Below, piece after piece: positions 1 through 64,000 of a DNA stretch of 64,000 nt (positions are counted from its first letter, which is position 1; every line of letters begins with the position of its first letter). Origin of the DNA: Monosiga brevicollis MX1 (taxonomy: Eukaryota > Opisthokonta > Choanoflagellata > Craspedida > Salpingoecidae); contig NW_001865039.1 in NCBI RefSeq assembly GCF_000002865.3, forward strand, positions 951,850 to 1,015,849. Reading direction: 5' to 3'. Under the pieces are notes generated by a model. The model was given only the letters and a program-made list of their open reading frames with translations, was not told the origin of the DNA and made no database searches. Position numbers and translations under genes: made by a program.

Positions 1-3000
1 CTCAATGACAGTCCCGGTCGCGCCACGATAGCCTTGTGCACGTTGTCCAGGATATTTCGCACAACCTGGGCCCGGCTGTCCTGCTCCTGCTGTGTCTGAA
101 CAAACGCGTTTGTCTATATGCCCGTTCCGATTCGCAGCACGAGATGAGGAAGCTAAAAAGCTGAGTGCCTTGCTCATCGGGAAATGAGACCCGTTTGCAA
201 TCCCAAAAGATACCCCAAGCGCCAACTGGACAAAAAACGTTGAAGAACCAGAACTGACTTGACTGAGGAGCAAAGTCGAAAGCTGCATTTTAAGGTCAAT
301 GCTGGTTCGGGCCACGAGTGTCGGGTGCTGCACCAATTGCGTCGTGGTGATCTGAGGCTCCATGGCAGCCAGCGCCTCCACGAGTTGATTGATAACGACG
401 TCGCTCACAGGCAGCTCCTCCAAAGCATCCTACCGAAAGGCGGACAAGGAGCGCGGTACCACCAAGGAATACCCGGGTCGTAAGCAGAACGGCAGGAGAG
501 ATGCGCTCACAGCCGGTTTCGGGCAATGGCTGGGCCCCAGCCTGTCCCTGCACGCACCAAGATGGCATCAAAGAAAACGGGCTCTTTGAAAGCTGCAACG
601 TTGTCGAGGTCTTGCTGCAAGCCAGGCGGCGGCGTGCGGATCAACTCCACGTAAGGCAAAAGCACTTCAGTGTAGTAACGATCTGCCACAGCGCTGATGC
701 TTGAATCAGGAAAGTCGGTAGCAAAGGCTTTTGCTGCATCCAAGCGTGCAAGTACGGCCAACGCCGGGTGCTGCGCTAACAGGTGAAGATGGGCGGCAAC
801 CATCGAGTCATGGACAGCTGCCTCCGCCGCCAGGAGGTTAAGATCCAAGAACGGCGAGACCATGCTTAAACTCTGCAAGAGGTTCCAGCCCGCAAACGGC
901 GTGGCAGCAGCTGAAAAGTCATCAAACGGGATGCTAGAGTTCGTTCAAGTGAGAAGAGAGTATATTTGACTGTCAGGTCGGATCGGAAGAGCATGCAGGC
1001 AACCGACATTGAGAAGTAAGGGGGTGCGAGATCGTCAACGCGTACCTCTTTGGGGCGTCGTTCGCTTGACCGTCTGTTTTGCTGAAATAGCCCGCTTTCG
1101 CCGCAGCCCTGCTGGCATGCAAGTCCGGCCCAAGGCAACGTTGGATGCATCTATTGTGCCGGTCGAGGTCACAAAATATAAAAGGAGCATCCATCAGCGT
1201 GTCAAACAGGCCAAAGGCACCACATGACCCACGACCCACTGGCAACACAATTTGGAACCAATCCAACCGGAAAGATCAGACTGCAGCGAAAATTGATTCT
1301 GAGCGTCAATGTCCGGAATGACGCTCGGATATTGCCGCTGTGCTTGAAGCTCGTTGGTTCCCAGCTCGCCAAATCGACCTGTACCCCAAGACCAGACCTG
1401 ACACGGGAGCCATCGCACCGACAAGTGCAGTACAGAACAATGAAGCGCTGCCCAGTACCCCACCATCCGTTGTTCTATCATCAGTGTGCTGACCACATAC
1501 CCGCCCATCGTTGTCAATGGCTACACTGAACGTCTCGCCCACCCCAATGTCTTGAAAGCAAGTCTGAGATAAAAATGATGCGAGAGCGAGCAAAACGCGC
1601 CGATGCCATGCGAGTCAGCCACATTGGGGTGGCAAGACTTGGCTCGCCAATACCTTTGCTCCTCCCCTCAGTCCTTCCCACTGCCTCATTATTTGGGCCA
1701 TGAAGCAGCTCTACCTTCAAATTGGGAATGGGCTGCCATGTCGCAAAGACACCGTTGCTGGCTAACCCCATGGCTGCACTCGAGTTGGAACCCAGCGCGG
1801 CCAAAGAGCCCTCCTCCAACAAAGCAATGGCATGCTGGGTGTGGGCTTCAATCTGAACATGGAAGCACAGTGAGCAGTGCATGAACATTAACAAGGCTGA
1901 AATCCGGGGCACGGAGCGGCTAATGTGTACAAGAGACGATGAAGGCGGGACGCATACCGCATCAATTGCAGCAATGTCCACCGTTCCGCTATCCAAACAT
2001 CGCGGACCCGGCAAAGGTGCTGCCTTTTCTGCGAGCTTGGACCGCCTAGGTGCATGTCTGTGATCAGATGCCATACAACAAAGAGAAACCAGGCATGCCC
2101 GTCTGTAACGAACTTGGTTGTGACATCAATAGCCCGCAATTCGCCCGAGAGCCATGAGCGATGACCATGAGAGACGAGAATGGTACAAAATGCTCCGGCT
2201 GCCAAAAGACGAATTGGCGTCCCATCCTCCTGCGTCCATGGCCCAGCCCAAAGTTAAAAGAATGGTGGGTTCGACCCACTTCTCCAAGGTAAATGATGTG
2301 CCTGAAGGCACCTTGGGGAGGATACTCACTGGGATGAAGATGGGCTGTGGTTCATGCTGCCTCTCAACGGCAACGGTATTAAACAACTGTCCCTCACAGC
2401 CGCGGCCACACGCAAACGCTTTGCCCTACAATCAACCCCAGTCCGAGTAGAGACAGGCGGGTCGTGGTGCATCAAAGCGTGAGTGTGACCAAAAACCCAA
2501 CCTTGGACCTGGGCGCGCGGGCGAGTGTCAGCGCAACACAAAGTCTCAAAATTCACCCACCTGCTGCGTGATAAAGGCGGTGTGATAGGCACCGGCTACC
2601 AAGACTTCAGGGCTCAGACGTTCGATGGCCATGAGGCGCTTGGGGCTCGCCACATTGGCATAGTGAGGCAAGGCCAGCTGTCCGTGGTCATTATTGCCCC
2701 AGCCCCATAAACCTTCCACGCTCTGCAAAATTGCATGATGATGGCCAGTTGTCAAGGTGATGCCCGTAACACCTGTCAACTCTTCCACCAACTGCGGGCT
2801 GGCCCTGTTTTGCGAGTGACCTAAGCCCAGCTGAGCAAACGTGACCAACATGTAGTGAGTCGGACTTGGATTCATCATCTACAACAAACTGCACACAATC
2901 CTGTGCCCCGCACTCCGAACGACCTGAGGGCACCGTGCAGACCAACCTGGCCGTGTTGGTTGTTACCCCAAGTGTATATGCCGCCCGAGGTGATGGCTGT

Positions 3001-3376
3001 GCTGAAATCCTGCCCACAGCTCACGCTCAAGACCTAGGTCCGGTTTTGATCGCGATTAGTGCCCAGCCCGTGATAATTCGAGGGTACTCCAGCTCAAGGC
3101 CTACCTTCCAGGTGTCATGCGACCGCAAAGGTCGGATAACATGCATGGGTTGCGCCAAGTGCTGATCCACGAAAAATTCGCCGAGCCCAAGCCGGCCATC
3201 CTCACCAGTTCCCCACACGTACAACTCGCCTGTGACAAGACAAGAGGTTGCATTCAATCAGCAAGTCCATGCAGCAGTAACAAAACATCGAATCGTTCGA
3301 GCGGGACTCGGCCGTGGTCGAATGACGCGAAACAGCACGAGGCAAAAAGAAAATGGGCAACACCCAAAAAAAAAAC

Positions 3377-3413
<37 letters not shown>

Positions 3414-6400
3414 AGGCAAGCCTCAACAACCAAAAGCTGATCCATACCGGCAGCAAGTCGAGCAACATGTGCGTGTCCAACCGCCAAGGCATGTCCATTG
3501 GCTTGCCGAACGCGGCGTGTACCTCCCAAGCCCAAATCACCAAAGCGCTGATAACGTTGCTCCTCATCTACTCAAGACCACAACAAAAGCACCAAGACCA
3601 ATCAATGTGCAGACTCGGGTGGCGAGCAGATGAACCTGGCGATTCGAAGCGTCTCATCGACGCAAGCACCCTTGGGCCACACGCTTTCTGGAGAGGCAGG
3701 CTCGAATGCTCGCTTCAACCTTAAACCCAAAGCATGACTCACCGTCGGAGAGCGCGTCATCATCAAGAGACCCCAAGAGAGGGCTGGCAGTCAAGTCAGA
3801 GCCATGATGGCTTGTTCGTTCCACAAATGCGTTCCGCACGGCATTGTGTGGTTCGCGGTGCCAAGGACACAGCTCGAGGTATTCGCGCTCAGAAGCAGCC
3901 TGCCGAGCAGTTGGTGATGTGCATAGCAGTTGGTGATGTGCATGAGATGATCACCACAGCCCTGCGCAGGGCGAAAGCTTTTTTTTTTTTTTCCATCTGG
4001 CTCGTGAATAAGTTGCAGGCCGCCTTTGAACGCATCGAAAACCAACCCCGGCTAAGCGATGTTTATGTAACAGAAGAAGAGCAGTGGCAAACAATTGCAT
4101 CAGGCATCTGGCAAATCGAGGCTCATCTGCTTCAGCACTACCGCCCTCAAGCTCCTCTTCTTGCGCGCTGCGTCAACAGATACACATTTGGGTTAGCGGA
4201 TCAGAAACTCACTAGAGCCAGCAGCTCCAAAGTAGTTTTTGGATGACCTACGAACCGTTGTAAGATAGCGTTGATGTGAAAGCGTGCCGGATTGAGATAG
4301 GCTAAAAGGCTTTCCAATGATGCCAATGACAGCTCGTGCAAAACGGGTCTTATGTCGCCGGACCGGAATGGGACGGAAAGCAGGCAAAACCAAGCACCCC
4401 AGAGCCGCATGAGAGAAAATGCACTGGCAGTTACTGTACTGGAGCTCATCCGCTGTCTCCAACTCCCCTCTTCTTTACTCCTTTCTTTCCCTTACATACC
4501 GCACAAAGACCGTGCATTCGCGAAACATTTTGGGTTCTGAGGTCAAAAGCCGGACAATGTCATCGGGATGCAGGCTTCTGAGCAAATGGCCATCAAGCAT
4601 CTCGGTGATCGAGCGTGTAAGCTCTTGCTCGATCAAAAAATCAACGGCTTGCTGCTCGGGCGGCACTTGATTGGCCTTGATCACATGACGCAACGCCTCG
4701 TCCAGCTGCAGCGCGAGCCATGCCGAGATGAGAACGGTCGAGCACGGGCACTGAAGCCATACCATCAATTGCAGCAGGGCTTACCATGGAGCGCGCGTGG
4801 GCGATGCGTAGCCCATAGCCATGCAGTCCACTCTGAATTGCCACTGTGCACCAGGCAGAGAGCATTGACAAAAGGTAGCCTCTGCGTGAGAGAACACAGC
4901 TGACAAGGCACCCTGGGCACCCGCCATTCCCAACCATGCATATGCTTTTCGCGGTGACATAGTGGATGCACTTACGCGCAAATGAGGTTGAGGGATTGTA
5001 GTCCCAGTTGTCTCGTGCAAAGTCCTGGGCGTGTTCTAAGATCTCAGCCTCTGACATGGGCTACAGAGATTGCAGGAGAGGCATACGAGACATAAAGCAT
5101 AGGACCACTCACAGAAGCAGGATGGTTTTTGCTTCTTACCTTGTCGGCGGGTACGCGACCAAAGGCGTCGTGCGCATGAGATCCAGTACGCCCTCGCTCA
5201 GAGCCTGAGCGGGATGTACGAGGCGCACTCAAGCCGGCACGCACGCTATTGAGTGGTGAGGGGTGTCAGGATCGCGTTTATTCGTTGTTTCCAAAACGAC
5301 GAAGGCGAAGCGCAACCACCGCGCCCAATCAAGAGGGCCAGTTGAGGCACATGGCACATGACTCATGAGCGCGTGGGAATGAAGGACTCTTGCCAAGCGT
5401 ACGCTGGACCGCATCAGCCGCATCAGAGTGGCGTAAACAGCATTGAAGGAACTTACCCATTAGCTGCATGTGGTAAGTCATTGCCCAGGCGCAAGAGGTG
5501 GTAAAAGTACACGAGCATCATGAGCTCAGAAAGCCGCTTGCGCGTTTCGTGAGTGTGTGCCCCCGGTTCACGAAGAGCGTGTCGAATAAAGCGCAATACA
5601 ATCCACATTTGGTCTGTTTGGAATGTACCACCATTGAAGCAGCAAGTGAGCGTGTGTGAGTGCATGCGCGTCTGTGGCAGTTCATGTTTTGGCTGCGAAA
5701 GCAAGTCAAAGGCACTACCATGCTCAACAAAGAGGTGAATGATGCCCATGGGGTTATTGGCGCCTTGCTTGAGAAAGTATTCCAGGCCTTGCGCGTACTG
5801 CCCCTGCAGATGATGGCGCAAATCAAGTTGGCAATTTCCAAGGGCGTGAATGCGGCACGGCAGCGCTTCGAGCAATCGCGCATGCCCACATGGCTCACGA
5901 ACCGAGGCGATGCATTGTTGGGCAGCTCGCGCATAAATTTCGTTGGATGTGCGGGAAAGTGCAAAAAGAAGGCGGCTGGCATCCTCGCCGGCGCGAAGGC
6001 GTTCAAGACACAGCTCATCGAAATCTTGAATAATCTGCACGTGTTGCAATCCTTCAGGAAACATGATGAAGAAGGCTCGATCCGGTGGCTGGCTGCGATC
6101 TGGCACCACCATGAGTGGATCGGTCCATCCAGCGGGGAGGACCTCCTCCGAGAAGATGGTTTCAGCATCTTGTGATGCCTGATGCGAGCTACCGAGGTTG
6201 GGTGAATCCTGTGCCTAACGGGCACGGAGCGCAAGGCACGGAAGCACAAAGTAAGGATTCATGAGGACCCATGGCCTCAAGAGGGACAAAAAGTGTGTTG
6301 GCGACAGGCTGTTCTCGATGTCGGCGTGAGGGATCGGCACAACTTTGCGAGCGCCCATTCTTACCGTGCTGGTCTTTGTCAGCCAGGCATTCAAGAGAAG

Positions 6401-7468
6401 CTGGATCCGATACTCGCCATGGTCATTGGCCACAACAGCGGCCGCAATGAGCTTGCTAAAGCTGATGGCCTTGACACCAGTGGGGAGCTGCAAGCGAAAA
6501 GCCTCTTGAAACATGTTGAGATCCCCATAAATGGAGGCGCGATTCTGGTGCATGTCTATGGCCACGATGCGGGCGGGCTGGGTCCCAGCACCGGTGCCGC
6601 TCTCCTGAAACGGCGCGTCGCTATCCTCGCTGATGGCCTCCTCCGACTGGAAGTACTGGAGGCTGGGCCCATGGGAGGCTTTGCAGGTGGTCTTGGTGGG
6701 CTTCATGTAGGGAACACCACCGTAATCATCAATGATTGTGTGAAGCTGCATTTCACCTTCGGAGTTGAAGGAGCGATACTGGAGAAGCATGTGACCAAAT
6801 GTCTGGCCCTGACGCCAGACGAGGTGTGCGCGGCCATCATCGTGAGCCGAGTAGATGACGCGCATGTCCTCAATCTCTTGTTTAGGACTAAAGGTGCGAA
6901 CTGAAAAGACTTGACGCGATTCGAGATGAACAAAGTGCAAGTTGGAGGCACCGCCCACGATGGCATAAGCATGAAAACCAGGCACAGGCTCCCATACTGC
7001 CAAGCAGCTCGAGCCGTTCAGGGTTTTATCGGGCGCAAGACACTTGACGTCGTCGCCGGGAAAAGAGAAGGGGGGAAGAGAGAGGCCATGGGGCCAGCGA
7101 AAGGGTTGACGAGGCAGGCCCACCGCAGGTCCGGCATGGACGAGTGGTGCCAAGAGCGGTGCCACAGGGACAATAACCAAGCTGGAATTTTTTGTAATGG
7201 CCACGACGTATTCCCCAGAGGAGTTGAGAGCAAGGTGAAGAATGGTCATACCCTCTTCATTGAACCATGGGATCTGCCGCGTGGCCGCTGTTTGCGCCGC
7301 GGGCTTCACGCAGAGGTACAGAAACTCGGAAGTAGCATAGGCGAAGCAGGCGATCTTTGGGGTGCTGATTGCGGCATGTGCACGGATGACATTGTTGTTG
7401 GAAGGATCTGTCCCTTGCACAACCTCCAATTGCAGAAGTTGCGTGCTTTCGTGGCGCGCCTTGGTCAT
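1..7468 (-). CDS. Large beta-propeller/alpha-solenoid protein with RCC1 repeats; 3' end outside window
   Basis: I do not recognise this as a named family. The start (ATG at 7466-7468) opens a 1.2-kb exon rich in alternating beta-strand patterns (NSSGEYVVAITKNSSLVIV, HAYAIVGGASNLHFVHL), compatible with a WD-like propeller. Downstream exons at about 5450-6110, 4640-4770 and 4060-4450 read as amphipathic helices, such as LLAYLNPARFHINAILQRF. An exon at about 3735-3895 is flanked by a good acceptor and donor and leads into RCC1 blades between about 3650 and 1190 (FGDLGLGGTRRVRQANGHA, VWGTGEDGRLGLGEF, WGWGNNDHGQLALPHY, VWSWGTGRFGELGTNE). After the blades come helical exons (about 190-880) and an open exon reaching base 1. 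Coding continuity at 4060-3735 favours one gene, but two adjacent genes (solenoid, then RCC1) cannot be excluded. HERC-like proteins also combine RCC1 blades with helical repeats; no HECT domain is visible here. A long A-tract lies within the RCC1 region at 3378-3412. Confidence 0.6.
3378..3412. repeat. Poly-A tract inside the RCC1-repeat gene
   Basis: About 35 consecutive A on the plus strand, hence poly-T in the sense of the minus-strand gene. It follows the RCC1 segment GMDQLLVVEAC and is best read as the pyrimidine tract of an intron. Its true length is uncertain, because such homopolymers are error-prone in assemblies. Confidence 0.9.
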
Positions 7469-8135
7469 GTTGTCGATGAGGAGCGCTGGAGCATGCGCAA
7501 GTCAGCCTCAATAAATAGACTCAATCCGCACTGACCGCCTTTCCGTTCCGGCAGGCGCGATCACCACCTTCCCCAGTAGCCCTGGTGCCAGCGGCCACCC
7601 ACCGACTTCCACCAGCTTCCAAGATTTGACGCAACTCCAAGTCGGAACCGTAAACCACTGTCCTTTCACAAGCACCAGAACCAGAACCAGGCGGTGCTGG
7701 TACCGGGCTGCCGCCAAAGTCGCCCCGCCCCGCCTCCGAGAACGAGGAAAACGGCAAGAACAATAATATCACTCACACACACACAAGGAGCGTCAGGCCA
7801 CACACTGTTCACTGTGTTCGTCCGCTGATTTATGTCAGATTTTCCTCTCTCTATCTCAATTCATTTCTCAGGTGTGAGAGCGCGCGCACGTCATCGTTAT
7901 CATCGTCGTCAGCTTTGGCTTGCCTCACCCTCACTGTTGCTTGTGGCTGCGCGGGGTAGAGAGGCGTGCGCGCGCGCGCTCTGGTTTGCTCTGAGGCTGG
8001 AGGGAGGCCGTCTGCCTGATCTTTCTATAACTTTCTTCCTTTTTTTTTGACTTAAGGGCCTGGGCGCCTTGAGGATTTGCGCTTGATTGCAAGGGGGTCG
8101 CGTCTGCCCCCCTTGTGCTCGCGACGATCGTCGAC
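7469..8135. promoter_or_regulatory. Divergent intergenic region between the RCC1 gene and the convertase gene
   Basis: The two flanking genes start head to head, so this 670-bp stretch should hold both promoters and both 5' UTRs. It contains a short CA run near 7770, an alternating GC/CG patch near 7970 and a T-run just before the convertase start. Open frames at 7508-7772 on the minus strand do not join in frame to the propeller exon with any good splice pair I could find, so I leave them uncalled. Confidence 0.5.
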
Positions 8136-11100
8136 ATGGCACGGCGCGCGTCGCCGTTCCCCCGTCTCTTGCTGGGGACTTGCATTCTATTCGCAATCAC
8201 ACCCATGGCGATCCCTCACCGCCCCGAGAATGCGAAGGACCGTGCGGATGCGCCGTCTTCACAGGCCCCTTTCTGGGCGATCCATGTACCCGAGGGCCGT
8301 GAAGCCGCGGCCCAACTGGCCGATGCAACGGGCCTCGTGCTTCGTGGGGCAATTGGCTCCTTGCCAGGCTGGTATAAGGTGCATCACAACGGGAGCGTTG
8401 CTGAGCCGCACGCTCATGTCACCCAGCGCCTCCGCCGACACCCCTTGGCCCGGCGCGTTCACGAACAAGTAAGCCGCTCGTGCTCCCTCTCGTCGAGCTA
8501 TGCCTCATGGAATTGACCCTCAGGACGCGCTCATCTCATGATTGGCCTCGTATCTTCATGTCCAGCACCATCTTGTGCGTGAGCGACGTCAGGATCCCTT
8601 GTATGATGATCAATGGTACATCACAAGCAACACCTTTCCAAGCTTACAGGTTCATTCGTCTTGGGAAGCAGACATCACCGGCCGGTACGTCCCAAGAGCC
8701 ATGACTTTGATCAAGCGGTCTACAAAGGCCGGTGCATAGAGTAACAAGTGACCCTCGCTCCCAAAGTCGCATTCCTCTCATGGACGCCCACCTGTAGAGA
8801 CGTGGTCGTAACCATTGTCGATGATGGCGTCGAGCATACCAATGACGAGCTCAACGACAACTATGATCCCGCCGCGAGCTATGACTACAATGGTTCGTCA
8901 CGGACCTGCAGCACACAATTCAAACCCTGTGAATTTGGTCCCACCTCTGCGCTGCCTCATTTCTACCTTCATTTCTACCGTCTGTCCCCATCAGATGATG
9001 ATGCCGACCCAATCCCACGCTATGGCGACAACGATCTTAACAAACATGGCACTCGCTGTGCTGGCGTGGTGGCGGGAGAGCACAACAATGGTCGCTGCGG
9101 GTCGGGCATCGCCTATGACGTCAAGTACGATGTTTATGCCCAATGGTGTGGCTGTCTTCCTGCCAAACTTTACCGCTTGCTCACTAGCTTGATCTTCATC
9201 ATGGTATGGCGCTGTTCATACATGCTGCCGCTGCTTCAACCTCAGCCTGGGTGGCATCCGTATGCTTGACGGGCCCGTGCTGGACTCGGTTGAGGTATGT
9301 GCGAAGCGCTCAAAGTACCACACACTGATCCGTGCCTTTCGCCTTTGAGCCTATGCCAGGCAGAGCATGTTCTGCTTCTTTCGATGCATAGCATTGACAA
9401 AAATTCTTCGCTTCCTGCCTTCCTGCATTGTTTGTTTGTGCTTTCGAATAGGGGGCCTCCCTCAGCTTCAATCCGCAATATGTCGACATTTATTCTGCCT
9501 CATGGGGTCCTAGCGATGACGGTCGTACTATGGAGGGGCCGGGGCCGCTGGCTGTGACGTACGTTGACGTCATGTATATCTGACGCCTACGGAGCTCCTT
9601 CACTCTTTGTCGAGCTTTTTGAGACTGATAAATTTGGCCCTCACTCGCGGCATGCTTTTTGCAGGGCTTTTGCAAGTGGCGTCAAGTATGGACGAGGAGG
9701 ATTGGGCTCTATTTATGTTTGGGCCGGTGGCAACGGCGGCATTAGCGTACGTTTTGGCCCGTGGTTAGACAAGACGGGCAGCAGAACGCCTTGCTGTTTT
9801 TCGGCATTCTCATGATGATTAAGCACAGGATGACTGCAATGCAGACGGCTACGCAAACCGCCCAGAAAGCATCGCAATTGGAGGGCTTGTCAGTGATGGA
9901 CGCGCCCCGTCGTTCAGCGAGCATTGCGCTGCTGTCATGGTTTGTTTCACGCCACCGGAGCATCATGCGTGACTCGCTCCTGACAAGGGGCTGGCAACAG
10001 CATCACACCCTCCACCTGCTTGTTTGCGTGGTTCTTTTTTTCTCTTCTACATCTGTTTCTTTTTCTTTGTTTTGATCCTTTTTGTATCTTCTTCAATCGC
10101 TCTCTCAGCCCGCCTTGCCCTGCAACCCCCATGTCCGTGGAGTATTCACAAATTGCCTTGGCCGGCTTCATTTCTCCTTGTAATTCTGATGTTGGAGCGT
10201 AGGCTAGTACCTTCAGCTCGTACTCGACCGGGTATTACAATGCCATCGTCTCAGCTGACCTGCATAATCGCTGCACGGAGGGCTTCTCTGGCACTTCGGC
10301 TGCCGCTCCGCAAGCCTCGGGCATCATTGCCCTGCTTCTGCAGGCCAAGCCGTGCCTCTCATGGATTGATGTTCAGGATGCCGTCGCCTATTCGGCAGAT
10401 CCCTCAGATCTGGTGAACGGTGATTTTCAGACCACGGGCAGTGGTCTTCGATTCAGCCATTACTTTGGCTTTGGACTCCTCCGGGCTGACACCTTGCTGG
10501 CCTGGGCAGAGAACCTGAGCTTGCCGTCGGCCTTGAACGCCCCAATTTACTACAGCAAGCGCACGACCTCGTTTGCCCTCGCTGGTACACAAGCCTATCG
10601 AGTGACGCTACCTTTATGCACCCCGGACAACTCACCTTGCCATGGAACCATGACATTTGTGCAAGTACATCTTGAGTTCTCGTCTCAGCTGCGCGGCCAG
10701 CTGAGTGTGACCCTCACCTCCCCGATGGGGACTCAAATCGTGCTTTTAACAAAGCGCTCTCGAGATCGCGCTGCCGTTTCAAACATGGAATGGACCCTTG
10801 GCACGTCGGGTCTCTGGGGCGAAAGCCCCGAGGGTGACTGGGTGCTGAGTTTTGACGCGCCGGATAGCGCCCACATCACCATCCACTCTTGGCAGCTCAT
10901 AGTGCATGGCCGCGCACCCCCTGAGGCTCTCGCTGCGGGTGAGCTGGTGACAGCTACACGCACGCTTTTGAGTCGTCGCCAGGTTGAATGCGTATCCTGC
11001 CCAGAGCATACCTACCCAGATGGCACTGGACATTGTCGTCAGTGCGCTGCCAATTGTACCGAGGGTTGCTATGGCGGTTGGGCTGACATGTGCATCGAGG

Positions 11101-11710
11101 CCAATGGGGATGTGGACTATCAGGGCGTACTTCTTGAAACAGAGTCGCCTCCAGCCTGGCAAACAGGTTGGTGCCTTGCCTCTACTGTTCCTAGCCCGCT
11201 CCACGATCCCCGGAGACGTGCTCGCTGCCTGGATTGCTCATTTTTTTTCTTCTTCTCTTTTACGTGTGTCTCGTTGTGAATGCCTCTCCTCTCTGATTAC
11301 ATTTAGCTTTGATCGTGGCTGGTAGCATGGCCCTGGTTGGTGCCGCCATCCTATTTGCTTTGGACTGGTATAAGCGGCGCCAGGCAGTGGCTCGGGTGCG
11401 CCGGGCTACACATGAGACTCAGCTTGAAATGGTTCATACTGAGCCTGACACGGGAGATCGATTCGATAGCCCGCCACCCTACGCCGCCATCGCAGCCTCG
11501 GCCACCACAGCCTCTACAAGCCTGCCCTCCGCCCGGCCGAGTCTGCTCCCTGATGAGGGAGCAAGCGCTTTGCCGACCGTGCTTGACCATGTGCCAACAG
11601 CTGATGATATTCGCCGTGACAGTGATGCCCGAGCTGCCGCCCTAGAAGAGGCCGAAGCTTTTGAAGATAGTACCGATTCGGACTCCCTTTTGCGAGGATC
11701 GCATGTGTGA
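8136..11710 (+). CDS. Furin/kexin-like proprotein convertase, type I membrane protein
   Basis: A subtilisin-family (S8B) endoprotease that would cleave secretory precursors after basic residues in the Golgi. Ten exons are readable: 8136-8468, 8566-8684, 8798-8892, 8995-9124, 9246-9294, 9452-9558, 9665-9746, 9829-9939, 10203-11166 and 11307-11710. The spliced product has a signal peptide, a propeptide ending in a self-cleavage site ([14 protein letters not shown]), catalytic Asp in TIVDDGVEH, His in [14 protein letters not shown], oxyanion Asn in VWAGGNGG and Ser in [16 protein letters not shown]-domain follows (about 10600-10900), then a Cys-rich furin-type segment ([19 protein letters not shown]), one membrane helix ([19 protein letters not shown]) and an acidic Ser-rich tail. 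All catalytic residues are intact and all junctions keep frame. An in-frame GTG lies seven codons upstream, but the ATG heads the signal peptide. Confidence 0.93.
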
Positions 11711-12193
11711 AAAGAGATTTGGCGAAGGGTCCTTCTCAAAATTTATATGGATCTTTACATGTGTTAGATTGATAATCGTAATTGTAGAGGTGTGTGTAGG
11801 AACAAATTGACCCCATCACTTTTTTCATCCCATTTAAGACCTTTTCTTCTCTGTCTTTCATTTTTTTAGCATCATCCACCGGCCTGGATGCTTGGATGTT
11901 GACTTGCTGTGGTGACTGACTGTGGCTCTAGCACGCGAGTGAACTTGATTCGTTCGTTATCTACGACGCGTGGTTACTGGCACATATATCACTCTGGGTC
12001 GGTTCGTTGTTGTGTGCGTGCCAAATGAGGTTCATTGGTTCATTGTATTCTTGAAGAATCAGAATCAGTTTCTGAGTTTTCATATGAATGCTGGGAATGT
12101 TCGTGGTTCCTTCGCATCTAAAGCTGACCATGATTTGGTTGCAACCCGAGTCTGCAAATCAAGAGCGTTATCGTTGCTCAACCAAGGTTCATG
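11711..12193. other. Convergent intergenic region
   Basis: About 480 bp between the stop codons of the convertase and the Myb gene. It is AT-richer than its neighbours, with several T-runs (11819-11875), and should hold the two 3' UTRs. No open frame here has support. Confidence 0.5.
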
Positions 12194-15100
12194 TCATTCA
12201 ATTTCCGAAACGGTTGTGGGAGCCAGCACTGTCGTGGGAGCTGGCCTCTGCTTACGCGGGCGGCCACGCGGACGACGGGGACCTTCGACCACACGCTGCA
12301 ATCGATGCATTTTCTTGGATGCTTGCGCCTACATTCCCACAAAGAGGCCCTGTCGTAAGATGGCGTACTGTTTGCAAAGACTCGAGTAAACTGACCTCAG
12401 GGGACACCGCAGTTTCGTCCAGTGCCGAAGCATGGGTTAAATATCGGCGCTTCACACCACCCCGCGAGACCTGCACCTAAGGCATTGAACAGACGCAAGT
12501 GATGCTCATGTTTACGCTTTGCGACACGCTTGTACTCCTGTCCTCAGCACGAAGTGTGAGCCCACCTGCTCCTTTCCATGTGTAGCTTGCAGATGGTCCA
12601 GGGCTGCCTGGGGATCAAGCTTTTCAAACCTGTGTATCGTACGTGGCTTAGTCAGGAAGAGTACAGGAAGAATAACTGGAAAACCCCCCACTGGTGAGAT
12701 CAACGAACCGTCGCGCGCATTGGTTGTCTGTTCGGGGGAAGCCATGCTGCGACATATGCTCCACGACCTGCGTCCAGCTGTGGGCGAAACGTGCCACGCC
12801 TTCTCGCAAACATGCATCTTCTTCCTAAAAAGAATACAAGTGGGGCTGAGAATGCTCACTAGCTACACACGAGCGCACAGAGTGGGTGTAGCATGCCAAG
12901 CACGCTGACACGTTACATCTCGCTTCAACTGGGAACAAAGATCGTACCGGTGTCCAAGCACCTCGGCAGATATCGGTGCGTTCAAGGTTTTCGTAGCGCT
13001 CACGGCATTGTTGGTCTGAACGGGTCGGCACGAGCCGCTGAACCTGCGACCATCGTGTCCCATACATTTGCACGCCAGTCCTTAGTTGCGTTAGCTCTTG
13101 GTCCGACCAAGGTCCACTCGCCAGCCCTAGGAGGCGCCCAGCGAGTGTGAATGAAGATCAAAATTTGAGGAGCCGCACAAAGAATTGCAGTGGCTATTAG
13201 TAGCGGCAGCGGTTGCCCCAAGTAGATATGCGAGCCAGTGACTCAACGATCGAGGAGAGAGCGTACGGGGATCAAGCACTTTTGTCCAGCGCAAGTTGCA
13301 CTGCTGCGGCGTCCGATCTCCCATGGCTTGGGCCACGGCCTAACAGAGTTAACGATTGAGCAGGCGAGGTGCGGCCAAAGTGAGTCTTGATGTGCAAGAC
13401 TGGAGTCTTGACCATGTCAATTTTACCGTCCAATCGCTATTGCCAATGCGACGCATGACGGTGCGCAGTCGATCGTCCTAAATATCGCCAGGAGGGAGAA
13501 AGCATCAAACAAATGAAGGCCTCAGAGTAACGTCAAGCACCTGTACTCAAACTGACTCGGCGTTGGCCTTACGTCAGCTGAGCTCCAGTTTCGTTTCACC
13601 AACGATGGGTTGATGGCTTGCTGCCAGTGCATGAAGACATCAACCGGATGTCGATCCTGTTGTAGCTGCTCAGTGTACCATGCCCACGTCTACACACGCC
13701 ATGTTGCGCCACGCAGACAGGCGAGGCGAGCGGGTGTGGGTTGATGTTAATCGTAGCTCACAGAGCGCTGATACACACGCGGCAGAAAAGGTTTGACGCG
13801 GAGCGGGCTCAAGTTCAAGATTCAAAATGCTTTGCACCTGGTGGGGTCGCGAAAGCACAAGCTCGCGAAGGCGTTTATCATCCTCCTTACTCCAAGAGCG
13901 ATGCCGCACAGGGTTGATGACATTCCATTGCAATGCACATGCTAGTGCCGATCGCGAGGGAACGGCAGTGGCCACCTATAGATGCGTCATCGATAGTGTT
14001 AGAGGGCGAGAAGCATGGCATGCAGACGGAGAATTGTGTATCTGAAGGAACAGACAGCACCTACTTGATCCCAATCAGGTGATTGGACGTGTGTGGCACG
14101 GCGAATGACGGCCTGGTCTGACATTTGGGCAATCTATTGAACTCAGGCACATTAGAGTGGCTCGCGACGACGTGTCAGATGGCGTGCGACGCGTGCGACT
14201 TGTACCTCGTGCAGGCGGCGATCAAGCTCGACCTTGAGCTTGAGCTGGGATGCCGAGAGCTTGGCTACGGGGGTGCTTTCTAAAGATGTAAATCTAGGGT
14301 CCATGAACACGGTGAAACTTTCGGCATTTTTTTGTCTAGGTGAAGAGATGCTCCACTAGATTGACGTACGTCGCTTCGTGCTGGACCTGGGCGCAAAGTC
14401 GCTGACGCAGCTGCTGAAGGACAGCCGTGTGAAGCTTCCGAGACTCTTCCACAGTCCAGCGTGCAGCAGTTTTTGGTGTATAGCGAGCATGCACCGTATC
14501 AAGCGTCTAAGAGCATTTGTATGTTAGACCGATGCCAGAGGCGAATGTCCTAGCCCTCGCAAATGTTGGTTGCGAAAGCCGAAACAGGCTGGATTGAAGC
14601 GGGACCGGAACCTGGTAAACTTGCCGCTTTGAACATGGGTTGTACCGACAAAGGCAGCTGGCCAGGTAGTACTGTCGATTCCAAGTAGGTGTCAGCAGCC
14701 GTTTCAGCCGGATGGGTGGCCGTCTGGCCCACAAAAAGTTCCAGCTCAGGTCGAGGAGCACGCAGCTGGGCAGTCAAGTGAATCTCTTGTTTGGCCAAAG
14801 CACCCGCATCGCGGGCACGACGTGGTCCTTTATTGCCACGGCTTCGGGCAGTCGTGGTCGTGGCATCAAGAGCATCGAGACCGTACTCGTTGATGGCCCT
14901 GAGCTCGGCTTGAACGGTGTGCATTTGAAAGCGGAGCTCGCTCAGCGTGCGCACCAGGTCCACCTACGGTAAGTCCCGAACGAATTCCCCACATACGGCG
15001 TGGGCATACAGATGGACATGAGAAGGAGTGATCTGACAAAGATCTTGAGCTTGGCACGGTAAGAGTTCAAGAAACACAGTGTGTGAACAGCGCGTGGGTC

Positions 15101-15507
15101 TGGTGTTGTTGAGAACCTTTCAAGGGCGGGGCGCTCACCTGATACTGTCGATTCCACAGGAGAACATTCCGGTATCGGCTAGGAGCAAGCTGGCTACGGG
15201 ATTGAATAGCTGCAAGGGCAGGTTCAACAAGTGATTGCGCCTCTGGGTCAAGAGGCAAGGCCGGTGCGCGGTGCCAGGCGCCCAGAAGCTGATTGGCAAG
15301 AACGGTGTATCGATACTCCTCCTCTTTGGGAAGAGAAGGCACCACCGATCGACTGGCCACCGAGCTGGGTGAGTCCTGGTGAGGCGCAGCAGCCACACGA
15401 TTTGTTGTTTCCGTGCTAGGCAATGCAACTGGCTCAACCAGCGTTTGCGTCTCATGCAAGAACTTGTCTAGCTCGGCCAGATCGTCCTCCTCGCCTTGTC
15501 CCGCCAT
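12194..15507 (-). CDS. Multi-Myb-repeat DNA-binding protein, SNAPC4 (SNAP190)-like
   Basis: SNAPC4 is the large Myb-repeat subunit of the complex that drives snRNA gene transcription. The product starts MAGQGEEDDLAELDKFLHE (ATG at 15505-15507), followed by an N-terminal helical region. Tandem Myb repeats follow on separate exons: HRSWSKEDDKRLRELV (about 13880-13910), the QWNVINPV and HWQQAINPSLVKRNWSS linkers (13600-13930), GDRTPQQCNLRWTKVLDP (about 13270-13330), RWSQVQRLVPTRSDQQCRER (about 12990-13050), and SWTQVVEHMSQHGFPRTDNQ (about 12730-12790). The recurring R-(T/S)-D/P-x-QC-xx-R signature is typical of SNAPC4. The last exon starts after TAG at about 12335 and carries an AT-hook core (PRRPRGRPRK) before the stop at 12194. 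The closest alternative is another multi-repeat Myb factor of c-Myb or CDC5 type. Exact internal exon ends were not all resolved. Confidence 0.8.
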
Positions 15508-16114
15508 GTCGCTCGTTTTATTGAAGAGAGAGAGAAAAAAAAAAAAAAAAACCAACACACACACACACACACACCTGTTTTGACTGCTTGTGACGTAAAT
15601 GCTGACATTTTGCTCATATCATCACAGCACCGGAGGTGATACGATGGCGGGGGAGGCTGGGCGAGATGCGATGGCAGTCGTCTTTCAGACGAAAGCATGC
15701 ATGCCAGGCGCGGGCAATTGGCTTCTCTTCATGAGTCACAAGACAACAGTTGCTGTCTAGAATCAGGTGGGTTATAGTCTAGAGTTTCCGATGTGCACAC
15801 TTCAGACAAGGACCCAACTGCTTGCGTCGAGCGCGCGCCACTGCTCGCTTTGAGCACGCGCCACTGCTTGCATCGAGCACGCGCTACTGCTCGCATTGAG
15901 CACGCGCCGCTGCTCGCATCCAGCACGCGCCACTGTTTGCACCGAAGAGCAAGTTTGCAAGCAGATGCTGTTGGTGACAACGTCCGAACGCTGCGGTCTA
16001 TATCATGGTTGAAGCCGACGAGTGTTCTTCACGATCTTGCTCGCATTTTATTTTTCTACCTGTCATCGATTGATACCTCCTTCTCGTTGAGTTTCCTTCT
16101 TGTTCCCACGCACC
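15508..16114. promoter_or_regulatory. Divergent intergenic region with microsatellites and a 23-bp tandem repeat
   Basis: The region lies between the start codons of the Myb gene and the Ala-rich gene, so it should contain both promoters. It has an A-run (15535-15551), an AC run (about 15554-15573) and the 23-bp repeat described separately. No additional gene is supported. Confidence 0.55.
15817..15948. repeat. 23-bp imperfect tandem repeat, about five and a half copies
   Basis: Units begin at 15834, 15857, 15880, 15903 and 15926, preceded by a partial unit. The common pattern is CGCGCCACTGCTCGC followed by a variable eight-base GAGCA-ending tail. Copies differ by one to five substitutions. 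Because 23 is not a multiple of three and the units differ, a coding role is unlikely. The array lies about 170 bp upstream of the Ala-rich gene's start codon. Confidence 0.85.
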
Positions 16115-17836
16115 ATGGCTGATTCTTCCAAACCTGAGGCCGAGCAGAAAACTCAAGCCGAGGCCGAAGAAGCGGCCCGGAGAGCTGCCGAAGCTGAGGA
16201 GGCCCGGAGAGCTGCCGAGGCCGAAGAAGCGGCCTGGAGAGCTGCCGAAGCTGAGGAGGCCCGGAAAGCTGCCGAAGCTGAGGAGGCCCGGAAAGCTGCC
16301 GAAGCTGAGGAGGCCCGGAAAGCTGCCGAAGCTGAGGAGGCCCGGAAAGCTGCCAAAGCTGAGGAGGCCCGGAAAGCTGCCGAAGCTGAGGAGGCCCGGA
16401 AAGCTGCCGAAGCTGAGGAGGCCCGGAAAGCTGCCAAAGCTGAGGAGGCCCGGAAAGCTGCCGAAGCTGAGGAGGCCCGGAAAGCTGCCGAAGCTGAGGA
16501 GGAGGCCCGGAAAGCTGCCGAAGAGGAGCATCGCAAGCGCGAGGAACGACTTTTTTATCATCTCGAACTGTTTCCATCCAAGGTCAAGAATGAGCTCAAA
16601 AAGGGCAATTTGCAGGCAATTCTTTCCCAAGCAGTCCTAAACTTCATCGAGCAAGCTGAAAACGTGCGACTCGCCACGGGATCCAGCGACCCCACGTGCG
16701 ACAATGAGCATGGCCATACGGCTAAGATGGCAACGGCCATGATGCTCGCGCATTATGAAAGAGCCAGGTCCCAGGGCAGCCTTCAAAACGAGCTTTCAGA
16801 TGCCGAGATGGCGATTGTGCAAGATCTGGACGACAGCATGGTACCACGAGCAAAGGTGAATTTGAGCGGTGCTGCTAACAACGAACGCGAGAACCAAGTC
16901 CTGGCCGGCAGAATGTTGAAGGACTTGTTCGAGCTCCTGGCTGACCCTCAGATGTGCGCTGTTTTATCATACGCTTACGGCAAGGCCAAGGACGTGGAGG
17001 CACGGATTCAAAAGCACCTGGGCATCTTTGTCGGCCGTGTGCCTCGCTGGTCAGAGGTGTATGAGATGTCTGTCAGAGCTCAGCTCTGCGATATGATCTA
17101 CATTGCCCTCGAACAAGCCTCTGGAACTAATCCTGAGCTCAGAGCTGCCCTCAAGTCAGTCACTTATGAGTCTGAGTCCCTCTCTGCCTCCGTCGGCGAA
17201 TTTGAGGAGCTTGCAGGAGGACACTCCAAAGGCGCCGGTGATGCCAGCGCTGCTGCGGCTGCTCAGACAGCAGATGTTTCGCTGATGGACCATCTTTTCC
17301 GCCACTTTGCCGCTGAAGTCTGCCGTAAAATCCAGTCCGGTTTTGAAGCGGCTCAGCAGGCCATTCAAGAAGGAGTTTTGGATCCCATGAACAGCGTATT
17401 TCCCAAGGATTACCCGATGGCCTGCGTAGCGCCCAGCACGGCCCAGCCAGTCCCAGTCGCCGCGCTCGACGAGGACCCCTTCATTTGTGGTGTGCGAAAG
17501 GTTGAAGCAGTGGCTCACGATCATCTGACAAACAACGAGTTGCGGCAGGGTGAGGCCATCATTGCGGCTCTTTTGCGCGGTGACTTTGGCCTCTCAGCTG
17601 GCAACGATACATTTGCCAAGCGCATGGTGACATGTGATGCGAACATCGCCGAACAGCTGGGCGTGGCCGCAGCTGTAGTTGCCTATTACCATCCCAGACT
17701 CGTTAATTTGATTGTCGACAACTTCTCCAGGCATCTTTGGGCCAAAGTACCCGCCCTGCTCGCAGACGAAGCGACGGAGACGGAGTCAACATCAACATGG
17801 CTTGATGAGTTGGTCGATGACTTGATGCCTCGGTAA
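16115..17836 (+). CDS. Intronless Ala/Glu/Lys-rich helical-repeat protein of unknown function
   Basis: I do not recognise the family. The start is the ATG at 16115 (context CACCATGG), giving 573 residues without introns, unlike most neighbours. Residues about 15-145 are a near-perfect 9-residue repeat (RKAAEAEEA), predicted to form a long charged single alpha-helix or coiled coil. Similar low-complexity rods occur in bacterial TolA and in many eukaryotic cytoskeletal proteins, so the repeat itself does not assign function. The remaining 420 residues are helix-rich and of normal composition (LFELLADPQMCAVLSYAYG, DMIYIALEQASG). There is no signal peptide or membrane segment. Lack of introns could mean recent acquisition or retroposition. 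Confidence 0.8.
   Translation: MADSSKPEAEQKTQAEAEEAARRAAEAEEARRAAEAEEAAWRAAEAEEARKAAEAEEARKAAEAEEARKAAEAEEARKAAKAEEARKAAEAEEARKAAEAEEARKAAKAEEARKAAEAEEARKAAEAEEEARKAAEEEHRKREERLFYHLELFPSKVKNELKKGNLQAILSQAVLNFIEQAENVRLATGSSDPTCDNEHGHTAKMATAMMLAHYERARSQGSLQNELSDAEMAIVQDLDDSMVPRAKVNLSGAANNERENQVLAGRMLKDLFELLADPQMCAVLSYAYGKAKDVEARIQKHLGIFVGRVPRWSEVYEMSVRAQLCDMIYIALEQASGTNPELRAALKSVTYESESLSASVGEFEELAGGHSKGAGDASAAAAAQTADVSLMDHLFRHFAAEVCRKIQSGFEAAQQAIQEGVLDPMNSVFPKDYPMACVAPSTAQPVPVAALDEDPFICGVRKVEAVAHDHLTNNELRQGEAIIAALLRGDFGLSAGNDTFAKRMVTCDANIAEQLGVAAAVVAYYHPRLVNLIVDNFSRHLWAKVPALLADEATETESTSTWLDELVDDLMPR
16180..16540 (+). repeat. 27-bp in-frame tandem repeat coding RKAAEAEEA
   Basis: About 13 units, each nine codons (GAG GAG GCC CGG AAA GCT plus GCC GAA GCT). 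The first three units are divergent (RRAAEAEEA, WRAAEAEEA); later ones are almost identical at DNA level, differing mainly by GAA/AAA at one Glu-to-Lys position. DNA identity beyond what protein conservation needs points to recent unequal exchange. Copy number may differ between strains or be collapsed in assembly. Confidence 0.9.
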
Positions 17837-18340
17837 GATTGCTCAATATGAATCACTTTTCTCGCTTCTCCTCGACCTCTTTGCCTTGCTCATTTTTTTT
17901 TTTTTTTGCCTCATTCTCGTTGGTGACATGGCTGCGCCAATGTGTGCATAGCTTGGAAGCGTCAAAGCAGCTGACGACTCCCAACTCCTAACGTGGTTTC
18001 ACCGCCACCCCTCGTATTGCTCTTGCATGTTGTTTTTGGGTTTAGCCAACCTATCGATCGAATACTTTTGTAATTGAGTGCCGTTGTTGCGTCTGCCTCA
18101 ATCGCGCCTTGCCCATTCCTCTTACTGCACATCAACATTACGGTACAAAGCGAAAGCAGATGGTGCATCAAGCTCAAACTGCAAAAACTCTTTCTGAAAA
18201 ATGTCTGCAGTGTTGTGTAGGTGTTGAGCACGTGATTCGACTGTCAATGATAAAATGTTGCTGCATCACCAGGTGCAATCGTCAAGGACGCGCGGTGGTC
18301 CACAGAAGTTTCTTAATTTGGGGATACAAAGGTGAGATTT
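17837..18340. other. Convergent intergenic region
   Basis: About 500 bp between two stop codons, holding a T-run at about 17893-17907. No open frame with coding character was seen; presumably 3' UTRs. Confidence 0.5.
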
Positions 18341-21300
18341 TTATATGGTCACGACGCCATGTTGGTGGAGCGAATCGGGCAGCATCAGGTCAAAGTTACT
18401 CCAATCTGGACCCACGAGGGAAATGTTGATGGGCTGGAACCCTCGCGCCAGGGCTGGGCTGGCAGGACGCAAATGGCTGAAGTCATCGAGATTGGGATTC
18501 GTGAAAAGGGGGTCTGCAATGATGGAGTGCATATCCTGGCCATGCTGTCTGCTCAACACAAGGGTGCAAAGGCGCCACGCTTGGGTCAGCAATTACGTCT
18601 GTGCTGGTTGCAAAACATGATTCTGTCACGGCCTGCTGCAACTCACCTCCACTGAGTCAGGTTGCGTTTTTCTGGGAACACTACCGATGAGTGGTCGAGC
18701 TTGTAGTAGGTATTGTTGTCGAATGTCATGTTCTAGCAAACCAACGAACGAAGCAGATAGCCCACTCTACGATGAGGGGTGGCCCAAGTACGCAATCCAC
18801 TGCAAAACCAGCTTTGCACCACTTGCATCCCTTGACAAGAGGTCAGCCCTTTGCTCACCTCAAAGCCGGTGGGGATGGTGCTATAGAATACGGGGCCATC
18901 ATTCAAATAAAGAATGTTGCGGAAGAATGTAAAGCTTGAACACGGACCATCAGGGGCAGACGCGTTGCACACGCCAGCATGCTGGCTTGACCTGTGAACA
19001 TCACCCCACAAGGGCAATCAATCGCACACCAGAAACTCAATGGCAAGCACCGAGCGAAACCACTTGGTCGGCCCTTGAACCTTTCAAGGGCCCCAAGATT
19101 GCGTGTCACACGCAGCGAACAGGCCCAAAACGAGGTGCGCGGGGTCTCATACCGGATGCCACCGTCACAGTTCCAGGTATCCACATCAGCAAAGACATTG
19201 TTCATGAAAATGTTATTCAGGCCAAAATGTTGGTGCAGGCCGGCACACTTTGTTTGATACACAATGTTGTTCGTCAGCGTGATATCCCGTGAGGCTTGGT
19301 CCGTGTATAGGCCCCAGCCTCCATAGTTGTAGCTGTACACTCGTGCGCATACATTGTGGTCAATCTTGGTACCCGGCTGATGTCCTAGAAGGTAGATGCA
19401 GCCCATATCGCTCAGCAAGTGCTGCCCAATCGTGTCAATGTTGTTCAACGCAATCACGTTGTTGCGATTGCTGGTTTCGGCATAGGTCCAAGTCCATCCG
19501 AGGGACACGCCTGTGTAGCTGAATCTGCGGATCAGATTTTGCACAATGTTGGTCTGCGCCGTGGCCTGAGCCAATACACCACATCCCTCGAGATAGAAAT
19601 GCCCTCCATCCTGAAGAGGACAAGGCCCAAAACGTGTCCACGAAACACATCGGTGGTGAACTACTGGCGTGCAAGTGACCGCTCACTTTTGAACATCGTC
19701 ATCGCGAGTCAAGAAGCAAGAGGGAAGGCGTTGGAAAAAAGGCGGGAAAACGATACCTCAATGATGTTATTGTTTACAGAAATGCCAGAGACGAGTCGTT
19801 GGGGATCTACCAGACCGCCATCACTGGTGCCAACGCGCACGCCACCTGCGCCAAGGTCACTCACATGGCTCTTGCTGATGCTCGAATCCTGTGTGCCCTA
19901 TGTTTTATAATTTTATTTTTTTTGTTTGTTTGTTTTTCGGCCAAGTGACATTGTGGCGCGACAACTTTCAGACGTTGACAGGTGATGGACAGCCAGGAGG
20001 GGTTGTCTGGTAGAGGTAATGCCGACCAAGAGTCGTGGGGCGCTAAGACTCACCTCGTCAAACCACAATGCATAACCACCGACGTGGCTAATGTTGGTGT
20101 TATAAAAGTTGACGTTGCTTGAATCTGTCAAGCCATGCACACCAAACACAATGCCGCGGTTTCAGAGCTTGTGGGGCCATCAACTGGCAAACGCGATGGG
20201 AGCGCTTCAGTGCTGCCTGCAAATTATTGACTAACTGGTAATATGAAGGGCACTCGAGTTGAGGAAGGCCGCCGACTGCATGTCACAGGAGGTAGCAAGG
20301 CAAACGGATAGGTCGACAGCAGCGTGTTGGAACTGAAGATTGACAAAGTCAATGTTGTGCACTTCCTTGATCGTCACCAGCTATACCAGCACAGAGCCGT
20401 TTTGTGAAACACGTGGCCCCATGCTGACCGCGTTGGTACACTCGCGAAAAAGGTGAGCGCCCTGATCAGCCTTACCTCGGTGAGAAGAGGAACCACGACG
20501 GTGGCAGTTGACAGGTCCAACTCTGGCGAGGGGTACCAAGTGAGGCGGTATGTCGAAGCATTATAAAAGAATTCGCCATGATGATCCAAAGCCTCCATGG
20601 TGTTTTGGACTAGAGGCACGAATAAACGATACATGAGACTACTTCACAGAGACAAAAGCAGGTTTGGGAGGGGGCAGTCCAATCATGGTGGCTTAGAATC
20701 GTACAATAGAAGCGAGCACCGGCGGCGGACGAAGCCCATTGGGCGTTGTACGGTGTGTAAAAGCTGATGTTGCCGGATGATCGATCAATGCTACGGAGAG
20801 TGTGGATGCTGGCTGTCCAAGACTCAAACATGACAGCTTGAGCTTGGGAGAGATCGTCTGGGACGGCCGTGAGATCCTCGGGACGCACGGTAAAACCATT
20901 GGCGTTGGCTGCAAGGTATGTCAGGGTTGAGGTCCGTGCGAGGCGCTGGCGTTTATTGTTGGCCCAAAGTTGCAGGACCTGCCGAGGCTTCCAAGCTGAG
21001 AGGTCAGCTTCATAGAAGCCCTGGCTGGTTTTGGACCAGTTGGTCACCAGGATGCCTCCGCTCAAGGTCTAGAGCAGCCGCGTGAGAACAGGCGGGGGCG
21101 CAGCGCAGGAGATGGCTAGCACTTTGCATTGGAGATCAAAAGGGGGTCTGTTTTGCGATCATTCCAAGCAGAACTCACCGCGGGGTCATGGGGTGTGGCT
21201 GATTGAATCACCATCTGCTGCTGGTTCAAACCAGCGGTGGTCAAGTTGATATTGATTGTTGACTCACGGGTTGGCAGGTAGTAGGTACCGCTCTCGAGGT

Positions 21301-21656
21301 TGATGGTATTGGTGCTAGCGGTGGCGTTTTGATGGATAGCTGCCTACGCGCATCAATGGTAGGTCAACATGCAGAAAGAAGACCCGGTTTCGGTCGCGCG
21401 GGTGACAGCCATGCGACAATATCTGACGATGCGGTGCAGCTAGCGACTGTCCGTGTCGCAGCGAATTAGGGCGGAGAAAGCTTACCAGGGCCCGCTCCAC
21501 GGTGGCAAAAGGTGTTGTCTGAGTCCCGCTGTTGGCGTCTGAGCCATCTGTAGCAACAAAGACATCTAATGCAAGTGTCGACCTTATCACAGCAAGCCCG
21601 AGCACGAGTCGGACAAGCCGGGCAGCGACTGTGCACTGGTTCACCATCCTTGCCAT
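18341..21656 (-). CDS. Secreted right-handed parallel beta-helix protein
   Basis: The start at 21654-21656 gives a signal peptide (ARLVRLVLGLAVIRSTLA) followed by LDVFVATDGSDANSGTQTTP, the usual opening of bacterial and eukaryotic secreted beta-helix proteins (pectate-lyase-like fold, polysaccharide lyases or hydrolases). Later exons carry typical helix-turn strings: TMEALDHHGEFFYNASTYRL (about 20560), GLTDSSNVNFYNTNISHVGG (about 20100), NNVIALNNIDTIGQHLLSDM (about 19440) and the C-terminal cap SIIADPLFTNPNLDDF...SPALARGFQPI ending at 18341. At least six introns are inferred. No catalytic residues can be assigned from the sequence alone, so the substrate is unknown. It is the first of three adjacent secreted-protein genes. 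Confidence 0.82.
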
Positions 21657-21910
21657 GCTGCCGGGTTTGATTCAATCCCAGTTGCCAACCCGACTCCGCA
21701 CGCGCTCTGCCCGCTGAGGATCACAAACGACAAACGGAAAACGACAAAGGGCAAACGCCAAGTGTATTGCACCACGTCCGTGTGCGACGTCTTTGAAATC
21801 TCTGGAGCAACCCCCGATGAGGGCGTAAGTGGTGGTGGTGGTGGTGGTGGTGAAGAATTGCACAGCGTGTCAACGATCTTGCAACTGGGTCTTGGAGGTG
21901 GTGCGGGTGC

Positions 21911-21943
<33 letters not shown>

Positions 21944-22269
21944 GTTTTGGGTGAAAAACAATGTCAGGCAGAATTGCAAAAAGGAGGACAGAGATGTGTC
22001 ATAAATCGGGGTGGGGGGTCGGTGAGATGGTTTTGGATTGCTTTGTCGAGTGTACGAATGGCACAGCACAGCAGCAACATGTACAGGTACATGCCAACAA
22101 AATTGCACCTCTAGGTGTTGAATTGTGTATGGCAAGGGAGACTTGCCCACTTCGAAAGCCGCAGTCAGCGCAAAAAAGAAAAAAGAAAGGGGGGGAGGAG
22201 GGGCATGGGTGTGTCGTACGCAGCCGGCCCCTGTGTTGCTGAAGGCCAGCGTCTGAAATAGACACACAT
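21657..22269. other. Intergenic region between two minus-strand secreted-protein genes
   Basis: About 610 bp holding the upstream region of the beta-helix gene and the 3' UTR of the next gene. Contents include a GGT-type trinucleotide run (about 21830-21853), a poly-T of about 30 bases (21913-21942) and a purine-rich patch (22170-22205). No gene is supported here. Confidence 0.5.
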
Positions 22270-23694
22270 TTACATGGAGGTATCCCAGGTGATGGAGATG
22301 GTAGTTCTAAGCAAGATGCATCAAGGCAGAGTGAGACATTGGTCAAATTGCACGTTGCGTGTGAGAGGCCAGGGCACAGCAGTTGGGTGGGCTACTAACT
22401 CGTTGAGGATGTGGGCGCGGTTGTTGCAGTTGTCATCGACATACGCAGTCGTCCAAGTGGGGGCGACCTGCCAGTGTGTTTCGATATGCGGGGAAGTTTG
22501 AGCGGGAGCCGACACGGCGATCCAGAAAGGGACGGATCATAGCTGCCCTCGAGCGTACGGACCGTCTGGTTGTCGTACTGAACGGCAATGTCGTAAAAGG
22601 TGACGACCTCCTCGGCGGGGTATTGGTGGCAGGCAAAGGTCTTCTCAAAGACAAAGTACAGGATGGTGTACTCCTTGTATTCGCCTGACAGCTTGCGCTG
22701 AACCGGAATTTGCGTCTGTGCGCGATGCAAGCCGGAAAAGCGCCGAATCAGTGTTGTATCGAGGGGTGGGACCCAGCGCACGGGGTGCAGTGGCCACAGG
22801 GACAGACCTTCACGTTCCAGCCCGTGTTCAGGTTGGTGTGCGAGATGATGTAGGTCTGGCTGCTCTGGTCCAGGTCGATGACACCGTGGAGCACATCGCC
22901 AGGGGACACGATATGGCCCTGGCTATTCTCGTTATGCTCGGGTTCCCACTGGAAATCTGAGGAAGTGTGCGGCAAGTATCGGTGAGTGTATGGCCGGGAC
23001 GGCAACGTCTACAAGGTTGGTATCCATTCCACATTCCATTTGCGTTCACATACACTCGATGTACATTTGCCTATAAAAGTGCGCGCAAGTGATTGGGCAG
23101 GTGAGTGCCGATGACGCTCGTGATCTCCAAAGTTTTTGTCTGTGGTTGTTCACATGATCGGGTTTTTTGTTGTTCTTGTCTCACAGACACTTGATAAGCG
23201 GGGCGTCGGGTATGGAATCGAAGAAGAAGGGGCCGGAGTGCGTACCAAGCGCGGCCAGTCCAAGGGTTGACGGGCTGGATGAGGTTGAGGTTGTCTGAGC
23301 TCTCGATACCAAACCAGGGGGAATAGAAGGCGTTGGCAGCGTTGTTTGGCTTGCTCAGAACCTTCCACTTGGCCTCGGCATGGGTGATAACACCCTGTTC
23401 ACGAAAAAAGATATGAGGGTATGCAGAGTTGGGATCAGGGCAGCAGACAAGTTTCAAATGGCAAGGTCGCAGTGTTGCTTACGGTGCCACGGGGCGACAC
23501 GCCCTTGGCGTAGCCCATCCAGCCCTCGGCAGGATCCTGGGCAGCAGCCAGTGCCAAGGTGGCCTAAAGACACAACATGAAACATCAAGAGAACGTCAGA
23601 ATCGGTCGCGGGAATCGCGATCAGCAAGGCACGCGGGACCAGTGGAGCAAGCAAGGCAGTGTCGTACCGCCGCAAGCATGCACAGCTTGAACAT
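22270..23694 (-). CDS. Secreted protein of unrecognised family
   Basis: I cannot name this family. The start (MFKLCMLAA, ATG at 23692-23694) plus the next exon (ATLALAAAQDPAEGWMGYAK) make a signal peptide with likely cleavage near AAA-QD. Later exons read GVITHAEAKWKVLSKPNNA (about 23340-23390), NLNLIQPVNPWTG (about 23265-23300), PEHNENSQGHIVSPGDVLHG (about 22890-22950), TYIISHTNLNTGWNV (about 22810-22850), FVFEKTFACHQYPAEEVVTF (about 22600-22670) and ETHWQVAPTWTTAYVDDNC (about 22430-22490). The final exon appears to encode ISITWDTSM before TAA at 22270. The alternation of Trp, Gly and beta-strand patterns suggests a jelly-roll or concanavalin-like fold; this is inference. Exon ends are approximate. 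Confidence 0.65.
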
Positions 23695-24168
23695 GTTGAT
23701 GGTTGATGCGCGGGAAAGGTCAAACTGCAAAGGCGATCCAGCTTGTGAATCAAACACAGGCCCACTACAAACACAGCTTGGTCCACAAATCAACCCGCCT
23801 CCCTCCCCTCACAGTGCCTGATGTCCTCAAAGGACCCACCAACACGCGCCTCGACTGACCGGTCTGCTGCCGTCTCCAACAAGAAAGGAAATAACACACA
23901 CTACACACACACACACAAAAACGAAGAACTCAAAAAAAGGTTTTGGAGGAAACGATCGCAAAGTGTGTGTGTGTGTGTGTGTGTGTATGCACATGGGATT
24001 TGTCAGATAAAAGTGACGGGAGCGGGAGGAGTGAATGGGTGATTTATTTTGTGGTCTTGATTGGAACTGTGCTGCTGCTGCTGCTGTTGCTGCTGGAGAG
24101 AGGGAGTGGAGGTGGTGGCCATCGCGCACGGGTGGTGTTGTGTGTTTGGATAGAGGGGAGGCGGGGCG
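23695..24168. promoter_or_regulatory. Divergent intergenic region with CA/GT microsatellites
   Basis: This region separates head-to-head secreted-protein genes and should hold both promoters. It has a CA run (about 23898-23918), a GT run (about 23963-23985) and a CTG-type triplet run (24070-24095). Confidence 0.5.
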
Positions 24169-26883
24169 ATGGTACGGCAAGGAGCGCGATCCCATGGCCA
24201 TGGGGGTGCAGCGGTGGGTTGTCGGGGGTTCCGGTGGCTGGTAGGGGCTCTCGTGCTAGCCAGCGCCGTTGCTCGCTTGCAAGTGGATCTGACTCGCTAC
24301 GGAATCGACGGAACCTACCAACTGCAAACCACCGACGGCTCACTGTGGCTGCAGTCCGGACCACTTGGCTTGCACACCGACCAGGTCTGAGCATGCTAGA
24401 CACACGCTGCCCTCGATCCATCGCCAGGGTCATGACAATTGACATTCGGCTACCGTGCTGCTGCCTCCGATCCATTCACCAACGCGCGAACGGCATGGGT
24501 GCTTCTAGGGCTGGCTCTCAACCGATGCCGATAGTAATAGCGGTGGCGTGCTGACCCTGGCAAACTCACAGAACGTATCGGGCTGCGACCGCCTCGGCTG
24601 CTATTGGGCGATCGTCAATACTTGGCAGCACAACAATGTCCCCGTGGTGGAAACGGCCATTGCTGCCTATCCTCAGCGTGAAGGCCTCTACGGCTTTGAA
24701 ACCATATATCTGACCCCTGTGACTAATGCAAGCACGGGAAATAATGCCGATCCAAGCACCTGCTTTCCCAGCTTTCAGCTGCATTCGGGGCGAGCTCCAG
24801 ACCTGAACCTGCTCTATCAGCATCACATCTTTGGCAATGTGGTGCGCCAGCAAGGTCTGGGCAATCTCAGCAGCGATGTTGAGGGTGGCGTTCCTTTGGT
24901 CCTGTACGAAGACCCCACCACGGCCCAGGCACCAGGGGCCCCAATTACTGATGTGGCTGTCCTCTCCCCGTTCAATCATTTGAAGGTGGCCATCCATTCT
25001 ACAACGAGCTCACACGCACCAAACACGTTTTGCGGTGGCCTCAACGGCATGACGCTTGAGATTCCCATCAACACCTCAATCAAATTCCTTCTTGCCACTC
25101 ATACAGAGGGACTTCACGCGGGTCTCCAGACATGGGGGGACGCCTTACTCCTCCAAGGCAACAAGACCCGCAGCGCGGATGCCCAGGACGTCACGGCCAC
25201 AGCACTCTCGGCATGGACCGACAACGGTGCCTACTACTGTATGTGGCCTGGCTCTTTTTTTGGCAGGCTTTGTGTCACACTCGGCCAAATGCGGCATGGG
25301 CCCGGGGGCTGCTCAAACGTGGAACGACTCTCGCTGAATCGTTTGATCCCTCACGTGCTTTTCCTCCTGTGGTCTTCGTGCTTTCGCCTGCTGGCAGACT
25401 ACTGGATGGATCAGAGTCATTCCTATCAGCAAACGTTGATCGATTATGCCGACTACCATCGCAAGGTCAACCTTCCTGTCCAAAGCTATCAACTGGACTC
25501 GTGGTGGTACGTGCTTACCACCTGGTGCGACTGTGCTAGCTGCTGCTCGTGCCCTCAATTGTTCGCCTCTTGTGGTTCAGGTATTACAAGTACCTTGAGT
25601 TTGATGGGGGCTTGGAGCGCTGGGAGCCACGCCCGCAGGTTTTCCCCGGAGGCATCGAGGCCGTCCAAGTCGGCGTGCGCAAGCCCCTGACCCTTCACAA
25701 CCGCTGGTGGTCTTCCCACAATGTTTACCAGGAGAAGTTTCAATTTGCCACCCAGGGGCTAGGTGCCATTCCCATTGGCTCGGTAGATGAAGTGGCCGCA
25801 CTCTTTGGCTACATCATGCGCAACCACTCTGCTTGGGGATTGGCTGTCTACGAGCAGGATTGGCTCACCAATCAATTTAAAATGATGGATGTGGCCAAAT
25901 CCAACCTCACCGTGGCCTGGAACTGGCTGGCTGGCATGGCGCAAGCTGCCTCGGCCCGCCACGTCCGCGTCCAGTACTGCATGCCTTTGCCCTCTGATTT
26001 CCTGGCCAGTACCCAGTTTCCTGCGGTCACACAAATTCGCGTCTCAAACGACTATGCCTCGGACCCCTACAATCAGTGGAAGATTGGAGCACCCTCGCTC
26101 TTTGCCTGGGCTATGGGGCTTCGGCCGTTCAAGGACGTCTTCCGCACCACGACCTTTGAGCCCCTGAATTTTGACCTTGCGCCAGAATACAACCCAGAAA
26201 TGCAAGCCGCCGTCGCCACCCTCTCGACAGGACCCGTTGCCATTGGTGACATGATCAATATGACCAACATCACCATCGTCAACCGCACCATGATGGCCAA
26301 CGGGACCATCCTCAGCCCGAATCGGCCCGCAACCAGCCTAGAGGTCAGCTTCACAACCCATGCCCCGGCCGGTGAGGTGTGGGCGGCGCCGGCTGGGCCC
26401 AATATCACGGCACCACAGCAACTGGTGGTGTTTGTGGGTGATCTTTTGACCGCCTTTGAGCTGGAGCTGGGCATGCTGCGAGATCTGGAGGCAAGCGGCC
26501 AGTTCCTCGTGCAGCATTGGACTCCAGCTTTGAACGCCGCCCCGCTGCACTTCAACGCCTCCCAATCCTTGCGACTTCCAGCCAACCACCTGAACTCTAC
26601 AGACCATGTGGGATTTGACCTGTATGTCATCACACCCTACCCTGCTGGTGGCATCGCTGTGTTGGGTGAAGTGGGAAAGTATGTCCCCCTCAGTGCACGG
26701 CGCTTTGTTGAGGTGCAAGCGTACGCCACTGGTGCCACGGCCCACATGGTTGGGACGGCGGGCGAGATCTTGCGCGTGGCAGCTTGGATCCATGGACGCG
26801 TCATTGTACAAGAGTGCATCGTGGCACAAGATGACCAAATTGTGAGCGTCGTCTTTTCTGCCCAAGGCGGGCAGTGTGACTGA
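24169..26883 (+). CDS. Secreted glycoside-hydrolase-like (TIM-barrel type) protein
   Basis: Four exons are readable. Exon 1 (24169 to about 24386) holds a signal peptide (FRWLVGALVLASAVA). Exon 2 begins GWLSTDADSNSGG at about 24510 and runs to about 25240. Exon 3 begins YWMDQSHSYQQTLIDYADYH at about 25398. The last exon begins YKYLEFDGGLERWEPRPQVF at about 25580 and ends at 26883. All splice pairs keep frame. Strings such as YQLDSWWYYKYLEFDGG and WGLAVYEQDWLTNQFKM resemble the acidic and aromatic strand ends of GH31/GH36-like retaining glycosidases, with Asp in LDSWW and EQDW as possible catalytic residues. Family and substrate are not established. Many N-glycosylation sequons (NMTNITIVNRT) fit secretion. 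It is divergent from the neighbouring secreted protein gene. Confidence 0.72.
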
Positions 26884-27225
26884 GGCGAGCCAGGAAACCG
26901 TCAGCCCGGCTTCTTCTCCCGACCTCGTCTTTTTCTTTGGAGGTGCATAATGAAGTGGCGTGACAATTGAGTGAGATACAAAAGACTCTGACAGGTTCAT
27001 CTTCATGCATCTATCTATCTATTAAAATGAATTGGACGTCAGCGTTCCGCTTGGCAGAACAAACAAAATGGGAAAAGACAGGCACGCACGATAGATCCGT
27101 TGCCCAGACTCGATGGGAATAAGCAGAGCCCATCACCAGCCAACCAACAGGCTCGTGCCCTGTCCGTACAAGTATTTGTTTCGGGGCAGCTATGATGACA
27201 ATGCTATTCGTTGGTTCGCATGGCG
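26884..27225. other. Short convergent intergenic region
   Basis: About 340 bp between stop codons, with a short CTAT run (27009-27023). Presumed 3' UTRs; no gene seen. Confidence 0.5.
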
Positions 27226-28512
27226 CTAGTCCAGGAAGATTTCCACCATGAGTTCGCCCATGAAGCCAAATAACAGGGCCACGTCGAACCAGCGGGAGAA
27301 GGCAGCCTTGCCGAGGTCATTGACAATGGCATGGCCCTCGCCAATGAGTTCTACAGTTGCCAGGTAAAAAAGCTGACCAACGACAAAACTCATAAAGCCG
27401 GCAAAGACGGGCGAGGCTTCATCCACCTCCATCATCAAGAACCGACCCAGGATGCCCCCAATGAGCATGGAGAAGGGGACGACGGTGAGGGTGATGAGTG
27501 AAGTAGTGCGCCTGGTACCACGATCTGAGAGAATGGCAGCCAGGGCCGCGCCTGTAAAGGCCATTTCAACGGCAAGGGAGATGCCCAGGATGATGCCTTG
27601 TGTGACACCGAGCGTTTCTGTGATACCCATGGTGAGGCCATCCGAAATGCCGTCGATGAAGACCAAGACCACAGGGCCAATGGGATAGGGTGCCGACGGG
27701 GCTTGGCTGTGGTGTGAGGTGTCCAGCTGCTGCCCTCGAGATGACGCGACGGTTGAGTCGAGGTGGGATCCGCTTGCCTCAAGCAGGGGTTGGAGTTCTC
27801 CTGGGCCTCGCGGCGTCTTAATGACCTTGGCCGGTGTGCTGGGCTGGAAGACGTCGACGTTTTTGATGCTGTCAAGAGTGCCGCGACGCAGGCCACGCGG
27901 GAGCTTGGAGATGCGTCGGCGGCCAAGGCGGAAGGCCCGTGCGCGCGTACGAACTGCGTCCGTATGCATGATGAGGGAGCTGTCAGAGTGGTGCTGAATG
28001 CGGTGTGTGTTCATGATTCGGCGATGAGAGGGGTTCGGGTGGTAGCGGGGCAGCACCGAAGGGCGCTCCCCTTGCCAGTGGGAGGGAGGATTCAGGGGCT
28101 GTCGCTGAGACATTGATCCGTCACTGAGAGAGCTCATGGAGCCATGCTCCTCGAGGCTATGGGGTGCAAACTCGCCGGCATCGTCGGCTGGAGAAGACTC
28201 TTGATCAGGATCGAGGACGCTGCCAATCCAGTCCAGGATCATGATGGTGCAGAAGGAGATGAAGCAACCAGCCAATATACCGAAATTCCAGTTTTTGTCA
28301 TGTTCAGCCGGCCGCACGAGGAGGGGCCCGAGCTCAAAGGCCACTGAGCCGAGCAAGAGACCACCTGCAAGGGCGCTGACGATGGATCGAAGTTGATCTG
28401 AGGGCTGGGAGAGGTAGGCTGCCACTGAGCCAGCCAGCATGGTGACCGTGGGTGCGGCAATGATGCCGAGCAGGATGTAAAAATCCTTGTCAAGAAAGTT
28501 TGAGGTTGACAT
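27226..28512 (-). CDS. ZIP-family-like metal transporter
   Basis: An intronless frame with several membrane helices, fitting a ZIP/ZupT-type zinc or divalent-metal transporter. The start chosen is MSTSNFLDKDFYILLG (28510-28512); the frame is open for 42 more codons upstream, but that segment is Pro-rich and looks like 5' UTR. The N-terminal half has three helices (ILLGIIAAPTVTMLAGSVAA, SALAGGLLLGSVAFELGPLL, GILAGCFISFCTIMILDWIG). The C-terminal half has FIDGISDGLTMGITETLGVT and LGISLAVEMAFTGAALAAIL, in positions matching ZIP helices IV-V where metal-binding His/Asp/Glu lie, although the usual HNxxD is replaced by DGISDG. Between them is a long cytoplasmic-type loop with scattered His (HRIMNTHRIQHHSD), a possible metal sensor. 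Substrate is inferred only from family. Confidence 0.75.
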   Translation of the reverse strand: MSTSNFLDKDFYILLGIIAAPTVTMLAGSVAAYLSQPSDQLRSIVSALAGGLLLGSVAFELGPLLVRPAEHDKNWNFGILAGCFISFCTIMILDWIGSVLDPDQESSPADDAGEFAPHSLEEHGSMSSLSDGSMSQRQPLNPPSHWQGERPSVLPRYHPNPSHRRIMNTHRIQHHSDSSLIMHTDAVRTRARAFRLGRRRISKLPRGLRRGTLDSIKNVDVFQPSTPAKVIKTPRGPGELQPLLEASGSHLDSTVASSRGQQLDTSHHSQAPSAPYPIGPVVLVFIDGISDGLTMGITETLGVTQGIILGISLAVEMAFTGAALAAILSDRGTRRTTSLITLTVVPFSMLIGGILGRFLMMEVDEASPVFAGFMSFVVGQLFYLATVELIGEGHAIVNDLGKAAFSRWFDVALLFGFMGELMVEIFLD

Positions 28513-29421
28513 GGCGCCGGTGGACCGCAACCGTGGGTCAGAGTCGTGAAGAAGGGTGGGAAGAGGCACAAAGGACACAGGGGTGGGGACGGGAAGGTGG
28601 CAAGGATGATGAAAACTCGCGACGAGTCTCGATGCCACGACACCACACGAGGCAGCAGGGTGTGCAGCTGGTTGGAGTGGATGCGAATCAACGAAAATGG
28701 GTCTTCAGACGTGTTCGTCCTCAATCCGAAGCTTAGCAGGGTGGGAGCAAGGGAAGAAAGCGGGCGGGGCGCTCACCAACGCTTTCACAACAACTCTAAA
28801 GGAAGAAAGGGGAAGAGGACAGGCGCCCCGCAAGCATGGACAAGGAAGGGCTCCACCCCCCGAGTCTTGGTGATGTGGTCGTGTTTAGCTTGGGCATGCA
28901 GGCACGAGGGGGCCTTTTGCGATCTGGAGGCAAACATCGGTGGGTGCACATGCGACCAGTCAAAGAGAAACCACAGCCGTAGGCCGAGGCGAAGCAGCCG
29001 CAGCAGATCTGATTGCCAATGCGCCAATGCGCCAAGAGAAGTGTGTGATGGAGCGGAACACCTGTTCGGCTTCATGTCCTCAAGGGGGGGGTCCGCAGAA
29101 TAGAAATTGTCAGATTTCTTCAACTTGGAAAGCACAAATTCAGAATAGAGATCAGATTGGATGAAGAAGATGCAGTATCTCAATAGGTTGTAGCAGAAGT
29201 ATACTTGGATCTATGGGAAGCTATGGTGAAAAGGACAGAGGAAGATGAAGCAGATAGTGAAGAAGATGCAGATGCAGCAGAAGGCATCCTCCTTTTTGAC
29301 GCCTCGGCTCGGCTCGACATCGATCGGCTTCAGGTCAAGGTCAAGGCGGCCTTGTTGAATCAAATGTCCGATAGCTTGTGGGCGCAAGACAGGGGCGGGT
29401 TGGAAACGAGCTGGAGTCAAG
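28513..29421. promoter_or_regulatory. Divergent intergenic region, about 900 bp
   Basis: Between the ZIP-like gene and the FKBP/TPR gene. An open plus-strand frame at 29205-29492 (acidic start, then LFDASARLDIDRLQVKVKAA) could be an unplaced first exon of the FKBP/TPR gene, but it is in another frame from the exon starting at 29422 and I could not splice them convincingly. The rest shows no coding signal. Confidence 0.4.
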
Positions 29422-30975
29422 ATGCAGTCCCCACAAGAATTGATGGTGTCATTACAGCGCATGGCCGAGGAGATGGCCAACGCCGACCCTGACGAGGATC
29501 TTCAGTCGTTTCAGGCAAGCGAATCGCCTCAAAGTGCAGCGCTGCCGGTTGCATGCTTGCTTGTCTCACGGGTGCCCACCCTGGCATCTGCCCGCCCCCA
29601 TCACCCAACGCGTGATGTGTAGAAGGAAGCAGGTTTGCCACGGCACCTTCTGCGACCGCGTCGCGGTGACGTCGTCTCGTTTAGCTACGTACGTCTTGTG
29701 TCAGCATCCCGTCTCATCGGCCTTGGGCACGCAGTTTGGCCTTCTCGCTGTTGATGGATCGCCGCCACCCCATTTGGTGACACCGCAGCGTGCCTATGGT
29801 CAAGATCAGCAAACAATTCAAGAATCAGTACAGCCTGTCCGCACCCAAATTGGGGCTGACCTGCTCATCCCCGTACGAAGTACCAACTCTTGAGGCACCC
29901 CCGCGAGCACCCCCCCGACCCGGCTGCTGATGTTCTGCCTGTGCTTGCTAGGCCATTGAAGATGCGCTTCGTGAAATGGTGGTTGGACAGACCATGGATG
30001 TGACGTGCCGTCCCGAACACGCTCATGGCTCCGTTGGACTTCCCGGCCTCATGCCAGGGCAAACCATTTTTGGTGTTTTGCTTCGCCTTCATAACATTGA
30101 TACTCGGGTATGTAAGCTGGATGAACATGCCAAGCCCGGCGGAGAACTTGATGCGCCTCAATCTTCAGGATGGTGGCCTGACTGAAATCATGTATGCCCG
30201 GCGTGGTCGCTGTTCATGGGTCGCAGCAACGGCAGGCCCCGCGGAGCTATGTGGAAGGGGGATTGAGTCAGTTTAAGGCGTTGGGTGCAAAGGCCTTTCA
30301 GAGCGGTGAATATGCCCTGGCCCTCCAGTGCTACCAGCAGGCCATCCTCCGCGCCCGCGACGATGAAATGGTGCGTGAGTCACTTCTCCACATGTGCTGG
30401 TTCGCCTCGTCGTGCGCAGACAGAAACGCCCGCACCCATCCTGGTCTCATTCTGACATGCTTCCATGATGGTGAGCGGGACATTGCACAGCGCGTCACCC
30501 TGCTATCCAATGGCGCCATGTCTGCCTTGCGAGCTCAGTGGCCCCACACGGCCCTGCAGCTAACCAACGAGGTGATGCAAGGGATCAGGTCTAGATACCC
30601 CCACGTGCCCCCCCTTTGGCCCAGGCTCATGGTAGACCGGTTTCTGGTTTGCTGGGTTGTGTCAAGGCATTGCGGCTGGATGAGGCACACATCAAGACCT
30701 TATATCGCAAGGCCATGGCACTACGAGATCTCAATCAGATGGATGCTGCCATGGGGACCTGCCGTACCCTGCTACAGCTCGAACCAGCCAACAAGGTGTG
30801 ATCCTGCTGTGGCTGTTATTGCTGACTAGACTATTGACCGCTGATCCAGTTTGTTTGTGCTTGCCCTCATTGGGCTACTACTGCTGGCTTGATTGGATGT
30901 GCATGAATGCAGGCAACACGTGTCCTACTCAAGTCATTGGAGACAGCCCTCATCGGGGACGAAAGCCAGGCCTAA
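29422..30975 (+). CDS. FKBP-domain protein with C-terminal TPR repeats (FKBP6/FKBP8-like)
   Basis: Immunophilin-type co-chaperone. The proposed start MQSPQELMVSLQRMAEEMAN (29422) leads to an exon with PRRGDVVSFSY (about 29650-29690), the FKBP beta-strand entry. Then come FGLLAVDGSPPPHLVTPQRA and RTQIGADLLIP, AIEDALREMVVGQTMDVTC (about 29951) and HGSVGLPGLMPGQTIFGVLL. TPR helices follow: SQFKALGAKAFQSGEYALAL (about 30268-30330) and EAHIKTLYRKAMALRDLNQM (about 30685-30745). The last short exon encodes ATRVLLKSLETALIGDESQA before TAA at 30973-30975. The active-site Phe-Asp and Trp of FKBP12-type isomerases are not visible, so it is probably catalytically weak or inactive, as in FKBP6. TPRs would bind Hsp90-type C-termini. 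Exon borders are approximate. Confidence 0.75.
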
Positions 30976-31656
30976 ACTCCATCCTGTTCTTTGCGGCACC
31001 GTCGTAACACGCTGGGCGTGGCGGGGACGAATTGACATTGAAAAGTGTGATGAAGCGACACGGTCGGTCAATTAACTGAGAAGTGCAGTGGCAAACCCGC
31101 CAGGCTGCTGGGTCTAATCCGACCGGGCTGGAATGCCTAGCGCCACCCCGAGATGAGAAACACCAGCAGGAGAAAACGGCGGCCACGCGCGCGTGAATAC
31201 AGACGCTAACACGCAACCCAAACCACAGGACGGAAAAGCAGACGAGACGGAGATCTTTTCTCCTCACAAACACGAAGAAACAGGAGCGAAAAGGTAGGTC
31301 GGCTCGCAAAGCAAACGTCCTCCAAGGTATGGCCACACAATTGACAACTGTGGGCAAGACGAAAGCGTCGGTTTCAAGGGCTGCCCGCATCCAACGGACA
31401 GGGATAAGATGGGGCCACATGAGATATGGGCAGGGTCTGAGCCCCAAATGTGGTCAAAGAGAGGGCAACACTACCGAGCCGAAACGGTAGGGATTGGCTC
31501 GACGACAGGCTTTATAGAACGGCCTTGCCCTGTTGTGCAGCCTGGAGGTCAGCCGAGGAAGGCAGGATATGCACGAATTTACGCCTAGGGGTTGGTCATG
31601 GATGAGTGTTTCGCCGATTCAAAGTAAGGCCGCCACGCTCAAGTAGTCAAGTTGGC
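30976..31656. other. Convergent intergenic region, about 680 bp
   Basis: Lies between the FKBP/TPR stop and the bL27 stop. A minus-strand open frame (30950-31447) overlaps the FKBP terminal exon and has no recognisable motif. I see nothing else. Confidence 0.45.
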
Positions 31657-32441
31657 TCACCATTTGCCACTGCCAGCCATCTTCTTGGACGTGTACTTGA
31701 CATAGCCGGGCGCCAGGGCAAAGAGCGTGTGGTCGCGGCCAATGCCCACCTGCATTTTTAAGGGTAACAAATGAGCTGGGTGCGGGTGGGTGCTTCCTTC
31801 TTCACTGCGCTCGGTGGCGCTAGCGCTGAGGTAGGGGAAGTACATACGTTGAGACCGGGATGGAACTGGGTGCCTCGTTGACGGACAAGAATGTTGCCCA
31901 CGGGTACTTGGTGACCTGCAGCAGCCCATTTTTTGTGAATGAAGTGGGCCGAGGCATACAGAGCAAGGTCAGGAAACTGCAGGGTACGAGCGCACCTTCA
32001 TAGCGCTTGAGGCCCAGACGACGACCAGCCGTCTTGCGTCCGTTCTTGGAAGAACCGCCCGCCTTCTTGGAGGCCTCTCGCACAGTGACGAGGGCCTGGG
32101 CAGGACCCACGCCCATGGCTAACAGAGGATACGAAACAAAACAAAACAAAAATAACGATCGTGAGCATTATCAAGTCGACTCGGCATCACGCAGGTTCAG
32201 AAGAAGCCCTGATGGCGAAAAAAAAAAAAAAAAAAAAAGCAGAAAAAAAAAAGCCCGAGACAAGCAAAAGACCCTTTTTCTGGCCATCAATGGGAAAACT
32301 AAAGAACATGTTCGCCCGCGAAGAAACCCTTTGCCCGAAGGACGAACCGGACAGGGCCGAGGAGCGGGCAGCGACAGCCACGGCAGTCGCACCCGGCGCC
32401 GCCAGGGTGGTCATGGACGAGCGCAACCATGCCAAAGCCAT
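31657..32441 (-). CDS. MRPL27: Mitochondrial large-subunit ribosomal protein bL27
   Basis: Ribosomal protein L27 lines the peptidyl-transferase region of bacterial-type ribosomes. Four exons read in frame: a presequence exon (MALAWLRSSMTTLAAPGATA, 32441 down to 32348), then from 32118 AMGVGPAQALVTVREASKKA and GGSSKNGRKTAGRRLGLKRY, then EGHQVPVGNILVRQRGTQFH, then VGIGRDHTLFALAPGYVKYT to the stop at 31657. The motifs ASKKAGGSSKNGR, RQRGTQFHPG and VGIGRDHTLFA are diagnostic. The first exon is Ala/Ser/Arg-rich with no acidic residues, as expected of a mitochondrial targeting peptide; the exon 1-2 junction (TCCG|GTTCG ... TTAG|CC) keeps frame. If that exon is wrong, translation would start at 32116 with no presequence. 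Confidence 0.9.
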
Positions 32442-34042
32442 CGTGTTGGTCGGGTGGTTATGCGAAACTGCGCCAATAAGCACACTTTGAACCAGTTGGC
32501 GAACTCAGTGAAAAATACATTCATAATCATCGAAATGTATGACAATTGTCTTGTCAGATTATTGTGTGCCCATTTGGGGTTGGGTTTGGGGCGGTACGCA
32601 GGTGGCAGGTGGTAGCACCAAAGACATTCCTCCTCTTTTGGTATGAGGCAGCCCTGTTGGGATCACATGGGAATAGCGAAGACGAGGCAAGTTCCTCTTG
32701 AACGTGGTGGTCTTGGGTGCGATGGGCTTGGACAAAGAACAAGAACCAAAAACCTGGATGAGTGGGACGCACGGGCTCCGTCACCCGCGGACTATGCGCC
32801 ATACCGCTGTTCTGAATTTTTAAATTATTTCAACATGGTGACTCACAACATGGGTGACTCACAGGGCGTTCCTCTCGTTGTTCTTGCCCACCATCCAAGC
32901 ATCCGATCCAGGTCGAGGTCTGGGGAGAGAAAAGGCGGGGGTGTGTCGGGAGGGTGCACTGCACAGCGATCCGCATGTTACAAGGTGGGTCACACATACT
33001 ACGCACACACACACACGCACACGCACACACATAGAATCGCGCAGGAAAAGTATGATGGACTCACTCACAGCAAGAAAACAAAGAGGTGGTGCCAAAGCTT
33101 GCGAGCACGCCGCCACGATCGGAATCACTTGACCTGTGTGTGCACTTGACTCGTTTGGCGCGGAAGCAAGGCTCTGTTCGTGCCTGACATGTGAGCAACA
33201 AGAATTGGGGGGCCTGTCATAATCATCGGCGCGTGTGTCCCAAACCCTTGTATCTTGCCTCGCAGTCTTAATGTTTTCTTATTAGCTTGAACCCTGCCAG
33301 AGTAGGGCAAGGTTCAAGAGGTTGGGCACCAAAACCGAGACGTGTTGTGTGAGCAACCTCGGTCTAGACATGAGTTGAGTCGGGAAACCGGGTGAGAGTG
33401 TCTAGCGGTTAAGAGGAGAGGCTAGAATGTTGTTCAAATCAAGATTTGTCGATTAAGAACCAAACTCTCTGAGTTTGGTAACGAGCTGGACAAAAAAAAA
33501 AGGGAAGGTGTCTCAGGTGGCTTGGGAGATACAACTCAAGAAAAGGAAACAAGACACACACACACACAAAAAAAAAAAAGGCAAGGCTCCTGCAATACAG
33601 GCCAGGCAAGCAAACCCTTGACACGCGCATGCATGTGAACCCAGCACGGCTGGTGATCACTGGATGCATGGTGTTATTGATTTGATACCAAGAAGAAGCC
33701 AGGACGGGTCTCCACTTCACCGTCAAGCACACCGCTAGACTCAAGGGATGGCGTCGGCAGACACCCTGAAAAAGAGAAAAAGAGTAGACAACAACTCAAC
33801 CAAAAAGAAACAAAAGACATCAATGCCAAAGCGGCTTAACTTGCTGTACATGCGCGTCGCTCACGCGCAACACACCGGGGTACGTCAGGGAAAAGGAAAA
33901 GGAAGCATGAAGGTCGATGGGATCGGAAGATAAAGGGGGGAAATCAGGACGGTAGGAAAGAGAAATCAAGAAAATCTAAAACGGAAAGCAACTCAAGAAG
34001 CGAGCGCGGGCGCCCAACCCGGGAGGGTTTTGGACGCGGGGC
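32442..34042. other. Gene-poor intergenic stretch, about 1.6 kb
   Basis: I find no supported gene. The stretch includes a CA run with interspersed G (about 33002-33031), a second CA run followed by A (33553-33580) and an A-rich patch (33485-33500). Short open frames on both strands match these repeats or lack coding character. A tRNA-like patch near 33400 was examined and rejected. Confidence 0.45.
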
Positions 34043-34822
34043 TCAGACGAGGGAATTGAGGACCGAGCCCTGCTGGACGGGATTGAGGGCTGGATCAAAG
34101 AGGTTGGCAGCAACATCAGAGCCATGTTCCACAGCCGTGTCAAACATGAGATCGAGCGAGGTTTGGGTCCAGTTGACCTCGCGAAGGTCTTCCTCCTCCT
34201 GCAGGTCCTCGGTGCTGCGAAGGGCTTCCGAGTGCATCAACGTGTGGCGTGCATCGAGGCAGGTGATGCTCTCAAAGTTGTGGGGAGAAGTGGGGCAGGA
34301 AGGAGAGGGCAGGCTCTCGGGACTAAAAGGACCGCTGGCAAGACTGTACTCATAGGGGAGGGGGGCACTGGCGCTGCGCGTGCGAGAGATCACACGATCG
34401 CTGTCACCAATAAAATCGGGCGACAAGTTGTCCTCGTCGCCGCTGCCCATGGCGTTGGAGATGGAAGCCAGGTTGAGCTTGGGGAGATGACGCTTGCCGC
34501 GACGCATGGCCACCAAGGAAGGGCGAGCCGAACTGGTGGGGGAACGTGAGGCCGTCGAGCTGCTGGCGCTGCTGGTGCCAGAGGTGGTCATCTTCAACAC
34601 GGGAAAAGGACGAGAAACCATTTTAGCGGTGGGGTGGGTAGCGGTGAGGTCAAGCGTGAGGGTGGGGATGGCCGGGCTGGGCAGGCTTGAATCTTCGCTG
34701 CAGCTGAGCGAGTTGGCGCTATCCAGGGGTTGGTCCAAAGTGGGGACGGCGTTGGTGTTAATGTTGGCAACAGCAGCGATGGCCGAAGGTTCCCAGTCGC
34801 TGACCCGAGCCTTTGCCGCCAT
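34043..34822 (-). CDS. Ser/Pro-rich protein of unknown function
   Basis: I do not recognise it. The frame is open for 353 codons; I start at MAAKARVSDWEPSAIAAVAN (34820-34822), because the upstream part is a hydrophobic, Ser/Phe-rich translation of a purine tract. The 259-residue product is rich in Ser, Thr and Pro, with a basic patch (RRGKRHLPKLNLASIS), an RTRSASAP site resembling a basophilic-kinase or 14-3-3 motif, SP sites, and an acidic C-terminal stretch (STEDLQEEEDLREVNWTQTS). This composition suggests a disordered regulatory protein. If the upstream ATG at 35104 were used, a hydrophobic segment would be added. It is supported by length and composition only. Confidence 0.5.
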   Translation of the reverse strand: MAAKARVSDWEPSAIAAVANINTNAVPTLDQPLDSANSLSCSEDSSLPSPAIPTLTLDLTATHPTAKMVSRPFPVLKMTTSGTSSASSSTASRSPTSSARPSLVAMRRGKRHLPKLNLASISNAMGSGDEDNLSPDFIGDSDRVISRTRSASAPLPYEYSLASGPFSPESLPSPSCPTSPHNFESITCLDARHTLMHSEALRSTEDLQEEEDLREVNWTQTSLDLMFDTAVEHGSDVAANLFDPALNPVQQGSVLNSLV

Positions 34823-37541
34823 TCGCGCGGGCGAAGGTAGTTCGCTTGGGTGTAAAGGCAGCACAAGAGGAGCCGGGTTGGTGGGCGCCGTGGTGGCGGT
34901 GAAAGACCAAACGGAAAAAACGAAGAGTGTGCGGAGGAAAATGCCGACCGCCGAGAGAAGGAAAAGGAAGAGAAAGAAGAGAACTGGGTGGTGTCGACTT
35001 GAGGAGCAAAGAAAAAAATGCAGCCCACTCGCGGTGGGGACTGCCTTGAACTCTAGCTTGCTCGAACCAAGGTGGCAGCGGTGGTCGTGTAGAAAAAGGG
35101 GCAAAAGCCAAAAGGGTCAAGATGCAGCGAGAAGGGGGGGGGGGCAAGACGACTGTCGCGAGGGAGGGTGAATCGGAAGAAAATGACCGACTTTGCGGCG
35201 ACGTTTCGAGAGAAGCGTCGTCGTGAGCACAAGCATGGCAGCAGACAGAGAGAGCGAGAGAGAGAGAGAGAGAAAAGGGGGGTGGGTGGAAAACAAAAGA
35301 AAAAGAGAGAAAAGAGAAGAAAGCAAAAAGAATAAAAAAGGAAGACATGTATAACAGGGGGTAAGCGGATGGCGCATGGCGCAGGCCCTTGTGGTTGACG
35401 GAGGAAGGAAGACACACGAAGCGACAGCAGAAGCAACGCCCACATCCTTCTTGGACCCACACGCAAGCCCTTTTTTTGAATGCCTGCGACCCCAGATGCA
35501 CACCCCCGCAGTGTGGGTCAAGGGGACTCAAGTGGAACACGCTGCGAGCTCGTGATTTGATTCATCACCATGCCTCACATGTCAATGGGATACACATGGG
35601 ATAAGCATCTGTTTCCCCTTTTCAAACAAAAGCCCATGTGGCCGTGGTTCTGCACCACGTTTGATGGCACCAGGGACAAACAAAGGCCTTCGCGGCACCC
35701 CTTGATTGGAAATCCTTCAGGAATCACGCAGAGAATCTGATGTGGTGCGATACGCATCCCACAACGTCGTAACTTGTGATGGGAGTATCCAACTTTATCC
35801 TGATCAACGTGACATTCGGCGCCATGGTTTGGAGACAATGTGGTGCAGATCACGCAGTTGGGTAACGAAGTCGTTGGTTAAATTGCCTGTCATGAACATG
35901 CCAACGAACGTCAACCGTTGAGGCGTGTCAACCGCTTTCTTTGCCTTGGCCCCTCAAGCCATCAACGTCATGGAATGTCCTCAACGAGTGGCGTGACACT
36001 GAGATCCCTCAGCAATTCAGCCTTCTTCAGGAAGCTTGCCTTCCTCGTTACCATGGGTCACTGTGCAAGCCTTTTGCTTGCGCCCTTTCCTGTGATTCTT
36101 GAATAATCTTGCACCATACTTGTATTCCTGAATGTTCCTCGGGATGCCTGTTCTTTGGCCTGTCATTGCCGTGTCAGGATCCACTCAGAAAGTTCTGGTG
36201 ACTCTGAGGCGCTGCGTCACCCTTCAGTCTTGATTTGAAAGTCATCCTCCGAGGCCTGACAGGCCAGCGATGGCGTCGAGCACCCCTCACCCCTTGACCT
36301 TCGGAGGAGACAGGGATCCCTGGCTGTTCACGACTGCCACCTGTCATCTTTGACCCCTCCCCTGGGCGACCTGACAGCGCTTCTCTGACAACGTGCCTGC
36401 CGGCCGATTTAAACCCTTTCATAGCAAAGACTTTGAATTGTTCATCATCCTCACGTGCGTGTACACACAGTCGTTGCGATGCGATGGCGTGTAAGGAAGA
36501 TAGTGTCGGATCGAACAGGACGAGCACCAACAAGCACCGGCGGCATCTACTGCACAACTCTTGAAGGCATCCAATTAGCCCCTGGGCGACCACGCCCGTG
36601 GTGTGCAACGCGCGCAACTCAAGCAGCACGTCGCCACCTCGCACGGGCTCAACAGGTGATCTGTCTGTCGGGCGTGGCCAGATGCAACGACACACGCGGG
36701 GAACGGGGCTGCGCCACTAGCAGCATGCGGTCCACATGAGCGCGACAGGGGGCAATCAGCTTTGTCCACTCGCCTCACGAAGACTCGCGTACACAAAGGA
36801 CCCCAATACGACTTCGTTCGTTGCATTGAAAATTTACACCAGGCCCACTGCCTACATACCGGTGATACCATGACACGGCTCGCCACGAGCAAGGCGGTGG
36901 CTCCGACGGAGGCCGCTGCCGGCCACCTGACACCCCCCAATTTTCCAGAACTCACCACGATGTTGCCCAGATGGTGCAAGTCACTGTGTGCGTGTGAAAT
37001 CCAGCTATTCCCTGCCATTCGAAGTCCCGGGTCCAGTAGATGTAGGCGTAGATCCATCCACCTCCTTGTTGTACCCCGAGAAAGTTTTCTGGAGCTCCGC
37101 TATCGAGCGTTGTTCTCACGAGCACGGTCAGCCACCTAAAGACCTTGGAAGCATGCACACAGAGAGCACTGATCGTGTCGACACAAATCTTCGTGCCTTC
37201 GAGACAATGCATGCATGCATGTAAGATGTCAGCTGGTAGCGGTCTGGGCGCGTCTGATTCTCTTATTTCCAAGATTCGGTCATCAATTTTTAGACTTTGG
37301 CTCGTTCGTCCTGCCTGCCTGCTTGGCTTTGCTGAGACGGCATCGGCTTGAGATTTTGTCAGTCAGCTGCGCGTATCACTTGTCGCGTGGCACGTCCTTG
37401 CCTTCTTATTTCTGGGTGCCACCCACAAACGATGCCGGTGCTGCCTCGGCCGTGCAACTTGTGACCCAGGCAACCCAACTTCCTTCCCTCGCTCGAGGGC
37501 CCCGGGTGCAGCCCGCGTGGTAGCTCAGAGTGCCCGCAGTG
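34823..37541. other. Long stretch without a confident gene, about 2.7 kb
   Basis: The first 700 bp upstream of the Ser-rich gene contain purine-rich tracts with GA runs (35250-35345). Beyond 35575 are open frames on both strands of up to 173 codons without motifs. One weak candidate at 36575-37272 is listed separately. The rest should be treated as unannotated rather than empty. Confidence 0.4.
36575..37272 (-). CDS. Possible unrecognised gene or gene fragment
   Basis: A minus-strand frame starting at 37272 (MEIRESDAPRPLPADILHAC) continues through CVHASKVFRWLTVLVRTTLD and WIYAYIYWTRDFEWQGIAGF with ordinary amino-acid composition. It could continue after a splice into HLGNIVVSSGKLGG. The segment around PADILHACMHCLEG is vaguely F-box-like but too short to call. 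The codon pattern is acceptable and there is no homology I can name. It may be a diverged gene or a pseudogene. Confidence 0.22.
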
Positions 37542-40500
37542 ATGGCCAAGTACGCATCGATGCCAGAACCCGACCGCTTATTCCAGGTCAGACCAACCAA
37601 CCTCCTGACTTCGATTTCACCCTCACCGCACCCCGCTGTGTGTGGCCCGCCATGTGGCGCTGGGGCGTGCACAACGCACCGCTTTGACCGCTTGACCCTA
37701 GGTTGACATCCAATGCTATTCTGCTGGCCGTGGTATGCCTCTTGGTCGGAGGCTACCTGGGTGTCACCATCTCCACCCACTTTGCCTGTCACACCCATCG
37801 CGCGACACCTCAGGTACAGTCAGGGCGCCAGCACCCATCTCAACCCAAACGAGGCGCCCTGCTCCTGCTCCGCGCCCTCTCATAAACCTTTGGGGCCCAG
37901 CATCTTCGCTCAGCTGTTCGCGAAGCACAACCTGCCCGTGCCGATCCCGCCCCTGGCCTCGAAGATCGCGGCATAAATCAGGACGTCATTGCTGATGTGT
38001 GTGACAAGTACCCAGTTATCATCCTTGATCAGACCGCCCCGTCTTGATGGCGCGATACTAACCCTAACTGCCACCATCACCCCATTCCCAGGCCGTTGGG
38101 GCACTACTCCATTTGGAGCAGCAACGCATGGCACGTGGGGACCACGACGATGACGACCCTGCCGTAAGCCCCCCTCCCCACGCCGGGTGCCTCGCGGCTG
38201 GCTTTTTGTCTGCACTCGATCCATCTACATGCTATCATGACACTGACAGTTGATCTCTGATCATCCCAATCGGCAGATACAAGCCATTGCGGATGAGTTG
38301 ATGCAAGAGGGCTACAAGGCAAATCCTCCCACAGCTCGTCAACCCTCTGCTCACCTCCCGCAGGCACAAGCCTCCCATCATCAGCATCCGCAACATGGTC
38401 AGGCCTGCTCGTGTTAGGCTCCGCCATAACCGCGACGTTCTGCCCGCTTCCGCTCGTCGCCTCACCTCAGCCTCCCTTGCGGAATGATGTAGTCGACCCC
38501 ATTGTACACGTCATCAAGCGAGAAAGCAGCAACAACAACCGGGCTCAAGCCGTATCCAATGTACGAAATAACACGAATGATCATCAATCGACGGTCTCGT
38601 CCGTGATGCCTTGACTTCTCTAGCCCTCTGCCTCATCACCGGGACTGCCTGGCTTTTTTTTTTTTTCGGTCGCTCGACCATCTCTGCAGGCGCTGGACCA
38701 GCTCAATCTCCACGATATGCTTGAAGCTCCTGTGGAACATGCCAGTTCGTCCCTCAACCAGTTTCAAGCCGGCATCTGCGTGATGGTGGTGGTCTGGCTC
38801 GCTCTTTGAGCTACCTAACCACATATGTGTCTGATCGCCGCTCTGATTCCCCTCATCATCAGATGGACAAGCCGTGCACGATGCAGCGATTCGACATCCA
38901 CCTGCCACCCAGCCTAAAGACATCCCCGATTATCTCCTCAACACAATGAAGGACGAGCCGCCCTATGGCACCCCGCCCGATGAGGTTTGCCTCTGGTCCT
39001 CAGCACGTGTGATAGCTTGGCCAGTAAGGATCACAGCATCTGTTGCTCACAACTTGGCCTCCCCACGTCCGCCCGTTCATCCCACAGACTGCCAAAAAGG
39101 ACCCAAGCATCTATTGTTTTGTTCTCACTACTCCTAAACGCCACGACCCCAAGGCCATCGCTGTCAACAACAGGTAGTAGTAGAGTCTGTATGTCTCTCC
39201 ACCAATGCAGTGCGTCAGCAAAGCACCGCGCCACCTCATCAGCCACCCCCGCTTTTGGCCACAGCTGGGGTCTACGCATGGACCGGCTCGACTTTATGAC
39301 TTCAGAGCCATACCCGGGCCTGAACACGGTTCTACTGCGTCTTCGCAATGAGAGCCGTAAAACCCTCTGGCCCAAAATCAAGTTGGTAATCAGTTTCCAA
39401 TGTTTGAGCAAGCATGGCGCACTTTCAGTCACAGAATAGCAAACCCACCAAGCCCAACGCAGCTGAAAGCAATGCCCTAGGCATGATATGATTGAGAGCT
39501 CTCATTGGTCGATCCGGCCACATGACACGTAGGTTGGCTTGGCTTCACACGTATCAACATCACCTCGACGATCACGACTGGTTCATGAAGGCCGATGACG
39601 ATACCTTTGTCGTGGTCGACAACCTGCGCCAGTTTCTCGCCCAATACGATCCCAATAAACCTCACTTCTTTGGTGCGTTTGAGTTTGAAAGCATTGCTTC
39701 ACCTTTGTCATGCCCCCCCCCCCCCCCNNNNNNNNNNNNNNNNNNNNNNNNNNNNNNNNNNNNNNNNNNNNNNNNNNGAAAACCTGGGCCAGTTTTTTGC
39801 CCAATAGGATCCCAAAAAACCCCCCTTTTTTGGGGGGTTTGAGTTTAAAAACATTGTTTCCCCTTTTTTAGGGCCCCCCCCCCCCCCCCCCCCCGCTTTC
39901 TCTTCCTGTTCTGCTGCGCCAAATCCCAGTGACCATGGCAACTGGGTATGTGCATAGGCCACCGGTTTCTGCTTCACCGGGGCCAGGGTCCTCAGGCTGA
40001 GCTGTCGTACTACTCGGGCGGAGCTGGCTATGTACTGAGTCGAGCTGCGCTGAAGCTGCTGGGCGACAACGCTGCAAAGGCACTCACAAACAACGGGTTG
40101 GCAGAAGATGTCGAAATGGCGCGCAGCATGCTCAAGGTCGGCGTAACCTGCGAGGACTCGCGGGACGCCGAAGGCCACGAGCGCTTCTTACCCATGAACA
40201 TTGACAATATGCGTACGTCAATGCCTGTTTCCATCACCATTCCGTGTCGTCATCGCGGCCCTTGTTGTCGCCTTTTCGGCACTGAACTGTCATGCTCGCT
40301 CGCTTGCTTGCACCGCCTTTGCAGGTTACCGTTACAAATTTGCCACCAAACCCAAGTTTTGGTATTGGCGCTACGTCTACTTCCCGCCCAAGGATGGACT
40401 GGTCAGTGCTCTGTGCCGCCGCACCGCGGCCAGCATTCTTCTTTTAGTCTGCCGGACAGCAATCTCCTCTGACACTGGCATCCGTTTGCGTAGCAATGCT

Positions 40501-40616
40501 GCTCCACGCGCTGGATCTCAACACACTACATTTTTAGCCAAGACATGTACCGTCTCGAGCAAGCCTACAAAGATGGGCGTGAGGCCTGTGGGAACCACCC
40601 ACTCGAATCAAGCTAA
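37542..40616 (+). CDS. Core 1 beta-1,3-galactosyltransferase-like (C1GALT1 family)
   Basis: Type II Golgi glycosyltransferase (GT31), which in animals adds galactose to O-GalNAc. Exon 1 is only eight bases (ATGGCCAA, 37542-37549); joined to 37702 it gives MAKLTSNAILLAVVCLLVGG, a short cytoplasmic tail and a membrane anchor. Small stem exons follow (38100-38960), then DPSIYCFVLTTPKRHDPKAI (about 39103), YPGLNTVLLRLRNESRKTLW (about 39310), WFMKADDDTFVVVDNLRQFL with the DxD metal site (39580-39640), YYSGGAGYVLSRAALKLL (about 40010), VTCEDSRDAEGHERFLPMN (about 40147), KFWYWRYVYFPPKDGL (about 40355), and the last exon QCCSTRWISTHYIFSQDMYR to TAA at 40614-40616. Domain order and the CCS motif match C1GALT1. 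The intron after HFFG contains the N gap. Confidence 0.87.
39728..39777. other. Assembly gap (50 N) flanked by poly-C and a degraded duplicate
   Basis: Fifty N preceded by a C-run (39714-39727). The sequence after the gap, 39778-39895, is a corrupted copy of 39628-39727, again ending in a C-run. It lies wholly inside the intron between HFFG and HRFLLHRGQ, so the protein is not affected. Confidence 0.95.
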
Positions 40617-40750
40617 AAAATAATATCTTAGCCCTCCTTTTGATCGCCTCATGAGTGCTGCCCGCTGCCTCGACCAAAGCCACACCACCACCATCTTAAT
40701 CGAACCAGCAACGATGCAGTAACGATCAAAGCGCTTCCTACACACACACA

Positions 40751-40784
<34 letters not shown>

Positions 40785-41102
40785 GTCTGTCTCTCTTCAA
40801 CCGCGTTTCGTAATGCGTCAATTACTGTTTGTTGTTTGTTGTTGTTGTTAGTTGTTGTTGTTGGTTGTTGTTATTGTTGTTTCATTCATCCTCCTTCCTT
40901 CGGCTTTGAGAGGTCGGTCAGTGGCTGTGGGGGGCATCGTGCAAGGCAGGGGGTTGGTACACGGCAGCTACTAGGGTTGATTGATCGGCACGCCAGAGAG
41001 GTCACCTGCCGATGGATTTTTCATGACAACGACCTGTAGGCACCGGTGTGAAGGCCGTGCAGCACCCAATCGCTTACTGCCATCACCATCGTCACCATCG
41101 TG
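40617..41102. repeat. Intergenic region with CA, CT and GTT microsatellites
   Basis: Between the galactosyltransferase stop and the dehydrogenase start (same strand). A CA run (40739-40752) runs directly into a CT run (40753-40781), and a GTT-rich stretch (40828-40880) follows. The downstream gene's promoter must lie here. Confidence 0.7.
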
Positions 41103-42950
41103 ATGGCCGAGATCAAGGGCAAAGTTACCATCGTGGGCTCCGGCATTGTTGGCCGCTGCTGGGCCTCGGTGTGTTGACCGGCTTCTCGGGGGTGCCACCG
41201 ATCTTTGTTGCACCGGCCTGTGACCCATCTTTGAAAGTTGTCAGCTTCCTAACTGCTTGCTTGCATCCCGGGTGTTGACAGCTCTTCGCACGAGCCAACT
41301 ACAACGTCTGCATCTTTGACATCAACCCGGATCAGCTGGCTCAGGCCCAGACGGCCGTGCAGACCATGCTGCAAAAGCTCGCCACTGAAGGCTTGCTCAA
41401 CGATCAGGAGCCTGCCGTCGTGTATGCCCGTATTAGCGTGGCCACTGACCTGGCCACTGCCTGCAGCGACGCCATCTACATTCAGGAGTGCGTCCCCGAA
41501 TCTCTCCCACTGAAGCAAAAGGTGTTTGGCCAGGTAAGCTTCACGGTGAATCCCAAATGCGACTGAGAGACGCAACAGGGCGAGAATTGAGTGTAGCTGG
41601 CGTCCCACACTCCCCTCATCCAGGCCAACCCTCTGATGTTGCCGTATCCCTCAGCTGTGCGAGGTCGTCAGTGACAGCACCATCCTGGCCTCCTCCACCT
41701 CCTGCCTCCCCCCCTCCCAAATCTCCGAGAGGTACGCTACGCTGACTTGCAACACCAAGACTTGCCCATTCCATGTCACACCTGTCTCATCGGTCCCATG
41801 GCTCACTTAGTCTATCTCGCCGCGAGCAAGTAATTGTGGCCCACCCCGTTAATCCCCCACACTACATTCCCGTCGTTGAGGTGCGTATGAAAGGGTGGCA
41901 CGCAGATTGAGCGAGTGTGTCGTGACCCTTGATGTCACTGACTAGGTTGTTCAAGCGCCTTGGACCCGCCAAGACGTGATTGAGGGCACCCGCAAGATTT
42001 TGCTGGACCTCGGCCAGGTACAGTCAAGAATGACAGTCCCAGGCCCAGCTTTGCAGCTACTTTTGCGTGACTATGCAGCGCGCACTGCGCACCAATGAAG
42101 TCTCGCTTCATCACCAACACGTGTGGCGGTCGACACGATCCCACCATGCTGTCGCATAGGCCCCAGTTTTGCTCAAAAAAGAGGTCAACGGCTTCATCAT
42201 CAACCGTCTTCAATATGCCCTCTTGATGGAAGCTTGGCGTCTCGTTGAGGTCCGTGTTCTTGTCCATACATAGCACAGCTCCTGTGCACGCCATTCTGAT
42301 GCAAGCCTTTACTGAAATTTTTTGCCGCGCACCAGGATGGCGTCGCAAGTCCCGAGGATGTGGACACTGCCGTGTCACAGGGTCTTGGATTGCGTTGGTC
42401 TTTCATGGGTCCATTCCAGACCATTGACCTCAACGCCCCTGAAGGTGTCCTCGACTATTGCAACCGCTATGGAGATGGTATGTATGAATCCGAGGCCGAA
42501 ACATTGCCATTGTTGCACTTGCTACACAGCTCACCAGTCCCACACGCAATCGCGCGCTGTTTGTGCTTTTTCATATTTGCAGCCATCACAGCAACTTGCG
42601 AAGAGATGGGCGCCCCGCGGCCCATGAAAGGCTCGGCCACGGCGCAAGCCATCCATGAGGCAATGCGGGCTGAGGTGCCTGGCGATGATCTGGCGGTGGG
42701 TGTTGACTGTGTTTCAATTGACGTTTCAATCGACCATCCCCTCCCGTGTTTCCTTCAGGCAAACTAACCCGCTGGCTTTGGGTTCGTGCACTGCCCGCTT
42801 TGTCCTGTCCTGCCAGAGCGGTAAGCGCACGGCATGGCGCAACAAACGGCTCGCAGCCTTGGCTGTACACAAGCGCATGATGGCAGAGGTTAGTGTGTGT
42901 ACGCTGCTTAACATGCCGTATTTACTTAGCACCCAGCCAACACCCCATGA
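41103..42950 (+). CDS. CRYL1: Lambda-crystallin/L-gulonate 3-dehydrogenase-like (3-hydroxyacyl-CoA dehydrogenase fold)
   Basis: NAD-dependent dehydrogenase; CRYL1 oxidises L-gulonate in the uronate cycle. The start [20 protein letters not shown] (41103) carries the GxGxxG nucleotide site. Then come [20 protein letters not shown] with the Asp that binds NAD ribose, [37 protein letters not shown], the active-site segment [18 protein letters not shown] with catalytic His and downstream Glu, and [20 protein letters not shown]. The C-terminal domain follows ([20 protein letters not shown]). About nine short introns separate these. The final tiny exon encodes HPANTP before TGA at 42948-42950, after [20 protein letters not shown], which matches the basic C-terminal helix of CRYL1. 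Other hydroxyacyl-CoA dehydrogenases are less likely, because [16 protein letters not shown] is CRYL1-like. Confidence 0.88.
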
Positions 42951-43265
42951 CCAGCGCCCACTCAAACTCACACTGGCTGCTCGGACCAACGTATGCCCAA
43001 TAGATGGAAGCGAAGGAAGCTTAATCACGCTGCCTGTTTTTGCAAACCAATGGTCTGGTGATGTGTGCGGTTGAATTTCATGAAACAATCTTCATCAACA
43101 CTGCATCAACCGCATCAACTGCATCAACATCACCAACAACAACACTTGAGCGCGCTCAGCGCGACAAAAGACTCTGGCAGAAAGCGGGGGGCGCATCCAA
43201 GCAAGCCCCAAGTACAAAGAATTGCATCGCGGCGGGTACTTGTCCACTTGCATAGACACAAAGAT
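42951..43265. other. Short convergent intergenic region
   Basis: About 315 bp containing an ATCAAC-type short repeat (about 43095-43145). It holds the 3' UTRs of the two flanking genes; no gene seen. Confidence 0.5.
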
Positions 43266-45391
43266 TTAGGATGTCATGACGGTTGACAAGACATTGGTGG
43301 TTGTAGACGTGCGCACATATTGAAAGTCGACATGGCGCGATTTCTGCTCCTCCTTCTCCCACGAAGCTTTGACGTAGGGCCGTAAATCATAATGATACTC
43401 CACTGCAAAAAGAGCAAGCCACACATCAAGCAGATGACTTGTCCGCGCGATCTACTCTCCAACACGGACATACCGCGCTTGCGCTTGTCCCTGCCCCTGC
43501 CCCTGCCCCTGCCCCAAGCAAGGACTCCTACCTTCAACTTTGGCCCCAGCTGCATTGCGACGAATGCGCTTGGCAAAGGTGGGAAATCCTTCAATGCCCA
43601 ATTTAATCTTCTTCAAGCCCTTTTCCTTGAGGATGCGCTTGGCAATGGTGCGATTCTCATAATGATACAGGAAGCGGAGCAGGCTGCTGTTGTGAACCAC
43701 TAAAAGAGGAGACGGGCGCCGCAATGACTGAGGATGCGCACATGCAAAAAAGGCAATGGGTTGGGAAACTGCTCAGAGCGGTGGCTGACGTCGAACCTTT
43801 GGCATACTGCTCGCCGAGCTGTGGGGGTAGGTCATCATCCCACTCGACCGTGTCTGAATCTGCGAGGATGACGACATGACATTGGCGCTCGCCCAAGTCG
43901 GCGCAGCGTGCCATGGCTGGCATCAAGGCCAGCCGAAGAAACATCTCAAACTGTTTGCGGGCTCCTTCATTGGAAAGCTCGTGCAAAAACTTGGCCACGT
44001 CCTCGCAATGAACGCTGGCTTCGCTGAAAGGGATGCAAAAAAAGTCGCATGCTGCGTGCAGTTCGGAGACAGACACGGTGGGCGGGCATTGGATGCGGCC
44101 GTGACGATAAAAGTCCAGGATGGCAGCAAAGGCCTCGGACGAGACGTTGTGATCAATCACATAATCACCATCTTCATTGGGCTGAACCGTCTCATTTCGA
44201 GCGCAGCTCGTGGCAAACATGCGTCCCAGCATGGTGTCTGGGTAGCGATCAAACAAGCTACGCAAATGTCACCCGTCGCATCGGCGTACCGGCAATGAGC
44301 GTGTGCACGAGTCGGAAGCAGAGCCAAAGGTAGCAAATGACATACGTTGAAGCCACAATGAAGCGGCGGCCGTTGACCACGAGTGAGAGTTCGCCTGAAG
44401 CTCGGGGCTTGGGCTCGGCACGCTCAACGCTGCGCACTCTAGCTCGCAGGGCCAAAATGAGAAACGAGACCATGAGAAACGGCCTTCCAAAAAAAAAAAA
44501 GCTTTGACATCAACATCAACCTCAACCTTGTCCCAGGACGAGAACGGGCTTCATGACAAAGACGTGGCGACAGGGTGCGGAGCAGGTACATACTTGAAGG
44601 TTGCAAAATCGTCGTCGTACTCGGCATCGCTCGTCAGGGGGGTTTTGTTCAAGCTCATGCGGCTGCGCAGCGGCGGGGATGTGGGGCTGACACTCAATTC
44701 CCGTGACGCAGCGGGTGTCCCCGACAGTGCAGATGCCGATGGTGTTGCAACACCATCGGCACCAAACAAAGGTTCACCGGGATTGGGATGTGCGGTCTGA
44801 GCGGCCGCGCTGGACAGATCCGGTGTTGCCAGCGGCAGCGGCGGAGGAGTAGCTGCCGTAGATGCTTGATCAGGGGCGAAAGGACGATCGCTTTCGGCGC
44901 TAAAGGAGTTGCTTCCGCTATGAAGGAGCCGCTTGCGAGTCGATGGCGGTGGGCTTGCGGTGCGTGCAAAGGGAGTAAGAGCCACATCGGATTCGACCCC
45001 GTCTGCCAGCCGCGTTGAGGGTGGCACCACCTAGTCCACGAGAGGCAAGCCGATGTTGAGTCATGTGCATACAGTGTGTCGAATAAGTGCCAGGCTGAGA
45101 GGACATGCGCGCCTCAAGGGCCCACCAAGGTAGTACAAGAGCAAGCGACATGCAGCAGGAAGAGGAGGAGGAGCAAACTCGTACAGTCTCGGCGCTGCGT
45201 GCTGGGTCGGGTGAGCTGGGAGGTGTGGGTGTACTCGCTGCATTGGCGAAGCGATCTATGCGCGTCTCAAATCCATCTTGCAGCGATTGCAAAACCGAGC
45301 CGTGGTCGATCGAATTGTTCTCATCCTCCTCGGTGCTGGAACTGGAAGGGGCCTCCTGGGGTGACCGCCATGAGCGGCGTCGACCAGCCAT
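43266..45391 (-). CDS. BTBD10/KCTD20 family BTB-domain protein
   Basis: BTBD10 and KCTD20 bind and regulate Akt phosphorylation state in animals. The start MAGRRRSWRSPQEAPSSSST (45389-45391) opens a Ser/Pro-rich N-terminal half (44580-45391). The BTB domain begins ASGELSLVVNGRRFIVASTY (about 44345-44405), then PDTMLGRMFATSCARNETVQ, DHNVSSEAFAAILDFYRHGR, HELSNEGARKQFEMFLRLAL, ERQCHVVILADSDTVEWDDD, then LKEKGLKKIKLGIEGFPTFA and WEKEEQKSRHVDFQYVRTS. The stop is at 43266-43268. The strings HELSNEGARKQFE, GLKKIKLGIEGFPT and EKEEQKSRHVDFQ are near-diagnostic for this family. An intron contains a CCCTGC short repeat (43494-43517). Confidence 0.9.
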
Positions 45392-46042
45392 GACGGCCAA
45401 CAACCGCGCAATGCGCGCTCTGGTGCAAAATAACCCGTCAACCACCGACGCCCAAACCAAGCTGTACAAACAACGACACTTGCTTCACCCGTCCAAGCTG
45501 ATCCACACCCGCCGCCGTCTCCACACGCACGAATCCCTCGCCGATCTACACTGCCCGTGCAAGGCGTCGGTCTGCCGTAACCCGCCGCGCTTCCTCTAAA
45601 GAAAGATTGAAGAAGAGAGAGGAGAGAGGAGAGAGAGAGAGAAAAATGAATTGGTTTTTGGTTTAGAGAGAGAGAGAAAGAATTGGTCGGAAAGAAAGAC
45701 ACGAAGGAAAAGCACAACTACCACATGTAGAGAGAGAGAGAGAGAGAGAGAGAGACTGGTGAAGCGACAACTTTGAGCGGGTTTGGTTGTTCTTGCCAAG
45801 TTGGATGCATTTTGCTGTGCTGTGTGGCTCCTCTACTGGTGGTCGCCGTCGGCGTCGTGCTCGTTGTTGTGACGCTGGGGTGGAATGAGAGCGGTTTGGG
45901 GTGACGGGTTGCATTGTGGTGGAGGATTGTGAGCCACAAGGGTCGCGGTGAGTAAACTCGGCGTGGCTGTAGCGAGGCGCTCGCTGCCTGATTCTCTGGT
46001 TCGAGTTGGGGGCGGCCCCCTAGAGTAGAGCCCGGCGGAACC
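45392..46042. promoter_or_regulatory. Bidirectional promoter region with GA tracts
   Basis: Head-to-head start codons of the BTB gene and the BAR gene lie 650 bp apart. GA-rich tracts occupy about 45598-45690 and 45728-45757 (AG repeats), the equivalent of the CT tract in the neighbouring CD2BP2/importin promoter. Small frames in the tract translate as Ser-Leu repeats and are not genes. Confidence 0.6.
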
Positions 46043-47325
46043 ATGTTCCGCAAGGATCGCACTCGTAGCCAACGGGGAAATGGCATCCCCGAGTCGCTTA
46101 TTCCGGCAGAGCTAGCCGACGTGATTTACAATCAACGCGCCTTTGAGGAGCATTGTGCGGCCATGGTCAAGCTATCCAAAAAGTACGAAGACACCATCAC
46201 AGAATTGGGCCGCGAGCGCGTCCGACTACGCGAGGAGCTGCTTTCCATGCCCATCTTCACCACCCGCCAAGATGACTCGACTCCGGAGCGACTTAACTTT
46301 GACGAACGCATCGACCAGTTTCGTAAGGTGACCGACTTTCTCGCAGAGCGTGGCAAAGACCTGGTACGATGCCGTGCCGCTGCCGTGCACGCACCAGCCC
46401 CCACGCTCGATGCGCTTTCGTAGTTTGCCCCCTCTTGACGCTTGGCTGATCACATCTTCTGTCATCACACAGCACGACAACTACCACGGTGCCGTCAACG
46501 ACCCACTCAAGCGCTTCATGAAAATGTTCCCCGCCATCAATGAGAAGGTCAAGCAGCACGAGCGCTGTGCCCTCGATTATGTCAAGGTAAACGCAGGCAT
46601 GTGGTGCCTTGACTGCTCGCTTGACCGCTGTACCACGGCCTCTCGTCATCGTTGGCCTCTTTGGGCCTCCACACCTTTTTATTTAGGCCAAGGAGCGATA
46701 TGACCGAACCTTACACTCCAGTCAAGCCGATCAAGCAAAACGAGACAAGGTATGTTTACTTGCCCGGCGTGACGTGGACCATCGCGCCTCTCCTCGGCCC
46801 TGTCGCCTCCTCGCCTCTCTGTCTCAAACTGTCTTGCTCCACCCTTGACAGGCTGCGAGCCAATGCGATGCAGCTCTGAATGCATTCAACAATGTCAACG
46901 AGCTCGTGCCAGAGGTGTGGCCCCGTTGCATCCCTCGCCTGGGCCGCGCTCCCTCGATAAGACACTCACCCACTCATCCGCTGCGCAGGAGCTGCCATTG
47001 ATTCACGCTGCACGCTTTGACTTCCTTGATCCTTCGTGCATGACCATGGTTGCGGCTCACATTCGATATCTCGAGGCCGTGGTGGATAACCTCTCAGCCA
47101 TTTGCCACGAGCATGAGGTCAAGGTAAGCTGGCCGATTTGCCTGTTGTCCTGCTTGAAGCTTGGCGTCTTTTGCCTTGATGTCTGCCTTCTCTGAGTCTG
47201 ACGCTCGGCGGCTTTGTCCCTTATAGATGAGCGATGAGGACTACAATCGGGAAATCGAGGACATTTTTTCCAAACTCTCGGCCCTGCGCATCACGGCTGA
47301 TGGCTTGGATGCGACCGTGGCTTAA
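46043..47325 (+). CDS. BAR-domain protein, BIN3/amphiphysin-like
   Basis: BAR proteins form crescent dimers that sense or bend membranes and link to actin and endocytosis. The exons read MFRKDRTRSQRGNGIPESLI (46043), HCAAMVKLSKKYEDTITELG, PERLNFDERIDQFRKVTDFL, DNYHGAVNDPLKRFMKMFPA (about 46480), KERYDRTLHSSQADQAKRDK (about 46690), ALNAFNNVNELVPEELPLIH (about 46880-47010), PSCMTMVAAHIRYLEAVVDN and finally MSDEDYNREIEDIFSKLSAL to TAA at 47323-47325. The helical heptads, the basic helix-2 segment and LPLIHAARFDFLDPS match the classical N-BAR/BAR fold. No SH3 domain is present, so it resembles Rvs161/BIN3 rather than BIN1. Five introns, all short. Confidence 0.83.
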
Positions 47326-47690
47326 AGAAATTCCAACTCACTTGGCGTCACTTTTTTTCTTCGCGCCTTCTCGCTGACAATGGCCACGTTATGGTCGCTT
47401 GGACCGTGTCCCAACAGTCAACCTGCACTGCTTCCCAGGCAGCTCTGCAGCTGCCTTTGATGAACTTTTTTGCTTTGTTTTTTTCCAAATTTTTATGATG
47501 ATTTTGAATCGGCTCGCATGCCACCCAGCATGGATCTCTCAATTGTCTCTCAACCGGCCGTGCTTGGCACGGAATGACAAAATGACAAAAGTACACTGCT
47601 TCATTTGACCTCAGTGGCACCGGTGCTCGCCATCTTTAAACGCGTGATGAACAGCAACCCTTGGCAGCCTTCAATCCCACGCGGTCGTGG
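47326..47690. other. Short convergent intergenic region
   Basis: About 365 bp between two stop codons with T-runs near 47350 and 47465-47490. No gene is supported. Confidence 0.5.
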
Positions 47691-47816
47691 TCAATCATCC
47701 ATGAATAACTCAAAGTCCACGCGACTTGAGTGGTTGAAAGTATCACGTGACACCTAAACCGCCATCCCAAAACGATGTCAATGAACAAGAGGGTGGTGTA
47801 CCCGACGAACAGCGTG

Positions 47817-47869
<53 letters not shown>

Positions 47870-49620
47870 TTGTGTGCAAGGCCAGTGAGTAAAACGCAAA
47901 AACATACCGGGGTTAGCTGCCGGACCCAAACACCCGTCTTGAAGTAGTTTTGCTCTTGCCATGCGTGCATCTGTTCGGCAGTGTACGGCCCATACGTCTC
48001 GGCATCTTCTTGATCGCTCCATTTGAACTCAAACGTGACAACGTTGCGCTTTTTCAGCTCAATCTGTAGCTTTTCGTACGAGTACTGTCCGTTGCCGTTC
48101 ATGTACGACGCAAACCATTAGCCAGATGCTTGAAAAGAATGAATCGAATGCATGAAAAAGCCCCTGACATACATCGTAAATCTCATAGACACCTTGCGCC
48201 AAAAGGACGCTGCACAATGAGGTGGCTCGCTCCACTGCCTGAAAAAAATCGAAATAAAAATCCCCAGCAGCAAAAGACGAATGAGTACGAGTTGTCAACA
48301 AGTGAACAAAGAGGCAGAGGTGAGTCGCTGCGCCATTTTGCCTTGGTTGCTGAACGCAAACACAGACCTGGTCGTCACGCGGTGCATCGCGAGATGCGGC
48401 ACTCGCTTGCTTCTGTCGTGCCGCGCCAGCTTTGCGTCCCTTGCCGCCACCGTACCGAGTCAGTGCCTATGCCCATGCAATTAGCAATTAGCGCTTCAAT
48501 AAGCTGAACATGAACAAGGTCTTTGAGCGTCCCTCGCCGTGCATGGAAAACATTCTAGTAGAAGGGGAGGGTCAAAGTTGCGGAGAGAAGAAAAGGGTTC
48601 TGGACCTGCGTCACTGTTTCGTGTGGCTTGAGCATCTTGAGAAGTGCCTCCATGGCGTCAAATTTGTCCTCGGGGATATCGCTGTGATCACGCTCAACAT
48701 GTTTGCCCTGCATCTGAATCTTGCGCTGTTGCCCGGAACAACAATGAAGAATGAGCAGGATAGTTTTGTATAAGCATGTGAACGCGACAAGGCCACCTGA
48801 GGGCACCATGAAAAGCTTGGTGGGATTGATGGAAGGCCTGACCTTGCCATCATGAACACCCGTGTTCTCAAGCCACTTGTCACCAGCATGATCATCATCC
48901 TTCTTGAAAATGAAATTGCCACTTTCATCAAAGTAGCCCTCCTCCATCTCATCCTTGAGGTTGAAGCCAGTCATTTCGTATCCACCGTCCTGAAACTAAC
49001 GGCCACCAAAAAAAGCAACAAAACGCGAGGGGGAGGACACCCATGTACACACACACACACACACACACAGGCCGAGTGCATATATGCCCAAGGGTGAATC
49101 AAGTAGAAGCAAGGCAAGGTCGGTGTCAGCGTGCAGGGCGGGCGATGAAAGTGCGACAATACTGCTTCGAAACTCCCTCATGATGCTCCAACGAGGTGAC
49201 CAACCTCAGAATCCAGCTTCTCATGCATGTCGGCTTCGGTAAACTCATACTTGCGCTGGACCTCGGCTGGATCAGCTGTTTTGTCTGCTTCTTCTGCTTC
49301 GTTGGCCTCCTCGTCATCGCTATCCAGGGTGTGCGACTCTTCACGAGCGGCGTCGCGCATGCGTGCTCGCCGCTCAGCTGCATCCAAATTCCAACAGCCG
49401 TGAACTGTGCGCCCCCTGTTTGGCCTGTTCGGCTGGCTCGGTGCGGAAAGGGCAAGCCATGCTGTGCCAGAAGACATGAACACGTACCACTGGAAAGGGC
49501 CGCAAACTCCTCTTCACTCGGCTCTTGAGCTGGCTTGGACCGCTTCTCTGTGGGTTCAAACTCGCGCACCTCGTTGGCCGCCGCAAAGGCCACACGCTTC
49601 TTACTACCACCCTCATCCAT
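47691..49620 (-). CDS. CD2BP2: CD2BP2/Lin1-like GYF-domain protein (U5 snRNP 52K)
   Basis: CD2BP2 is a U5/tri-snRNP assembly factor whose GYF domain binds Pro-rich ligands. The start MDEGGSKKRVAFAAANEVRE (49618-49620) leads to an acidic region (HTLDSDDEEANEAEEADKT, about 49270-49330), then MTGFNLKDEMEEGYFDESGN, FIFKKDDDHAGDKWLENTGV (48850-48975), EDKFDAMEALLKMLKPHETV (about 48610-48680), RYGGGKGRKAGA (about 48440-48460) and the C-terminal GYF domain (TFEFKWSDQEDAETYGPYTA, QMHAWQEQNYFKTGVWVRQL, about 47905-48050). The last exon ends RVDFELFMDD before TGA at 47691-47693, matching the CD2BP2 C-terminus. In this GYF domain, Gly-Pro-Tyr replaces the usual Gly-Pro-Phe. A long CA array lies in the last intron. 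Confidence 0.9.
47823..47868. repeat. CA dinucleotide array in an intron of the CD2BP2-like gene
   Basis: About 23 CA units preceded by an alternating GCGCGC patch. It sits in the last intron, just downstream of the donor after VRQLTP, so it reads as GT in the sense of the gene. Confidence 0.95.
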
Positions 49621-49740
49621 GATGACCAGTCACCACACAAGCCCACGCCCTTTGAATCTATCTGTAGCAAATCTGCTGCACCGCCTGTCGCCTTTGACTC
49701 GTCGTCGCAGATCGATTGACCAAAGTGTGTGTGCGTTCGT

Positions 49741-49940
49741 CGAAATTTTTTCGAATTTCGCTCTCTCTCTCTCTCTCGCTCTCATCGCTCTCTCTCTCTC
49801 TCTCTCTCTGTCGTTTGCTTATTTTGTTCTCTCTCTCTCCTCTCCTCTCTTCTCTCTACATCCATCTCTCTCTCTATTCTTCTCTCTCTTCTCTTCTCTC
49901 TTCTCTCTCTTCTCTCTCTTCTCTCTCTCTCTTCTCTTCT

Positions 49941-50033
<93 letters not shown>

Positions 50034-50041
50034 TCTCTCTC
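49741..50041. repeat. About 300-bp CT-rich microsatellite in a bidirectional promoter
   Basis: Broken CT and TTCTC runs at 49760-49940 become a pure CT array from about 49942 to 50027. It lies between the start codons of the CD2BP2-like gene (49620) and importin alpha (50170). Such polypurine/polypyrimidine tracts can form triplex DNA or exclude nucleosomes; that function is inference here. The frames it opens are not genes. Confidence 0.95.
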
Positions 50042-50169
50042 TCCTCAAATTTTTCGTTTTTTTTTTCATTTCTCGTGACGTCTTTGGCAGAGCGTCTTGA
50101 CGGAATAAACGTTGCTGCGCTCTTGCCCAGTGCACTGGCCAGAGGAAGTGCTCTCGCGTGACCGCCAAC

Positions 50170-53100
50170 ATGAGTGATCGTCTGGACAGCTTCAAGTACA
50201 ATGCGCGGACGGCCGACGCTTTCCGCAAGAAGCGCCAAGAGACCAATGTGATTCTGCGCAAAGCACAACGCGAGCAGCAGGTACCGTGCCGACCGCCCGT
50301 CCCTCTGCAACCCCATGTCCCTTTGCGGCCTCCTCACTTTTGCTCGCATCGGCATTCGCGTTCGCGTGCCCCTGCCTGCGACTCTCGGTGATAGATGAAG
50401 CGACGCCGCAATGTTGACGAAAGCGTGCCGGACGCACACAATGGCGCCTCTGATTCGGTACGCCCGTCCTTTTCGTGACGCCGTGCGAGGCTTCTGTGCT
50501 CCCGTTACTGACCACTTGTACGTACTTGCTTTTTTTTTTTTCGACCTCGTTCTAGGACTTGCAAACCCTATTTCTTCAGTATATTGCCGCCATGGAAAGC
50601 AGTCAATCTGAGACAGTGCTCCAAGGCGTGACGGAGCTTCGTCAGCTGGTGGCACGAGGTACCTGCCGACTCCACTGTCTCTGACGTAGCCCAATCCAGC
50701 CAGCCTCTTCTCTCGTCTCTGCCTTTCACCAAGCTATCACCCTTGGGGTTTGTACGCAGTCAACGACCCACCACTTCAGCAAGCCTGCGAGGCTGGTGTT
50801 GTACCCGTACTTGTTCGTCTGCTCTATGCTCAGGACCAACCACAAATCCCAGTACGCTGCCCGTGCGCAACAAGCTCAACTCGTGGCTGCCCAAATCTGT
50901 GCAACCCCGGCTCACCCCTTGCTTCCTCACCCTCTCCATGCACGGCACAGTTTGAGGCTGCCTGGTGTTTGACCAACTTAACCTCGGATGATCCACAAAT
51001 CACTGCCTTTGTGGTGTCATGCGATGCCATCTCACCCCTGATACAGTGCCTCAGCAACAGTGCAGTTGAGCTTCAAGAACAGGTCCGTCGGCGCCGTTGT
51101 TTGCCGTGCATCAACCTCCACACAGGGTCATACATGAAACCAGGACATTAAACGAGGGCATGCACGAAACCCATAGGCGGTATGGGCGCTGAGTAACATT
51201 GCCGGTGACAATGAACAAATGCGTGACCGCGTCCTGAGCATGGGCGCCCTCGATCAAGTGCTGAGGTCAGCCCGTGCAACAGTTTCGCCGCGGCGCAGCT
51301 ATTCGCATGCCATGATGTACAAGTCTCAAGTGGCCCTCTCCTGTTTTTCCTCTTTGATCAGGCTCATTGTGACGGGCGAAGTCGACTCGTTGATCAAAAC
51401 CGCCGTGTGGACCCTGGCCAACCTGTGTCGTGGCCGCCGACCCTTGGTTAACCTTGAAATCATGAAGCCTGCCCTCAGTGTCTTGCACCGCCTGGTGTAC
51501 AGCAATGACCCCGAGATTCTCAAAGGTGCAACCGCACCGCCCTGTCTGTTCACGCGTGTTGCGTCCCCGTCCTGCACCGCACCCCCAACTCACTAGTGGC
51601 CAATGGCTCTAGATGCATGCTGGAGCTTGAGCTACTTGGCTGACGGCACCGACGAGCGAGCCGAAGCCGTCATCCTGGCCGGTGTTGTTGGGCCTCTTGT
51701 GTCGTTGCTCAGGTAGAAGCAAATGTGCCCAACGGACCCGCTCTGGGCCATCCACCTTCGAACGCACAAGAATGCACTTTTCCTGCCTCAGCATAACCAC
51801 ACAACCCCGCCCCCTCCCGAAACTCACTCCGTTCAATGTGCTGCCCGCGCTTCAGCCATCCGTCCTTTGCCGTGGTCTCCCCTGCACTGCGTGCGCTTGG
51901 CAACATCGCCTCGGGCAACGACCGACAGACACAGGTGCCGCCACCCATCCCGAGCGAGCATGATGTGCCACCAATGTTGGCACGCCCGACTCATCTCCCT
52001 CCGCTTTGATTTCGGCAGATTGTGCTGAATAATCACATTTTGCCCGCGCTTCGAACCCTATTAAGCTGCTCACGAGTAAGGCAGACCGCCATCGCGACGT
52101 ACTCGTCAAGACGAGGGCAATGCGCTTTTCATGCCAGGCTGTCCAAAGGCGTAACCAGCAGCAATATACCCTGATGATCTTGATTCTGCTCGTGCGACAG
52201 GAGAACATTCGAAAGGAAGCTTGCTGGGTTGTCTCGAACATTTGCTGTGGCACTACTTTCCAAGTCAAAGTTTGTGACTTCCTTGCCTTTGCCCCAACGC
52301 ACACCATGCATGCTCTAACCCCCTGTCCAATTCGCTCACGTAGGAAGTGGTGGCCGCCAATATTTTTCCTCAAATCTTCAAGCTCGTGCACGAAGGCATG
52401 TTCAAGACACAAAAGGAGGCCACCTTTGCCATTGCCAACGCAACACAATCGGGCACTCCAGAGCACCTGCGGTAGGCTTTTCTTTTCTTTTTTTTTTTTT
52501 TTTGTCTCACTTCACGAACGCGGGCTGGAAGTGATTCCGGTGTACCAGCAGACCATCACTCCCAACATTAACCCTCCGTCCATGCATTCGGTACAAACGC
52601 AGATACATGGCCTCCAAGGGAGCCATCCCGGCTCTGTGCTCGATGCTTGACAAGGAGGACCCAAAGATTATTGCTGTACGCACTTGGACAAAGAATGCCT
52701 TTCATAGGCAACCCTCTGTTTGCTACTCACGCCGACGGTGGCAGACTCATCGCATCTGCGGATTCATGAACCTTGTTCCTTCTTCCTTGCACTCAGACGG
52801 CGCTCGATGGTCTTGATAACCTCCTGCAACTGGGCCATCGCAGTCGGCACGAGCCAAACGAATTTCACGACCTCATCGAAAACTGTGGTGGTGCGTCAAG
52901 CGCTATACCTAAATCCCAAATACAGTCTGCGGGATATTCTAGTATAGATATTATTGTATCGAGTATAGAACGGACACAAATACTCATTGGGCTTCAACTT
53001 TGATTTTGCAGGCATTGATATGCTACAGGACCTGCAGACACACGAGAGCGACGATCTGGCTGAACGGGCGAGCCGGCTGATCGAAACCTACCTTCAGTGG

Positions 53101-53634
53101 GACGATGAAGTTGCTCCGTACGTATTGCGTGACCAAGGGAGGGACGGCAAGGCAGAGCTGCTGTTGAATGGCAGCTTTTGTATTTTGGGTGTGGCAATGA
53201 CTGGGTCCCCGTCTTTAATTTTGAAGTTTTGATTTGCCAAGCTGGCATAAATTTGTGCAATGTTTGAGAATGATTTGGACCGGGTGGATACTACCGCCAT
53301 ATTACTTGGCGATGCCCTCTGGCATTCCAACATCGTTTTGGTCTCCTCATTTTTAAACTCATCTCACTCTTTGCCCCCCATGTGCTCATGTAGCAACATG
53401 ATGCCGACCGCGGCCAACGGCATGTTTCAGTTTGCGTCCGGCATGGGTGCGACTCAGAGCCCTGCACCCATGGACCCCATGGGGATGGGCTTTGCGCCAG
53501 AAGCTGCCAACCCCGCCTTACCCGCCAGTGCCGTGCTGGAGCGGGACGTGGAGGGGGCTGTGGCCGGCACGCCAGAGCGCATGTACCCTGGCAATGCCGC
53601 GCCGCTGCCACCCGAGGCCATGTACAACTTTTAG
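50170..53634 (+). CDS. Importin subunit alpha (karyopherin alpha)
   Basis: Adaptor that binds nuclear localisation signals and importin beta. The start [20 protein letters not shown] (50170) is the importin-beta-binding domain, continued by [17 protein letters not shown] on exon 2. Armadillo repeats follow on about 15 small exons: [120 protein letters not shown]. The recurring W-x-L-x-N pattern forms the NLS-binding groove. After the last ARM repeat ([20 protein letters not shown]) is an exon rich in Met, Gly, Ala and Pro, ending [10 protein letters not shown] at 53634. The intron at about 52890-53012 is noticeably AT-richer than the rest. Confidence 0.93.
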
Positions 53635-53833
53635 ACGTCCAACGCCAACTCCTGAGGTACATCAGATCAAGAGTAGCTTCGTGGTGAAGGGCAACAACCA
53701 GTCGTTCTTTGCATGCACAAGCACAACTCGTAGAAGACACAGCTGCAATCGACACACAATAACAAGAGAATGCTAACCACTCTCCCCTCATCAGGTGACC
53801 ATGTGCTGGTATAAGAAGAGGACACTCACATGT

Positions 53834-55756
53834 TCACATTTGGAAAAGGCCAGCCTTTTTAAGAATATATGTGGCAGCGATCATGGCAGCAATCATGGCG
53901 CCCGAGGCAACCCCAATCACCAGATCAAACTTGGAGTTGGAATCTTCGTAGCCATTCTTCAGGTTCATGCCTGCATGTCGAATTGGGCAGGCCAGGGTTG
54001 AGCTTTGGGGTCGGTCGAAGCGGAAAGAATGGTCGATCTGATGCTTGTATAAATGGGTATGTATGTGAATGGATGTGAAGGGGTGTGCATGAACGCTGGT
54101 AAATGGAGCGTGGCGTGGCGTACCGAAAAAGCCAGCAATTAGCGCGCCGCCGGCAAGAATGGCCGTGAGCACATTGAGAAACATGCCGATGGCGAGAAGA
54201 CGATTCCGCATGGTATCAAGTTTGAAAGTGACGGTCGTTTCGGAGAACTCGATGCGTTGAGACACGAGGTCGAGTCGCATGAGGAGGTCGGAGAGGCGTT
54301 GGAGGTAATCTTCCATCTGCGCCTCTGTGATTTCGGTGAGCTCACGCTTGCGTTGCTCATCTTGCATAGCATCAGTAAACGTGAGCGGTTCCTGCACGAT
54401 GCGGGTCAACTGCATGAAGAGTAGTTCATTGTCGTCATCCAACACATCGTCAATGGCTCGGTGTAGGCGCTGGGCTTGCATGATCTGCGTACGAAGCTCG
54501 GCCTTGTGGTCACGCAGTTTTTCCAGCTCTTGAGAAGCGCTTTGCTTGCGAATGGCGCGCAAGGTGGATGTTGAGTTGTCTTCAATGTTGCGGACACGAT
54601 CACTGAGCATCTCGATACAGCTGGTTAGCAGTACGTCAATCACGGCCAGCTCAAAGGGCAACGAGCCACTCTCAGAAATGGGCAAGCAATTCAGAACGCG
54701 GCCGAGCGCTTCGTCGGCGCCATCGCGCAGCAACATGCGCAGCTCGCGTCGCGTGACAATAGCATGATAAGGCCCCATTTTGACCAAAATAGCGCCGCGC
54801 CGGACCCGAATGAAGGGCTCTGAAGATGTGGCTGTGGCTGTGTCTAGCTGGCGCATGTCCCGAGAAGTAATCTCGATACGCTGTGGCACGCCATCGGTGT
54901 CCTTGCCTCCAGCCCCCTGGGCTGATCGTCCCCCGGCCCGGGAGAGCGGGCTAGAAATCGTGGGGGCGGTGGGGTCTGCAGGAGCGGACGCTACGGAGAG
55001 GGTAGGGTTGGCTGCACCAGTCGGAGGTGCCAAGCTAGCGCCCAGCGGCATGGTGGCCTCATTGGCAGCGGCCGCGGCGGCTGCATTGATGGTACGAACG
55101 CGCTTCTGAGAGCGGTGATTCTCTGCCATGAGCGATGCATCGTTGTCGATGCAGCGCTGAATGTACCGCCTCAGCTTGGTGCGAGACATGAATTCGCGGC
55201 GATAGTGATCATCCTCGGGATGAATGACGGCACAATGGATGATGGCACCCATGCCATTACCATTGCTGGACGAGTCATTCTGTCGTTTGGAAGCTGGTAT
55301 GGCGGTCCAAGGCGCAGCAGGTGCCACTTCAGCATCTTGCACCACAACACTGACGGGGCGGGTGGCTGGTGTCCCTTGCTCATCCTGCTCATGAGGAGGG
55401 CCGTTGGCTGTGGGAAAGTCCCAGGTTATGTTGGCCAGGGAATGACTGAGGCCATGCCCCGTTGTATCTGCTGCTGTGGGTCCAAAGTCGCCGCTGCTTG
55501 CCAGCTCCTCCTCATCCATGCTTCCCACAAAGGAAAGCGGCCTTTGTGAGCGCTGGTGGTGTGCGGTGGATGGACTAGCATCACCACCGTCCTGTGTGGT
55601 CGAGGTAGGCGGATCAACAACGTCCACAACGCTCTCAAAGGGGCCCTCACGGCTTTGATCCTGGCTGCTGTCCGCTGAGGGAAGCGTAGTGACTCGTGTT
55701 TGAGGACTCCTTAGGATGGTGTCCACATCCAGTGTCATGCGCTCTTCAGCCGCCAT
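53834..55756 (-). CDS. CorA/MRS2-type magnesium transporter
   Basis: CorA/MRS2/Alr channels carry Mg2+ into mitochondria or across the plasma membrane. One 1.6-kb exon starts MAAEERMTLDVDTILRSPQT (55754-55756) with a long Ser/Thr/Ala-rich N-terminal region. The cytoplasmic domain follows: RIEITSRDMRQLDTATATSS, AILVKMGPYHAIVTRRELRM, LPFELAVIDVLLTSCIEMLS, MEDYLQRLSDLLMRLDLVSQ. The first membrane helix is NRLLAIGMFLNVLTAILAGG to IAGFFG. A 150-bp intron (GTACGCC donor, about 53973-54122) interrupts exactly between FFG and MN, completing the selectivity motif GMN as FFGMNLKNGYED. A second helix follows (LVIGVASGAMIAAMIAATYI). The long N-terminal tail and YGMN-like filter fit MRS2; whether it is mitochondrial or plasma-membrane is unknown. 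Confidence 0.9.
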   Translation of the reverse strand: MAAEERMTLDVDTILRSPQTRVTTLPSADSSQDQSREGPFESVVDVVDPPTSTTQDGGDASPSTAHHQRSQRPLSFVGSMDEEELASSGDFGPTAADTTGHGLSHSLANITWDFPTANGPPHEQDEQGTPATRPVSVVVQDAEVAPAAPWTAIPASKRQNDSSSNGNGMGAIIHCAVIHPEDDHYRREFMSRTKLRRYIQRCIDNDASLMAENHRSQKRVRTINAAAAAAANEATMPLGASLAPPTGAANPTLSVASAPADPTAPTISSPLSRAGGRSAQGAGGKDTDGVPQRIEITSRDMRQLDTATATSSEPFIRVRRGAILVKMGPYHAIVTRRELRMLLRDGADEALGRVLNCLPISESGSLPFELAVIDVLLTSCIEMLSDRVRNIEDNSTSTLRAIRKQSASQELEKLRDHKAELRTQIMQAQRLHRAIDDVLDDDNELLFMQLTRIVQEPLTFTDAMQDEQRKRELTEITEAQMEDYLQRLSDLLMRLDLVSQRIEFSETTVTFKLDTMRNRLLAIGMFLNVLTAILAGGALIAGFFGTPRHAPFTSVHAHPFTSIHIHTHLYKHQIDHSFRFDRPQSSTLACPIRHAGMNLKNGYEDSNSKFDLVIGVASGAMIAAMIAATYILKKAGLFQM

Positions 55757-56223
55757 AGTGGCTGCGTGCAGGGAGCCCGTGCGTTCTCTCAAGCTCCCAA
55801 CAGCCCCGACGCAAACAAGAAGAAGCGGCTCTACCAGGACGAGCTTAGCCCTCGTACGCCTTGAAAAGCCACTCCAGAAACACCAACACGTAGCTCCCCC
55901 CAAGCGTCCCACTGCAAATGGCTGCAGCCTCTGCCCGGAGAGCACAACACCTGATTGTCCGTGTTCGTGTTCCAGGACCAGCCCTCTACACTCTAGCCCA
56001 GCACTGCCAAAACGTCTCCGTGTGTCCTCCCACACACATCCGCGCACACACACGAAATCAGCAAAAAAAAAAAAAAAAAAAACCGTCACACACACACACA
56101 CACACACACTTGCACATGTGTGTGCGTTATGCGAAAGACAACAACAACAAGAGGCGATTGTCAGAATATTATGTCAGACGATATTGTGGCATTTTTGTTT
56201 GTTGTTTGCAAAAAAACAAGATC
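55757..56223. promoter_or_regulatory. Bidirectional promoter region with A and CA tracts
   Basis: Head-to-head gap of 467 bp between the CorA-type gene and the kinase-like gene. It contains an A-run (56063-56081) followed by a CA run (56088-56109). Confidence 0.6.
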
Positions 56224-58639
56224 ATGTCGCGAGCGGCAAAGCAGCGGATTCTGGCGGCTGGGGCGGCCTGGTATGCCGAGCAGGAGGGGCGGGGTGTGGA
56301 TACTCAAACCCGTGAGGATGATGCTAGCGGTGGGTATCAACTTGGCTTACATGGGGGTGGGGACAGAGCTCAACCGCTCTCTCCACCTCTCGGCGTCTTC
56401 CTGCCAACCTTATAGTTCTCACATGCCACCGGGGCTGAACACCAACAAACAGTGCCCACAGAACTGCACACCCTGGCCGATGCACTGTATGCACAGATGG
56501 AGAAGACGGATCCAACACTGGACACCCTGTATCAGCCGCCCTCCACATCGCTGGTAGGCACTGGCTCAGTCTGGTGTCGATTTAAACATGGCAATGGCGG
56601 CTCGCTCATGCCACACCCTGCTGCAGAGCACGGCAAGCTCGACCTCGGAGGGACAGGATCAGAGTGCATCCGAGGGTAAGAAAAAGTACAAGTGGAGCAC
56701 GTCGCTTGATCGACAGTACAAATTTGATGCGCGCCGTGCCTACATGCGCCGCGCGCTCGGCGATCTTGATTGGTCCAAGGGTATCATTGGTGTCGAGCGC
56801 TCCGCCGCTGGTGCTGAGGTTGGTCGTGCGCGAGGAACAGGGGCTTTGTTGACCTTGAGTGGTGTTGGCGTCTGTAACAATCTGGCTGCCTACTCAAGCT
56901 TGTGCCACTGCTCTTGGGTGGAGATGCAGGGTGTTTTCTTCATCGAGACACAAGAAGGTTCCATGGTTCTTAAAGGTTCGCGTAACCTAGCGGCGGAATG
57001 CTTCGCCTCCATGTTGGCAGTGCGCCTTGGCGTCTATAGCCCCCCCTGGCGCGTGATTGCCATCAAATCGGCGTACGTCGAATGGTCTCCATACTATTTC
57101 AGATACTGCACAGCATGCCCGACCGTCTGATTTTTCGTTTGCATTCGTGTCTGCCATGTATCAACCTGCTGTTTTCAACGTCCAGTGAGGGTCGAAGCAT
57201 GCTGCACCACCTGGGTAACCTTGACCCCATGGGCCGTGTCGGCGTCAACATTGGCTCCCAGGTAAGGCTGTTTGGAGATTAGCCAAAAATCTCCCGGTCA
57301 TTGTGACGGAACTGACATTGGTGGCGCTTTTTGGACAGGTATTTGTAGTACTGAAGGGCTTTGCAGCTGGTCAAAATCTTAGCGAAATTGGAGCCGAGGG
57401 CATGGCAGCCATTTTCGGGCGAGTACGTGCTCTGTTCTGAACCCTTCCCCCACCCCTTCCCGACCCCACCTCAAGTAGATGCTGCCTCACAATTCGCCAT
57501 GTTTGTTGGAGTACAGACTGGCTTGACCCCTAGCGGTGAGCAGCGCGTGGCTGAGCTGGCACGCATGCTGATTCTCGACATTCTCATTAACAATGGGGAT
57601 CGTCTTCCCCTTTTATGGGATAACCGGTGCGTGTTCGAGCCCTTACAACTGCCAAGTGTCGCAGGCCCGCTCGTATTAGCCCTGCATCCTTTTATCGCCT
57701 TGCCCAGTCGTTTCCTTTGTTCGCTTTGTGCATCCTGTTTTGCTTGTATAAGCCAGCGCACTTGTTGCTTCTGCTCTCCACGCGCGTCTTTGTCACGGAT
57801 CTCCTTGCGCTTGTTCTTCTTAGCGGGAATCCGGGCAACACGATGTTGGCTCGCTCCAACGGTCATGTTATTGCCATTGACAACGCCATCACGGCCATCA
57901 ACGCCAGCGATTACCCAGAACAGTACCAACAATACCTGGACAAGGTTGATCTGTCTCGTGCCAGATGCCTTTCATCTTCATTTTTGAGCCACAGATGCCG
58001 GATTGGTTAACCCTTTTCCACGCCACGATCTTGACCTTAGGTGCGGGAGTTTGCAGCCAGCTTGACCGAGGCCAACACAGCGGCGCGGATTCTACCAGCT
58101 TGTGAGCGAGTCCGCTCGAAAATCAGGTGCAGACGCTACCCATGCCCCCCCACCCCTTGCTAGTTTGATTTTGTTCGTTTGTTCTTTGGCTTTGGTCTTC
58201 TTCTGGTCGCTGTGTTTGCCTTTTGCTTTCGTTTTGCTTTCTCGGCTGATGGACAACCATGACCAGGGGTGCTCATTGGTAACCACGCACTCACGCGTCT
58301 TGACGCTTGCCCATGCTCAGCGAGTTTACCGGCTATGATCTTGGCACTACCGGCACGCTCAGGCTGCAGGAAGCTCTGGTCTCCGAGGTGGGCACGACCA
58401 TCTAACTGGCATTTCAGCACCCCAGGCTTTACGATACAAACCAAACTCACCCTTCCTGTGTTGTCTCCAAATGGTAGCTGCGCGCTTTGCAAGAGGCAAA
58501 TGCTGTTGATGCAGATGAGCTGCGCGCATGGCAAGCCGCGCTGAGTGCCGTGTCTCCTCCCCTCGTTGGTCTCGGCGCAGTGAACATCGACTTTGTCCTT
58601 GATGTCTGGACTGCCCTGACTCATGCCAGCTCCGACTAG
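56224..58639 (+). CDS. Actin-fragmin-kinase-like protein
   Basis: The conserved core matches the actin-fragmin kinase catalytic family, an atypical protein kinase fold first known from Physarum, where it phosphorylates actin bound to fragmin. The start MSRAAKQRILAAGAAWYAEQ (56224) leads to PTELHTLADALYAQMEKTDP (56450-56520) and KKYKWSTSLDRQYKFDARRA. Then comes the catalytic start MQGVFFIETQEGSMVLKGSR with the probable ATP-binding Lys, NLAAECFASMLAVRLGVYSP, VFVVLKGFAAGQNLSEIGAE, LARMLILDILINNGDRLPLL with the catalytic Asp-Asn pair, and GNPGNTMLARSNGHVIAIDN with a metal-binding Asp. Helical C-terminal exons follow, ending TALTHASSD at 58639. No kelch repeats follow, unlike Physarum AFK. The exon 1-2 junction is ambiguous (two phase-compatible donors near 56300-56327). 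Confidence 0.8.
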
Positions 58640-58763
58640 GCGCACCCTCACCCCATGCATCAGCAGTTGATGCAGGCATCGCAGCAACCTAATTTACCCT
58701 TTCACCGTCAAAAATGTTGTTCACATGTCAGTTTGACGTTACAAAACACGATTGACTGTTTGT

Positions 58764-58803
<40 letters not shown>

Positions 58804-59063
58804 ATATCGATGAGAGATTCACAGCTCTCCAACTGAACTCCACTCGACTCCACACTGAGCGTGGAGGGGGGGATCGGGGGTGCGGTTGCGGTTGCGGTTG
58901 CGGTTGCGGTTGCGGTTGCGGTTGCGGTTGCGGTTGCGGTTGCGGTTGCGGTTGCGGTTGCGGTTGCGGTTGCGGTTGCGGTTGCGGTTGCTGTACGTCT
59001 TGGATTGGGTTACAACAGAAGAGGAGAAAACGGGCATTGCAGAATAAAAAGACCGCTCCAAGG
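58640..59063. promoter_or_regulatory. Upstream region of the SIDT gene with two repeats
   Basis: About 420 bp between same-strand genes. It contains a CA run (58769-58799) and the TTGCGG hexamer array (58881-58991), which ends only about 70 bp before the SIDT start codon and so probably lies in its 5' UTR or core promoter. Confidence 0.6.
58881..58991. repeat. TTGCGG hexanucleotide array, about 18 copies
   Basis: A perfect TTGCGG repeat over about 111 bp. The plus strand has a GG pair every six bases, giving potential for two-tetrad G-quadruplexes. All six frames across it are open and translate as dipeptide repeats, so the long open frames here are artefacts of the repeat. Confidence 0.97.
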
Positions 59064-62000
59064 ATGATGGTGCACAGAAGCACCACGCTCCGCCGCACCT
59101 GCGGTCGGTTTGTGCTTGCGCTGGGCCTTTTCCTGTTGTTGTGGGGGGACCTGGCTCGAGCACAGACGACTGAAGCCATTCGCTTGAGACCGAATGTCAC
59201 CTACGAGTTTACGAACACCACAAATCCCGCCACCGTCTTGTACTATCGCTTCGAGTATAATAGCAGCGAGGGCTACGCACCGCGGATCGCCGCGCAGACG
59301 ACCCGTCAGATCGAGGGTGGGTCACGCACTGCCTTCTGTGAAGACGACCCACAAAGCACACTCATCCCTGACGCGCCATCACCGTGTGTAGGTTCAGTAG
59401 GGTTTTCCGTGGTCCAACCGTGCACTCTCAACTCGTGGGGTGTGCCCCTTGCCGCCACCAGCTCCTGCTCTTACTTTCAAGGTCTGCCTCCACTCACCTC
59501 AGAAGGCCCAGGCTCGATTTCGCCGTCGTTGCGAGCCCACTCTTGAATCTTGGCCTGCACCCGGGAAACCCGCGACGCTGAGCTGGCTCCGGCTCCCCGC
59601 ATGTATCATGCGAACAATCTCTCATGGTGTGGCGCTTTGCTTTCTAGTGCGCCGTGAAATCTGTTCGATTCAAAGCTGCATGGACAAACAGCCCGACTAT
59701 GCCCCCTTCAGTCTCGCCATTACCAGTTTTTTGGCTGAAAGCTTCAACCTCACCATCGAGCTGCTACAACGCATGCTGACCGTCGGCCAGACACTGACAA
59801 TCGATGTCACACCAAACTCCCCCACCTACTTTCAAGTAACTTTGACGCCGTGCCTCGCAGTTTGATAAACCCTTCAGTGCTCTGAATCGTTCTGGTGCAG
59901 CGCACCAGATCCTCATGCTTCTTGCTTCTGCGCTCCTTAGTTTCAGTTTACGGATGACATTGACTTTGTGCAGATCGAGCTCAACAGCGATGGCAAGGGC
60001 AAGGAGCTCAAAGCCGTTGCTTCAATTCAAAACTCAAGCTGCCCCCTTTATGACCTCCCCAGCAACGTGCGCTCTACTGGAAATGCATATACCCTTTTGG
60101 CTCGTGATTATTGGCCTGCTGACCACGTGCTATCGACCACCCACCCCGTGCGTGCGTTCTGACCTTCACCTAGATTAAATTTGTGGGCTTTCATCAAGAG
60201 TTTACGGAGAAGGGCACCTTCTATATTCGACGCGATGACTTTGGGCCTTCCATCTTCCTGGTTTTACTCGTTGAGCCCAACGAAGAGGACGGCGCCTGCA
60301 ACGAGAATGCGCCCAAGTCCATTGAGATTAGCGTGCATCGCCAATATGAGCTGAGCCACTTCTATCCCGCCCTGCTCTTCCTCTCCATGATGTATTTCGT
60401 GGGACCCTATCTCTTTACCATGGGCATGATCGGATGGGAGGCGGTCTCGGGCCAGGGCTTCAGCGAGCCCACGTATCGCTATATCAACGGTCGCTTTGAA
60501 GCCGTTCGCACGGCAACCCGTGGCTTGCTGCGCACACGCGTGGAGCCTAGAGATGCCAGCACGCATCTACAACTGTCACGCAATGCTCATCGCGGCTACG
60601 GCACCGCCACGGACGGCTCCGAGGCGCCTGCTGCTGCCACTGGGTCCGCTGCCATGCTTCATGCTCTGCGCGACATTGAATCAGAAACGGATCCTGAGCT
60701 CATCACAAGCCCACCGACGGCCGAGGAGCTAGAGGAGTCGCAGTCTGCCTCGACGGCGGCAGCGTCAGCATCGGACGGTACAGCAGTGGAAGGCTCGACC
60801 AAGCGACGACACGTCTCTACCAGCATTGTGCCGTACATCGGTGTGCGGGGGCTGGAATATTTTGACCGGCCCGAATTTACAAAGGACTGGGTCAACCAGC
60901 GCGGCTGGCGTGGGCGCTTCTTTCGAGATCGCGAGCATTTGTTTGTGAACCTTCTGACGCGCAAGCTGCCAGTCGAGCAGGAAAAGAAATTTGCACAATA
61001 CCCCCTATTCATGGTGGTGGTCGTACTCTTCTATGGTCTGCCCGCCATTCAGTTTGCCTTTGAGCAGTTGTCGGCCTTTAATGAAGTCCGTCATCCTGGT
61101 AGAAACCAGATCGGAGATACCCGTTGCTCGATCTTGGTCCCTGCCCAGCTAAGTGTTTTTCTTTTGCCACTGGTAGGGAGACCAGAACCGATGCTTTTTC
61201 AATTTTCGCTGCGTGCATCGTGTGTGGAATTTTTTTGCATTCAACAACATCATTAGCAACGCCGGGTTCGTGCTCGCAACCATGCATATCAAGGCACACG
61301 GCCCGCAACTGGCTGCACCTCACTCTTTACTTGCGCACAATGGCCGCTCCACCTAGTTATGTGACCCTAGGTTGTCTGTTTCTGTTAATTGTGCGGCGCC
61401 GGAGCTTCCACTACCAGCTCGCACGAGAGCAGCAGGAAAGCCCCAAAAAGCCCGACCACGCCTTTGGCGTGCCGCGTCATTGGGGCCTCTTCTTCTCTGT
61501 AGGCCTAGCCATCGTTGCCGAAGGCATTTTCAGTGCCTGTTACCACACGTGTCCAGGCGAACAAGTGTTCCAGTTTGACACTGCAATGAGTGCGTAGTAG
61601 TTTGGCTCCTCTCAAAAAAACAAGACTGATGCACTGTCACCTCTGCTTTGCCTTGAAGCGTTTGATGACTGCATCTGATATGGCCTGCTCGCTTCTCTCG
61701 TGCGTCGTGTCCGCAGTGTACGTCATTTGTGCCATGACGGGTTTGGCGTTGTTTCAGCGTCGCCACAGCGACGTGGTTTGTCGGCCCTATGCGTTTTTTT
61801 TGGCCATGGCCCTCTACGTCTTTGTGGTTGTCTTGGGTAAGAGCGTGGTTGCTGATGCCCCTTGCTGGAAAACGACATGATATCAACTTATGATAGAGTC
61901 ACCCCAGTCGACGGCCTGACGGAAACGATCTGTCGTGTGTGCTCGCTGTGTAGGCGTCTACATTCCATCGCTGTGGTTCTATGTTGTGATTATCCTGCTT

Positions 62001-62935
62001 GCGGTCCCACTCTCCTACTACCTGGTGATCCAGATTTACTACCTCGGCGTTTGGACGTGCTCTTGCCAGTGCGAGAAGCCCGTGTTACCTTGCAGCAGTG
62101 TGGGGGATGAGGTCATGGATGATGGCGATGCTTGGTCCATCGACTCGGATGTTCCGTTCTCGCGCGCACAGCATCAGCCGCATGATGGGATCCGGGGTGT
62201 TGTGCGGCCCTGTCGCTATTGCCTTTCTTGTGGCTTTCGCATGCATTCCCTGTGGCCCCGCCGTCGTCGCCAGGCCGTTATCATCACCATTGTTCTTTGC
62301 CTTACCTGGGCGGTCTTGTTTGCCAGCGTGGCGCTCAACATTTCTGATCGACCCACAGTGTTCTTGGTCCTGGCCATTCTCAACTTGGGAGCTTACGTCA
62401 GTTACTACATCGTCAACAAACTACGACACGGCGAGCGGTTGACCTGGCTCCCAGCAAGTGCCCTGGGTGGCAGTCTTTTGGTTTGGGTGTTTGCGCTCTA
62501 CTTTTTTATATGGCAGCAGTCCAGCTCCTTCTACTATGACGCTGCGGGCAGTCGAACTTTGAACGAGGTGCGAGGCCTGGAAGAATCGGATCGGCTGCAT
62601 GCAAACGCCTGCATCATTGTCCCATGTAGCTTCTTTTGGGCGGGCGTGTATCTCATGCTTGTCACCCTGTCATGCTTCCTTTTGGCCGTATATTCCAACT
62701 CTGGCAGCCCTGTATTTTGCTGGACGTGTTTGACAACCACGATGTTTGGCATTTGCTGTCGGCCTACGGGCTTTTCTTCCAGGCCGTGGCCCTGCTAACC
62801 TTGTACGGGACTGCTGTGTTATGACGTGGGTGAATCGCGCGCTGTGCCCATGACCGCTCACCCTTTGCTTTGCCTGCTTTTCCTAGGGACGACGACCTCA
62901 TCCTGACGCGCCGTTTTGAGATTCATGTTTTCTGA
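59064..62935 (+). CDS. SIDT/SID-1 family multi-pass membrane protein
   Basis: SID-1 of nematodes takes up double-stranded RNA; the related SIDT1/2 and CHUP proteins are linked to RNA or cholesterol transport. The start MMVHRSTTLRRTCGRFVLAL (59064) gives a signal peptide ending near ARAQTT. The extracellular domain has N-glycosylation sites (NVTYEFTNTTNPATVLYYRF). The first membrane helix is HFYPALLFLSMMYFVGPYLF (about 60355), then a long Ser/Ala/Glu-rich loop, YFDRPEFTKDWVNQRGWRGR, and YPLFMVVVVLFYGLPAIQFA. The family core follows over short exons: FNNIISNAGF, GCLFLLIVRRRSFHYQLARE, GVPRHWGLFFSVGLAIVAEG with FSACYHTCPGEQVFQFDTAM, YYIVNKLRHGERLTWLPASA, CILLDVFDNHDVWHLLSAYG and DDDLILTRRFEIHVF. 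The conserved Ser, His and Asp of the CREST-like metal site (SACYH, DNHDVWH) are present. Intact to the stop at 62933-62935. Confidence 0.9.
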
Positions 62936-63384
62936 GCGAGTCTGAATTGGTGTATGCGTGTGTGTGTGTGTGTGTGTTTATTGTGTATTATGAGCACGCG
63001 TGAATTTATCCCGAATTTTAGGGTAATAAACCTCTAATTTTTTTGTCATGAAATGTAGTCACAAAGTCTTGCCGTCGTACGATGTGTGTGTGTCTTTGTG
63101 TGAGCATGTTGTAGACCTCGTATCATGAAATCATGTGTGTACCGGCGTTTCGGGTTTTGCATCAGTCCTTGACGGTGACGGTGCCTGCAAAAGTAACCCA
63201 ATTTAAGAGAACATTATAACCGGTGAAAAGTACAATGATATTGTCAGGCTCCAGCACGTCTGGAGGCCGTCTTTGGGTTGCGAGGAAGCGCGTAGGTTTG
63301 AGGAAGCGTTTTGAGAGAGGTTTGAGAGACGTCCGTCGGAGCGGAGCGAAAGCTTTGGTGGTGTCTTGAGGTCAATTGAACCAG

Positions 63385-63471
63385 CTGCGGTCGGCAAGCA
63401 TTCACAGTGACCAGACCAGGTGCACCGTTAGAATAGCTGTAGAGTCGCTCAATCCCGAGGATAGGGAAAGT
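63385..63471. repeat. 87-bp direct repeat, copy 1
   Basis: Identical to 63535-63621, offset by 150 bp. It begins CTGCGGTCGGCAAGC and ends GAGGATAGGGAAAGT. Confidence 0.93.
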
Positions 63472-63532
63472 CACAAGAGAGCAGAGCACACAGGAGAGCA
63501 AGGGGAAGACAGAATGGCAGAGGGCTTGACGT

Positions 63533-63644
63533 ACCTGCGGTCGGCAAGCATTCACAGTGACCAGACCAGGTGCACCGTTAGAATAGCTGTAGAGTCGCTC
63601 AATCCCGAGGATAGGGAAAGTGCAACTCGTGCCCGACCGCAGGT
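63533..63644. repeat. 87-bp direct repeat, copy 2, bracketed by 12-bp inverted repeats
   Basis: The copy at 63535-63621 is flanked by ACCTGCGGTCGG at 63533-63544 and its exact reverse complement at 63633-63644, making a 112-bp unit with terminal inverted repeats. Copy 1 has the left arm (one base different) but no right arm. Confidence 0.85.
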
Positions 63645-64000
63645 GTCACAACAAAGGGAAACAACAGTAGCCACAAGCTTATTGCCCCAGGGCAGCTGCC
63701 CAGGCATCGTGGGGACCGCGTCACACGCGGTGTTTACTCATGTGACTGCCACGAGGAGGATCAAGCCCAGGGGGTCCAAAAGTAGGTGTCAATGTGTGAG
63801 GTCGTCGTAGCTATGGAATACCAATAGGAAGACCCATAGCGACCGATGCTGAGTGTGTGCGAAAGCAGTGGGAGTGTTCAAATGCGTGGAAGCACGGATT
63901 TGACGCTAACACCCCCCCTCGCCAGCCGGAGCCCCGATCCGGCGAGGATGGTTCAAAGACAAACGGAAGAAATGGCGAAGGCACGCTGAGAACAAAAAGG

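Follow-up and report, generated by a model that had tools for sequence, protein, structure and literature searches.

The gene and its surroundings

The window analysed here, a stretch of 64,000 nt, comes from Monosiga brevicollis, in agreement with the preliminary description, which had called its source a probable choanoflagellate. An intact gene of the SID-1/SIDT type occupies positions 59064-62935 of the forward strand, with an ATG at 59064 and a stop codon that ends at 62935, so the complete gene lies where it had been placed before. Ten exons and nine introns were delineated (Table 1), and the 2844 coding bases, including the stop, specify a spliced product of 947 residues. All nine introns are GT-AG, measure 84-166 nt, and have consistent phases that leave one open frame. 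Exon 1 begins with two adjacent ATGs, at 59064 and 59067. When the locus is read in six frames, the landmarks of the SID-1 family are spread over three raw frames, as expected of a gene with introns.

Exon ends were placed by hand at GT-AG sites that preserve the frame, partly guided by likeness to known SIDT stretches. The junctions fall at residues about 139, 202, 244, 548, 578, 655, 695, 900, and 932, all nine inside stretches aligned to SIDT1; because they were picked in part by their likeness to SIDT, this alignment is only partly independent as a check on them. Two observations are independent of this guided choice: five unspliced stretches match the Pfam family SID-1_RNA_chan (PF13965) by themselves (best E 1.1e-18), and all junctions are GT-AG and in phase. 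An alternative donor/acceptor pair exists for intron 4 (61086-61176) and would alter a few residues before C554. The scatter of the protein over three frames of raw sequence could also be the mark of a pseudogene or a mis-assembled relic, but the frame shifts sit at the GT-AG introns of consistent phase described above, and the protein aligns with SIDT1 in three stretches, reaching the last residue; we therefore consider such a relic extremely improbable. The intactness of the gene suggests that it may be under selection.

Table 1. Exons of the SID-1/SIDT-type gene (window positions) and the RNase III frame found elsewhere in the genome.
Feature	Position	Strand	Content
Exon 1	59064-59481	+	Start codon, signal-peptide-like segment, first part of extracellular domain
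Exon 2	59648-59835	+	Extracellular domain; aligned to SIDT1
Exon 3	59941-60066	+	Extracellular domain (CPLYDLPSN); aligned to SIDT1
Exon 4	60174-61085	+	End of extracellular domain, first membrane segment, long loop unaligned to SIDT1, start of core
Exon 5	61177-61265	+	Core, with loop cysteines C554 and C560; of all junctions, the one at the 5' end of this exon is the least certain
Exon 6	61357-61589	+	Core; E633, SACYH (S637, H641), and D652 of the zinc site
Exon 7	61717-61836	+	Core membrane segments
Exon 8	61954-62567	+	Core membrane segments; longer Cys-rich loop (residues about 730-802), unaligned to SIDT1
Exon 9	62708-62802	+	DNHDVWH (H911, H915), S918
Exon 10	62887-62935	+	C-terminus and stop; the protein ends DDDLILTRRFEIHVF, counting the last bases of exon 9
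RNase III frame	Contig C13, 907-1875 within excerpt L006	-	The genome's only Ribonuclease_3 match

Several features surround the gene. A short way upstream of the start codon, TGCGGT is repeated in 18.5 perfect copies (58881-58991) and a (CA)n run occurs (58767-58799), and downstream of the gene there is a 96-base direct duplication (63376-63471 and 63526-63621; 96% identical, start-to-start spacing 150). Two frames of the neighbouring upstream gene (56588-57987, + strand) match PF09192, the catalytic domain of actin-fragmin kinase, barely over the cut-off (26.3 and 25.2 bits vs 24). A frame for an MRS2-like magnesium transporter (PF22099, 62 bits) lies at 53834-56107 on the - strand, with an intron near its C-terminal end suspected by eye. 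The 50 N at 39728-39777 represent an assembly gap or a withheld stretch. No RNA gene was detected in the 64,000-nt window at Rfam gathering scores.

Family membership and conserved residues

The spliced protein matches PF13965 with 409.3 bits (E 3.6e-122; cut-off 28.7 bits), far beyond chance. Matches among PDB chains at E 0.01 comprised 18 distinct sequences, every one of them SIDT1, SIDT2 (some as fusions), or C. elegans SID-1, with best scores of 301.5, 295.8, and 114.9 bits, respectively. Both searches uphold the earlier assignment to the SID-1/SIDT family. The Pfam family Ceramidase matches the core weakly (E 3.9e-4, 20.3 bits), below its cut-off of 32.5 bits, and a Herpes_US9 match (E 0.12, below cut-off) was taken as chance. 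All five genome matches to PF13965 that were listed (seven candidates scored) fall at the locus described here, and no second copy of the family appears among the matches listed. A scan of viral contigs for relatives of the gene gave one pattern match, and none was confirmed. A SID-1 member in M. brevicollis has already been published (Pei et al. 2011); since the species is the same and only one locus was found, the gene at 59064-62935 is very probably that member.

Alignment to SIDT1 extends over residues 121-287, 494-729, and 803-947 (54.2, 166.7, and 89.5 bits), and residues 1-120, 288-493, and 730-802 are unaligned. The first aligned stretch corresponds to the SIDT1 ectodomain, residues 34-120 lying outside it. 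A putative signal peptide, consisting of a hydrophobic segment (13-31) followed by ARA/QT, was recognized by hydropathy and by eye. The preliminary description had proposed both a signal peptide and an extracellular domain; the second is backed by the alignment of residues 121-287, and the first stays a reading from hydropathy and inspection. Not counting the signal, a hydropathy scan with a threshold of 1.5 gave eight hydrophobic segments, a lower number than the 11 helices of the reported SIDT2 structure; two of the three aligned stretches, 494-729 and 803-947, cover the core.

All five residues of the CREST zinc site are present by alignment to SIDT1 (S637, H641, D652, H911, and H915), as are E633, Y640, and S918. 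The sequences SACYH and DNHDVWH, previously noted as retained, were located at residues 637-641 and 909-915. Four loop cysteines, C554, C560, C643, and C902, align with cysteines of SIDT1, and two disulfides have been described in the loops of SIDT2 that correspond to these positions. According to Liu et al. 2024 (PMC10879482), C. elegans SID-1 has Gln and Gly at the positions of Glu555 and Ser803 of SIDT1; here, E633 and S918 represent the SIDT1 state. Together with the bit scores, which are no tree, these two residues point to a probable position on the SIDT/CHUP side of the family rather than on the SID-1 side. The weaker score against SID-1 may reflect fast evolution of SID-1.

RNA interference genes and the ectodomain

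The genome search for Dicer and Argonaute that the preliminary description had proposed was run over 39,470,161 bases in 57 contigs, a possibly incomplete assembly, as a six-frame, exon-by-exon profile search in which the best candidates were scored. The same search recovered the SID-1 gene, with its nine introns, in five pieces, which speaks for its sensitivity. No Piwi candidate was found in the genome at E 0.001 or at E 10, and the positive control matched 1 of 14 genomes (Methanocaldococcus jannaschii). The genome had no match to PAZ either; the PAZ control matched 0/14 genomes, so that this absence proves little by itself. RdRP gave no match in the genome at E 1 and Dicer_dimer none over its cut-off, the control being 0/14 genomes for each. 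Three weak Dicer_dimer matches were obtained below the cut-off of 23.7 bits at E 1 (E 0.0941, 0.43, and 0.941; 17.9, 15.8, and 14.7 bits), in frames that by eye contain nothing Dicer-like.

Ribonuclease_3, whose control matched 8/14 genomes, had a single match in the genome. It lies in an uninterrupted frame (343 aa open, 322 aa from the first ATG) that combines a single RNase III domain with a dsRBD and contains neither PAZ nor helicase; among solved structures, its best matches are chains of Drosha, bacterial RNase III, and Dicer. The assignment to M. brevicollis is based on a STING locus on contig C53: a 20-base guide sequence published for STING of this species (Woznica et al. 2021, PMC8592570) has one exact occurrence in the genome, against none for the reversed pattern, both published STING primers also match this locus exactly, and the frame between them matches PF15009 with 127.4 bits and PF23417 with 76.8 bits.

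According to Richter et al. 2018 (PMC6040629), Argonaute and Dicer had been regarded as missing from choanoflagellates since neither M. brevicollis nor S. rosetta appeared to have RNAi genes, yet S. dolichothecata and further choanoflagellates retain both. Five independent losses were inferred for each of the two genes, possibly overestimates, and species with only one of them could, according to the same authors, reflect non-canonical RNAi genes. The premise that choanoflagellates lack Dicer and Argonaute thus holds for the present genome but not for the group as a whole. Because other choanoflagellates keep both genes, the absence of RNAi here is a secondary loss, and retention of the SIDT gene after that loss favours an RNAi-independent role in the present-day lineage. 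The ancestral role is not settled by it, and the earlier argument from missing RNAi to an ancestral function in lipid or cholesterol handling does not carry through. The presence of the family and the loss of RNAi in M. brevicollis are both known already; no paper that pairs the two was found in the searches made here of open-licence literature.

The ectodomain (residues 34-305) is acidic, containing 19 K+R, 33 D+E, and 2 His for a net charge of -14, and over the stretch aligned to SIDT1 the charge is -10, as against -1 in SIDT1. KGKELK is the sole 6-residue window of the ectodomain with three or more K/R/H. C. elegans SID-1 has been reported to bind dsRNA via basic regions that include the loop H134-R139, regions that SIDT1 and SIDT2 reportedly lack (PMC11194109), and the ectodomains of human SIDT1 and SIDT2 have been reported to bind small RNA at low pH (PMC10770124). 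No basic patch resembling the H134-R139 loop was found in a scan of the ectodomain by 6-residue windows. The acidic ectodomain argues weakly against strong, SID-1-like binding of dsRNA at neutral pH.

Two RNA-based functions have to be weighed against these data. The protein might import dsRNA in the sense of SID-1 and feed an RNAi pathway, cryptic or non-canonical, in which the single RNase III would act. The one gene with RNase III and dsRBD would suit such a pathway, and Richter et al. 2018 (PMC6040629) allow for non-canonical RNAi genes where only Argonaute or Dicer remains. The genome, however, has no Piwi or PAZ match (the latter with its control at 0/14), the RNase III frame has a single RNase III domain beside the dsRBD and lacks PAZ and helicase, and a counterpart of the dsRNA-contacting loop was not found, all of which make an importer of this kind very unlikely.

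M. brevicollis eats bacteria, and the protein could instead serve in RNA salvage or release, moving bacterial or cellular RNA across the membrane of the food vacuole or lysosome for nutrition or degradation, with no need of RNAi. Membership in the SID-1/SIDT family is in keeping with this function, a similar role having been proposed for SIDT2 in RNautophagy, and so is life as a bacterial feeder. The acidity of the ectodomain, both overall and relative to SIDT1, speaks against it, as does the structure of SIDT2, reported as having no discernible path for nucleic-acid conduction, even though its authors still suggest a possible transporter. On balance we regard RNA salvage as unlikely. Published cultures of M. 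brevicollis were fed with bacteria (Woznica et al. 2021, PMC8592570).

Proposed function and comparison with known family members

The reading that we favour, and hold to be reasonably probable by analogy with characterized relatives, is that of a SIDT/CHUP member: a membrane protein that would cleave a ceramide-like lipid in a zinc-dependent manner, maybe with sterol handling, and that would have no role in RNAi. Zinc binding, hydrolysis, substrate, and location are predictions made from human SIDT1/SIDT2 and from relatives in C. elegans. The protein would reside in the plasma membrane or in the food vacuole/lysosome and hold a ceramide-like lipid in a cavity within the membrane. This lipid would be cleaved slowly at a zinc bound by the three histidines H641, H911, and H915 together with D652 and S637; the protein might also handle sterols while taking no part in RNA interference.

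Given that all residues of the site are present, lipid hydrolysis is the activity that can be carried over from relatives with the best support. SIDT2 has been reported to hydrolyse C18 ceramide, a double His-to-Ala mutant being inactive, and ceramidase activity has been measured in SIDT1, SIDT2, CHUP-1, and SID-1, with SID-1 the highest (Liu et al. 2024, PMC10879482). As SID-1, a dsRNA importer, has the highest ceramidase activity, RNA transport is compatible with an intact zinc site. The genome also has a separate gene for an alkaline ceramidase (204.6 bits), so that the SIDT-type protein, if it is a ceramidase, would not be the only one. Matches to the CRAC sterol motif in the protein (6, overlapping) were below the mean of shuffled sequences (12.07) and give no evidence for sterol binding.

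The literature still debates whether members of the SID-1 family act as RNA transporters, as lipid enzymes, or in both ways, and an organism that has a SIDT gene but apparently lacks RNAi offers a clean test case for an RNAi-independent function. We tentatively suggest that M. brevicollis, having lost RNAi, retained a SIDT protein whose ectodomain may have turned acidic and lost strong RNA binding, with the zinc lipid-hydrolase site complete. If this is true, the lipid role of the family would be separable from its RNA role. Genome editing has been published for M. brevicollis (Woznica et al. 2021, PMC8592570).

The protein shares with human SIDT1 and SIDT2 the domain order, the alignment of the core, the zinc-site residues, the loop cysteines, and a C-terminal VF. 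It differs from SIDT1 in its more acidic ectodomain stretch and in two longer unaligned intervals, residues 288-493 (273-417 in SIDT1) and the Cys-rich residues 730-802 (654-688 in SIDT1). C. elegans SID-1 belongs to the same family and has a zinc site of matching residue types (three His, Ser, and Asp), but it aligns in only two stretches with much lower similarity than SIDT1 and SIDT2, and its basic dsRNA-binding regions are not seen here. Another relative, compared here by its published descriptions, is C. elegans CUP-1/CHUP-1 (TAG-130), which has the full set of CREST residues, is described as making no contribution to systemic RNAi, and resembles mammalian SIDT more closely than SID-1 does (Pei et al. 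2011). CUP-1 has been linked to cholesterol uptake, and its lack is reported to leave systemic RNAi unaffected (PMC3313951).
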